46,950 nucleotides of DNA, from contig CANHQZ010000002.1 in the NCBI GenBank assembly GCA_947463125.1, positions 1 through 46,950 of the forward strand. Reading direction: 5' to 3'. The notes beneath the pieces were generated by a model. That model did no database searches and was not told the DNA's origin. It was given only the letters and a program-made list of their open reading frames with translations. Both the position numbers and the translations under genes were made by a program. The stretch comes from Flavobacteriales bacterium. Lineage in GTDB: Bacteria; Bacteroidota; Bacteroidia; NS11-12g; UBA955. This document shows positions 1-46,950 of the stretch, one piece after another (within the stretch, counting starts at the first letter, position 1; every line of letters begins with the position of its first letter).

Positions 1-492
1 GGTGCCGCTACCGAAGTGGAAATGAAAGAAAAGAAAGACCGCGTAGATGACGCCCTGCATGCAACCCGTGCGGCTGTGGAAGAAGGTATCGTCCCCGGCG
101 GCGGTGTTAGCTTTATCCGTGCCATCAAGGCGCTGGATGGCCTCACCGGCGATAACGAAGACGAAACTACCGGCATTGGCATCGTGCGTCGTGCTTTGGA
201 AGAGCCCTTGCGTCAGATTATTGCCAACGCCGGCGGCGAAGGCAGCATCGTGGTGCAGAAGGTAACCGAAGGCAGTGCCGATTTTGGTTACAATGCCCGC
301 ACTGAGAAATACGAAAACCTGATTGCGGCCGGTGTAATCGACCCCAAGAAGGTGAGCCGTGTGGCTTTGGAAAATGCAGCATCAATTGGCGGCATGATCC
401 TAACTACTGAGTGCGTTCTTTCTGAAATTAAGGAAGATGAAAAACCCCATTCTCATGGCCCCGACATGGGTGGCATGGGCGGCATGATGTAA
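1..492 (+). CDS. groEL: Chaperonin GroEL, C-terminal part (5' end outside window)
   Basis: The open frame runs in from base 1 without a start, so this is the last 163 residues of the 60 kDa chaperonin, which folds proteins in an ATP-driven double ring with GroES in the cytoplasm. The visible part begins at the conserved [12 protein letters not shown] segment that closes the intermediate domain. It continues through [15 protein letters not shown] in the equatorial domain and ends in the typical Gly/Met tail GGMGGMM, preceded by a short His-containing linker. The frame is intact to the TAA, and a strong terminator follows within 30 bases. groES would be expected upstream, outside the window. 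The identification is essentially certain. Confidence 0.98.
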
Positions 493-516
493 GCATCGGC
501 TGAAAATTGGAATAGA

Positions 517-546
517 AAAAGGTCGCCATTGGGCGGCCTTTTTTTG
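517..546 (+). terminator. Rho-independent terminator of groEL
   Basis: A 9-bp stem (519-527 with 532-540, one G-U pair) with the four-base loop ATTG is followed by a run of T from 539. It lies 26 bases after the groEL stop codon and separates groEL from the next gene. Confidence 0.9.
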
Positions 547-578
547 TGTAATAATAGAATCTTAATACTGTTGCAGGT

Positions 579-586
579 TACCTTTG
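579..586 (+). promoter_or_regulatory. Bacteroidota -7 promoter box (TACCTTTG)
   Basis: This is an exact match to the Bacteroidota sigma-A -7 consensus TAnnTTTG. It ends four bases before the GTG at 591. Transcription would start at or next to the start codon, giving a leaderless or almost leaderless mRNA. No clear TTG -33 element is seen at the usual distance. Confidence 0.65.
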
Positions 587-590
587 CACC

Positions 591-2486
591 GTGAAAAGGC
601 TTTTGCTGTCATTATTAGCTCTGCTCTCCATCAGTGTTTTGTCGGCCCAGCCTTGCAAATCCATACGTAACAACCCCAAGCAACTCACCACCAAATGCAT
701 CAAAATCCACTCTATTCTTGTGGATGCCTGTGGTTTGCCTGAAGGGGAAAATGAAATTTTGCTGTTTTATACCGGAAATGCTTCCCTGACATTAAGTAAG
801 CTGAGTGCAAAATGGCCAACAGCAGGAAACAACTGGCTGGGCTTGACGCAAAACGCTACTACCGCAAAAAAAGTATCTGATATCAATGCTACTATCACCG
901 GCTGCGGAAGGCTGATTGAGCCGGTTGCCGGTGTTATTCCTGCAAACAGGCAGGTATATTTATTTACGTCCACCAATTTCATTGTGGGATCCAATCAGTT
1001 TACCAATCTGTCAGACACAGCGTATGCCATTTTTCAAAAATCAGGAAATACTGCAGGACATTTTGCCAATTATTCCACGCCTTCAGGTTTGCGCACCACG
1101 ATTTTATCGGTTGCGGGTTCCTGCAGTGATACTACGACCTATGATAAAGTAAAACTGGTTAAGCAGAATGGATCGGTGGGAGCAGAAGACGGCGGATATG
1201 TTAATTTTGACAGCCTGGGCGGTGCAACCTATCTCAACGACGGCTGCAATGCCCCGGTGGATCCTCCCAAAGTGAGCGCCCAAATAACCAACGGCAGCAG
1301 TTTTTGTCCGGGGGATTCCGTCATGCTCAAAGGAACGGTTTCCGGCGGTCTGTGTTATGTGTGGCGTGCCAAAACAGGTCTGTTTTCTGATACAACATCG
1401 CTGAAAACGGTTTACTATCCCGATTATAGCAATCCGTCTGCGCCCGAATTGTGGCTGTTTAGCTGCAAAAGCGGTATCAAAGCTGCGGTCAGCATAAATA
1501 TTAAAGCCCAGCAATCGGTTTTTGCAGGAAAAGATACACTGGTGTGTGCCGGCAACGCCATTGTGCTTAAAATGCGTTCAGGTGCGGGGCCTGTGCTTTG
1601 GAAATCGCTGGGTGGAGCCGGTAATATTCAGAATCCTTCTGTGGCTGCTACAACTTATGTGCCTGCTGCAGGGGATACGGCCGTGAAATTCGTTTTGCAG
1701 GCGTTCAACGGGTGTAAGGCTGCTAATGATACTTTTAAAGCAGTATGGATTCAGAAAATCAAACCTGATTTTACATTGTCGGATTCTGTTGTTTGTGAGA
1801 ATTCCGATTCGGTGATTCTAAATGCATTAAATAAGGGAGGCGTTTTTAGCGGACTTAAGCTATCGTCTACTCCGGCTTACTGGCCCTCTGTGCCGGGCAG
1901 ATACAGAATTGTTTACAACACCAGTAATAAGGGATGTAAAGATTCATCCGTAAGGTTCTTAGTAGTGAATCCAAAACCCAATCCGCGGTTTGATTTTTTA
2001 CCCAATGACACAGTTAAGATAGATGTAAGGGTGAATGTTAATCCACAACAAACCGGAGCATACCGCCACTTATGGACCGAAAACGGCAATACCGTAGTTT
2101 GGCCAATTTTGTTTGTTAAAGAGGGCCGATATCGAATATTACACAGCATCACTGATTCAGCAACCGGATGTACGGATACTTTTTCGTCAGTACTTACAGT
2201 TTATGCAGACGAAGACATTCGCATGGCCAATGTTTTTACTCCCAACTATGACAGCCTGAATGAGATTTTTAACTTTGTGGGTGTCGGGGTAAAGGAATCA
2301 AACCTTAAGATATTTAACCGATGGGGAGAAAAACTCTTTGAAAGCAATGATCAGAGAATAGGCTGGAATGGAAAGACCCACAATGGAGTAACCTGCCCGG
2401 AAGGTGTGTATTTCTGGCAATTGTATATACAGATGCAAAGCGGTAAAAAATCTTATTATTCCGGCACCGTTACCTTGCTGCGTTAA
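591..2486 (+). CDS. Secreted protein with T9SS type B sorting domain
   Basis: This 631-residue protein starts with GTG, directly behind a -7 box. Residues 1-19 form a signal peptide (MKRLLLSLLALLSISVLSA). The N-terminal part, about residues 20-220, resembles the lamin-tail-like domain common at the front of Bacteroidota surface proteins, with the fragments LVDACGLPEGENE and GHFANYS. A middle region of Ig/PKD-like segments carries paired cysteines. From about residue 545 comes the gliding-motility-type C-terminal domain (NVFTPNYDSLNE, FNRWGEKLFE, a final YSGTVTLLR), which marks substrates of the type IX secretion system for export across the outer membrane. The passenger function cannot be read from the sequence. 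A second type B protein is at 26035-30186. Confidence 0.9.
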   Translation: MKRLLLSLLALLSISVLSAQPCKSIRNNPKQLTTKCIKIHSILVDACGLPEGENEILLFYTGNASLTLSKLSAKWPTAGNNWLGLTQNATTAKKVSDINATITGCGRLIEPVAGVIPANRQVYLFTSTNFIVGSNQFTNLSDTAYAIFQKSGNTAGHFANYSTPSGLRTTILSVAGSCSDTTTYDKVKLVKQNGSVGAEDGGYVNFDSLGGATYLNDGCNAPVDPPKVSAQITNGSSFCPGDSVMLKGTVSGGLCYVWRAKTGLFSDTTSLKTVYYPDYSNPSAPELWLFSCKSGIKAAVSINIKAQQSVFAGKDTLVCAGNAIVLKMRSGAGPVLWKSLGGAGNIQNPSVAATTYVPAAGDTAVKFVLQAFNGCKAANDTFKAVWIQKIKPDFTLSDSVVCENSDSVILNALNKGGVFSGLKLSSTPAYWPSVPGRYRIVYNTSNKGCKDSSVRFLVVNPKPNPRFDFLPNDTVKIDVRVNVNPQQTGAYRHLWTENGNTVVWPILFVKEGRYRILHSITDSATGCTDTFSSVLTVYADEDIRMANVFTPNYDSLNEIFNFVGVGVKESNLKIFNRWGEKLFESNDQRIGWNGKTHNGVTCPEGVYFWQLYIQMQSGKKSYYSGTVTLLR

Positions 2487-2493
2487 TCCTGTC

Positions 2494-2501
2494 TATCTTC
2501 G
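2494..2501 (+). promoter_or_regulatory. -7-like box (TATCTTCG) before ruvX
   Basis: One mismatch from TAnnTTTG, ending four bases before the ruvX ATG at 2506. The position is the same as for exact boxes elsewhere in the window, so it probably promotes ruvX-def transcription and supports that start. Confidence 0.4.
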
Positions 2502-2505
2502 CATA

Positions 2506-2919
2506 ATGCCGCGCATACTGGCCTTTGATTACGGAATGAAACGAACCGGCATTGCGGTTACCGATCCACTGAAAATGATTGCAAGTCCGCTTACTACGGT
2601 CGACACATCACACCTGCACATATGGCTGCAGCAATATCTGGCTGCTGAACATGTGGAATCTTTTGTGGTAGGACTTCCAAGCAGGTTGAGCGGTGAAGAT
2701 ACACATGCCACACAGCCGGTTTTGTTATTTATTGAAAAGCTGAAGGAGGTATACCCCGGTATACCTGTCTTTACCATTGACGAAAGGCTGAGCAGCCGTG
2801 AGGCAAAGCAAAGTATTATCAGCAGTGGTGCCGGAAAACAAAAACGTGCGGATAAGAAATTGCTGGATACCGTGAGCGCAACCTTAATTTTGCAAACCCA
2901 CCTTCAGAGAATCTCATGA
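2506..2919 (+). CDS. ruvX: Putative pre-16S rRNA nuclease / Holliday junction resolvase YqgF
   Basis: YqgF/RuvX has an RNase H-like fold and takes part in 16S rRNA 5'-end maturation; it was earlier proposed as a Holliday junction resolvase. The chosen ATG gives 137 residues, the normal family length, beginning MPRILAFDYGMKRTGIAVTD with the catalytic-type Asp at residue 8. An open frame reaches back to 2404, but that part overlaps the preceding CDS and lacks family character. Further family signatures are VVGLPSRLSGE, FTIDERLSSREA and the C-terminal LDTVSATLIL helix. The stop overlaps the def start as ATGA at 2916-2919, so the two are translationally coupled. Confidence 0.92.
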   Translation: MPRILAFDYGMKRTGIAVTDPLKMIASPLTTVDTSHLHIWLQQYLAAEHVESFVVGLPSRLSGEDTHATQPVLLFIEKLKEVYPGIPVFTIDERLSSREAKQSIISSGAGKQKRADKKLLDTVSATLILQTHLQRIS

Positions 2920-3467
2920 TATTACCCGTTTACGCCTATGGACAGCCGGTTTTACGGAAAAAAGCCTCAGAAATTGATAAAGATTACCCCAATTTGCAAG
3001 GGTTAATCGCCGACATGTTTGAAACCATGTATGCCAGCAATGGTATCGGACTGGCTGCACCCCAGATTGGCCTGGGCATCAGGTTATTTATCACAGACGG
3101 TTCAGAAATTGAAGATATTAAACCGGAGGGCTTTAAGCAGGTATTTATTAATCCACAAATATTGGAGGAATTCGATGAGAAATGGGATTATGAAGAGGGT
3201 TGTCTCAGTATTCCCCAGGTACGTGCCGATGTAAACCGCCACAGCAAACTGGTTTTACGCTACTTTGATGAAAACTGGCAGGAACATACCCATGAGTTTG
3301 AAGGGATGGCAGCACGCATTATTCAGCATGAATACGATCACATAGAAGGAATTTTGTTTACTGACCGCATTCATCCGCTGAAACGAACCATGCTCAAATC
3401 CAGGTTAAATAACATCAGCCAGGGGCGTGTGAATGTTTCCTATAAAATGAAATTCGCCAAAAAATAA
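2916..3467 (+). CDS. def: Peptide deformylase
   Basis: Removes the N-formyl group from new polypeptides in the cytoplasm. All three metal and active-site motifs are present in this 183-residue protein: motif I GIGLAAPQIG at 43-52, motif II EGCLSIP at 94-100 (metal ligand Cys96), and motif III HEYDH at 138-142 (metal ligands His138 and His142, catalytic Glu139). The ATG overlaps the ruvX stop by four bases. The C-terminal tail ends in a basic stretch (KMKFAKK). No substitutions are seen at active-site positions, so it should be functional. Confidence 0.97.
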   Translation: MILPVYAYGQPVLRKKASEIDKDYPNLQGLIADMFETMYASNGIGLAAPQIGLGIRLFITDGSEIEDIKPEGFKQVFINPQILEEFDEKWDYEEGCLSIPQVRADVNRHSKLVLRYFDENWQEHTHEFEGMAARIIQHEYDHIEGILFTDRIHPLKRTMLKSRLNNISQGRVNVSYKMKFAKK

Positions 3468-3480
3468 AACCGTCTGTCCG

Positions 3481-4341
3481 ATGGAGGAAAAGCGCAAGCC
3501 GGCATATCGCTATTACTGGATTCTGCTGCGTCCCGTAAATCTGGGTATCATTATCCTTACGATGGGCTTGTTTATGATGCATGCCTCCCGGTGGAATATA
3601 CAAAACCTGCGCTGGCCGGATGCCGTGTTCGTGGTTCTTTCAGTACTGTTTACCGCTGCGGCAGGCTATGTAATTAACGATATTCTCGACATTGAGGAGG
3701 ATATCATCAATAAGCCGGAAAAACGCATCATTGCAAAGCATATATCCGTGAAAGCCGGACTTGTTTTTTATGGTCTGCTGCTCATCAGTTCCATCGTTTT
3801 TGGTTTTTTAACCGGACTGAGTATGGGGTTGGTTTGCGCACTGATATCCGTATTGCTCTATTTCTATTCTTCCGATTTAAAAGGAACTACACTGTGGGGC
3901 AATCTGCTGGTTTCTTTAATGAACGGTGTTGTGGTTTTCTTTTCCGCACAGGGTGTAGATGAGAAATTCAACGGATATTTTGCGGAATATGCATTTCTGG
4001 CATTCCTGATTACGATGGCCAGGGAATTAGTGAAGGATATTGAAGACAGGGAAGGTGATGCAACAAAAGAATATGAAACTTTTCCTATCGTTTACGGAAC
4101 TAAAAAATCAGTGTGGCTGTGCATGGGGATTCTTACCCTGCTTAACATCCATGTGGTTTATCTCATCACGGAAAGCAGGAACCTCTATTTCGGGATTTTT
4201 AGTTCTGTATTTGTATTGCTGCCGGTATTTTATTTTTATTACCAGCTGCTGTCAGCAGATGAGAAAGCTGATTATACACGAATCCAAAAGCGGTTGAAAT
4301 GGCTGATGGTTTCCGGAATTTTATCGGTTGTTTTTCTGTGA
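3481..4341 (+). CDS. UbiA-family prenyltransferase (polyprenyl transfer in the inner membrane)
   Basis: A 286-residue polytopic membrane protein with both Asp-rich motifs of the UbiA superfamily: NDILDIEED at 66-74 and KDIEDREGD at 185-193. These bind the Mg-diphosphate of the prenyl donor. About eight hydrophobic helices surround them. Related Bacteroidota proteins are commonly labelled geranylgeranylglycerol-phosphate geranylgeranyltransferase, but motifs alone do not fix the acceptor, which could be a quinone, heme or glycerol-phosphate precursor. It starts 13 bases after def and probably belongs to the same transcript. Its last 21 bases overlap the 3' end of the convergent DUF3109 gene. 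Confidence 0.85.
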   Translation: MEEKRKPAYRYYWILLRPVNLGIIILTMGLFMMHASRWNIQNLRWPDAVFVVLSVLFTAAAGYVINDILDIEEDIINKPEKRIIAKHISVKAGLVFYGLLLISSIVFGFLTGLSMGLVCALISVLLYFYSSDLKGTTLWGNLLVSLMNGVVVFFSAQGVDEKFNGYFAEYAFLAFLITMARELVKDIEDREGDATKEYETFPIVYGTKKSVWLCMGILTLLNIHVVYLITESRNLYFGIFSSVFVLLPVFYFYYQLLSADEKADYTRIQKRLKWLMVSGILSVVFL

Positions 4342-4902
4342 GGGCCACGAAGCCGCAACTGCCGCAAGCTCATTATACCAGTCTTCCCCCATTTTTCGGA
4401 TAAGCGCTTCTTTTAAAAAAGCATACACAGGAATATTTTCATCTTCGCCTCTCTTGCAGGCCGGCTCACAAATATCCCATCGGTGGTAATTCAGGGCGGT
4501 GTACTCTCCGTATTCTTTGGCCCGAATAGGATAGAGATGGCAGCTAACGGGCTTTTTAAAGGCAGTTTTGCCTGCTTTCCATGCATTTTCAATGCCACAG
4601 GTTGCAACCATTCCTTCATATACCAGAAAGGAACATTCGCCACCGGGAAGACAGGTGGTAACGGCATCGCCTTCGGGATCTTTGGTGTGAAAACCCTGTG
4701 TTGCGATGTTTTTGATACCTTCTTCCGATAAAAATGGGCTTATACCCGGGAGTTCCTGCTCTATAATCTGAATTTCTTCCGGGAGGAGGGGGGCGCCGGC
4801 GTCGCCTTTTACGCAGCATGCACCCAGGCAAGCCTTGGTATTGCAAGCAAACTTTTTTTCAATGATATCTTCAGAAACAAGGGCGTTTCCAACAATCAGC
4901 AT
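4321..4902 (-). CDS. DUF3109 family cysteine-rich protein
   Basis: A 193-residue cytoplasmic protein that I recognise as the DUF3109 family of Bacteroidota. It has a CX4CX3CC cluster near the N-terminus (Cys20, 25, 29, 30) and further conserved cysteines in TTCLPGGEC, CGIENAW, VSCHLYPIR and WDICEPAC. This pattern suggests a zinc or iron-sulfur site, but no biochemical function is known to me. Its ATG shares a base with the purE stop (TGATG), so translation is coupled. Its 3' end overlaps the convergent UbiA gene by 21 bases. Confidence 0.85.
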   Translation of the reverse strand: MLIVGNALVSEDIIEKKFACNTKACLGACCVKGDAGAPLLPEEIQIIEQELPGISPFLSEEGIKNIATQGFHTKDPEGDAVTTCLPGGECSFLVYEGMVATCGIENAWKAGKTAFKKPVSCHLYPIRAKEYGEYTALNYHRWDICEPACKRGEDENIPVYAFLKEALIRKMGEDWYNELAAVAASWPSQKNNR

Positions 4903-5423
4903 CAGATGATTTCTTGTTTGTTCAGAAAATCTTCATGGCCCAGTTTTTCGAGCCTTGTGGCTTTTTCCATTACCTCATCGCTGATGCGCTTTTTATAATC
5001 TTTAATTTTCTGCGCAATATTCTCATCCTGCGCTCCCAAAATCTGGGCTGCCATAATGCCGGCATTTCTGGCTCCATTGATAGCCATGGTGGCTACGGGC
5101 ACACCAGGGGGCATCTGCACAATGCTGTAGAGGCTGTCTAAACCGCTGAGGTTGCTGCTTTTTACAGGCACGCCAACCACCGGCAAATGCGTAAGACTGG
5201 CAACCATACCGGGTAGGTGCGCAGCACCACCGGCACCGGCAATGATAACCTTTATGCCCTTTTCAGGGGCCTTTGCTGCATAATCAACCATGCGCTGGGG
5301 TGTGCGGTGTGCAGAAACGATGGTCAGTTCGTATGAAATGCCAAAAAATTCGAGCATGCGCGCCGCTTCCTGCATTACAGGAAGATCGCTGTCGCTGCCC
5401 ATGATGATGCCTACTTTAGCCAT
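4902..5423 (-). CDS. purE: 5-(carboxyamino)imidazole ribonucleotide mutase
   Basis: Class I PurE converts N5-CAIR to CAIR in de novo purine synthesis. The 173-residue protein shows the class I signatures: GSDSDLPVM at 9-17, SAHRTP with the catalytic-type His, [21 protein letters not shown], and the [19 protein letters not shown] segment. The N-terminus [13 protein letters not shown] is standard and fixes the start. It overlaps the end of pssA by eight bases and is followed directly by the DUF3109 gene. purK, its usual partner, is not nearby. Confidence 0.97.
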
Positions 5424-6138
5424 TTTTCGATTGTGTTACAAAGTTCGCAATAATTGACCATAAAACATATACCGCTAAAAATGGGATACCTGCATATACC
5501 CCAAATACTGGAATACAAGCCAGTCCCAGCAGAGGAACAGCGGCTTTCCAAAGTAGCAGCGGATCTCCTTTTTTAAATTTTAACGACAGCATGGGCCAGT
5601 CAGAAACCATAAGGTAAGCAGCCAGCACGGGTGCAAAACTGAAAAAGTATGGATGCTCAAAAAATGCTTTAAACGGGCTCTCAGCTGTATTTTCGAATGC
5701 CAGAATCAATGACCCGAATGCGATGCCGGTAATGGGTGTTGGAACCCCCAGGAAGCCTGTTTTCTGGCGGGTGTCGATATTGAAATTTGCCAGTCTCCAG
5801 GCACCTGCCAGCGGCAGGGCAAGCCATGCATAGCGTGAAGAACAAAATCCATCGGGAATACAATATCCTTTTTGCAGTGTATAATGCAGCATGATAAGAC
5901 CGGGCAGCAGGGTAAATGTGATCAGATCGGCTAAGGAATCCAGCTGTTTTCCTAGCTCACCATCAGCGCCGAGCAGGCGTGCGGTAAAACCGTCTGCAAA
6001 ATCAAGAATTGCGGCCAGCCCCATGCAAATCAATATACTGTTCATGTCGCCTGCCATAAGTCTTTCGATACCAATTGCGCCACAGGCAAGGTTTCCGAGG
6101 GTCAGCAGATTGGGGAGGCTTTTCAGCAGTTCTTTCAT
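5416..6138 (-). CDS. pssA: CDP-diacylglycerol-serine O-phosphatidyltransferase
   Basis: Makes phosphatidylserine, the precursor of phosphatidylethanolamine, in the inner membrane. The CDP-alcohol phosphotransferase signature DGX2ARX8GX3DX3D is complete (DGFTAR, then G, D and D in GKQLDSLAD). About six hydrophobic segments follow an N-terminus typical of the family ([20 protein letters not shown]). The open frame extends to 6297, but that extension lies inside the upstream gene. The ATG at 6138 gives 240 residues, the usual length, and sits behind an exact -7 box at 6154-6161. The gene overlaps purE by eight bases. Confidence 0.94.
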
Positions 6139-6145
6139 CGTAAAA

Positions 6146-7999
6146 TCAAAGGTCAAAGTTAAAGAAAACCGAGAAACTGCTGCCGGTGACTTGTGTCTGC
6201 AATAGATTCCGTGCGTAATAGAGATTGGTTCTTGCCATAAACCAGTCGGGGGCTGAAATATCACGCAGATAGCCCGCTGCAACTCCTGCACTGGCATGTT
6301 TCATTATTTTGTAGTGCATTCTTACCTGAAAACCGACACCCAAGGCATGGTTGTTTGCAGTTTTTAAAAAGGCAAGATCCGGATTTAGAAAACCACCGGT
6401 ATACCTGCGGCATCGGATGGTTTGCGTGGCATGAAAAATCTGTGGTCCCAGGTCCATGCTGAATGTATTGGAAGTTATAAACCTCCAGCCTGCATAGGCT
6501 CCTGCAAACTGAAATAGGTAACGAATGGATATTTCATCTTTTCTTGCATACAGCTCATCAGAAATAGTAGAGCCCATTTGCAAGCCTGCGGTGAATTGCG
6601 GGTTATTCCAGTTCAAGCCAAATACAAAGGGGAGCTGGTTATACTTGGCGGAAGCAAGTGTTGGATTTATGTGGTTGGCCAGTGCTGCGGAATTATTAAG
6701 AAACAGGGTGTTTAACCCCAGTGTGAAACCGAATTTATTTCTTGAAGGCCCGGGTTTCTGGGTTTTTAAACGAAACTCACGAACAGCAATAAAGAAACTG
6801 AATCGGGAAGCAAGGATGGAATTTTGTTTCTCATCTAGCTGGGCAATGCTCACCGATTCTGCAGGTGCAAGCTGAAGTAGCCGTGATATTTCCTTTTGCA
6901 GGGCAGCATCACCTATTTCTGCTTCCGTATTTGCCTTGGTGGTATTGTTACGTTCTTCTTCATAAAAAATGCCAATACTCAATGTTCCGCTGTTCGAGCG
7001 AAAATAGCGTTCCTGCAGCCGGTGAGCCAGGCTTTGATAGGCATACCATCCGCAATCTCCATCCTGTTTAACATAGGCGGTATGGCATCTCCCGAATTGT
7101 CCGAAAAATTTTGCAGTTGTATCACTGTTAAGCAAACGGGTAAGTTTTCTGTACATGTTTTCTTCCCGCCAGGTATAATAAAATGCGCTGCTTCTGTATT
7201 GATTCCATTGCTTGTATTCACGCAGACCATTAATACCGGACTGAACTTCGGCATAACGGTTTCCTGTCCAGAATTTTAAGTCCTTATCCAGGCTGTCAAA
7301 ATGCTCCAGTATTACATCAATGCTTCGGTCGATGGAAAAAGGCTGACCGCTGCCCTGGTAGTATTCACGCTTTTGAGCGCTTTCAAATTCTTTAACGCCG
7401 CTGTATTTAAGCCATCCTGCTGCCTGATGCACAGCCTGAACCGCAGTATAAAGGCTTTCGGGTACTTTCGTTTTAGGCAGTAAGTCAGATAACCTCAATA
7501 ATGCAATGTCGTTAAATCTTTCAACATCAATCCCGTGTATCTGAATGCGTTTTTCGGCAGGCAGGGTAAGGTTCCATTCCCTGATGTCTTCCAGAATTTT
7601 CATATGCTCCACCGACGTAGTAGCCTGCAGGCAATACTTTTCCATTGTGTCAATCTCATTCACATACCGGTTTGCATACCATCCGCGGGCTTCACCCAAC
7701 TCCAGAAGCAGGTGTTTAACGCCTGCTTTTTCATGTAAAAAGCGCAGCAGTTTAAACTCAATCAGCCCATTGATAGCTACATGCCTGTGGTTCTCGCCGG
7801 ATATAAAAACCCTTTGTTCGGACAAAACACGTTGCAGTTGTTCAAAACCGGCAAAATCGTCAGACTTTTCGGTGTTGATTTTATAAAACGGATTGCCCGG
7901 CTCCGCCGCAGCCGAAGCAGGGATTTTCCGTTGCGAGTGAAGTTCTGAAATTAGGGTAGAACAGGCGGCAAAAAACAATATCAGGGTCTTTAATCTCAT
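6146..7999 (-). CDS. Secreted erythromycin-esterase-like domain fused to a C-terminal beta-barrel-like domain
   Basis: 617 residues with a signal peptide (about 1-22). Residues 60-410 resemble the erythromycin esterase (Ere)/TIKI-ChaN-like superfamily. GENH at 68-71 is followed by a helix and the strand HLLLE (Glu100), matching the family pattern GExxH...E. GIDVE follows at 156-160 and GRCHT at 303-307. The substrate is unknown; resistance to macrolides is not implied. From about residue 421 to the end the sequence alternates polar and hydrophobic residues in strand-like segments (FGFTLGLN, AGAYAGWRF, FSVFFNFDL), suggesting an outer-membrane beta-barrel or beta-sandwich. It overlaps the upstream paralogue by four bases (ATGA), so the two are co-translated. 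Confidence 0.7.
   Translation of the reverse strand: MRLKTLILFFAACSTLISELHSQRKIPASAAAEPGNPFYKINTEKSDDFAGFEQLQRVLSEQRVFISGENHRHVAINGLIEFKLLRFLHEKAGVKHLLLELGEARGWYANRYVNEIDTMEKYCLQATTSVEHMKILEDIREWNLTLPAEKRIQIHGIDVERFNDIALLRLSDLLPKTKVPESLYTAVQAVHQAAGWLKYSGVKEFESAQKREYYQGSGQPFSIDRSIDVILEHFDSLDKDLKFWTGNRYAEVQSGINGLREYKQWNQYRSSAFYYTWREENMYRKLTRLLNSDTTAKFFGQFGRCHTAYVKQDGDCGWYAYQSLAHRLQERYFRSNSGTLSIGIFYEEERNNTTKANTEAEIGDAALQKEISRLLQLAPAESVSIAQLDEKQNSILASRFSFFIAVREFRLKTQKPGPSRNKFGFTLGLNTLFLNNSAALANHINPTLASAKYNQLPFVFGLNWNNPQFTAGLQMGSTISDELYARKDEISIRYLFQFAGAYAGWRFITSNTFSMDLGPQIFHATQTIRCRRYTGGFLNPDLAFLKTANNHALGVGFQVRMHYKIMKHASAGVAAGYLRDISAPDWFMARTNLYYARNLLQTQVTGSSFSVFFNFDL
6154..6161 (-). promoter_or_regulatory. 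Bacteroidota -7 promoter box (TAACTTTG) of pssA
   Basis: Exact TAnnTTTG on the minus strand, 15 bases upstream of the pssA ATG and inside the last codons of the preceding gene. It would let pssA-purE-DUF3109 be transcribed separately from the upstream pair. Confidence 0.65.
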
Positions 8000-9789
8000 A
8001 ATTCAGCCTTCCTTTCTACATGTTTCTTTCGGGAAAGGTGCCAGCCCATAGAAAGGTTTACATAAATCTGATTACCCCTGAATTTGCCCATGGGCCCGCT
8101 GAACCGGTTGTTTACTCGCCAGCGTCTGTCGGAAATGTCCCAGCCGTATCCTGCTTCTGCCGAAAGGAAAAAACGCTGCAAGGTAATTATCCCTTTTACG
8201 TTTAAGCACATTGCCATTACAGGATTGACAGCCGCAGTCGGTAAAGTATATCTTGAAATGAAGACAGTGTCACTCAGCGTATTCGGATTATTTACGATAT
8301 GGTTCTGATAACTGAGGGCTGAGCCCACGCCAGCCTTCAGCCAGGGCTTTGCGGAATACAAATTGGTCATCCCTGAAAAGTATGTTCCCCAGTAATGATA
8401 GACTGATCCGGGAATTCTTGCCCGCTGAAAGAAGCCAATTTCGTAGTGGTTATTATCTAAATCCCAGCCTGACAGATTGATGCCATAATCAGGTACAATT
8501 TGTACTTTCGGTAAACCGTACGCTTCCATCAAACTGTTAAGCTCAAAAACATCAACGGCATGAATACCGGTAGTGGCACCAATGCTGAAAAGGGGAGTGT
8601 ATTTTGCCCCAGATGTCATTTTTGTTTCATCCATATCCGGAATCACTGATTTTGAATCAGAACCGCCACCCATGACAAGCGCAAACGTAAATGGCAATTG
8701 TTTTTCCGGCTTGTTAAAATGACATAAGGAGACTGATGACTGTGGAAGGCCAGATCGGATTTTCTGTAGTTCATTTTGAACAACTTTCGTTTCGTCTTCG
8801 GTATCGGCAGGTTCGTTGTAATATACTCCCAGGTTGAAAAACTGCCCGGAAATACTGCTGTCTTCGCTAAGTCTGCTGCAGACAGGAGAGAAATTATACA
8901 GATTACATTCACCCTGAAGCCATGTGTTTGATGCAAAGCAGCGGCCCATCATGCAGATGAATTTTTCACGGGGCAGCGTTTTAAAAATTCTGCTGATATT
9001 CTGTGATACCAGTTGCACCCTGAACGGGTCTTCCAGGGCAGTATTGAAAAGGGCATCATATCGAATTGCCGCTTTAAGGCTTTGCATCAACGATTCCATA
9101 CGGAACCATTCATCATCTCCCAGCCAGTTCTGATAGGATTCCTTCAGGGTATCAAAACCTGCTGCAAATTCGAGATAGGTGTTTTTTATAGAGAAAGGCG
9201 GGCTTTCACGGTCATTATCCGTTGTATCATTTTTAATTTGTTGGTAGCGAATGGCGCCTTGCAATGCTTCTATGGGAATCCTCAGTTTGTCCGGCGGAGT
9301 TTTATCCTTCAGCAAGTCATAGATTGCCAGGGCCGGTACTATCAGCTGGTTATCGGCATCAATACCGATAATGCGAATTTTAAGGCTATCCGGAACGCCT
9401 TCATTGAGCGTGTTAAGACGTTTGTAAAACAAAATATCCTGCTGGTTTAAAGCCAGCGATAAATTTGGCAAAACAGATACATCGTTTAGATACACCAGGC
9501 GATGCAACCATTCACCGCAAACAGATGAGACCGGAGCCATAAAATACCTGTAGCCGGCCTTGTTTTTTGCATAAGAAACCAGTTTTGTACTCACGGTGCG
9601 GGTGATTTCCGGGTATGACCGGTTTATGCCCATCACCATTAAACGATTGCTTTGCAGCATAGAATCAAGTATTTGCATTCCCCGAAAGTCGCGGGAGTCG
9701 GTGAGATTCAGAAATTGCCGGCCCGATTGTGCAAGCAGCGGAAAAACACCTGCTGCCAACAACGCAAAAAGCCCGCTTCTCAGATTCAT
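7996..9789 (-). CDS. Secreted paralogue of the esterase-like/beta-barrel protein, catalytic-type motifs lost
   Basis: 597 residues with a signal peptide (about 1-20, ending LLAQ). The layout matches the next gene: RLMVMG aligns with RVFISG, KNKAG with HEKAG, IIGIDAD with IHGIDVE, MGRC with FGRC. However, GENH is replaced by GINR (54-57), the strand-end Glu by FMAPV, and GRCH by GRCF. The residues expected to be catalytic in the Ere-like fold are therefore absent, and I infer a pseudoenzyme partner or a binding protein. The C-terminal third (from about residue 365) also has barrel-like alternating strands and ends in a basic tail. It is the first gene of the pair, 17 bases downstream of tag. 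Confidence 0.65.
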   Translation of the reverse strand: MNLRSGLFALLAAGVFPLLAQSGRQFLNLTDSRDFRGMQILDSMLQSNRLMVMGINRSYPEITRTVSTKLVSYAKNKAGYRYFMAPVSSVCGEWLHRLVYLNDVSVLPNLSLALNQQDILFYKRLNTLNEGVPDSLKIRIIGIDADNQLIVPALAIYDLLKDKTPPDKLRIPIEALQGAIRYQQIKNDTTDNDRESPPFSIKNTYLEFAAGFDTLKESYQNWLGDDEWFRMESLMQSLKAAIRYDALFNTALEDPFRVQLVSQNISRIFKTLPREKFICMMGRCFASNTWLQGECNLYNFSPVCSRLSEDSSISGQFFNLGVYYNEPADTEDETKVVQNELQKIRSGLPQSSVSLCHFNKPEKQLPFTFALVMGGGSDSKSVIPDMDETKMTSGAKYTPLFSIGATTGIHAVDVFELNSLMEAYGLPKVQIVPDYGINLSGWDLDNNHYEIGFFQRARIPGSVYHYWGTYFSGMTNLYSAKPWLKAGVGSALSYQNHIVNNPNTLSDTVFISRYTLPTAAVNPVMAMCLNVKGIITLQRFFLSAEAGYGWDISDRRWRVNNRFSGPMGKFRGNQIYVNLSMGWHLSRKKHVERKAEL

Positions 9790-9793
9790 GCAG

Positions 9794-9801
9794 CCAAGAT
9801 A
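9794..9801 (-). promoter_or_regulatory. -7-like box (TATCTTGG) before the 9789 gene
   Basis: One mismatch from TAnnTTTG, ending four bases upstream of the ATG at 9789. The placement is typical of this window and it probably drives the paralogue pair. Confidence 0.4.
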
Positions 9802-9806
9802 CTATC

Positions 9807-10385
9807 TTATTTTACAATCTCCGTCAGTTCGCGGTAACGAAAACAGGAGGTAAGGTGATCATTCACCATGCCGGTGGCCTGCATGTGCGCATAAACTACC
9901 GTACTGCCCATGAATGCAAATCCCATGTCTTTTAATTCTTTGCTTATGCGGTCGCTGAGTTCCGTTTTTGCAGGCAGTTCTTTCAGTGATGAGAAATGAT
10001 TTATCTGTGGGACTCCGTCGGTAAACTGCCACAGAAATTCACCCAGCGGCTTTCCGGATTCCTGCATTTTTATGTAACAGCGCGCATTGTGAACGGCAGC
10101 TTTGATTTTTGCCAGATTGCGAATGATGGCCGGGTTTTGCATAAGATCCGCAATATGTGAATCCTGCATGACAGACATCTTTTCGGGGTTAAATCGCATG
10201 AAAGCTTCCCGAAATGCTTCCCGTTTTCGCAGAACGGTAATCCAGCTTAGTCCGGCCTGAAAAGTCTCTAAAATTAAGGTTTCAAACAGCTTTTGATCAT
10301 CAAAAACTGGTACGCCCCATTCTGTGTCGTGGTAATGGCAATACAAGGCATCGGTTCCGCACCACCCGCAGCGAAAGGGCTCCAT
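9807..10385 (-). CDS. tag: DNA-3-methyladenine glycosylase I
   Basis: Excises 3-methyladenine from alkylated DNA in the base excision repair pathway. The 192-residue sequence follows E. coli Tag closely: RCGWCGTDALYCHYHDTEWGVP at the N-terminus, FQAGLSWITVLRKR with the helix around the active site, and MVNDHLTSC at the C-terminus. The zinc-site residues Cys6, His19 and the C-terminal His and Cys are all retained. The ATG follows the yicC stop with no gap (TAAATG), so it is co-transcribed and probably co-translated with yicC. Confidence 0.95.
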   Translation of the reverse strand: MEPFRCGWCGTDALYCHYHDTEWGVPVFDDQKLFETLILETFQAGLSWITVLRKREAFREAFMRFNPEKMSVMQDSHIADLMQNPAIIRNLAKIKAAVHNARCYIKMQESGKPLGEFLWQFTDGVPQINHFSSLKELPAKTELSDRISKELKDMGFAFMGSTVVYAHMQATGMVNDHLTSCFRYRELTEIVK

Positions 10386-11273
10386 TTACACAATATTCAG
10401 TACCTGTTCCTTGATTTGTTCCAGTTTTTCCTTCATCAGCACAACGGCCTGCTGCATGGGGAAATGGTTGCTTTTAACGCCCATGGTATTCATTTCACGG
10501 CCCATTTCCTGTGCAATGAAATTGAGTTTTCTTCCCAGCGGTTCTTTTTTCAGGCACGCATCAAAATAATCCAGATGCTGCATGAGTCGTTGTTTTTCTT
10601 CGGCAATATCCCATTTTTCCATGTAGAGCAGTATTTCCTGCTCCAGGCGGCTCGGGTCTGCTATGTTGTCGCGTACATGCTCAGCCACCGAATTATTGAT
10701 CTTGTTTCTCAGGTTTTGTCTGCGTGGCTGTTCTTCAGATTCAACAACGGCAAGCTGTTTACGGATTTGTGCGGAAGCTTCGGTCAGTTTGGTCAATATG
10801 GCCTGACCTTCCTGTTTGCGGAATTGAAGCAGCTTTTCAACTGCGTCGGCAGCGGTTTTTAATATGCATTTTTTCCCTTCTTCGGTTAAGGTTTTTTCGG
10901 CATTACCTATCACATCCTGCATGCGGATTATCTGGCTGAAAGGATCGCGAAACTCAAGATTCAACGACTGGCTAAGGTTGTTTAGTTTGTCGAGGTAAGC
11001 GCTTGCAAGTGCATGGTTGATATTGATTTCCGGCGCGTTTTCATCACCGGTAAATTCAATGTTGAACATCATGGTTACCGAACCTCGTTCCAGTTTTTCC
11101 TGAAGCATTTTGCGTATTGCGGCATCCAGTTCATACAGGAATCTGGGTAAGCGAATATCCAGGTCAAGGTAACGCCCGTTCAGGGATTTGACTTCACAAA
11201 CAACTTTAATCCCGGCATCGCTGGCCTCGGAGCGGCCAAAACCGGTCATACTTTGAATGGCAATGTTTTCCAA
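10386..11273 (-). CDS. yicC: YicC-family endoribonuclease
   Basis: YicC proteins are cytoplasmic endoribonucleases implicated in RNA turnover. The 295-residue frame has the family start SMTGFGR, then NGRYLDLDIRLPRFL, a long charged helical middle, and the C-terminal hallmark QEMGREMNTMGVKSN. The start is uncertain. The longest frame uses TTG at 11273, which puts eight residues before SMTGFGR. The first ATG in frame, at 11249, begins exactly at MTGFGR, whereas family members usually have two or three residues before it. It runs opposite to the gene at 11361. Confidence 0.9.
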   Translation of the reverse strand: MENIAIQSMTGFGRSEASDAGIKVVCEVKSLNGRYLDLDIRLPRFLYELDAAIRKMLQEKLERGSVTMMFNIEFTGDENAPEININHALASAYLDKLNNLSQSLNLEFRDPFSQIIRMQDVIGNAEKTLTEEGKKCILKTAADAVEKLLQFRKQEGQAILTKLTEASAQIRKQLAVVESEEQPRRQNLRNKINNSVAEHVRDNIADPSRLEQEILLYMEKWDIAEEKQRLMQHLDYFDACLKKEPLGRKLNFIAQEMGREMNTMGVKSNHFPMQQAVVLMKEKLEQIKEQVLNIV

Positions 11274-11345
11274 TGATGCGAATATAAGCCATATGTTTCA
11301 GAGGTTTGGCTCAATAAATTTTAAGCAATGCACTCTAAATAAAAT

Positions 11346-11353
11346 TATCTTTG
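11346..11353 (+). promoter_or_regulatory. Bacteroidota -7 promoter box (TATCTTTG)
   Basis: Exact TAnnTTTG, ending seven bases before the ATG at 11361. It is the likely promoter of the glutaminyl-cyclase-like/bshB1/VWA unit and predicts an mRNA with almost no leader. Confidence 0.65.
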
Positions 11354-11360
11354 TAGAGTA

Positions 11361-12362
11361 ATGAAAAGGACACTTTTTTATCTTCTGCTGTTTCCGGTTT
11401 TTTGTATACTGACAATTTCGTCATCGTGCACAGGAAGCAAGGATACAGAAGCAGATTCTACCGATGATAAGGTTGCGGTAATTACCCAAAAATATCCTGA
11501 TTTTTCTGCAGATTCGGCTTTTCAATTCATTCAAAAGCAGGTTAAATTTGGTTATCGCATACCGGGCACACAAGCCCATGCACGTTGTGCAGACTGGCTT
11601 TATGCCAAGCTTAAAATGTATTGCGATACGGTTTATTTTCAAAAAACCACAGCGGTTACCTGGGATAAAAAAACCATTCCAGTCTATAACCTTGTAGGCG
11701 TTTTCAATCCTAAGGCCGTGCAGCGCGGAGTGTGGGCCGCCCACTGGGATTCAAGACCCTGGGCCGACAATGATACTACCCGTAAAAACGAGCCGATTGA
11801 TGCCGCCAATGATGGTGCCAGCGGTGTAGGTGTTTTATTAGAACTTGCACGTAATCTGAAGAAAAATCCGCCACCCTACGGTATCGATATCGTTTTCTTT
11901 GATGCCGAAGATTATGGCAAAAGCGAGTATGAAAATTCCTTTTGTCTGGGAAGCCAGTACTGGTCTAAAAATCCGCACATTCGTGGTTACAAAGCCCAGT
12001 TTGGCGTGCTGCTGGATATGGTTGGCGGAAAAGATGCCGTCTTTGGACGTGAAACACTCAGCATGCAACAGGCAGGCTGGGTGATGAACCATACGTGGGC
12101 CATTGCCGAGGAACTCGGATTTGGCAGTACATTCAGCAACATCAATGTATATCCTATCACAGACGATCATCACTACGTATTTCAGGGAAGCCAGATTCCC
12201 ATGATTGATATCATTCAGCACGATCCAGAAAGGAATACTTTTGCCAAATACTGGCATACCCATGCCGACAACATGGATGCGATTAGTAAGGAAACGTTGT
12301 TTAAAGTGGGTAAAACCATGTCTGCCCTTATGTTCAATCCTCCCATTCAAATTCAGCCATGA
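11361..12362 (+). CDS. Glutaminyl-peptide cyclotransferase-like lipoprotein (M28 fold)
   Basis: 333 residues. A signal peptide ends in a lipobox-like ISSSC (Cys23), so it is probably anchored in an envelope membrane. The catalytic region has the M28/glutaminyl cyclase layout: AAHWDSRPWADND at 126-138, AANDGASGVG with zinc ligand Asp151, FFDAEDYG with Glu183, DDHHYVFQGSQIP, and WHTHADNMD carrying the last zinc-ligand His. The DSRPWAD and DDH features fit type II glutaminyl cyclases better than aminopeptidases, so N-terminal Gln cyclisation of exported proteins is the likely activity. Its stop overlaps the bshB1 start as ATGA. Confidence 0.85.
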   Translation: MKRTLFYLLLFPVFCILTISSSCTGSKDTEADSTDDKVAVITQKYPDFSADSAFQFIQKQVKFGYRIPGTQAHARCADWLYAKLKMYCDTVYFQKTTAVTWDKKTIPVYNLVGVFNPKAVQRGVWAAHWDSRPWADNDTTRKNEPIDAANDGASGVGVLLELARNLKKNPPPYGIDIVFFDAEDYGKSEYENSFCLGSQYWSKNPHIRGYKAQFGVLLDMVGGKDAVFGRETLSMQQAGWVMNHTWAIAEELGFGSTFSNINVYPITDDHHYVFQGSQIPMIDIIQHDPERNTFAKYWHTHADNMDAISKETLFKVGKTMSALMFNPPIQIQP

Positions 12363-13072
12363 TCGATATTCTGGCATTTGGTGCTCACCCGGATGATGTA
12401 GAACTGGCAGCAGCCGGCACCTTGATTCACCACATTAAAAAAGGGGCAAAGGTGGCGGTGGTTGATTTGACATCCGGAGAACTTGGTACACGCGGAAATG
12501 CTGAAACGCGCGCGGCAGAAGCAGAGCAAAGCCGCCTGATTATGGGTGTTCAAAGCCGCATGAATCTTCAGCTGAGAGATGGTTTTTTTGAAAATGATGA
12601 ATCGTCGCTTATGAAGGTTATATCTGCCATCCGGCATTTTAGGCCCAGGGTGGTGCTGGCCAATGCCATTGCCGATCGTCATCCGGATCACGGAAGGGCA
12701 GCCGAACTTGTCAGCAGGGCCTGTTTTCTGTCAGGATTGCCTAAAATTGTTACCATGGAAAATGAAATAGAGCAATCTGCTTGGCGTCCGGAAGTGGTAT
12801 ATCATTACATCCAGGATCGTCACATCAATCCGGATCTGGTTGTGGATATTACAGACAGTTTTGCCGAAAAAATGCAGGCCATAAAGGCTTTTGAAACCCA
12901 GTTTTACCGCGAAGGTGATGAGGGTCCGAAAACCCCCATAAGTTCTGCAGAATTTCTTCATTTTATTGAGGCAAGGGCCAGGGATTTTGGGCGCAGTATC
13001 GGTGTGGAATTTGGTGAAGGATTTACCACTGAGCGGCCTGTCGGAATAACTAATTTTCTGAATCTCCAATAA
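12359..13072 (+). CDS. bshB1: Bacillithiol biosynthesis deacetylase BshB1
   Basis: Deacetylates GlcNAc-malate to GlcN-malate in the synthesis of bacillithiol, the low-molecular-weight thiol of many Bacteroidota and Firmicutes. The 237-residue protein has the PIG-L family zinc motif AHPDD (His10, Asp13), then ELGTRGNAETR, and the third ligand region DRHPDHGRAAELV. The C-terminal YHYIQDRHINPDLVVDI and FETQF segments are also typical of BshB1. It overlaps the upstream cyclase-like gene by four bases. bshA and bshC are not in the window. Confidence 0.93.
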   Translation: MIDILAFGAHPDDVELAAAGTLIHHIKKGAKVAVVDLTSGELGTRGNAETRAAEAEQSRLIMGVQSRMNLQLRDGFFENDESSLMKVISAIRHFRPRVVLANAIADRHPDHGRAAELVSRACFLSGLPKIVTMENEIEQSAWRPEVVYHYIQDRHINPDLVVDITDSFAEKMQAIKAFETQFYREGDEGPKTPISSAEFLHFIEARARDFGRSIGVEFGEGFTTERPVGITNFLNLQ

Positions 13073-13091
13073 TTACGTCCTTGTTTGCGTT

Positions 13092-14465
13092 ATGGTTTGT
13101 ATATTGAATAATGCAAAGTCCATAGCGCTTCTAACAGTTACATTTCTTTTGCAATGGTTGCAGGCACAAAAAGTCAGCATTGATAAATTAATGTTGCTTT
13201 CCCCGGTGGGGATAGGCACGCAAAAAGTGATACCTTATCCGGGCATGATTTATCTTCCAATGCCCTTTTCTTCGGCTGAATTCAAAGATGTTTCCCAATT
13301 GGACGATATTCCTTCACCGGACAGAATTCATTCTGTTGCGCTCATTTACACGCGTTTCAGAGAGGTGGATACATTCAATCAGCCCAAATTGAACTATTTC
13401 CGTTTTCAGAATCTTAAAAAGGTTTACCCTGCTGTGTTTGAGGATACTTCCATTCAGTGGAAAATTATGGAGCAGCGGCAGGCTACTGAGAAAGAAGATG
13501 CCATGAAGTGTTTTCACGGTTTTATAATACTGCTGAAAAACGAACCGCCCAAAGTGCTGATTGAAAAAGAATTATCTCTTATAAAATCGGTCATTGACAG
13601 TTATCATGACAGTTTGACCTGGGTGCCTGAAAAAATCACCTGGAAGGTGAAAAAAGTGAAGGAGGAAACCGGTTTATACATCCCCGTCAATAAAAATAAA
13701 AAGAAGCAGGGTGTGCGATACACCGGCAGTTTTCTGGGTATGCGTGAAAAGGAATACAAAATACGAAGAGACAGTACCGTGCTCAAACGAACCGGAGGAT
13801 ATTATGCACGCAAAGGGTATTTTGATACGTCTGTTTTCAAAAATGTGCATGAGTACAATTTTCTGATTTCGCGCCGCTGGAGCAATAAAATGGCGGTGGT
13901 GGCCGATGTTACGGGCAGTATGAGCCCTTACAGTACGCAAGTGATGCTTTGGCTGAAAAACAGGCCGGAGGTACTGCTGAACGGAAGGTTTGTCTTTTTC
14001 AATGACGGAGATGCGAAACCGGATATGCTGAAGCGTATCGGAAGCACAGGCGGAATACACTTTGCTTCCACAACTAACTACGATTCGGTTTATCTGGCGA
14101 TGGACCGAACCATGCGGGCCGGAACCGGCGGTGATATTCCGGAAAACAACCTGGAAGCGGTTGTGGAAACCCTTAGGCGCTGGCCGGATACAGATACCGT
14201 GCTGATGATTGCAGACAATGAGGCTTCTGTTAAGGATATGTCCTTGCTGAAAAATATAAAAAAGCCGGTTAGCGTGATGCTGTGCGGCGCTACAGGCAAA
14301 ATACACAAAGACTACATAGAGATCACCAAAACTACCGGTGGCAGACTATTTGTGCTGAGCACGGAATTGTCTGAAATGAAAAAATGGCAAAACGGAACCG
14401 AGATGCTGCTTGGCGGGAAAAAATTCGAATATAGAAATGGAGAGCTGATCAGGAAGAAAACCTGA
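13092..14465 (+). CDS. Secreted protein with C-terminal VWA-like domain, unknown function
   Basis: 457 residues. The N-terminus has a hydrophobic signal-like segment (about 9-25, ending LQAQ). The first 260 residues match nothing I recognise. From about residue 266 there is a von Willebrand A-like domain: MAVVADVTGSMSPY gives a MIDAS-type DxTxS (272-276), then GGDIPENN and the strand VLMIADNEAS. This suggests metal-dependent protein binding in the envelope. It starts 19 bases after bshB1 and is probably on the same transcript. Its last 17 bases overlap the convergent scoB gene. The VWA call is from motif reading; the overall family is unidentified. Confidence 0.7.
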   Translation: MVCILNNAKSIALLTVTFLLQWLQAQKVSIDKLMLLSPVGIGTQKVIPYPGMIYLPMPFSSAEFKDVSQLDDIPSPDRIHSVALIYTRFREVDTFNQPKLNYFRFQNLKKVYPAVFEDTSIQWKIMEQRQATEKEDAMKCFHGFIILLKNEPPKVLIEKELSLIKSVIDSYHDSLTWVPEKITWKVKKVKEETGLYIPVNKNKKKQGVRYTGSFLGMREKEYKIRRDSTVLKRTGGYYARKGYFDTSVFKNVHEYNFLISRRWSNKMAVVADVTGSMSPYSTQVMLWLKNRPEVLLNGRFVFFNDGDAKPDMLKRIGSTGGIHFASTTNYDSVYLAMDRTMRAGTGGDIPENNLEAVVETLRRWPDTDTVLMIADNEASVKDMSLLKNIKKPVSVMLCGATGKIHKDYIEITKTTGGRLFVLSTELSEMKKWQNGTEMLLGGKKFEYRNGELIRKKT

Positions 14466-15108
14466 TAGTTTTAATATCTCCTTCAACCACAAGCCTTCCC
14501 TGGGTTTTGGAACGCACTTCATCGATAGTCACGTCTTCGGCAATTTCCCGCAGCTCAAATCCGCGTTCGGTGATTTCAAAAACCCCCAGCTCGGTAACCA
14601 CCTTTTTCACACAGCGAAGTCCGGTAATAGGTAGTGTACATTCAGAAAGCAATTTGCTTTCTCCGGCTTTGTTGGTATGCTGCATGGCTACAATGATGTT
14701 TTTGGCGGATGCCACCAAGTCCATGGCACCTCCCATACCTTTAACCATTTTACCCGGAATTTTCCAGTTGGCGATATCGCCTTTGTCGCTCAATTCCATA
14801 GCACCCAGCACGGTTAAATCAACTTTTCCGGCGCGGATCATCCCGAAGGAAGTGGCACCATCAAAGAAACTGGCTCCTTTGGCTGTGGTAATGGTTTGTT
14901 TGCCTGCATTGATCAAATCCGGATCTTCCTCGCCTTCAAAAGGGAAGGGACCCATACCCAGCAAGCCGTTTTCGCTTTGCAGGATTACTTCCACACCTTC
15001 GGGGATATAGTTGGCAACCAGTGTGGGAATGCCAATTCCCAGGTTCACGTAGTAGCCGTCCTGCAGTTCCTGCGCAATGCGCTTCGCGATTCCGTACTTG
15101 TCGAGCAT
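14449..15108 (-). CDS. scoB: 3-oxoacid CoA-transferase subunit B
   Basis: The beta subunit of succinyl-CoA:3-ketoacid (or related) CoA-transferase, which activates acetoacetate using succinyl-CoA. The protein has YVNLGIGIPTLVANYIP and SENGLLGMGP with the catalytic Glu at residue 46, then IRAGKVDLTVLGAMELSDKGD and KGMGGAMDLV. I start it at the ATG at 15108 (219 residues, MLDKYGIAKRIA). The open frame reaches 15159, but that extension is low-complexity and overlaps the previous gene's stop. Subunit A normally sits next to B and is absent on both sides. The acyl substrate is uncertain. Confidence 0.92.
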   Translation of the reverse strand: MLDKYGIAKRIAQELQDGYYVNLGIGIPTLVANYIPEGVEVILQSENGLLGMGPFPFEGEEDPDLINAGKQTITTAKGASFFDGATSFGMIRAGKVDLTVLGAMELSDKGDIANWKIPGKMVKGMGGAMDLVASAKNIIVAMQHTNKAGESKLLSECTLPITGLRCVKKVVTELGVFEITERGFELREIAEDVTIDEVRSKTQGRLVVEGDIKTIRFSS

Positions 15109-15155
15109 ATTGAATGCAAAATTCCGAAAAAAAAACGAAAGCCGTATGCCCTTTG

Positions 15156-17075
15156 TCACAACCTTTGAAGCAATTCTTTTGCTTCCCGGTTGGCAGGTTG
15201 TATTCTCAGTGCTTCGTTGAGCTGCATTCTCGCCAGATCTTTATTTCCCACCTTCAGGTATATTTCGGCCAGATACAGTCTGGCATTTTCATTGTCGGGG
15301 AATAGTGAAACAACCTTCTTTAAATGGACAAGGGCCTTGCCGCTATTGCCATTGAGCCATTCAGCCACGCCGAGGTTTAATAAAGCCAGTTCATGCTTGC
15401 TTTGCTGTTTTAAAGTTTGCGACAGTATATCAATAGCCTCGCTAAACCGCTTAAGGCGAATCAGCACATTGCCCAGCTCTGCTGCGAAATCTGCCTGTAA
15501 GGGCATCTTCTCCACTGCGGTGCGATACCATTCCGCCGCATTTTCGGTCTTCATGCGTTTGTCGTAAGCCTTGGCTGTGCGGTAAGCGGTCCAAGCAGAT
15601 ATTTCGGCAGAATTCAATTCGGTTGAAATGGCAATAATTTTATCCCATTGTCCATGCGCATAGTGGTAGTGAACCTCCTGTTCTTTATTGCCATTATCAA
15701 GCAGTTTGCCCGCTTGGTTTAGATATACTGGGTTTGCGTCAAATTTCTCGAACCACGTAAGGTAAGCCTGCAATTGCATGGCGGGTTTCGGTGAGCGCTG
15801 GTTTACGGAATATAAGCCCACCGGCTTGCCCGGATTTAGCTGATTTTGTGCTGCTGGTTTTCGTATGTAATGGTCATGGACGGTAACATGGGGAATGTCG
15901 GCAGTACCGCTTTTGGGCATGTGGCATCCAACGCAGTTGTTACCGGCTTTTTGAATTTCATGCGCCGGTGCGCGGCAATTCAGTTTGGCTGCATTTCCTC
16001 CAGGGCTGTGGCAATTGTTGCAAGCTTTGTTGAACAGCTCTGTATTGGTTTTGCGTACGCTCACATGCGGGTTGTGGCAGGTTATGCACGTTAGGTTGAG
16101 TTTTCCGCCTTCTTTGTTGGAAACATTGAAACATTTGCTCATTTGCAATCGTTCGGCGTGCCCCGCCATGTAAAATGCCTTTCCATTTTCATGGATGGGC
16201 ATGTAGATTTCAAAAATGCTGTCAAGGTGCATGCCGGGACGGAAATCAGTGAACTTTTTACCGGGTTTCAGTACATTATTGCCCTGAAGATGGCAGCGCT
16301 GGCAAATATCTACCTGAAGTTTCCATGGCAAACGCGACGGGTTCACAATGGTTCTGTCTGCCATTTTATTTACATCCACAATGATGCCTTTACGTTTTTC
16401 AGCCACATGCAACTCTCCGGGACCATGGCATCTTTCGCAGTCTATACCTTGAGGAGTGTGTGTGAACTTATTGATACTGCCTTCTTCTACTTTGGGCATA
16501 CCATTGTGACAGCTCATACACTCAACATCAATTTTGCGTGAAAAACCGGTATTGGTGGTTTCATAGCCTGGTGGTAAATCCCATTTTCCGGATTGCGTGT
16601 AAAAGGTTAAAGGTGCCTGAAACCAATAGTCACCGTCGCGCCAAAAATGACTGTTGGTATGGTGTCCGCTACCTACGATGTGTGTAATTTGCTCGGTGCG
16701 GCTGTGGGTAGTGTCGCCATTTTTTAAACGGTATTCACGGATAAAGTACTTGCCACCGGCGCTGAAAGGTAGGTAGTACAGGTCTTTCTTAGCATCGTAT
16801 ACCGGTTTTACATTGTTCCAAACAGCTTTGCTTCGGCCGGCAGAGGCTTCGCCAAAACTGCTGCCCATGCCGGTTTCAATAAAAGTATGATAGTGATCGG
16901 CATGACATTCCCTGCAGGTGGCAATACCGACATAATCTACGGTATCCTGTAAATTTAGGAAAAACGCCGTATCCGTTTTTCCCTGTTTGCTGTCAGAGCA
17001 TGTGCTCATGGAAAAAAGGAGCGTAAAAACGCATAAACCAAGCCAGATAAAAGGTATGATTTTTCTACCGCTCAT
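15156..17075 (-). CDS. Seven-heme c-type cytochrome with C-terminal TPR repeats
   Basis: 639 residues. An N-terminal export signal ends near STC (Cys26), possibly a lipobox. Seven CXXCH heme sites are visible, starting at residues 54, 186, 213, 258, 330, 352 and 381, so this is a periplasmic or surface multiheme electron-transfer protein. CITCHNPH and CVGCHMPKSG are typical of the cytochrome c554/NrfA-like multiheme superfamily. From about residue 490 there are four or so TPR helices (AEWYRTAVEKMP, AIDILSQTLKQ, ALVHLKKVVSLFPDN), which suggest docking to a partner. The partner and the substrate are unknown. It is last in a compact operon, 16 bases after the secreted protein at 17092. Confidence 0.88.
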   Translation of the reverse strand: MSGRKIIPFIWLGLCVFTLLFSMSTCSDSKQGKTDTAFFLNLQDTVDYVGIATCRECHADHYHTFIETGMGSSFGEASAGRSKAVWNNVKPVYDAKKDLYYLPFSAGGKYFIREYRLKNGDTTHSRTEQITHIVGSGHHTNSHFWRDGDYWFQAPLTFYTQSGKWDLPPGYETTNTGFSRKIDVECMSCHNGMPKVEEGSINKFTHTPQGIDCERCHGPGELHVAEKRKGIIVDVNKMADRTIVNPSRLPWKLQVDICQRCHLQGNNVLKPGKKFTDFRPGMHLDSIFEIYMPIHENGKAFYMAGHAERLQMSKCFNVSNKEGGKLNLTCITCHNPHVSVRKTNTELFNKACNNCHSPGGNAAKLNCRAPAHEIQKAGNNCVGCHMPKSGTADIPHVTVHDHYIRKPAAQNQLNPGKPVGLYSVNQRSPKPAMQLQAYLTWFEKFDANPVYLNQAGKLLDNGNKEQEVHYHYAHGQWDKIIAISTELNSAEISAWTAYRTAKAYDKRMKTENAAEWYRTAVEKMPLQADFAAELGNVLIRLKRFSEAIDILSQTLKQQSKHELALLNLGVAEWLNGNSGKALVHLKKVVSLFPDNENARLYLAEIYLKVGNKDLARMQLNEALRIQPANREAKELLQRL

Positions 17076-17091
17076 GGCAGTGAAATGGCAT

Positions 17092-17850
17092 TTATTTTTT
17101 AATTTTTCCTTTTGGCGTTTTCAACGTAATCCACTTGTCAGGCCTTACCTGACCATCGGGCTGAAACCTGAAATCAGGCAGCAGCAATTCTTTCTTTTCT
17201 GTGATGAAAGGTTTGATACTGCTGAAGAAATGCGGTGTGTTCACATCCTTTCGCTGGTAAGGATTCCATATTCCGGTGAAAATAATGGCCGGCTCCTGCA
17301 GTATTAAGGCATCCGGGAGCGAAGCGATTTTTTTATCCCCTGAGTGAAAAAGAAATGTGATTCTAAAAATGCCTTTGACACTCCCTGCGTATTTTTCATC
17401 TACATCTTCCGTAAGCACATAATTGCCTTCTGCAAACAACATTTTCCAGCCGTTTGTCATAAATGAATCAAGCGTAAACCTGGCGGCACTTGTAGAATTA
17501 ACAGTATCTACATACTCTTCTGCGGAAGCATTAAAAATATTGTCAATGCTCGGTTTAATGTCGAAGTGATTTTTCATGCCACGATGAAGGCTGAGACCTT
17601 GTAAAACAGGCTGGGGGAGGTTGTTTCCCTTTTTCAAACCTACTATCACAACCCGAATGTGGCTGCACTGCGAATCGGCACCAAAACCTCCGTCAAAAGT
17701 ATCTTGTAACCGTAAGAAAATATCCTTGTGGTTTTCGTTTGTGATTTCTCCAATTCCCGGGTTGGGGGATTGCAAAACGGGATCTGTTTGGTACTGGGCC
17801 GAAAGGAGTAACGGCAGCAAACAAAGCAATATGCCCGTGAGATTTCGCAT
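17092..17850 (-). CDS. Secreted protein of unknown function
   Basis: 252 residues with a clear signal peptide (MRNLTGILLCLLPLLLSAQ), followed by a soluble domain without motifs I recognise. It contains two cysteines in the mature part at most and no heme or metal signature. The C-terminus is strongly basic (TPKGKIKK). It overlaps the rhodanese stop by one base (TGATG) and lies 16 bases upstream of the multiheme cytochrome, so it is probably produced with both. An envelope role linked to the cytochrome is an inference from position only. Confidence 0.75.
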   Translation of the reverse strand: MRNLTGILLCLLPLLLSAQYQTDPVLQSPNPGIGEITNENHKDIFLRLQDTFDGGFGADSQCSHIRVVIVGLKKGNNLPQPVLQGLSLHRGMKNHFDIKPSIDNIFNASAEEYVDTVNSTSAARFTLDSFMTNGWKMLFAEGNYVLTEDVDEKYAGSVKGIFRITFLFHSGDKKIASLPDALILQEPAIIFTGIWNPYQRKDVNTPHFFSSIKPFITEKKELLLPDFRFQPDGQVRPDKWITLKTPKGKIKK

Positions 17851-18155
17851 CAGGCACCAAATTGTCTTTGCCAGTCAAGCATGCCGCCGAGAAGGTTTCT
17901 TACTTTTGTGAATCCTTGCGATTCCAGAAACGCCTTGGCAGTGGCACTTCTCGCACCGCTGCGGCAATGCACAATAATCTCATCTTGTTTGTGCTCCTCA
18001 AGGTTTTCGATTTTACCGGGCAGTTCAGCCAGTGGTATAAGTGTTGCGCCTATGTTAAACTCTTCGTATTCCCAGGTTTCACGAACATCAATAATCATTG
18101 GGGCTGTTCCGGCGTCAATCCTGGATTTCAACTCAATTACGGTAATATCTTCCAT
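17850..18155 (-). CDS. Single-domain rhodanese-like protein
   Basis: 101 residues, one rhodanese domain, no export signal. The active loop CRSGARS begins at Cys64, the persulfide-forming residue, and IIDVRETWEYEEFNIGA is the conserved N-terminal signature. Such proteins carry sulfane sulfur in the cytoplasm, or at times reduce arsenate or thiosulfate; the acceptor is not visible. It is two bases downstream of the T9SS type A gene and overlaps the next gene by one base, the middle of a tightly coupled set. A cytoplasmic sulfur carrier between secreted proteins is a curious grouping. Confidence 0.92.
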   Translation of the reverse strand: MEDITVIELKSRIDAGTAPMIIDVRETWEYEEFNIGATLIPLAELPGKIENLEEHKQDEIIVHCRSGARSATAKAFLESQGFTKVRNLLGGMLDWQRQFGA

Positions 18156-18157
18156 GT

Positions 18158-20077
18158 TTAGGGTTGTTTAATCAATTTGTGGCTGTAGGTATTTCCTATA
18201 TTGTCGGTGCAATATACAATGTACATTCCCGGTGTAAGGGTTTCAATCAAAATCTCATTTGTTGGATAGATGCTTTCCAGCACTTTCTTGCCGGTGAGAG
18301 AAAATACCGCAAAATGCTTTATTCCTTTGATACCCTCAATTCTTATGGAACGGGATGACGGATTGGGCACAATCCTGATAGCAGATTTCACCGCTGTTTT
18401 TAAGCCCATGCGGTGCTCTTTGGCCGATCCCATGAGTGGTCTGAGCATAGGTACCCCTTTAACCGAGGCATCTACCGGATCCCACTGACCAAGCAGGTTA
18501 TAGAAAAGGTTGGGGTTTTTTACGTTCTGTCCCCTGTAACGGTAATTATTGTCATATCCCACATTCAGAACGAATTTCTGAAACTGAATCCAGCCGATGT
18601 AGTAACTGCCTTTATCAAGGAGTAAATTGGTGTCTAAATAGAAATAGTGAAAGCCGTTTTGTGTGTCTTTGTATGCGGGCAATTCAAAAGGTGTTTCATA
18701 GATCAGCTCATCCTGATTGTCGGTGGCACCAATCGGTGAAAGTTTGCGCCACACCCTGAACCTGAATTTGCGGTTGGACACATCTTCCACACTTTGATTG
18801 AACATAACAGCCAGGCCCCGGAAAGTGTCTTTTTTGAGCAAATCGAATTTCATGGCAAACTGTCCTTTGATGTCTGGCAGAAATTCATAGTTCAGTCCAA
18901 AACCACCTTCTGCGGTTCCATCATCCCATGCATACCAGGGTGTAAATGTTTGTCTTGATTGAAAAACGTTGTTGTTCCCGGCCGCGTTGTAGTTATCGGG
19001 GGTGATATCATCGCTCTGCGGAGCAATTTTGTAAGTGAGTTTCAGAAACGGATTTTCTCCTGAAAGCGTATCCATTTTTACCTGACCGAAGTTTTCACCG
19101 TCTACGCCCGGCGCTACGTTTTTACTGCTAAGGCTAAAAGGGCGGAACAAAACCAAAGAATCGTACCGGTTTCGTATCTCCAGCTGAAAGCGGGTTTGAA
19201 CAGTAACTGCGCTATTCAGATTTCGTACCGTAATGCTATGCCCCGGCAATGTTTGGTCTGTAAAATTGTCCATGAAGTGCCTGTATGGCATGCTGAAATA
19301 GTCTTTAAGCAGGGAAGGAGAAGCAAACTGAATTGCTACATCACGAATTCCTGTGTCTTTTGAACTGCGGCTTCTGTCAAGCCTCACATAATCAATATGC
19401 CAGTGGTTAAGATTGCCTGTAGCCTTGGTGTAATTGACCCATCTGAATTGAAATGCGCCATGCAGAAACTCAGTTTGAAATGCGGGAACCATCACCTGCT
19501 TGAAAGCGCTTGAATTTTTACCGGTTTGCGACCAAACGCGTTTCCAAGTGCCGGTTTTGGTTTTGAAAAACAGAATCAGTGAATCCTCTGCTTCCGGAAT
19601 GTCCCCCAGACCTGCAGTTTGATAGAAAAAGCTGAGATAAACACTGTCCGAAGGGGTGTAGTTTTTGGTAGTGATGGGCCCGGTTTTGTAAAACTGAAGG
19701 TTTATTGGCTGGCTGGTCAGGCTGTCGGCATAAACGAAAACAGACTTGTTCAATAAACCCTTCCATGGTTTTCCGGCGGCGTTGAGATGGTCAAACGTGG
19801 CAACATTGTAATCAGGTTGATTTACAGGGAAGGAATTGTTTATCCAAACCTGATTGTCGGTCCAACGATTGTAGGACGGATAACCGTTTTCAGCCGTAAA
19901 ATTATCGAAAAAAGGCAAGTCCAGTGTGTCGGTTATTTTACTGAAATGCAGTTCTGTATTGGTTGATGCGCTTTTGCGATCAACAGACTGGATTGGTGAA
20001 AACAAAATGCCCTGGCCAAAGAGGTAAACATTGCATGAGAACAGCAAAAATGTAACGAGGGTAATTCGGTTTTTCAT
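18158..20077 (-). CDS. Large secreted protein with T9SS type A sorting domain
   Basis: 639 residues from the ATG at 20077; the open frame begins three codons earlier at a TTG. A signal peptide (about 1-22, ending YLFGQ) is followed by a jelly-roll-like region of the kind often found in Bacteroidota surface proteins (DSVYLSFFYQTAGLGDIPEAED, FQFRWVNY, HWHIDYVRLD). The last 75 residues form a type A sorting domain: IRIVPNPSSRSIRIEG, VFSLTGKKVLE, LTPGMYIVYCT. The passenger activity is unknown. An exact -7 box lies 47 bases upstream of the start. It leads the operon with the rhodanese, secreted protein and cytochrome, the rhodanese ATG following its stop by two bases. Confidence 0.9.
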   Translation of the reverse strand: MKNRITLVTFLLFSCNVYLFGQGILFSPIQSVDRKSASTNTELHFSKITDTLDLPFFDNFTAENGYPSYNRWTDNQVWINNSFPVNQPDYNVATFDHLNAAGKPWKGLLNKSVFVYADSLTSQPINLQFYKTGPITTKNYTPSDSVYLSFFYQTAGLGDIPEAEDSLILFFKTKTGTWKRVWSQTGKNSSAFKQVMVPAFQTEFLHGAFQFRWVNYTKATGNLNHWHIDYVRLDRSRSSKDTGIRDVAIQFASPSLLKDYFSMPYRHFMDNFTDQTLPGHSITVRNLNSAVTVQTRFQLEIRNRYDSLVLFRPFSLSSKNVAPGVDGENFGQVKMDTLSGENPFLKLTYKIAPQSDDITPDNYNAAGNNNVFQSRQTFTPWYAWDDGTAEGGFGLNYEFLPDIKGQFAMKFDLLKKDTFRGLAVMFNQSVEDVSNRKFRFRVWRKLSPIGATDNQDELIYETPFELPAYKDTQNGFHYFYLDTNLLLDKGSYYIGWIQFQKFVLNVGYDNNYRYRGQNVKNPNLFYNLLGQWDPVDASVKGVPMLRPLMGSAKEHRMGLKTAVKSAIRIVPNPSSRSIRIEGIKGIKHFAVFSLTGKKVLESIYPTNEILIETLTPGMYIVYCTDNIGNTYSHKLIKQP

Positions 20078-20124
20078 CAATGACAACCCGGATAAACGGA
20101 TGGTTTACCTTTTATATTGTAATG

Positions 20125-20132
20125 CAAAGGTA
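20125..20132 (-). promoter_or_regulatory. Bacteroidota -7 promoter box (TACCTTTG)
   Basis: Exact TAnnTTTG on the minus strand, just past the stop codon of the PASTA gene and 47 bases upstream of the T9SS type A gene. It is the likely promoter of the four-gene unit ending in the cytochrome, with a leader of about 40 bases, longer than at the other boxes here. Confidence 0.65.
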
Positions 20133-20136
20133 AAAA

Positions 20137-20772
20137 TCAGAGCGGTTTTTTCCGTTTTTTTCTTTTTGGTTCCTTTGAAGGGGGCGGTTCCTGGTCAGGT
20201 ACATCAGGTTCAATTGCGGTACTGTCGGCATTTTCATTGTCATCTGCCTGATTCTTTGCCACTACCAGATCGATACGCGTTCCTTTGGTTATCATTTTAC
20301 CTGCCGGAACTTCCATTCCATTGATGGTTTGCCTGGTGACCAGATTATTGCCAATTTCATCATAAACATACTCTATGTTGCCCAGTTCAAGTCCATTGTT
20401 TTTGATGAGGACTTTTGCCAGCGTGAGGCTTTGATCCACAAGCATTGGCATTTTCACCCTGGGTTTATCGAGAGCATTCACAACCAGATAAATGATGCGG
20501 TTGGGCTTTACATCGCTGCCTGCAGGCGGATCCTGTTCGGTAACGGCATCTCTCTTCATGTTCTCCAGGTATACAGAATCTGTGATTTCGTAACGTAGTC
20601 CCTCATCATCCAGTTTTTCAATGGCTTCCTGCATATTCATGCCAACAATGGCGGGAACTTTAACTGCCACGTTATGGTTGGTGAACCAGTTCATCCACAA
20701 AAAAAGCAACAGTATAAAAACACCTGTAGCCGCAATTCCGAGCCCGATATTGAAGAGCCAGTTCTTATTCAT
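20137..20772 (-). CDS. Membrane-anchored protein with two PASTA domains
   Basis: 211 residues from the ATG at 20772, since the longer frame overlaps the ligase gene too far. A single transmembrane helix (about 6-27, LFNIGLGIAATGVFILLLFLW) is followed by two PASTA domains (VKVPAIVGMNMQEAIEKL and VKMPMLVDQSLTLAKVL) facing the periplasm, then an acidic-to-basic linker ending KRKKRKKPL. PASTA domains bind muropeptides or beta-lactam-like ligands in other bacteria. No kinase domain is present, unlike PknB-type proteins. It overlaps the Ddl gene by eight bases, a pairing that points to a cell wall role. Confidence 0.88.
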   Translation of the reverse strand: MNKNWLFNIGLGIAATGVFILLLFLWMNWFTNHNVAVKVPAIVGMNMQEAIEKLDDEGLRYEITDSVYLENMKRDAVTEQDPPAGSDVKPNRIIYLVVNALDKPRVKMPMLVDQSLTLAKVLIKNNGLELGNIEYVYDEIGNNLVTRQTINGMEVPAGKMITKGTRIDLVVAKNQADDNENADSTAIEPDVPDQEPPPSKEPKRKKRKKPL

Positions 20773-23461
20773 GCTTCGATGATAACGAATCCTTACCAAA
20801 TTTTAATATATCCCTTATAAAATCAAACGGTTTATATCCATTTATGGCAGCCTGATGGTAAATACAGGTTGCCGGTGTCATGCCGGGAAGACTGTTTACC
20901 TCAATAATCCAGGTCTCCACACTTCCGTCTGCCATGATTTTTACAAATGCATCAATACGGCAATAGCCGGTCACATCCAGGCATTTTGCCACGGCTTTCA
21001 GCGTTTTGCGCACCTCAGCACTGATTCGTGCCTGTTCTGCCGCATCCCTGCTAAACCGCGAGGGAGTGATGTTTTGCCCTTGACCTGCCAGAAATTTCTC
21101 TTCCAGGCTTAATATTTCACTTTCCGCCAGGGCTTCACTGGGTTCAAATACTTCATAGCGAATGCCATCTGTTTCCCTGTGGGTAATCATTCCGCCGGTA
21201 ATTTCCAGAAACCTAACCGCGTCCCCTTTATCAATGAATTTTTCGATCAGCAGTTCACTTTTAACCGGGAATTCTTCGTTTGGTGTTAAACCCAGTTTTT
21301 GTCGGATTGCGGTATCGTCATCTCCGGGATTTCTAAAAATTCCGGAGATGAAGTGGTGCAGTTCTTCGGCAGTTTTCACCTTACGCACCGCGGCACTGCA
21401 GCCATCATCAGCAGGTTTGGCAATGAGCGGCAGCCCAAATCGACTGATGATTTCCATTTCAACCGCTTCGGCATTATTCAACCAGTCTGCTTTACTCAGC
21501 ATGCGGTGATCGGCCACCAGAAACCCGCTTTCGCGCAACTTTTGGTTGGTGATAAATTTATTGATGGTGATGGCCGCGCTATGCTGTCGGCTGCCATTGT
21601 AAAACAAGCCGTGTTTTTCCAGCTCTTGCTGTAGGGTTCCATCCTCACCTGGTCTTCCGTGCAGGGCAATAAATACGCCCGAAACCAATTCTGCCAGTTC
21701 AGAAAATGTAATTTCTCTGGGTGCTGAAAGCATTCCCTCAGGATTGTACCGCTCTGTGATGTGTGCAGCCTCATGGGCAATGGAATCCAGCACAGGGTTG
21801 TGTTCGAAATGCAACACCTTCTCTCGGATATCATCGGCATTGTCTTTCAGCATGATGTTAAGCGGCAATAAAAACATGCGCAGATTATCGGCGCTCCCGG
21901 TCAGGAAAACGGGCACAGGCTCATATTCCGCACTGCTGCTGAGTTTTTCATAAATATTGCGTCCGCTTTCCATGCTGATATGGCGCTCATAACTGTAGCC
22001 ACCCATGATAACCGCAATTTTTTGTTGTTGAGATTGCCCGGATGAAAGTGCATTAATCCGCTCGTCGAGCAAGTTTAATATGTTTTTCAGACCCTGCGAA
22101 CGAGGCTGGGTTTCGATACGCTCTGCAAGCGAATTGCGAATGATAAAAGTTAGAAAACGCGCCGGATTTAAGCCAATTTCAGCCGCCTGGTGAAAGAAGA
22201 AGCTGCTGGGCATCATGCCGCTGGTGGTGTTTGGGTCGTTCAGGAAAACCTCATTGTCGTCCGAAACGAAACCATCAATTCGGGCATATACATTGAACCC
22301 AAAGAAATCGTAAAGCGCCGTGCAGGCGGTCCTGATTTCCTCAAGCAACTCAGCCGAACCCGGCATGGGCGTTATTTTGTGGCTCAATCCCGGCAGGTAT
22401 TTGCTGCGATAATCGAAATAATCGGTTTTCTTCTTAATTTCGGTAGGGGGCAGGGCAATAGGATTGCCGGCATCATCGCGAATCACAATGCAGCTGAATT
22501 CGCGTCCCTCAATGAATTCTTCAAAAACCACTTCGGTTTCTGCGTCGGGTGATTCAAGCAAAACAGAGCTATCCGGCTCTGACAACAGACTGTTGATTCG
22601 GTTCAGCAAATCATCAGGCATAAAACACCATTCTCCGTTCAGCTGCAAAGGCAGTCCAAGTCCACTGCGGATATCGGTAATTTCCTTAATCTGGTTTATA
22701 CGGTCCTCTTCAGTTAAAATAGACCATTCCTCAAAATCAAATTGTATGCGAAAGAATGCCAGATCTACGGCTTTTTCAAAAGTGCGGTAATCCGTGTTTT
22801 TCAGCACACTCACGCCCAGAGAACTGCCTTGATTGGCGGGCTTTACCACAAAGTGTTCCTTGAATTCGCGGTTGTAAAAGAAAAACAAATTTCCCTTTTC
22901 TTTTTCGTCAGCATTAAGCCATGCATCGCGTTTCAGCGTCTGGTAATGGTTTACATACAAACCGGCTCTTTCCTGAAAATCTTTTTGACGGGCCTTGTTC
23001 ATTCCCAATGCGGAAGCAAAAATTCCTGATCCCGAGTAGGGTATATTGTACCATTCCAGCAATCCCTGAATGGTTCCGTCTTCGCCAAGTGTTCCGTGCA
23101 GTGCCAGAAAAGCAAAATCAATATGGTTTTTTAATTCGCCGGCTGTTACTGTTTTACCAAGGGCAGAAAGCATTTGGTGCTGCAGTTCCTCGCTTGGGTT
23201 GAGGCTTTCTGCATACACCTGAAATCCGTGGGGTAAGTCAGGCAGAAATGATGCCGGTGGATAGAAATCGCGGATACTGCCTTTGTAAACGTATTCCCAG
23301 TTCAGGATAACAAAATTGCCAAAAGAATCCACAAAAATGGGTACGGCCTCAAACAGGTTTTTATCCAGATTGTCATAAACAGTGCGGCCGCCGGCAAAGG
23401 AAACTTCCCGTTCGCGTGAAGCACCTCCAAAGAAAATTCCGACACGGATTTTGGATGTCAT
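20765..23461 (-). CDS. Tandem-duplicated D-alanine-D-alanine ligase (two ATP-grasp units in one chain)
   Basis: 898 residues, more than twice the usual 310-360 of Ddl, which makes the D-Ala-D-Ala dipeptide for peptidoglycan. Two complete ATP-grasp copies are visible. Copy 1 (about 5-445): GGASREREVS, LHGTLGEDGT at 121, KPANQGSSLGV at 208, EEFIEG at 314, ARID at 393, then DPNTTSGM at 409 in place of the usual EVNTxPGM. Copy 2 (about 480-890): GGYSYERHIS, LHGRPGEDGT at 600, KPADDGCSAAV at 682 in place of KPxxxGSSxGV, CRID at 834, and a canonical EVNSLPGM at 854. Copy 1 also has an insert of about 70 residues before EEFIEG. The frame is continuous, and an exact -7 box sits five bases upstream of the ATG. 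Confidence 0.88.
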   Translation of the reverse strand: MTSKIRVGIFFGGASREREVSFAGGRTVYDNLDKNLFEAVPIFVDSFGNFVILNWEYVYKGSIRDFYPPASFLPDLPHGFQVYAESLNPSEELQHQMLSALGKTVTAGELKNHIDFAFLALHGTLGEDGTIQGLLEWYNIPYSGSGIFASALGMNKARQKDFQERAGLYVNHYQTLKRDAWLNADEKEKGNLFFFYNREFKEHFVVKPANQGSSLGVSVLKNTDYRTFEKAVDLAFFRIQFDFEEWSILTEEDRINQIKEITDIRSGLGLPLQLNGEWCFMPDDLLNRINSLLSEPDSSVLLESPDAETEVVFEEFIEGREFSCIVIRDDAGNPIALPPTEIKKKTDYFDYRSKYLPGLSHKITPMPGSAELLEEIRTACTALYDFFGFNVYARIDGFVSDDNEVFLNDPNTTSGMMPSSFFFHQAAEIGLNPARFLTFIIRNSLAERIETQPRSQGLKNILNLLDERINALSSGQSQQQKIAVIMGGYSYERHISMESGRNIYEKLSSSAEYEPVPVFLTGSADNLRMFLLPLNIMLKDNADDIREKVLHFEHNPVLDSIAHEAAHITERYNPEGMLSAPREITFSELAELVSGVFIALHGRPGEDGTLQQELEKHGLFYNGSRQHSAAITINKFITNQKLRESGFLVADHRMLSKADWLNNAEAVEMEIISRFGLPLIAKPADDGCSAAVRKVKTAEELHHFISGIFRNPGDDDTAIRQKLGLTPNEEFPVKSELLIEKFIDKGDAVRFLEITGGMITHRETDGIRYEVFEPSEALAESEILSLEEKFLAGQGQNITPSRFSRDAAEQARISAEVRKTLKAVAKCLDVTGYCRIDAFVKIMADGSVETWIIEVNSLPGMTPATCIYHQAAINGYKPFDFIRDILKFGKDSLSSKHE

Positions 23462-23466
23462 TGTTG

Positions 23467-23474
23467 CAAATTTA
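23467..23474 (-). promoter_or_regulatory. Bacteroidota -7 promoter box (TAAATTTG) of the ddl-like gene
   Basis: Exact TAnnTTTG on the minus strand, five bases upstream of the ATG at 23461, predicting a leaderless or nearly leaderless transcript for the ligase-PASTA unit. Confidence 0.65.
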
Positions 23475-23561
23475 TATCAAGCATGCATGGTTTATCCGTG
23501 ATGTAATACACATGCTGTGGATGCGTACTTAAAACAGGGCGGTTTTTCCCTTTAAAACCGT

Positions 23562-23569
23562 TAATTTCG
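23562..23569 (+). promoter_or_regulatory. -7-like box (TAATTTCG) of pepA
   Basis: One mismatch from TAnnTTTG, with the same TTCG ending as the ruvX box, 14 bases upstream of the pepA ATG in the 122-base divergent gap. Confidence 0.4.
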
Positions 23570-23583
23570 CAGTCCTTTTAACT

Positions 23584-24975
23584 ATGTCAACTGTTCTGTT
23601 AATCCAATCCAAAGATGCCATTTCGGGCGTTTCCATTCCGGAACCTGTTAAACAATATTTTTCGCAAGCCATGAGTGGCGAAGCCTGGAGTTACACTTAC
23701 CGCGGACAGGAAGGCGTTTTTTACCTGGAAAAAGCAGGCAAAGGACAGGGCCACGCAGAGTCTGAAAGACTTCGCAAAGCAGGCAGCAGTATAGCCAAAT
23801 CGCTGAATGCCGATAAAACAAATTCGGTGAACGTGATAAACGTTGACGCAACCGCTGAATGGGGTGTTGCACTCGCCGAAGGTCTGGCATTAACCAATTA
23901 TAAATTTGATAAATACCTGAAAGACCGCGAAAAAACGGCCCTTTCCCTGAAAATCATTACCTATAGCGGAGCAGGAGCGGAGCAGTGGAATGCAGTGCAA
24001 ACCATTGTCGAATCCGTTTTTGTGGCCAGGGATCTGGTGAATGAACCTGTTTTGGGGTTGAACGCAACCGGGCTTGCCGACAAATTCGTTCAGCTGGGTC
24101 AGCAGGCAGGTTTCTCGGTGGAGGTATGGAATAAAGCCAAAATTGAGAGTCAGAAAATGGGTGGTCTGCTTTCTGTGAACAAAGGAAGCCAGGATCCTCC
24201 CACTTTCAGCATTATGGAATACAAACCGGCCAATGCCAAAAACAGCAAACCTATTGTGCTTGTTGGGAAAGGAGTGGTTTTTGATACCGGCGGATTGAGC
24301 CTGAAACCCACGCCGGCCAGCATGGATTACATGAAGTGCGATATGGCGGGCTCGGCTGTTGTGGGCGGTGTAATGTATGCGGTTGGAAAACTGAATCTGC
24401 CTTTGTGGGTAATTGGTTTGGTGCCTGCCACCGATAACCGTCCGGGTGAAAATGCCATTTGTCCGGGTGATATTATTACCACCTTCGACGGAACCACTGT
24501 GGAAGTGTTGAACACCGATGCGGAAGGCCGACTCATTCTGTGCGATGCACTCGCATTTGCCAAAAAATACGAACCCGAACTGGTGATGGATTTTGCCACA
24601 CTCACGGGTGCAGCCGCAAGGGCTTTGGGAGCTTATGGAAGCGCCATGATGGGAACCGCCGATGAATCGGTGAAAAATGACGTAAAAGCCGCCGGGGATA
24701 AAGTGTACGAGCGTCTGGCAGAATTTCCATTGTGGGAAGAATACAGCGAAGAGATGAAAGGCGATATCAGCGACTTGAAAAATTTGGGTAAGGCCGAAGG
24801 TGGCGCCCAGACCGCAGGCGCTTTCCTGAAATACTTTACCAATTATCCCTGGTTGCATTTTGATATTGCCGGAACGGCATTCAATCACGCTCCTGATGCC
24901 TACCGAGTAAAAGGGGGAACGGGCGTGGGCGTGCGCATGGTGGTGCAGTTTTTAATGAACAAAGCGAATGGATAA
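23584..24975 (+). CDS. pepA: Leucyl aminopeptidase (M17 family)
   Basis: A cytosolic metallo-aminopeptidase that removes N-terminal residues from peptides. The 463-residue protein has the full M17 set: VGKGVVFDTGGLSLKP with catalytic Lys and metal ligands, MKCDMAGSAVVGG, and the signature NTDAEGRLILCDAL with two metal ligands and the catalytic Arg, followed by the ATLTGAAARALG segment. The N-terminal macrodomain-like region (1-140) is divergent, as usual. The length is normal for the family. Its last eight bases overlap the pdxA start, so both are expressed together. Confidence 0.96.
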   Translation: MSTVLLIQSKDAISGVSIPEPVKQYFSQAMSGEAWSYTYRGQEGVFYLEKAGKGQGHAESERLRKAGSSIAKSLNADKTNSVNVINVDATAEWGVALAEGLALTNYKFDKYLKDREKTALSLKIITYSGAGAEQWNAVQTIVESVFVARDLVNEPVLGLNATGLADKFVQLGQQAGFSVEVWNKAKIESQKMGGLLSVNKGSQDPPTFSIMEYKPANAKNSKPIVLVGKGVVFDTGGLSLKPTPASMDYMKCDMAGSAVVGGVMYAVGKLNLPLWVIGLVPATDNRPGENAICPGDIITTFDGTTVEVLNTDAEGRLILCDALAFAKKYEPELVMDFATLTGAAARALGAYGSAMMGTADESVKNDVKAAGDKVYERLAEFPLWEEYSEEMKGDISDLKNLGKAEGGAQTAGAFLKYFTNYPWLHFDIAGTAFNHAPDAYRVKGGTGVGVRMVVQFLMNKANG

Positions 24976-26038
24976 AATAAAACCAGTAATTGGTATAACC
25001 CAAGGCGACCCCAATGGTGTGGGTTTGGAACTCATCATACGCACTTTTGCCGATGAGCATATTTACAAATATTGTACGCCTGTGGTGTATGCTTCACCCA
25101 AAAGCTTTGTGTTTTACAAAAAGCAGCTGAACCTTCAGGAACCCATGTATCATCTGGTTCAGAGCGCTTCAGAAGCCAAAGCAGGTCGGCTGAACTTGGT
25201 GGTAAGCAGCGATGCCGGCATGGAAATTACTCCAGGCCAGCCTTCTGATGCAGCAGGCAAAGAAGCTTTGATGGCACTGGATAAAGCCTTGGTGGATGCC
25301 GCCGCAGGCCATTTGCAGGCTATGGTTACGGCTCCGCTGGATAAAAACACAGTGGCTGCCAATCTGCCGGGTTTCAGCGGACATACAGGCTATATTGCCG
25401 AAAAACTGGGCGTAGATCGCTATGCCATGGTGCTGGTGAGCGAAAACCTGCGGGTAGGGCTGGTAACGGAACATTTGCCCGTCAGCCAGATTGCCCAGGC
25501 CATCACAACCGATAAGATTGTAGCCAAGTTGAATATACTACATACTTCACTGCGCGAAGATTTTGCCTGTACCAAGCCTCGCATCGCAGTGCTTGGGCTC
25601 AATCCCCATGCTGGCGATGGCGGTTTGTTGGGAAAGGAAGAAATTAATATCATCAAGCCCGCCATTGCCAAAGTGTTTGGTGAAGGAAAGTTGGTTTACG
25701 GGCCTTATTCTGCGGATAGTTTCTTTGGCAGCGGCGCCTACAAAACTTTTGACGGTATTTTGGCCATGTACCACGACCAGGGATTGATTCCGTTTAAAAC
25801 ATTTGCTTTTTACGATGGAGTCAATTACACAGCGGGTTTGAATTTGGTGCGTACCAGTCCCGATCACGGTACAGCTTACGATCTGGCAGGGAAGGGCACC
25901 TGTGAAACCTTGTCTTTCCGCAACGCCATTTATGAAGCCATCGGTATTGTGAGAAATCGTTTACAGCACCACGAGGATTATGAAAATCCTTTGCCGTATG
26001 CAGAATTGAGAAGAGAAAAATTCCGTATAGATTTTTAA
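24968..26038 (+). CDS. pdxA: 4-hydroxythreonine-4-phosphate dehydrogenase
   Basis: Oxidises 4-phosphohydroxy-L-threonine in the DXP-dependent route to pyridoxal phosphate. 356 residues, slightly longer than E. coli PdxA (329). Recognisable segments are the N-terminus KPVIGITQGDPNGVGLE, TAPLDKNTV, GFSGHTGYIAEKL (first metal His), GLNPHAGDGGLLGKEE (second metal His) and MYHDQGLIPFK (third metal His), followed by GVNYTAGLNLVRTSPDHGTAYDLAGKG. All metal ligands are retained. It overlaps pepA by eight bases, and its stop overlaps the convergent T9SS gene by four bases with no terminator between. Confidence 0.96.
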   Translation: MDKIKPVIGITQGDPNGVGLELIIRTFADEHIYKYCTPVVYASPKSFVFYKKQLNLQEPMYHLVQSASEAKAGRLNLVVSSDAGMEITPGQPSDAAGKEALMALDKALVDAAAGHLQAMVTAPLDKNTVAANLPGFSGHTGYIAEKLGVDRYAMVLVSENLRVGLVTEHLPVSQIAQAITTDKIVAKLNILHTSLREDFACTKPRIAVLGLNPHAGDGGLLGKEEINIIKPAIAKVFGEGKLVYGPYSADSFFGSGAYKTFDGILAMYHDQGLIPFKTFAFYDGVNYTAGLNLVRTSPDHGTAYDLAGKGTCETLSFRNAIYEAIGIVRNRLQHHEDYENPLPYAELRREKFRIDF

Positions 26039-29000
26039 CGCATCAGCGTCAATACCCCTGATTTGTAATAGGGTTTGAAGTTGCTTCTAAAGCTGGCTGT
26101 CCAGGTGTAAGCCCCATCAGGAGCCATTACACTGCCGTAACTACCATCCCAGAAAGTCTGGCCTTCCCGGTTTTCCCAAATTTTTTCGCCCCAGCGGTTA
26201 TAGATGGCTATTTTTAATTCCTGCACATCCTTAATGGTTGGCCCCCAAACGTCATTTCGTCCGTCACCATTTGGTGAAAATGCTGTTGGCATATACCAGA
26301 TAAGTTTGCAGTTGCTGCCAATCAATATTTCATCACTACCGGAGCATCCGTTAAAATCGGTTACTTTCACACTGTATTTTCCATATTGTGTGGCTGTGAT
26401 ACTACTTGATGATGATCCATTGCTCCACGAAACCAGCTGATAACCATTGCCCACACTGAGGGGATAGGCAAAAACGCCACAAAATGCAGTGTCAATGCCC
26501 AAATTCGGTTTTGGAGAAGCAAACACATTGATATTGACTGAATCTTCATCGGATCCGCATGCATTGATACCGGTAACAATGTAAATGCCTGCCGCATTTG
26601 CTTTGATACTGATTCCCGTTTCTCCTGAGTTCCAGCTGTAATTAGCCGCGCCTCCCGAAGCCTTCGCTGTCAGGGTGGGGATGGGGTTTACAACATCACA
26701 GAATGATAGATCTGAAGGGGCTGTTACTTTGGGCAAGTTCAAAAAAACAATGTTAATAGTATCTGTAAACGTGCCACATTTATTTGTGCCGCTTGCCCAA
26801 TATTTTCCAGTACTTCCAACGTTTCGGTTATTGACAACCGAGCCATCTTCCCACTGAATTTGACTCAGATGCTGAATTGTTCTGGGAATAATTTGCCATG
26901 TAGCGGCATCACAAATTAAGGTATCGCTCCCTACGTTAATTATGGGGCTGAAACCGCGTTCAACCCTAAAGCTGGCTGTGCTGGTTCCACAAATACTTTC
27001 GGCGGTGGCCGTAATGATTCCGGTATCTTTAATCTTCAGTTGCCTGCCTGTGTCGCCTGTACTCCAGCGAATATTCGCAAAACTGTTATCGTTGACTGTT
27101 TGTACCAGCTGAAAATTATCGCACCATAGCATATTTCCAAGCGTAAAGGGTTTAGGAATTTTGCCCATCTTAAGTCTAATAGTATCGGTGTAGGATTTGC
27201 AGTTGTTGCTGATATTTACAGTATAAGTTCCGGCCTTGGTAAGGGTTCTGGCAGAATCTTTGCTTCCGTCATTCCAATTGAGATTTGTCCACTTCGATAA
27301 TCCGTTGCGTGAAATCTTAAAACTGTCTTTATCGCAAATGAGCGTGTCGGTAGTGTAGGAAATGGTTGGAATGCTGTCAGCATTTATGCGCACCGTATCG
27401 GCCAGCGAACCGCACTGATTGCTAATATTTACAATGTAACTGCCCGATTTTGCAATGGTAATTTCTCTGACAGAATCCAATGTATTCCAGGCGTAACCGG
27501 CCGAAATAGTGTCGCTGCCAGATTTTAGTGCAAAGGTAAATGGCTTGCAAAGCAGTGTGTCTTTCTGCCATATTCCACGGATGGGTTTGTATTGCTTGGT
27601 TACCTGAATAGTGTCATACCGCCATTGACATATAGGTGTCCACATCGACAGGGTATATTTTCCGGAGCTGTCGGCAAAGATTTTTTGCGTAGTCTCGCCG
27701 GTATTCCATTCATATTTAATGCCCTTGATGGTATCGTTTTTGGCATCCAGCAGCAATCCGTACTTATCGCAGATAAGGGTGTCTTTGGGCAAATGCAGCT
27801 TGGCGCTGGGAGCAATTAGAAATTGCACCGTGTCCGATTTGGAGCCGCAGCCATATGTGGCCGTAACCCAGTATTTCCCGGGTTTTTGTACAATGAAAAA
27901 TGGAAGGGTGCTGCCATTTTGCCAAACATAGGATGCTCCGGGATTTCCGGCTTCAAGAATGCGAAAATTCCGATCGCATTGAATAACGCTGTCATCAAAA
28001 TTGATGGGATCAACTTCTAGGGTGTCGCGCCATTTTACAAGTCTGCCCACAAAGGAGTTGTTTCTGTTGGTTGGGGGATTGGGTTTCCATGCATTTACAG
28101 TGGGAAAACCACTGCCAAATCCCCAGCCACCCATAATGATATGCGTAACACAGCCCAGCCTTCTGGTTTGAACTGCCAGAAAATAATCTGTGCCTTCTCC
28201 GCCAAAATAGGATAGATACTTGAACGCCCCGTCAATGGATAATTTGCCAATAAATCCGTCCCAGCCACCTCTGAGCGTCTTTTGATATGCGTCAGGAGTG
28301 ACAGGCATGTTCGGATTACTTGTGCTTCCAGCAAAAACGCATTCATTTTTGGCATTGATACTAATTCTTTGCCTCCAGGCATAAGTGCTGTTGGTTATAT
28401 AGGTCGTCCAGCGAGGAAAGATGCCGTTTTTATAAATCCGCATGATGTAGTTCGCACCGTTCCATCCGGTAGTTGAACCTCCGGGATAGGCATTGGTCGC
28501 GGCGGGTAAATCATTGGCACCAGCAATTCCCTGTACATAAATATCTTCATTGTCATCTACGGTTATGGCAGATATGTAGTCATATCCGCTAGTGCCAATG
28601 TATTTGCTTATTAGAAATTTGGTAAATCCCGAATCAACTTTGAATAAAAATCCATCATAGGCTCCCCCTCTGTAATAACCGCCGAAATTGCTTCTTCCCG
28701 GTGTAACTGGTAAATTGTCGCTGTTGGTCCATCCTGCTGCGTAAACCTGATTTTTTTTATCTATTGTTAATGCGTAAACGTATTCCAGTGCGGATCCTTT
28801 AAGTTGAACACAATTTAAAATGGCACTGCCTGTGCTGTTCAAACGCATGATGTTTGCCTCAAATGACCCTCCAACCTGACCAATAGGGTTTATGTTGGCA
28901 GTAACCGGATATGGATTGTCACCGTAAGGCGCGATATAAACCTGTCCGGATTCATTTGCCTGTATTACCCAGCAGTAGCCTTTGATGTAGGTTGAATAAA

Positions 29001-30186
29001 TGAGAGAACTTCCATTGGACTTGATTCCGATTACAAAGCTGCTGTAGTTTGTGGAGGTTGGTTTCACCGGTTCAAATACGCCTGCGGTAACAGGGAAATT
29101 AAGCGAATTTGTATATCCTGTAATGTAAGCATCTCCATTTTCCAGGGTGGCCATTGCATAGCCGTAATCGGCAAGCAGACCACCTATATAAATGAAAAAG
29201 TCAGGTGCGCCGCCACCGGATGGAAACTTACATAAATAGGCATCAGATGCTCCGGCGAGTGTGGTATCATAGGTTCCGGGTTTGCCAGGAAATTTATCAT
29301 AAGTAATGCCGGTGGCATATGAATTGTTGTTGGCATCTACATTCACATCATAGATGTATGTAAATGGGTTTAGTGTGCTGGAACCATAAAAAAATGTGCT
29401 GTAATCAAGGTAAAATGGATCAACGACAGCGCCATGTTGGTTTTGGAAACCTTCGGGAAAGCGAATGGCAAAAGAGTTTTTGCCGGTTTGAACATACTTT
29501 ACATCAAGCGGTGTTTGCGCATCATTTGATTCGTAACTGTATGGAATGCTATCAATCAGTTGTCCGTGTTTGCTAACAAGCCGAATATTTCCCCTTTCAT
29601 CCAAACTGGTTTCGCTAAAACCACGAATGTCAAACTCGATATTGGGATTGATGCCCGGTTTGATAATGTAATCTATTTTAAAGACCCCGTTTTTGCTGCT
29701 GAATACCGCATCTACACCATCGTATAAGTTTGAGATTTGCAGCCGCTCAAATTGCTCCGGATAGATAATGGTTCCGTTTTCATGAATTCCCGCATATCCG
29801 ATTTTGTTTTCAACGGGATTAACAGGATTGTACCTGAAAGGCTGCGACTGCAGATACTTGATTTCCCAGACCTGAAGCAGAACCTCAGGGTCTTGCTGTG
29901 TTTCTTCGCCCGGAACCGGTTTCTGTGCGGTGAAGTTTTTATCTTTGGGAGTGGCAATGGTAAAGACAATCCTATCCCGGTAAAACCCCGCCTGAAAAAA
30001 TCCGCTTTTGAAGTGGAAAAGGCTGCCGTCGTTCCACTGGCCTTTATTTTTCATAAAGGAAGGGTTTCCGGTTTCTATGTTGAGCTGTTTTGGTGAATCG
30101 GCTGCTCGCAGCAGACTGAAGCTAAAAAAAAACAATACCACACATGCAGTAAGGGCTGCAGATATATGTTTGTTTAATAACCGCAC
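26035..30186 (-). CDS. Giant surface protein: beta-propeller-type repeats, eight Ig-like repeats, T9SS type B sorting domain
   Basis: 1383 residues when started at the GTG at 30186. The longer frame uses a TTG at 30237 and adds 17 residues that spoil the signal peptide; from the GTG it begins with an ideal one (residues 1-30, ending LLRAA), 13 bases behind an exact -7 box. Order: an N-terminal region of the kind found before SBBP repeats (NKGQWNDG); SBBP-like propeller repeats over about 250-730 (NGDAYITGYTNS, DEDIYVQGIAG-like units); eight Ig/PKD-like repeats of about 70 residues between roughly 26300 and 28015; then the type B sorting domain (PTAFSPNGDGRNDVW, IYNRWGEKIWE, SGVLTLMR). It is probably an outer-membrane-attached or released adhesin-like protein; the ligand is unknown. 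Confidence 0.88.
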   Translation of the reverse strand: MRLLNKHISAALTACVVLFFFSFSLLRAADSPKQLNIETGNPSFMKNKGQWNDGSLFHFKSGFFQAGFYRDRIVFTIATPKDKNFTAQKPVPGEETQQDPEVLLQVWEIKYLQSQPFRYNPVNPVENKIGYAGIHENGTIIYPEQFERLQISNLYDGVDAVFSSKNGVFKIDYIIKPGINPNIEFDIRGFSETSLDERGNIRLVSKHGQLIDSIPYSYESNDAQTPLDVKYVQTGKNSFAIRFPEGFQNQHGAVVDPFYLDYSTFFYGSSTLNPFTYIYDVNVDANNNSYATGITYDKFPGKPGTYDTTLAGASDAYLCKFPSGGGAPDFFIYIGGLLADYGYAMATLENGDAYITGYTNSLNFPVTAGVFEPVKPTSTNYSSFVIGIKSNGSSLIYSTYIKGYCWVIQANESGQVYIAPYGDNPYPVTANINPIGQVGGSFEANIMRLNSTGSAILNCVQLKGSALEYVYALTIDKKNQVYAAGWTNSDNLPVTPGRSNFGGYYRGGAYDGFLFKVDSGFTKFLISKYIGTSGYDYISAITVDDNEDIYVQGIAGANDLPAATNAYPGGSTTGWNGANYIMRIYKNGIFPRWTTYITNSTYAWRQRISINAKNECVFAGSTSNPNMPVTPDAYQKTLRGGWDGFIGKLSIDGAFKYLSYFGGEGTDYFLAVQTRRLGCVTHIIMGGWGFGSGFPTVNAWKPNPPTNRNNSFVGRLVKWRDTLEVDPINFDDSVIQCDRNFRILEAGNPGASYVWQNGSTLPFFIVQKPGKYWVTATYGCGSKSDTVQFLIAPSAKLHLPKDTLICDKYGLLLDAKNDTIKGIKYEWNTGETTQKIFADSSGKYTLSMWTPICQWRYDTIQVTKQYKPIRGIWQKDTLLCKPFTFALKSGSDTISAGYAWNTLDSVREITIAKSGSYIVNISNQCGSLADTVRINADSIPTISYTTDTLICDKDSFKISRNGLSKWTNLNWNDGSKDSARTLTKAGTYTVNISNNCKSYTDTIRLKMGKIPKPFTLGNMLWCDNFQLVQTVNDNSFANIRWSTGDTGRQLKIKDTGIITATAESICGTSTASFRVERGFSPIINVGSDTLICDAATWQIIPRTIQHLSQIQWEDGSVVNNRNVGSTGKYWASGTNKCGTFTDTINIVFLNLPKVTAPSDLSFCDVVNPIPTLTAKASGGAANYSWNSGETGISIKANAAGIYIVTGINACGSDEDSVNINVFASPKPNLGIDTAFCGVFAYPLSVGNGYQLVSWSNGSSSSSITATQYGKYSVKVTDFNGCSGSDEILIGSNCKLIWYMPTAFSPNGDGRNDVWGPTIKDVQELKIAIYNRWGEKIWENREGQTFWDGSYGSVMAPDGAYTWTASFRSNFKPYYKSGVLTLMR
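26300..28015 (-). repeat. Eight tandem Ig/PKD-like repeats of about 70 residues
   Basis: Inside the giant T9SS protein the pattern D-T-L-I-C-D, 20-25 residues, W-x-x-G, about 12 residues, G-x-Y-x-V, a few residues, C-G, then D-T recurs eight times. Each unit carries one cysteine early and one late, so an intradomain disulfide is likely after export. The units are clearly diverged in protein sequence, so the array is old rather than a recent DNA amplification. Confidence 0.75.
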
Positions 30187-30199
30187 TTGTTTAAACTGA

Positions 30200-30207
30200 C
30201 AAAGATA
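30200..30207 (-). promoter_or_regulatory. Bacteroidota -7 promoter box (TATCTTTG)
   Basis: Exact TAnnTTTG on the minus strand, 13 bases upstream of the GTG at 30186 and 26 bases after the cinA stop. It argues for the GTG start of the giant T9SS protein and for transcription independent of cinA. Confidence 0.65.
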
Positions 30208-30233
30208 TAGCTCTGATGGTTGCCTGACGAAAA

Positions 30234-31487
30234 TCAAAGGGTGTTAAATTCGGTTTTAAGCAAATCCTTTAACAATGCCATGACACAATTGGCTGTTCGT
30301 TGCATGAATTGTTCCCGGGTGCCAAAAAGGTGATATTTTTTAACATGTGAGCCGTTTTTGGTAGCAATGCCAACGTATACGAGTCCTACCGGTTTTTCGG
30401 CAGTCGCGCCACCTGGACCCGCTATGCCGGTGGTGCTGACCGCTATGTCTGCTCCAAATTTTTTTAAAGCAGCCTCACACATGTAGCGCGCGCAGGTTTC
30501 GCTTACAGCTCCTTCCGTGCGAAAAACATCCTCCGGAACGCCCAGTTCATTGTGCTTGATTTCATTGGCATACGAGATAATGCTGCCATTGAAAACTTTT
30601 GAAATTCCCGGTTCTGTAACCAGTTGATTTGCAATGTAGCCACCTGTGCAACTTTCAGCCAGGGTAATTTTGATGTTATGTCGTATTAGCAACCGGGCGA
30701 TATATTTTACTGGGCTTATATCTTCCTTCGTAAACACGGATTCTCCGCATGTTTCGCACATTTTTTCAAAAAAGCCTTTCATCTCCGATTCAAGTATTTG
30801 GGCATTGTCAGATTGACCGGATAGACGAAGTTTAACTGTATTTAGTGCGGGCAGATAGGCCAGTTTTATGTGTGGCGGTAGTGATAGTTCAAATGTTTCC
30901 AGCTGCTTGCTGAGCAAGCTTTCGGGGACTCCAATCGTTACGGCTGTGTAGTGTAGGATTTCAGGGGTCTTAAACCGGTTTTTGATGCGCTGAAAAACCC
31001 TGTTTTCCATAATATGCATCATTTCATTCGGCACACCGGGCATACTTACAAGCACTTTGCCATTTTGGTCAAACCACATGCCCGGAGCGGTACCAACTTC
31101 GTTGGCAAGGACCTCGCAAATTTCAGGTACATCAGCCTGCTGTTTGTTTATTTCAAGTAATTGTCTGCCTCTGCGGGCAAAGATGTTTTCTAGATGGGCA
31201 GTTACGGTTTCATCTCTTCTAAAGCCGCATTGATACAGTTTTGCGAGGGTTTTTTTTGTAATGTCGTCCTTAGTGGGACCCAGACCGCCGGTAATCATCA
31301 AAAAATCAACCCTTTGAAAGGCTTCATTAACAGCCGAAATAATCTCTGCTTCACTATCGCTGATGGCTGTTTTTCGGCTAACTTGAATACCATACTGCGC
31401 AAGGTTTTTCCCAATCCAGGCGCTGTTGGTGTCTACAGTTTGGCCAATAAGCAATTCATCCCCTATGGTTAAAATCTCCGCATTCAT
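30234..31487 (-). CDS. cinA: CinA-family protein (MoCF domain plus nicotinamide-nucleotide amidase domain)
   Basis: 417 residues, the usual full length. The N-terminal MoCF/COG1058 domain has the pattern MNAEILTIGDELLIGQTVDTNS and MITGGLGPTKDD, associated with ADP-ribose pyrophosphatase activity in related proteins. The C-terminal PncC domain has ESCTGGYIA with the catalytic Ser and GIAGPGGATAEKPVGLV, and deamidates nicotinamide mononucleotide for NAD recycling. Both halves look intact. It runs divergently from rnhA across a 299-base gap. No clear -7 box is seen upstream. Confidence 0.94.
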   Translation of the reverse strand: MNAEILTIGDELLIGQTVDTNSAWIGKNLAQYGIQVSRKTAISDSEAEIISAVNEAFQRVDFLMITGGLGPTKDDITKKTLAKLYQCGFRRDETVTAHLENIFARRGRQLLEINKQQADVPEICEVLANEVGTAPGMWFDQNGKVLVSMPGVPNEMMHIMENRVFQRIKNRFKTPEILHYTAVTIGVPESLLSKQLETFELSLPPHIKLAYLPALNTVKLRLSGQSDNAQILESEMKGFFEKMCETCGESVFTKEDISPVKYIARLLIRHNIKITLAESCTGGYIANQLVTEPGISKVFNGSIISYANEIKHNELGVPEDVFRTEGAVSETCARYMCEAALKKFGADIAVSTTGIAGPGGATAEKPVGLVYVGIATKNGSHVKKYHLFGTREQFMQRTANCVMALLKDLLKTEFNTL

Positions 31488-31600
31488 TTCATTAAACTAA
31501 CCATTGAATTTGCCGTAAGTTTCATTTTATGCCACACAAAAATAGCGCAGGGTTTCAAAACTTTCCTACCGGACATCATACAGGATGCTTTATAAAGAGA

Positions 31601-31629
31601 AAACCCGGCCGTTTCCGGTCGGGCTTTCT
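31601..31629. terminator. Orphan terminator-like hairpin in a divergent intergenic region
   Basis: An 8-bp GC-rich stem (31604-31611 with 31616-31623, one G-U pair, loop TTTC) has a short T run on both strands; the minus-strand tail (TTTTCTCTTT) is better. It lies between divergent genes, where neither neighbour can end. Either a small RNA ends here or the hairpin is regulatory. Confidence 0.45.
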
Positions 31630-31632
31630 ATA

Positions 31633-31761
31633 ATGAAAAGGAAAAAGGGTGCTATTTCGGATGACTTGGATTTTGTACCAAATCAACACTACAAGGTTAT
31701 AAGACACTCATTAGAGGTTATCAACCTTTTGCAGGGATTTGTGCACAATTTTTGTGAATAA
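31633..31761 (+). CDS. Possible 42-residue small ORF upstream of rnhA
   Basis: An intact ATG-to-TAA frame encodes a 42-residue peptide starting MKRKKGAISDDLDFVPNQ and ending in a partly hydrophobic stretch (LEVINLLQGFVHNF). It begins three bases after the orphan hairpin and ends 25 bases before rnhA. No ribosome-binding purine tract or exact -7 box precedes it, and I recognise no family. It may be chance; it is listed because the 299-base gap is otherwise empty. Confidence 0.2.
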   Translation: MKRKKGAISDDLDFVPNQHYKVIRHSLEVINLLQGFVHNFCE

Positions 31762-31786
31762 GTGCAGCGACATTCAATTTTGCTTT

Positions 31787-32266
31787 GTGCAACCCATAGT
31801 GGTTTATACAGACGGTGCTGCGCTGGGTAATCCCGGGCGGGGAGGGTATGCCGCTGTTTTGATGTACGGTGAAAAGAGAAAGGAAATTTTTGGTGCCTAC
31901 GAGCTCACCACAAACAACCGAATGGAATTGCTTGCTGTTATTCGTGCGCTTGATAATATCAAAAGCCGAGGCATCCCGGTTCATATTTATTCAGACAGTC
32001 AATACGTGTGTAATGCCATTCTGAAAGGATGGCTGTTTGGCTGGAAGAAAAAAGGATGGGCGAAGGTGAAAAATCCGGATTTGTGGCAGCGTTTTTATCC
32101 GCTTTATGAACTTTTCAAACCGCAGTTTCACTGGGTAAAAGGGCACTCCGGAATTCCCGAGAATGAACGTTGTGATGTGCTTGCAACGCAGGCTGCAGCA
32201 AACGGTCCCTTTGGGAAAGATACCTGGTATGAAGCCAATGTGGCATCTCAGGATAAATTGCTCTAA
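31787..32266 (+). CDS. rnhA: Ribonuclease HI
   Basis: Degrades the RNA strand of RNA-DNA hybrids, for example R-loops and primer remnants. From the GTG at 31787 the protein has 159 residues, the normal size. VVYTDGAALGNPGRGGYAAVL carries the first catalytic Asp, NNRMELLAVIRAL the Glu, YSDSQYV the second Asp, and GHSGIPENERCDVLA the His and last Asp. A GTG at 31799 is an alternative start. The open frame extends to 31739, but those residues are not family-like. The C-terminal basic handle WLFGWKKKGWAKVKN is present. Its stop overlaps the convergent recN stop by four bases. Confidence 0.95.
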   Translation: MQPIVVYTDGAALGNPGRGGYAAVLMYGEKRKEIFGAYELTTNNRMELLAVIRALDNIKSRGIPVHIYSDSQYVCNAILKGWLFGWKKKGWAKVKNPDLWQRFYPLYELFKPQFHWVKGHSGIPENERCDVLATQAAANGPFGKDTWYEANVASQDKLL

Positions 32267-33930
32267 TCGTTAAACAAGGCAAGAAGTTCCCGGGCATTGT
32301 CCAATGCGGCAGTTCCGGCCACAGTTCCTGAAAGCATGTAGCCCATATGCTGTATGCGTTCATCGGTATTCAACAATGCCATTTTGCTTTCGGTAAACGA
32401 TTCAGTTTCCTCCTTGAAAATACGGAAGTGGCAGTTGCCGGCAGCCGCTACCTGTGGCAAATGTGTAATACAAATCAGCTGATGACCACCGGCCATGTTT
32501 CGCATCATGCGCGCCATCTGAAGTGCAATTTCACCGCTGATACCTGTATCCGCTTCATCGTAAATAAGGGTGGGCAAAGTTCTTTTCATGGCGGTGAGGC
32601 TTCGCAGGCAGAAGTTTACCCTGGATAATTCCCCGCCTGAGGCAACCTTCTCCAAAGGCAGGAGGGGAGAGCCCGCATTGGCCCTGAAGGTCATTCGCAA
32701 TGATGCCGTGCCGTAAGCTGCCGGTTTTTCTTCATGAAGTTGCCAGTCACATTCCAGCATGGCATGTGGCATTCCCAGTTTCTGCAATTGCTCAGCCACT
32801 GCCTTCATGAGCAGCAGTCCTGATTTTTCCCGGCTTTCCTGAAGTGCACGGCCCAATTGAATAACTTTTTTCTCGCAATCATTGATTTCCGCATCAGCCT
32901 TAACTATTTCCTCATCGAGATTATGGGCTTCCTGCAACTTCCTGTCCAGGTCATTCATAATGGAAACAAGACCGGTTGCGCTATCTGTACCATGCTTTCT
33001 GAAAAGCAGTTGCAGTCTTGCATGTCTTTCCTGCAGGCTTTCGAGCAAATCAGGCTTGTTTTCGGCCATCTGTCCGGTATTTTCTATTTCCCTCGATAAT
33101 TCCTTTAGTTCTTCGGCAATGCTTTGCAGCCTGTTTTTATAGGCTTCCGCACTGTCTAAAAAACGCTCGGCTTGCCTAAATAATTGCTTTACGCCATTGA
33201 TTCTGTCTGTGATGGATGACTCGTTTTCCGTAAGTTCATTGACAGCCTGCCGACATGTCCGGCTTATTTCATCTGCATTGGCAAGAATCTGAATCTGCGT
33301 TTCCAGTTCCAACTCTTCATTTTCCAAAGGAGAGAACCCTGAGAGTTCATCATGCTGGAAACGAATAAAATCCTGCTCGCGGTCGAAAGTTGCTTTTTTG
33401 TCCAGCAGCGATTTTCTGTTTTCGAGCGCAACTTTCCACTTCTGAAATGCTGCCTGATATTCAATCTTTAACGAATTGTTTCCTGCAAAATCATCCAGAA
33501 TGCCTAGTTGTTCCTGGGGATCGGAAATAAAAACGCCGGTATTTTGTGTATGCACCTGCACCAAATATCCGGCCAGCTGCCTGAGGGCACTAAGCTGAAC
33601 GGGGGTGTCATTCACAAACGCCCTGCTCTTTCCCTGTGGACTAATTTCACGCCGAATAATACAGACCGAATCATAATCCAGTTCCAGCGTTTCGAAAAGC
33701 AACTCAAGGTGCAGTGACCGAATATCAAATTCCGCCTCTACAATGCATTTCTCGTTTTGATTCAGCAGCGCTGTCATCTCAGCCCGGTTGCCGGTTACCA
33801 GTCCGAGTGCCCCCAGCAGAATACTTTTTCCTGCCCCGGTTTCGCCGGTGATTACATTCATCCCTTTTTGCGGGCTAAACGTCAGGGAGCGGATTAGGGC
33901 AAAGTTTTGTACCCGGAGTTGAAGCAGCAT
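32263..33930 (-). CDS. recN: DNA repair protein RecN
   Basis: An SMC-like ATPase used in double-strand break repair. The 555-residue protein has the Walker A motif GETGAGKS near residue 30, a long central coiled coil (about 150-365, rich in Glu, Leu and Lys), the ABC signature VASGGELSRV, and Walker B LIYDEADTGISG, followed by ICITHLPQVAAAG. The length and order are standard. The ATG is one base after the pfkA stop, so the pair forms an operon led by pfkA. It converges on rnhA with overlapping stop codons and no terminator. Confidence 0.97.
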   Translation of the reverse strand: MLLQLRVQNFALIRSLTFSPQKGMNVITGETGAGKSILLGALGLVTGNRAEMTALLNQNEKCIVEAEFDIRSLHLELLFETLELDYDSVCIIRREISPQGKSRAFVNDTPVQLSALRQLAGYLVQVHTQNTGVFISDPQEQLGILDDFAGNNSLKIEYQAAFQKWKVALENRKSLLDKKATFDREQDFIRFQHDELSGFSPLENEELELETQIQILANADEISRTCRQAVNELTENESSITDRINGVKQLFRQAERFLDSAEAYKNRLQSIAEELKELSREIENTGQMAENKPDLLESLQERHARLQLLFRKHGTDSATGLVSIMNDLDRKLQEAHNLDEEIVKADAEINDCEKKVIQLGRALQESREKSGLLLMKAVAEQLQKLGMPHAMLECDWQLHEEKPAAYGTASLRMTFRANAGSPLLPLEKVASGGELSRVNFCLRSLTAMKRTLPTLIYDEADTGISGEIALQMARMMRNMAGGHQLICITHLPQVAAAGNCHFRIFKEETESFTESKMALLNTDERIQHMGYMLSGTVAGTAALDNARELLALFND

Positions 33931-33931
33931 G

Positions 33932-34900
33932 TTAACGGCAAATCATTTCATTCAGTACCCAAAGGTTGTCGTTGAGCTCTTTTTTACCTTTAATGGCTTC
34001 TTCAAAAGATGTGTATACTATTTCATCGCGGATTACCCCGACAGCACAGTTATTTTTTCCTTCAGTAAGACCTTTTACTGCATGGGCGCCAAGACGGCTG
34101 GCCAGTATTCTGTCGCTTGCAGTTGGTTTACCGCCGCGCTGGATGTGTCCCAGCACCACCACCCGCGTATCGCTTTGGGGGTAATGCTGCAGGAATCGAC
34201 GCGAAAGTTCAAGGGCCTTGCCTTCCTCATCACCTTCTGCAACCACATATATTGAGAATTCTTTTTTACGGCTTTTTTGCTCGTAATATTTAATCAACAC
34301 ATCGAACTGGTTGCCTTTTTCAGGAATCAAAATGCCTTCTGCGCCACCGGCAAGGCCCGCATAAAGTCCAATATAACCGGAATCGCGTCCCATTACTTCC
34401 ACAAAGAAGACCCTGCCGTGGCTCTCCGCAGTGTCGCGTATTCTGTCAATGGCATCCATCGCCGTATTAACGGCTGTATCAAAACCAATGGTGTAGTCAG
34501 TTCCTGCCAGGTCGTTGTCAATCGTTCCGGGGCAGCCAATAGATGGAATGCCATGTTCTTTCTGCAGATACAGAGCACCGGTATAGGATCCGTTTCCACC
34601 AATACATACAAGGCCTTCAATGCCGTGCTTTTTAAGGTTCTCGGCAGCTTTGGCTCTTCCTTCCGGTGTTCTGAATTCAGCGCTCCTTGCGGTTTTAAGC
34701 ACGGTTCCGCCGTATTGGATGATATTGGATACGCTTCCTGCGTTGAGAAGCTGAATATCGTCTTCAATCATCCCTTCATAGCCTCTGCGTATACCGTAAG
34801 GCTCGATGTTGTAGGCCAAACAAGTTCTAACAGCTGCACGTATGCAGGCATTCATACCGGGAGAGTCTCCTCCGGAGGTAAAGATTCCTATTCTTTTCAC
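33932..34900 (-). CDS. pfkA: 6-phosphofructokinase
   Basis: Phosphorylates fructose 6-phosphate in glycolysis. I start it at the GTG at 34900 (322 residues, VKRIGIFTSGGDSPGMNA), which matches family N-termini; the open frame begins at a TTG six codons earlier. Visible motifs are TSGGDSPGMN for nucleotide binding, PGTIDNDLAGTD with the catalytic Asp, MGRDSGYI and LGHIQRGGKPTASDR. One deviation: the segment that reads GGDGS in E. coli PfkA (Asp103, Mg-ATP) is GGNGS here. The Gly after it still suggests ATP rather than pyrophosphate as donor. It sits directly upstream of recN. Confidence 0.94.
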   Translation of the reverse strand: MKRIGIFTSGGDSPGMNACIRAAVRTCLAYNIEPYGIRRGYEGMIEDDIQLLNAGSVSNIIQYGGTVLKTARSAEFRTPEGRAKAAENLKKHGIEGLVCIGGNGSYTGALYLQKEHGIPSIGCPGTIDNDLAGTDYTIGFDTAVNTAMDAIDRIRDTAESHGRVFFVEVMGRDSGYIGLYAGLAGGAEGILIPEKGNQFDVLIKYYEQKSRKKEFSIYVVAEGDEEGKALELSRRFLQHYPQSDTRVVVLGHIQRGGKPTASDRILASRLGAHAVKGLTEGKNNCAVGVIRDEIVYTSFEEAIKGKKELNDNLWVLNEMICR

Positions 34901-34940
34901 GATATGCAAAAGAAACAAAATTTACGGTTTGTTTTTCAAC

Positions 34941-34973
34941 AAAAAACCCCGACGTCTGAGGTCGGGGTTTTTT
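34941..34973 (-). terminator. Strong rho-independent terminator after the lipoprotein gene
   Basis: A perfect 13-bp stem (34941-34953 with 34961-34973) encloses a seven-base loop; six terminal A-T pairs supply the T tract on either strand. It follows the stop of the minus-strand lipoprotein at 34990 by 16 bases and isolates it from pfkA. Confidence 0.92.
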
Positions 34974-34989
34974 ATGAATCTAATATTGA

Positions 34990-35844
34990 TTAGATGTCGC
35001 CTTTGTATTCAAACTGAATGTAATCCAGGTTGTCGGCGGGAGTATCTTTTACATCGGTAATTTTGATGATGTAAAGACCAAAAGGTACGCTCTGGCCTGA
35101 TTTAACCAGGATTACGTCACCTTTGGTGATATTGGTAACAGTTGTCGCTGCATTGGCAGAGTTGCTCTTCCACAGGTTGTAGATGAACGAGCTGCTGGTT
35201 GCCAGATTGTAGTCGTTGGTAGTAACCTTTACAAACTTGCTTCCGTTGCTGGTTGTCCAAGACTTGCTAAAAATAGCGGTGCTTGGTGTACCGTCAACGA
35301 TGTCTTTTTCGCTGGGAGGATCGGCGCTGTATTTAGGGGCTGATTCGGTAAGGTCATAAGCTCCATTGTATCCGGCAGGACTCTGCATGTTGTAAACGAA
35401 CTGATTCTGCTGAAGACCGATAGCTACTGTAGCGGGGATAATTTCAATGTTAAGGCTCTGCTCAGCAGATGTACCGTTGGCATCGCTTGCCTTTACAGTA
35501 AGTTTCAGTACATCGGCTACACTGCCCTGAACTTTGTAGTTGTAGGTGAAAGTGGCGCCGTTGGCATTAACGGTAGAGTCGAAAATAACTCCGGCAGTTC
35601 CACCGTTGGTGCTAAGAGAAATGGTAACCTTGCTCAGCTTGGAATCGTTGCTTTTTGCAATAACGCCAATTTTCAATACATCATCAACACCGGCCTGGGC
35701 ATCAGCAAAAGTGAAACCAGCTCCGGTTTGGAATGACAAGGTTGGTTTTGGCGCAGTGTCTTCGCCTGAATCACCGCCGTTGCAGGCGGTTAAAAATGCC
35801 AGTACCGGAACGGCAAGGGCAAATAATACGTGCTTCATTTTCAT
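34990..35844 (-). CDS. Putative lipoprotein of unknown function
   Basis: 284 residues from the ATG at 35844; another ATG two codons on, at 35838, is equally possible. Earlier in-frame codons add a non-signal-like segment. The signal peptide ends in the lipobox LTAC, followed by the Gly/Asp/Ser-rich tether GGDSGEDT that in Bacteroidota can direct lipoproteins to the surface. The mature part is beta-rich and threonine/serine-rich, with strand pairs like an Ig-type domain (LKIGVIAKSNDSKLSKVTISL) and a second module near the C-terminus (GDVILVKSGQSVPFGLYIIKI). There are no catalytic motifs. It is monocistronic, with its own terminator. Confidence 0.8.
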   Translation of the reverse strand: MKMKHVLFALAVPVLAFLTACNGGDSGEDTAPKPTLSFQTGAGFTFADAQAGVDDVLKIGVIAKSNDSKLSKVTISLSTNGGTAGVIFDSTVNANGATFTYNYKVQGSVADVLKLTVKASDANGTSAEQSLNIEIIPATVAIGLQQNQFVYNMQSPAGYNGAYDLTESAPKYSADPPSEKDIVDGTPSTAIFSKSWTTSNGSKFVKVTTNDYNLATSSSFIYNLWKSNSANAATTVTNITKGDVILVKSGQSVPFGLYIIKITDVKDTPADNLDYIQFEYKGDI

Positions 35845-36083
35845 ATTTAATTTAAAATTGTTTTCCGCAAAATTCGTAAAAGCCCGCGATATTTCAAACA
35901 AACTTCATCGAAAATATCAATGAGTTCTATTGTGTCAGCAAAATTGCCATATTGTCATACTTTATACCTATTTTAGCGGGTAGGATTGTCAATTCGACGA
36001 ATTTTCGGTTGCTGAAATATTACACAGGCAGATTTTACGTTGGTTTGATGAAATTGGCACATTGGTTGACCTAATTGAAGCAC

Positions 36084-38585
36084 ATGTTTAATTCTAAAGA
36101 ATTGTATTTGGGTATTAATTCCGATATGGACGGAGGGGAAGAGAGTCCTGAGTTTATGCCGTTGTTTTCCAGGCAGGATGAAGAAGAATTCAGAAAAATG
36201 GAGCTTCCTGAGGAAGTGCCTGTATTGACCATCAGAAATACCGTTTTGTTTCCAGGGGTTATTTTTCCGATTACCCTGGGCCGGGATAAATCAATTAAAC
36301 TGGTGAGGGAAGCCGGGAAAAAAGACAAGATTATTGCGGTAGTTGCCCAGAAAAACCCCGAAATAGAAGATCCTGCTCAGGAGGATTTGTATAATATTGG
36401 TACCCTGGCGCACATCATACGTACCATGCGCATGCCCGATGGTACAACCACCCTCATTATCCAGGGAAGAAAGCGCATATCGATTGATGAATACACGCAA
36501 AAAGAACCGTATTTCAAAGCTAAAATCAGCGACTTGCTGGATGAACCGATAACAGAAGATGGAGAATTTGATGCCATTATTCAAAGCATACGGGATATAT
36601 CGGAGAAAATTATAAATCTGGCACCGAATATTCCCACAGAAGCCAACATAGCCATCCGCAACATAGACAGCAATAATTTTCTGGTTCATTTTGTTGCCAG
36701 CAACCTGAATATAGGTGTGGCTGAGAAACAGCAGGTCCTTGCCAATATAAACTCGAGAGACCGTGCCGTGAAGGTACTGGAGATGCTTACCAAGGAACTT
36801 CAGATACTGGAATTAAAAGACGAAATTCAAAACAAGGTTCGTACCGATCTTGATAAACAGCAAAGAGAGTATTTTCTGCACCAGCAAATAAGAGCTATCC
36901 AGGAAGAGCTGGGTGGTGAAACCCCGGATAAGGAAATTCAAAATCTGCGTGAAAAGGGGAATGCCAAAAACTGGTCTAAGGCAGTTCACCAGCATTTCAA
37001 CAAGGAGCTTGATCGTCTGATGCGCGTAAATCCGGCCTCACCGGATTACAGTGTGGGTCTTAATTATGTGCAGTTGATGATTGAATTGCCCTGGGACACT
37101 TACACAACGGATAATTTTGACCTGAAGTTTGCCGAAAAAGTGCTGGATGAGGACCATTTTGGACTGGAAAAGGTAAAAAAGCGCATACTGGAATACCTGG
37201 CTGTTCTGAAACTGAAAGGAGACATGAAAAGTCCGATTATTTGCCTTTACGGACCTCCCGGTGTGGGTAAAACAAGCCTTGGAAAGAGTATTGCGCGTGC
37301 CTTGGGCAGAAAGTATGTGAGAATGAGTCTGGGAGGATTGCATGACGAAAGTGAAATACGCGGACATCGCAAAACGTATATCGGAGCCATGCCCGGCCGG
37401 GTTATACAAAACCTGAAAAAAGTAGGCAGCAGCAATCCGGTTTTTGTGCTGGATGAAATAGATAAAATGGGACGGGATTTCAGGGGAGATCCGGGCAGTG
37501 CCATGCTGGAAGTACTTGATCCTGAGCAAAACAGCACATTTTATGATAACTACCTGGAACTTGATTACGATCTCAGCAAAGTGCTGTTTGTAGCCACAGC
37601 CAATAATCTGGATACTATTCAGCCGGCATTGTTGGATCGAATGGAGATTATTGAGATAAGCGGCTACAGCCTGGAAGAGAAGATTGAAATTGCAAAAAAA
37701 TATCTCATACCCAAGCAGCGAAAAGCACATGGATTAAAGGCGACAGATTTTAAGGTTACCGATAAAGCCCTGGAAATGGTGGTGGAGCAATACACCCGTG
37801 AAAGCGGTGTTCGGGGGCTTGATAAGAAAATTGCATCGCTGGCCCGATCTGCTGCCAAAAGCCTTGCAATGGGAGAGAAGTATACCAAAAACATGGGGCT
37901 GGATGTAGTTCAGGAAATTTTGGGAGCCGAAAAAATGGAACCTGAAGCCTATGAAAACAATCTTATACCCGGTGTGGTTACCGGTCTGGCATGGAGTCCT
38001 ATGGGCGGTTCCGTATTGTTTGTGGAAAGTTCACTCATGCAGGGCAAAGGAAATCTCACCATCACAGGTCAGCTTGGCGATGTAATGAAGGAAAGCGTGA
38101 GCATTGCGCGAACCTTCCTAAAAGCACATTCATCTTACCTGGAGATCGACAACAGGGTGTTTGACCACTGGGATGTTCACGTGCATTTTCCGGCGGGTGC
38201 CATTCCAAAAGACGGACCTTCCGCGGGTATAACCATTTTAACATCTTTGGCCTCGCTGTTTACCCAAAGAAAGGTAAAAAGCCATCTGGCGATGACCGGA
38301 GAAATTACCCTCAGGGGGAAAGTGCTTCCGGTGGGGGGCATCAAGGAGAAAATACTGGCTGCCAAAAGAGCGGGCATTACGGATGTGATTATGTGTGAAG
38401 CCAACCGAAAGGATGTGCAGGAGATTAATGCCGGCTATCTTCAAGATATGAATTTTCATTATGTAAGCAATATGTTACAGGTACTTGATATTGCCTTGCT
38501 GGAAGAATATGCCGATCACCCTCTGGATTTAATGGAACCGGTTAGGAAATCCGCCAAAAAATCAGAGGAAATAATTGTAAAATAA
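36084..38585 (+). CDS. lon: ATP-dependent protease Lon
   Basis: Degrades misfolded and regulatory proteins in the cytoplasm. From the ATG at 36084 (the frame opens at a TTG three codons earlier) it has 833 residues. The order is an N-terminal LAN substrate domain (VPVLTIRNTVLFPGVIFPI), coiled-coil linker, AAA+ module with Walker A GPPGVGKTS and Walker B FVLDEIDKM, sensor segments, and the Ser/Lys protease domain with PKDGPSAGI (catalytic Ser) and KEKILAAKRAG (catalytic Lys). It has an acidic N-terminal extension of about 35 residues. Its stop overlaps the next ATG by one base. Confidence 0.97.
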   Translation: MFNSKELYLGINSDMDGGEESPEFMPLFSRQDEEEFRKMELPEEVPVLTIRNTVLFPGVIFPITLGRDKSIKLVREAGKKDKIIAVVAQKNPEIEDPAQEDLYNIGTLAHIIRTMRMPDGTTTLIIQGRKRISIDEYTQKEPYFKAKISDLLDEPITEDGEFDAIIQSIRDISEKIINLAPNIPTEANIAIRNIDSNNFLVHFVASNLNIGVAEKQQVLANINSRDRAVKVLEMLTKELQILELKDEIQNKVRTDLDKQQREYFLHQQIRAIQEELGGETPDKEIQNLREKGNAKNWSKAVHQHFNKELDRLMRVNPASPDYSVGLNYVQLMIELPWDTYTTDNFDLKFAEKVLDEDHFGLEKVKKRILEYLAVLKLKGDMKSPIICLYGPPGVGKTSLGKSIARALGRKYVRMSLGGLHDESEIRGHRKTYIGAMPGRVIQNLKKVGSSNPVFVLDEIDKMGRDFRGDPGSAMLEVLDPEQNSTFYDNYLELDYDLSKVLFVATANNLDTIQPALLDRMEIIEISGYSLEEKIEIAKKYLIPKQRKAHGLKATDFKVTDKALEMVVEQYTRESGVRGLDKKIASLARSAAKSLAMGEKYTKNMGLDVVQEILGAEKMEPEAYENNLIPGVVTGLAWSPMGGSVLFVESSLMQGKGNLTITGQLGDVMKESVSIARTFLKAHSSYLEIDNRVFDHWDVHVHFPAGAIPKDGPSAGITILTSLASLFTQRKVKSHLAMTGEITLRGKVLPVGGIKEKILAAKRAGITDVIMCEANRKDVQEINAGYLQDMNFHYVSNMLQVLDIALLEEYADHPLDLMEPVRKSAKKSEEIIVK

Positions 38586-38737
38586 TGATAGTAAAAAAAC
38601 TTATATCGTACCTGACCTTCAGAAAACAGGACGGTCCGCAGAGTTCTTACCTGAAGATGATGCACGGAATTAACCGCATCAGTATTCTTATGTTTTTAAT
38701 GGCCATAATTGTTATGCTGGTGCGATTTTGTAAATAA
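38585..38737 (+). CDS. Small single-pass membrane protein (DUF6728-like, 50 residues)
   Basis: 50 residues, starting at an ATG that shares its A with the lon stop (TAATG). The peptide has a basic N-terminal half (MIVKKLISYLTFRKQDG), the segment LKMMHGINRISI and a hydrophobic helix (LMFLMAIIVMLVRF). The MHGINRIS-plus-helix layout matches, as far as I recall, the small Bacteroidota family DUF6728. No function is known to me. Translational coupling to lon and the following membrane metallopeptidase suggests a role in envelope proteostasis, but only by position. Confidence 0.75.
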   Translation: MIVKKLISYLTFRKQDGPQSSYLKMMHGINRISILMFLMAIIVMLVRFCK

Positions 38738-38755
38738 AGAAACGTATTTTGGATT

Positions 38756-39454
38756 ATGTCAGGATATTTCATTCTAACCATCATTATGATGCTCCTGAGT
38801 CTGGCAATTCAGCAGAAACTGAGGAGTAAGTTTAACCATTACAGAAATTTACATCTTTCCAACAGGCTTTCCGGCAAGGAAATTGCCGAGAAAATGTTGC
38901 TTGATCATGGAATCTCGGGTGTGCAGATTATCCAGGTGGAGGGCGAATTAACGGATCATTACAATCCTGTAAACCGAACCGTAAACCTGAGCTGGGAGGT
39001 TTACTATGGCGAAAACGCAGCGGCAGCAGCGGTTGCAGCGCATGAATGCGGACATGCTATACAGCATGCAACTGCCTATTCCATGCTGCAACTTCGCAGC
39101 AAACTGGTTCCCCTGCAGAATATCAGCGCAACCATACTGAATGTGGTGGTTTTCGGTGCGGCATTCATTGGTTTCGGCATCGGTGGCGGTACCCAGCTGA
39201 TACTGGGAATTATTCTGGCATGTTACGCGGTAATTACTTTGTTTGCACTGATAACATTGCCTGTGGAGTTTGATGCAAGTAAAAGAGCGCTGCAGTGGAT
39301 GAAACAACGCAACATGGTTTCACAGTCAGAATTATCAGGCGCGCAGGACAGCCTTAAATGGGCGGCCATGACATATGTAGCTGCGGCAGCCGGAGCCCTG
39401 GTTAATTTACTGTATTTTTTACTGCAGTTTTTGGGTGCGAACAGGGATGATTAA
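38756..39454 (+). CDS. Zinc-dependent membrane metallopeptidase, YugP family
   Basis: 232 residues with three or four hydrophobic helices and the zinc-protease motif HECGHAIQH (about 97-105) on a VAAHE background typical of the YugP/Zn_peptidase_2 family. The conserved NRTVNLS strand precedes it and EFDASKRAL follows, where a third metal ligand of the family lies. The protein should sit in the inner membrane; substrates are unknown. It begins 18 bases after the small membrane protein and overlaps the next gene by eight bases, so all four genes from lon on are likely one transcript. Confidence 0.9.
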   Translation: MSGYFILTIIMMLLSLAIQQKLRSKFNHYRNLHLSNRLSGKEIAEKMLLDHGISGVQIIQVEGELTDHYNPVNRTVNLSWEVYYGENAAAAAVAAHECGHAIQHATAYSMLQLRSKLVPLQNISATILNVVVFGAAFIGFGIGGGTQLILGIILACYAVITLFALITLPVEFDASKRALQWMKQRNMVSQSELSGAQDSLKWAAMTYVAAAAGALVNLLYFLLQFLGANRDD

Positions 39455-40739
39455 ATACATTGGTCTTTTTGCACTGATGGTTTGCCATTCGCTTGCAGAC
39501 CAGAGGGTTCAGTTGCCCCTGAGTGGCAGAGGTATAGACGCAGAATATACCAAAACCATGATGATGGCCAACGTTTTCGAGTTCAGGGGTGATTCGGTTT
39601 CAAATCCGCTGGATTTTGCATCTGCGAAAACAACCGACGCGGTAAAATGGAAGAAAGTGAAGGCACCTGCCATGAGTAAATCCTACAGAAAGGGATTTAC
39701 CTGGGTGTTTAGCGCTGTAAAAACAGATGATTTTTCGGCCAACCATACCTTGCTTCTCATAGAAAATCCGGGTTGGACCGCATACAATACCCTCATCTGG
39801 ACCGACCGAAATCACAATTACGATCTGACTGATGACGGTGAGCCGGATACCATAAAACCCCACAGCAATGCCATTGTTGCCATTGACAATAAGCCCAATG
39901 GTTTTAAAATAATGCTGGAGCATTTTCCCGCATCCCAGTTCAGGCAATTTGCCATAATGAATGACAAAGCCTTGTATCAGCTGCAGGGAAACCGCCTGTT
40001 TGCCGGTACTGAAAACTCTTTTCGCATTCGCAGAATGAATGTGTTGTATGGCACCTGGCAGGCCGGCTCAAAAAGTGTGGCTATTTGCATTAAGGATGTT
40101 AACTGCAACGGAATCTATGGCGATGAAGGGGTAGACGAAGCCATGGTATCCGATGATGGTATTTCTTTTCAAAATTTGCAGGCGTGTATAGTTAAACAAG
40201 GAAAGGCATATCTTGAATGGAACAATGCCGCTTTTTTTATCGATAAAATTCATTCTGATGGCGCATTTATCCAATTTAGGTACGATACCGGTGTGGCTTT
40301 GAAATACATATTAAACAAAGGACAGAAGCTGCCCAGATTCAGGTACGCTGAGCCCACTGCCAAAAACAAAACCCAGAAAAAGAGAATTCGCAAATTCAAA
40401 GGCGAAATGCTGTATTTGTATGTGTGGCACGATCAGGCACCGGAATATATCCAGGACAGTGTGGCCTTGCATGCGCTGGGCAGAATTGGGGGTTCCGGAA
40501 TTAAGATTCTCATGTTAAATTATGGTGCCAGTAGTCAGTATCTTCACAGGTATTCAAAAAAGTATGAAACCAATATCCATCAGGGATTTAGCTCTAATAA
40601 AATAAATGGAAAATTAAAGGTGCGAAAAATACCAACAGGAATTTTGATTAATAAAAAGCAACGTATAATTAATGTAGCTGTGTCCCCCGCAGAAGTCATT
40701 GATTACGTGAGAGAAAGTAAGAATGTACCTGATAAATAG
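39447..40739 (+). CDS. Secreted protein of unknown function with possible degenerate thioredoxin-like C-terminus
   Basis: 430 residues from the ATG at 39447; the frame opens four codons earlier at a GTG. A signal peptide (about 1-17) is followed by a beta-rich region (about 20-310) with acidic Asp/Asn loops (NHNYDLTDDGEPD, DVNCNGIYGDEGVDE) that could bind calcium. The last 110 residues follow the TlpA/thioredoxin outline (GEMLYLYVWHDQAPEY, IKILMLNYGAS, VRKIPTGILINKKQRIINV, EVIDYV), but the CxxC position reads HDQA, so it cannot be a dithiol oxidoreductase. It overlaps the metallopeptidase gene by eight bases. Function unknown; the thioredoxin link is tentative. Confidence 0.7.
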   Translation: MIKYIGLFALMVCHSLADQRVQLPLSGRGIDAEYTKTMMMANVFEFRGDSVSNPLDFASAKTTDAVKWKKVKAPAMSKSYRKGFTWVFSAVKTDDFSANHTLLLIENPGWTAYNTLIWTDRNHNYDLTDDGEPDTIKPHSNAIVAIDNKPNGFKIMLEHFPASQFRQFAIMNDKALYQLQGNRLFAGTENSFRIRRMNVLYGTWQAGSKSVAICIKDVNCNGIYGDEGVDEAMVSDDGISFQNLQACIVKQGKAYLEWNNAAFFIDKIHSDGAFIQFRYDTGVALKYILNKGQKLPRFRYAEPTAKNKTQKKRIRKFKGEMLYLYVWHDQAPEYIQDSVALHALGRIGGSGIKILMLNYGASSQYLHRYSKKYETNIHQGFSSNKINGKLKVRKIPTGILINKKQRIINVAVSPAEVIDYVRESKNVPDK

Positions 40740-40784
40740 GTTTTTTGATTCAAAAACAATAATATTGCATCACAATTCTTAGCT

Positions 40785-41720
40785 ATGAATAAAAATGTTT
40801 TGGCTGCTGTTCTGGGTGTTTTGCTTATTGCATCCATTGGCGGAAATGCCTATTTCTACTCTAAAAAAGGAGAAACAGCAAAGGCAGTTCAGGAAAAATT
40901 GCAGGTTCTGCAAATGAAAGACTCGCTGCAGCGCGAATTACAGCGTATGGAAGATTCGCTTCGTCCATTGCTGTCCAGTTACCAGGAAGAAAATGCCAGG
41001 TTAACCGGTAAAATTGAAGAGCTTGAAGGCCCCAACAACCCCAAAGTAGTAGAGTTGATGGGACAAATAAACTCCCTGCGCGCCATCATCGCCCGCTCAG
41101 GAGTGCCTACAGCTTCTACCAGTGGTGGCAAAACTGCGGCATTGAGCAAAGAAGACCAGAAAAAGCTGGCCGAGTTGAGAAAACAGCTGGAGGAAAAGCA
41201 AAAAGAAATATCTGATTTGATGTCCAAAATTGCGGCTCTTACCAAAGAAGTAGAAACAGAAAAAGCTGGTAAAGTTGCCCTCATCGAGGAAAACGCAGAC
41301 ATGAAAGAGCGTATCAACAAAGGTGCAATCCCACAGTTTGGATCGTTGTTGACCACCGGTATCGGTAAAAAGGGTGATCTTCAGGTTGAGACCACCAAGG
41401 CAAAGGGCGCTGAAAAACTCCGTGTTTCTTTCGATGTTATTGAGAACTCCTTTATCAAAGAGCCTACAGAAGAAGAAGTGACCATCCGTATTATTGGCCC
41501 CGAAGGCGAAGTACTCACTGCAGGAAACAAAGGTTTTGCAGATAAGAGCAGCTTGTTCAGTATCAAACAAACCATCATTTCCGATGGAGAGAAAAACGTT
41601 GTTAAGTGGTACTATCCATCATCAGGCACACTTGCAGGTCAGTTGAAAAAAGGCAAATACAGCACAGAACTCTGGACCAGAGGTTTGCTTAAACAGAAAA
41701 ATACGTTCGAATTGTATTAA
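40785..41720 (+). CDS. Membrane-anchored coiled-coil protein, unknown function
   Basis: 311 residues. A signal-anchor helix (about 4-26) is followed by a long coiled coil (about 30-175, interrupted by a Ser/Thr/Gly linker near 107-117), then a compact beta-rich domain (about 180-311: LRVSFDVIENSFI, VTIRIIGPEGEVL, GKYSTELWTRG). This looks like a periplasmic scaffold or spacer tethered to the inner membrane. A near -7 box (TAATATTG, one mismatch) lies about 18 bases upstream of the ATG, so it probably has its own promoter. A bidirectional terminator follows. I recognise no named family. Confidence 0.78.
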   Translation: MNKNVLAAVLGVLLIASIGGNAYFYSKKGETAKAVQEKLQVLQMKDSLQRELQRMEDSLRPLLSSYQEENARLTGKIEELEGPNNPKVVELMGQINSLRAIIARSGVPTASTSGGKTAALSKEDQKKLAELRKQLEEKQKEISDLMSKIAALTKEVETEKAGKVALIEENADMKERINKGAIPQFGSLLTTGIGKKGDLQVETTKAKGAEKLRVSFDVIENSFIKEPTEEEVTIRIIGPEGEVLTAGNKGFADKSSLFSIKQTIISDGEKNVVKWYYPSSGTLAGQLKKGKYSTELWTRGLLKQKNTFELY

Positions 41721-41741
41721 GCAACTTCCATAATAAATAAG

Positions 41742-41771
41742 AAATCCCCGGCCTACGGTCGGGGATTTTTT
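41742..41771. terminator. Bidirectional terminator shared by convergent genes
   Basis: A 12-bp stem (41742-41753 with 41757-41768, one G-U pair) with loop TAC is flanked by A and T tracts. On the plus strand it ends the coiled-coil gene. On the minus strand it contains the last codons and the TAG (41755-41753) of the next gene, so coding sequence and terminator overlap. Confidence 0.88.
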
Positions 41772-42499
41772 ATGCGTATCAGTTTTAAGTTTCCCAAATT
41801 GCTTTTTAAAATCCAGTCGTCCGGATTATCGGGTTTTTCGCCCGCCGGGATTCGCTGCCCTGTTTGTTTATGTACCAAAAACTGAAGGGGAGGAGTTTCT
41901 GCTATTTTTTCGAAGCCAAGGGTGAAATAGGATTTTCCATCTGTCCACTCTTTATCTGCGTAGGTCATGAGGTGGTTTACCTCATATTCGCGGCAAAACG
42001 TGTTTAGCAATTTATCCAGTCCGCCTGTGATGCGGATTTCTGTTTTGCAGGCATAGCGTGTAAGCTCAGCGCTTTTATAGGTTAGATTTTTAGATGTTTG
42101 AAAGGTTCTGCATTTACTGAACAATCCCACAGAAATTAGCTCATCACGGTAAAAAAGTCCATATTTAAAATACGAATTAACAAAACCGCCCGTATGATAC
42201 TGTTCCAGAAACAGCCTTGAAGTTTCAAGGTCAATGCGTTTCACAGTGCATTGTCTGCCGTGAATCCTATGCGTGTGGCCGGTTAAAGACAACAGGCGGT
42301 TAATAACTGCAGCCTTGCGGTTTTTCCAGATATCCTCATGGAGTACGATGCAATCCGAAACCGGTTCATTATGAACAGTTTGAGCGGCGGGAATAAAAAG
42401 TACATTCAAACCGGAATTGTGTCGGAAGATCATTTGCATTGAATCAAATTCAAAACCCATTTCAAACAGGTTTTGGGTAATATCCTGCAAATGAGACAT
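41753..42499 (-). CDS. Protein resembling the accessory domain of Hef-type homing endonucleases
   Basis: 248 residues, no signal peptide. The central part reads like the DNA-associated domain fused to phage Hef-type homing endonucleases: FLEQYHTGGF, YFKYGLFYRDELISVGLFSK, ELTRYACKTEIRITGGLDKLL, LMTYADKEWTDGKSYFTLGF and PPLQFLVHK. No nuclease motif (GIY-YIG, HNH, Vsr) is present, so it is either a chromosomal stand-alone member or a remnant put to another use. The fold also recalls acyltransferases of the GNAT type. It lies 11 bases after the RND pump gene and its stop is inside the terminator hairpin. The assignment is by pattern memory only. Confidence 0.6.
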   Translation of the reverse strand: MSHLQDITQNLFEMGFEFDSMQMIFRHNSGLNVLFIPAAQTVHNEPVSDCIVLHEDIWKNRKAAVINRLLSLTGHTHRIHGRQCTVKRIDLETSRLFLEQYHTGGFVNSYFKYGLFYRDELISVGLFSKCRTFQTSKNLTYKSAELTRYACKTEIRITGGLDKLLNTFCREYEVNHLMTYADKEWTDGKSYFTLGFEKIAETPPLQFLVHKQTGQRIPAGEKPDNPDDWILKSNLGNLKLIRIKNPRP

Positions 42500-42510
42500 A
42501 TCCGGGCCCG

Positions 42511-45500
42511 TTAAATCTCCAGGTTATCCAGCGCATCCGGCGATGTGTTTTCATCCGGATTGTACGTTTTGCCAAACCAGCCAAACACTTTTACCTTCAG
42601 CTTCTCATTTAACAGATACATGGCAGGAACCAAAACCAGGGTGAGGAACGTAGAGAAACCAAGTCCGAATATCATGGTCCAGCTGAGCGGACCCCAGAAG
42701 GCAACACTGTCGCCACCCAGATAAATATGCGGATTGAACTCAGTGAAGAGTTTGGCAAAGTCCATGTTCAACCCCACAGCCAGCGGAATGAGTCCCAGAA
42801 TGGTTGCGCCCGCCGTTAGCAGCACAGGCGTCATTCGGGTTCTGCCGGCTTCAATGATGGCTTCTCTGAGCGGAACTCCTTTTGAGCGCAGCAGATCCGT
42901 AAATTCAACCAGCAATATGCCGTTCCTTACAACGATACCTGCCAGTGCAACTACACCAATACCGGTCATTACTACGGAGAAATCCATGTCGAATATGGCA
43001 AATCCAAGTAATACGCCAATGATAGAAAAGAAGATAGCTGTTAATATGAGAATAGGTTTACTTGTAGAGTTGAACTGTGTTACCAGAATGAGAATAATCA
43101 AACCAATAGAGGCAAGCATGGCCATTCCGAGGAATGACTGGGTTTCCTTTTGCTGTTCCTGCTCACCGGTCATCACAATCTCTACGCCATCACGGTTACC
43201 AAAGTTGTTAATGGCTGTTTGAACCTGTTCAACCACTTCATTTGGAGCATAGCCGGGCAGGGCATTGCTGGCAAGCGTTATGACCCTTTTCTGGTTGAGC
43301 CTGTTAATACCGCCATAGGTATTGCTATACTCGACCGTCGCTACCGCCGACAGTGGAACCTGCCTGAGCATACCGCCCATATTCATATCGCGGTAAACAA
43401 TCTTCATATTCAGCAGCGCATCAAGGTTGTTGGATTGTTCCTTGCTCACCCTGACCATAATAGGATAGTCTTCGTTTGCGTCCTTGAACTTACTGGCTTC
43501 GGCTCCAAAAATGGAATTGCGTAGAGCCATGCCAATCTGGGCTGTGGATATACCCTGCCTGTTTGCTCTTTCCCGGTCAATCTTTACGATAATTTCGGGC
43601 TTGCTGCTGATGAAGTCGCTTTTTAGCTCCTCAACACCCGGAATCTGCTGGTTGTCGAGATAGGTTTTTAGATCTGCCGCTGTTTTTACAAGCGTATTAA
43701 ATTCATCACCACGAATTTCTATGTTAACCACTTTCCCAACGGGCGGACCATTTCTTTCCTGTTCTACCACAATATCCACGCCGGCCACAGGTTTGATGCC
43801 AGTGCGAATTTTTTCAAGCAGTTCCTGGGTGCTTTTACCACCGCGCTTGCTAAATTCAACAAAAGCAACGGTTATTTTCCCCTTATTGCTGGCCACTGAA
43901 CGATCTCCGCTGTTTGGATCGGTAGCACCTACGGCTACATTGGAAATAACGCTTTCAACCACGGGATTTTTCTTCCCAACTATTCCAAATACATCGGTTT
44001 CTATTTTCTTAACGATGCTATCGGTGAATTTCGCAGATGTACCTACGGGGGTGGTTATGTAAACATAAGTAAAATTAGGCTCGGCCTGAGGGAAGAATAC
44101 AACACCCGGTCTGCGAAGTCCTGTAATGATGAATGAAAGAATCATCAGTACCAGGGTGCCTGTGAGAAGCAATACCGGTCTTCTGCCTACCAGAGCCCAA
44201 GTAATTATCCGTTTGTAATAATCCTGTACTTTAGGCCATGTGCTGTGCTGAAAACGGTAAATAACGCGTTCGAGCCAGAAATGATGCAGTGAATACAATA
44301 AAAACAGCACAATGATAAAATTGCCCAGACCCAAACCGCCCATAGCATACCCCAACAGGGAAAGAACCAGGAATATCAGGCCGGTTTTTTTAAATGCTTT
44401 GGTTATGCCTGGTTTTTTGCTGTGGTCATCTTCGTTGTGGGTCATAAAATCAACGGCAAAAACAGGGTTGATGATGTATGCAACGATGAGAGAAGCCAGC
44501 AAGGTAATGATAAGCGTTACCGGCAGGAAAAACATGAATTTACCGACAATTCCCTGCCAAAATGCTAGTGGTACAAAAGGAGCGAGGGTAGTGAGGGTTC
44601 CGCTTAGTACGGGAAGAAAAACTTCGCCTGCCGCTTTTTTAGCTGCGATAACAATTGGCATTTTACCTTTACCCTGCGAGAAAATGCGGTGGGTGTTTTC
44701 AATAACGACGATAGCATCATCCACTACAATACCCAGTGCCAGCAAAAAGCTGAACAATACAATCATATTCAGGCTGAAGCCGAGGGTGGGCATGACCAGA
44801 AATGCCAGAAACATGCTAAGCGGAACACTCAGCCCAACAAAAATGGCGTTGGTGGCACCCATGAAAAACATGAGAATGAGTGTTACCAGAATAAAGCCGA
44901 TGATAATGGTATTGATTAGATCGTGCAGGGTAATTCTTGTCTGGGTGCTTTGGTCGCCGGTGAAAACAACTTTTACATTTTCCGGGAATATTTTGTTTTT
45001 GTAGAGATCATCCACAATAGCATGGCACTTGTCACTGGCTTCAATCAGATTTTCACCTGAACGCTTGATGATGTTTAATGTAATAACGGGATTGCCTTCC
45101 AATCGGGCGTAGCTTTCTTTTTCGGCATATCCGTCTTTTACTTCTGCGACATCCCTCAGGTACAAGGTGGCACCTGCACCACTTCGGATGATGATATTTT
45201 CCACGTCCTGCTTCGACTGAAACTCACCGCTCACACTCAGGGATCTTTTCATTCTGTCAACATCAATGTTGCCTCCGGCAATACGCATATTCTCATATTG
45301 TATGGCACGGCTTACATCCTCAAGAGCAAGGCCTGCCGCACCCATTTTGGCCAAATTAAGGTTGACCTGAATCTCCCTGTCAAGTCCGCCTACCATATCA
45401 ACCCTGGTAATTTCAGACAGGCTTTCCATACGATCTTTTGCGGCTTCTGCATACTTTTTCAGGGTGGATAAGTCATAATTCCCACTGATATTAACATACA

Positions 45501-45936
45501 AAATAGGCATGTCACTGAAATTGACTTCCATGACCGTAGGGTCTGTCTTCAAGTCGCTTGGCAGTTCTGCACGTGCCTTGTCAACCTCGTCTTTTACCTT
45601 TCGTTTGGCATCATCAACCTTTACATCAGTATTAAATTCCACCGTGATAATGGAGAAGTCCTGAATGCTTTGACTTTTCAGTTTTTTTACCCCGCTGATG
45701 GATTTTATCTTTTTCTCAATCGGCTTGGTAATAAGGTTTTCAATGTCCTTGGGAGAGGAGCCCGGATAAATAGTCTGAACATATATGGTAGGAATTACAA
45801 TATCGGGAAACTGTTCCTTAGGCAGCTTTATGTAGGAAAGAATACCTGCAACAGACAGGAAAAATGTGAGTATGTAAATACTGGTTTTGTTGTCAATACT
45901 CCAGCTCGTAGGCTTAAACTCCTTGAATGGGTTCAT
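42511..45936 (-). CDS. RND-family efflux pump, inner-membrane permease
   Basis: 1141 residues with the AcrB/MdtB architecture: an N-terminal TM1, a periplasmic porter loop (YVQTIYPGSSPKDIENLITKP-type start), TM2-6 with the proton-relay motif VVDDAIVVIEN (about 403-413), a second large loop, and a C-terminal TM7-12 half. Compared with AcrB (about 1050) it has extra length between about residues 505 and 560, containing a hydrophobic pair (LIFLVLSLLGYAMGG and FIIVLFLLYSL), which I have seen in Bacteroidota members. It works with the adaptor gene seven bases upstream and presumably an outer-membrane TolC-like channel outside the window. The substrate is unknown. Confidence 0.95.
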   Translation of the reverse strand: MNPFKEFKPTSWSIDNKTSIYILTFFLSVAGILSYIKLPKEQFPDIVIPTIYVQTIYPGSSPKDIENLITKPIEKKIKSISGVKKLKSQSIQDFSIITVEFNTDVKVDDAKRKVKDEVDKARAELPSDLKTDPTVMEVNFSDMPILYVNISGNYDLSTLKKYAEAAKDRMESLSEITRVDMVGGLDREIQVNLNLAKMGAAGLALEDVSRAIQYENMRIAGGNIDVDRMKRSLSVSGEFQSKQDVENIIIRSGAGATLYLRDVAEVKDGYAEKESYARLEGNPVITLNIIKRSGENLIEASDKCHAIVDDLYKNKIFPENVKVVFTGDQSTQTRITLHDLINTIIIGFILVTLILMFFMGATNAIFVGLSVPLSMFLAFLVMPTLGFSLNMIVLFSFLLALGIVVDDAIVVIENTHRIFSQGKGKMPIVIAAKKAAGEVFLPVLSGTLTTLAPFVPLAFWQGIVGKFMFFLPVTLIITLLASLIVAYIINPVFAVDFMTHNEDDHSKKPGITKAFKKTGLIFLVLSLLGYAMGGLGLGNFIIVLFLLYSLHHFWLERVIYRFQHSTWPKVQDYYKRIITWALVGRRPVLLLTGTLVLMILSFIITGLRRPGVVFFPQAEPNFTYVYITTPVGTSAKFTDSIVKKIETDVFGIVGKKNPVVESVISNVAVGATDPNSGDRSVASNKGKITVAFVEFSKRGGKSTQELLEKIRTGIKPVAGVDIVVEQERNGPPVGKVVNIEIRGDEFNTLVKTAADLKTYLDNQQIPGVEELKSDFISSKPEIIVKIDRERANRQGISTAQIGMALRNSIFGAEASKFKDANEDYPIMVRVSKEQSNNLDALLNMKIVYRDMNMGGMLRQVPLSAVATVEYSNTYGGINRLNQKRVITLASNALPGYAPNEVVEQVQTAINNFGNRDGVEIVMTGEQEQQKETQSFLGMAMLASIGLIILILVTQFNSTSKPILILTAIFFSIIGVLLGFAIFDMDFSVVMTGIGVVALAGIVVRNGILLVEFTDLLRSKGVPLREAIIEAGRTRMTPVLLTAGATILGLIPLAVGLNMDFAKLFTEFNPHIYLGGDSVAFWGPLSWTMIFGLGFSTFLTLVLVPAMYLLNEKLKVKVFGWFGKTYNPDENTSPDALDNLEI

Positions 45937-45943
45937 GTTGTGT

Positions 45944-46950
45944 TTATTTTCCTGCTGATTCTATGATTTGTCCGTCATTCAGTTCCTGAAATCCCGTTAC
46001 AATTACTTCGTCGCCTGCCTTTATACCTTCAAGTATTTCTGTTCTGCTTTCACCGGTATGTCCTGTTTTAATCTGGCGTTTTGAAGCAATTTGTTTTCCA
46101 TTCTGTGTGGTTTTAACCATCACATATTTTTCATCCACGCCCGCAGTAATGGCATTGGTGGGAACCGAAACTGCCTTATTATTGCGATAGTCAGCAATTT
46201 TAAGTTTTGCCAGCATGTTGGGTTTAACATCGGAAACACCGCTGAGCCTGATTTCAATTCTGAATGAACGGTTGAGGGGATCAATAACCCTGGAAGCAAA
46301 TGATATGGTGCTTTCCACGGTTTTGTTGATATCAGAGAAGATGACTTCTACTTTATCGCCCTTGTTGATTTTTCCGGAGTAAGATTCTGCAACATCTGCC
46401 ACCACTTTAAGGTTACTTAAATTCACTACTTTAAACATGGGAATACCAGGAGCGGCAGCCTGACCGATCTTGGTGTCCACGCTTTCAACGGTGCCGCTGA
46501 TGGGTGCTTTGACAACATACATCGACAGCTGTGCATCAAGTGTTGCAAGGTTTTTCTCCAGGGCTTCCTTTTGATTTTTTGCGGATAGGTATTGGATTTC
46601 TGTACCTACGCCTTGTTGCCAGAGTCTTTTTTGTTTTTCAAAAAGGGTATTCGCAAATGAAAGCTGCTGTTCTATCTGCCCACGGCTTTGTTTCAATGTG
46701 CTGTTGTCCATGTAAGCCAGTGCCTGTCCGGCAGCAACGGCATCGCCGGGCTTAACCATTACCCGGGTAACGGTGCCAGGTAGCTGAGCTGTGGCAATAG
46801 TGCTTTGTTCCGCATCTGCTTTACCTTCAATATTTAAATAGGTTTCAAACGCTCCGGCTTCAATCACCTCCGTTTCCACCAGTTTGCTTATGTCTTTTTT
46901 AGGTTCCAGTGCAGCAATCTCATTTTCTAGCTTTTTAGCCTGATTCTGAA
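45944..46950 (-). CDS. RND efflux periplasmic adaptor (membrane fusion protein), N-terminus outside window
   Basis: The frame stays open to the window edge: codons upstream of the GTG at 46879 read QNQAKKLENEIAALEPKKDI, a coiled-coil-like lead-in, so the true start lies beyond 46950. The visible 335 residues contain the lipoyl half-motif VTRVMVKPGDAVAAGQ, a coiled-coil hairpin (QIEQQLSFANTLFEKQKRLWQQ), the second lipoyl half (VKAPISGTVESVDTKIGQ), a beta-barrel domain and a membrane-proximal C-terminal domain (IKAGDEVIVTGFQELNDGQ). It links the RND permease to the outer-membrane channel. The permease gene starts seven bases after its stop. Confidence 0.94.
   Translation of the reverse strand, partial: QNQAKKLENEIAALEPKKDISKLVETEVIEAGAFETYLNIEGKADAEQSTIATAQLPGTVTRVMVKPGDAVAAGQALAYMDNSTLKQSRGQIEQQLSFANTLFEKQKRLWQQGVGTEIQYLSAKNQKEALEKNLATLDAQLSMYVVKAPISGTVESVDTKIGQAAAPGIPMFKVVNLSNLKVVADVAESYSGKINKGDKVEVIFSDINKTVESTISFASRVIDPLNRSFRIEIRLSGVSDVKPNMLAKLKIADYRNNKAVSVPTNAITAGVDEKYVMVKTTQNGKQIASKRQIKTGHTGESRTEILEGIKAGDEVIVTGFQELNDGQIIESAGK

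Follow-up and report, generated by a model that had tools for sequence, protein, structure and literature searches.

Why would a bacterium keep, directly upstream of a gene for a putative hydrolase, a related gene whose product carries other residues at most of the catalytic positions? This question is raised by two minus-strand genes, here termed U (upstream) and D (downstream), in a 46,950-nucleotide stretch of a Flavobacteriales genome (contig CANHQZ010000002.1), the whole of which is referred to as the window. The features below were located from the sequence (signal peptides) and from AlphaFold (AF2) models with DSSP and Foldseek (domains and barrels).

7996-9789, minus strand: U, ORF of 597 aa with signal peptide, Ere-like domain and 8-strand barrel; pseudoenzyme-like paralogue
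6146-7999, minus strand: D, ORF of 617 aa with signal peptide, Ere-like domain and 8-strand barrel; catalytic-type paralogue
7996-7999, minus strand: ATGA start/stop overlap of 4 bases, coupling U and D
Upstream of the ATGA overlap, minus strand: Shine-Dalgarno-like stretch AGAAAGGAAGG
9730-9789, minus strand: U signal peptide, residues 1-20, cleavage before Q21
7934-7999, minus strand: D signal peptide, residues 1-22, cleavage before Q23
8671-9717, minus strand: U Ere-like alpha/beta domain, residues about 25-373
6779-7885, minus strand: D Ere-like alpha/beta domain, residues about 39-407
8032-8595, minus strand: U 8-strand beta-barrel, residues 399-586, with OmpA-like short turns and long loops
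6152-6736, minus strand: D 8-strand beta-barrel, residues 422-616

Architecture and relatives of the two proteins

U and D are paralogues (23% identity over 370 aa, E = 4e-27, BLASTP), and the two open reading frames with their ATGA overlap agree with the original prediction of a co-translated pair. Secretion had been proposed as well, and each protein starts with a Sec signal peptide whose cleavage site is followed by Gln, in line with the Bacteroidetes Q-rule (PMC5837995); in alignments of homologues, Q21 of U and Q23 of D are each conserved in 90% or more.

Searched singly against Pfam, neither U nor D had a match up to E = 10, and both hence fall below the PF05139 gathering cut-off. PF05139 was matched by 13 of 28 D homologues (best 7.4e-11), D itself matched the NCBIfam EreB model at 7.2e-6, and a profile of D homologues found Bcr135 (2RAD/3B55) as its best PDB match (4e-10), together with 2QGM and EreC (1.3e-7). 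In Foldseek searches with the AF2 monomer models (mean pLDDT 89 for D and 86 for U), the N-terminal halves matched EreC at 2.1e-9 (D) and 1.1e-10 (U), with modest TM-scores to Ere structures of about 0.5-0.6 over the target. These searches uphold the suggested Ere link; matches to ChaN were weak (2g5g at E = 1.5e-3 for U by Foldseek; PF04187 at E = 0.042 in one D homologue), and Ere stood well above ChaN in both sequence and fold searches.

D has in common with EreA, EreB and EreC (PF05139; PDB 6XCQ, 6XCS) the alpha/beta core and the equivalents of E47, E78, R261 and H289. Unlike these enzymes, U and D are exported proteins with an outer-membrane barrel attached; the window copies fall under the Pfam cut-off, and the pair includes an inactive paralogue. 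Bcr135 and Bcr136 (PDB 3B55, 2RAD, 2QGM) share the Ere-like fold, but their matched structures lack the barrel of U and D, and we know of no paired pseudoenzyme for them. ChaN and TIKI may share the superfamily fold, with weak matches only. The pair is not the sole Ere-fold member of its genome, because a separate, ordinary PF05139 protein is encoded outside the window (G000:C11:1272-2327, minus strand; 361 bits, far over the cut-off).

The C-terminal half of D matched OmpA in Foldseek (3.1e-7), and that of U matched OprF (2.4e-6) and OmpA (1.8e-5). DSSP assigned eight antiparallel strands to each model; the turns that join strands 2-3, 4-5 and 6-7 are short, and most of the other connections are long loops. 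This is the usual outer-membrane topology, in which both termini are periplasmic, so the Ere-like domains of U and D are predicted to be periplasmic too. The models thus reproduce the anticipated fold of two halves in both proteins, an Ere-like N-terminal half and an 8-strand C-terminal half, and make the proposed outer-membrane location likely. Strand number and topology resemble those of OmpA, OprF, OmpX and OmpW; however, the soluble domain of OmpA follows its barrel, whereas in U and D it precedes the barrel and is enzyme-like. The autotransporter esterase EstA (3KVN) has the same order, an N-terminal esterase and a C-terminal barrel, but its esterase fold is unrelated and its barrel larger; the EstA passenger is surface-exposed, whereas the 8-strand barrels of U and D imply the periplasm. 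The literature searched describes neither an Ere-barrel fusion nor the U-D pair.

Catalytic positions in D and U

The EreC mechanism (PMC7979712) has H50 as the base, positioned by E47; the water is held by E78 and H289, and stabilisation of the transition state falls to R261. The corresponding positions in D and U are as follows.

7787-7798, minus strand: D GENH, residues 68-71, equivalents of EreC E47 and of the base H50, with the H one residue earlier
7700-7702, minus strand: D E100, equivalent of EreC E78, kept in 69/69
7166-7168, minus strand: D R278, equivalent of EreC R261 as assigned by motif, kept in 70/70
7082-7093, minus strand: D GRCH, residues 303-306, with H306 the equivalent of EreC H289, 70/70
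9619-9630, minus strand: U GINR, residues 54-57, at the GENH position in the alignment
8935-8946, minus strand: U GRCF, residues 282-285, at the GRCH position in the alignment

The full set of E69, H71, E100, R278 and H306 is near-invariant in 70 D homologues across Bacteroidota; E69 and H71 occur in all 68 that have letters at those positions, and C305 and C316 are both invariant (70/70). By analogy with EreC, we infer that D is a hydrolase, which would be of the metal-independent, water-activating Ere type, with H71 as the base and E69, E100, H306 and R278 around the water. In an ungapped profile alignment, D has the spacing E-x-H (GExH) where Ere has E-x-x-H (GExxH); with H71 one residue off EreC H50, the catalytic geometry of D is only putative. 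GExH-type spacing is also that of ChaN/TIKI. Together with the weak ChaN matches already mentioned, the spacing in D would suit a reading in which U and D are not enzymes but ligand-binding proteins of the outer membrane, comparable to ChaN, a heme-binding member of the superfamily. We regard this as rather improbable, given that the five Ere catalytic positions are nearly invariant in D and that Ere ranks far ahead of ChaN as a relative.

The U of the window has I, R, P and F at the equivalents of E69, H71, E100 and H306, and retains R278 and the cysteine pair. The motif contrasts originally drawn between GENH and GINR and between GRCH and GRCF align as described; that between HLLLE and FMAPV does not, as HLLLE of D aligns to YFMAP of U and E100 faces P86 rather than V. 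Across lineages the losses in U are graded, from a single residue to an unrecognisable active site. In the G017 genome, U has lost H71 (GENF) and kept E69, E100, R278 and H306. H306 is also kept in the U copies of G001 and G006, which have Q, S, A and I, K, P, respectively, at E69/H71/E100; the U of G013 has V and E at E69/H71, keeps E100 and carries E in place of H306. A uniform loss of H71 from every U was considered and is ruled out by L073 (G004), whose U keeps H71 alone of the four, with E69, E100 and H306 lost. Close U copies, where they can be aligned, retain the equivalents of C305 and C316, and in distant copies, where the motif is unrecognisable, the barrel and the overall profile homology persist.

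None of the U copies among 34 pairs plus G017 has the full catalytic set, and D always has it. A U copy with the motif residues, the finding that would have spoken against the pseudoenzyme reading, was thus absent from this sample, and at the level of sequence the upstream copy appears to be a pseudoenzyme, as first suggested. The asymmetry between an apparently active and an inactive member is not chance, because it was seen again in every homologous pair examined.

Distribution, origin and selection

Named genomes were scanned and yielded 80 loci, almost all of them from genomes labelled Bacteroidota MAGs. In 34 sets, including the window, U lies directly upstream of D, with junctions of -94 to +4 bases that are mostly ATGA; G017 has its U in this position as well. 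In most Bacteroidota, D is present on its own. The U copies form one clade in the tree. In a tree of neighbour genes the pair-bearing loci also form one clade, throughout which U is retained with no visible loss; the pair is thus conserved together in related genomes, a point put up for checking at the outset. On the sequence evidence, the simplest reading is that one in-place tandem duplication explains all pairs. One apparent single inside the pair clade (L095 2421-6758) has U and D each in two overlapping-frame pieces, most likely from assembly frameshifts. Two loci outside that clade (L088 and L089) have the order yicC-D-pssA-purE without U, probably the arrangement before duplication.

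Six divergent U copies had first been chosen by adjacency, which made their inclusion in the profile circular, and all U copies were then scored against a D-only profile, in which the U of L135 was near noise (E = 0.05). We also considered, and rejected, that the very divergent U copies had undergone a domain swap, since profile-profile alignment shows near full-length homology for most groups; this homology is weaker for the L099/L104 and L135 U groups.

The dN/dS values were 0.06-0.32 for U and 0.04-0.33 for D, so U is under purifying selection near that on D and is hence a working protein. The greater divergence of U than of D would fit a duplicate in decay, or a pair created by misassembly, but this is already contradicted by dN/dS well below 1, by frames that are open throughout and by the repetition of the arrangement in dozens of independent MAGs; we give this reading almost no weight. 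Strong purifying selection, together with the retention of the R278, C305 and C316 equivalents in close U copies, would also be expected had U neofunctionalised into an enzyme that works with different residues. Yet the residues at the catalytic positions of U vary by lineage (I/R/P/F, Q/S/A/H, V/E/E/E, E/F/E/H), a pattern expected if catalytic constraint was relaxed but not if all copies shared a single new active site, and a neofunctionalised U is therefore, in our judgment, quite unlikely.

A possible complex and its setting

In one genome (G021; L150 8287-11580, corresponding to G021:C21:23286-26579), U and D form a single open frame of 1098 aa that runs to the contig end, in the order U, an A/S/T-rich linker and the D N-terminal domain with GENH; D's own signal peptide is absent. 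Codon usage in the linker is of the coding type in the fused frame only, and D continues on another contig with a 321-base overlap at 98% identity. As a single, contig-broken MAG, G021 may reflect an assembly error, and a wider search gave no further U-D fusions. Taken at face value, the frame would place the D N-terminal domain, coming after the U barrel, in the periplasm, and it implies that U and D can work 1:1.

The ATGA coupling, the co-retention and this one fusion suggest that U and D form a physical complex. The original prediction had called such a complex obligate, which is too strong as a general statement, since D stands alone in most Bacteroidota and U is thus unnecessary for a D-type protein to exist; at most, the word could apply within the pair-bearing clade. 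Alternatively, U could function on its own in the outer membrane, as a binding or structural protein that makes no contact with D and sits beside it by operon inheritance only. The conserved genes around the pair (yicC, pssA and purE) have housekeeping roles that are not obviously connected, and the many solitary D genes point the same way; however, U and D are coupled by ATGA and retained 1:1 at every locus of the pair clade, and in G021 they are fused in frame. We consider an independent U unlikely, though not negligibly so.

The explanation that we favour, and hold to be probable, is an outer-membrane, periplasm-facing hydrolase D with a pseudoenzyme partner U, likely as a 1:1 heteromer. 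Sec would export both proteins, and the OmpA-type barrel of eight strands would insert each in the outer membrane and hold its Ere/TIKI-fold domain at the periplasmic side. U would have arisen from D by one tandem duplication, lost its catalytic residues and been kept as a non-catalytic partner, most likely giving the heteromer a structural, substrate-binding or regulatory surface. The data suggest that U and D are a two-part enzyme, previously undescribed.

As to a substrate, the neighbouring genes offer a weak lead.

5416-6138, minus strand: pssA (CDP-diacylglycerol-serine O-phosphatidyltransferase, phosphatidylserine synthase), named from sequence; its start lies 7 bases after D
10386-11273, minus strand: yicC, conserved upstream neighbour, in 30/33 pairs

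All genes from yicC through purE run in the same direction. In each of the 33 pairs other than that of the window, the gene after D is pssA, as it is in 12 of the 46 singles, seven of which had no yicC and purE found nearby; in the sister family, the neighbour genes differ. An envelope-lipid substrate or role, drawn from the pssA linkage alone, is speculative, and the linkage may be inherited synteny. With pssA in the operon, we entertain only tentatively, and as a good deal less probable than the heteromer itself, that the Ere/TIKI-fold hydrolase and its pseudoenzyme twin work at the periplasmic face, with envelope lipids, related to phosphatidylethanolamine or otherwise, as their substrates.

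Most of what is known about proteins of the Ere fold concerns antibiotic-resistance esterases. The D family would represent a widespread Bacteroidota branch of this fold, built into the outer membrane via an OmpA-type barrel; within the branch, one clade carries a tandem duplicate in which catalysis appears to have been lost step by step while the duplicate itself was never lost. Since present-day genomes still carry the intermediate stages, the path by which a pseudoenzyme subunit evolved is directly traceable and testable here.

Two further ORFs of the window were noted, both on the minus strand. The one at 20765-23461 (898 aa) reads as two tandem D-Ala-D-Ala-ligase-type (ATP-grasp) domains, and that at 15156-17075 resembles, by eye, a secreted multihaem cytochrome c with several CxxCH motifs and a repeat-rich C-terminal part.
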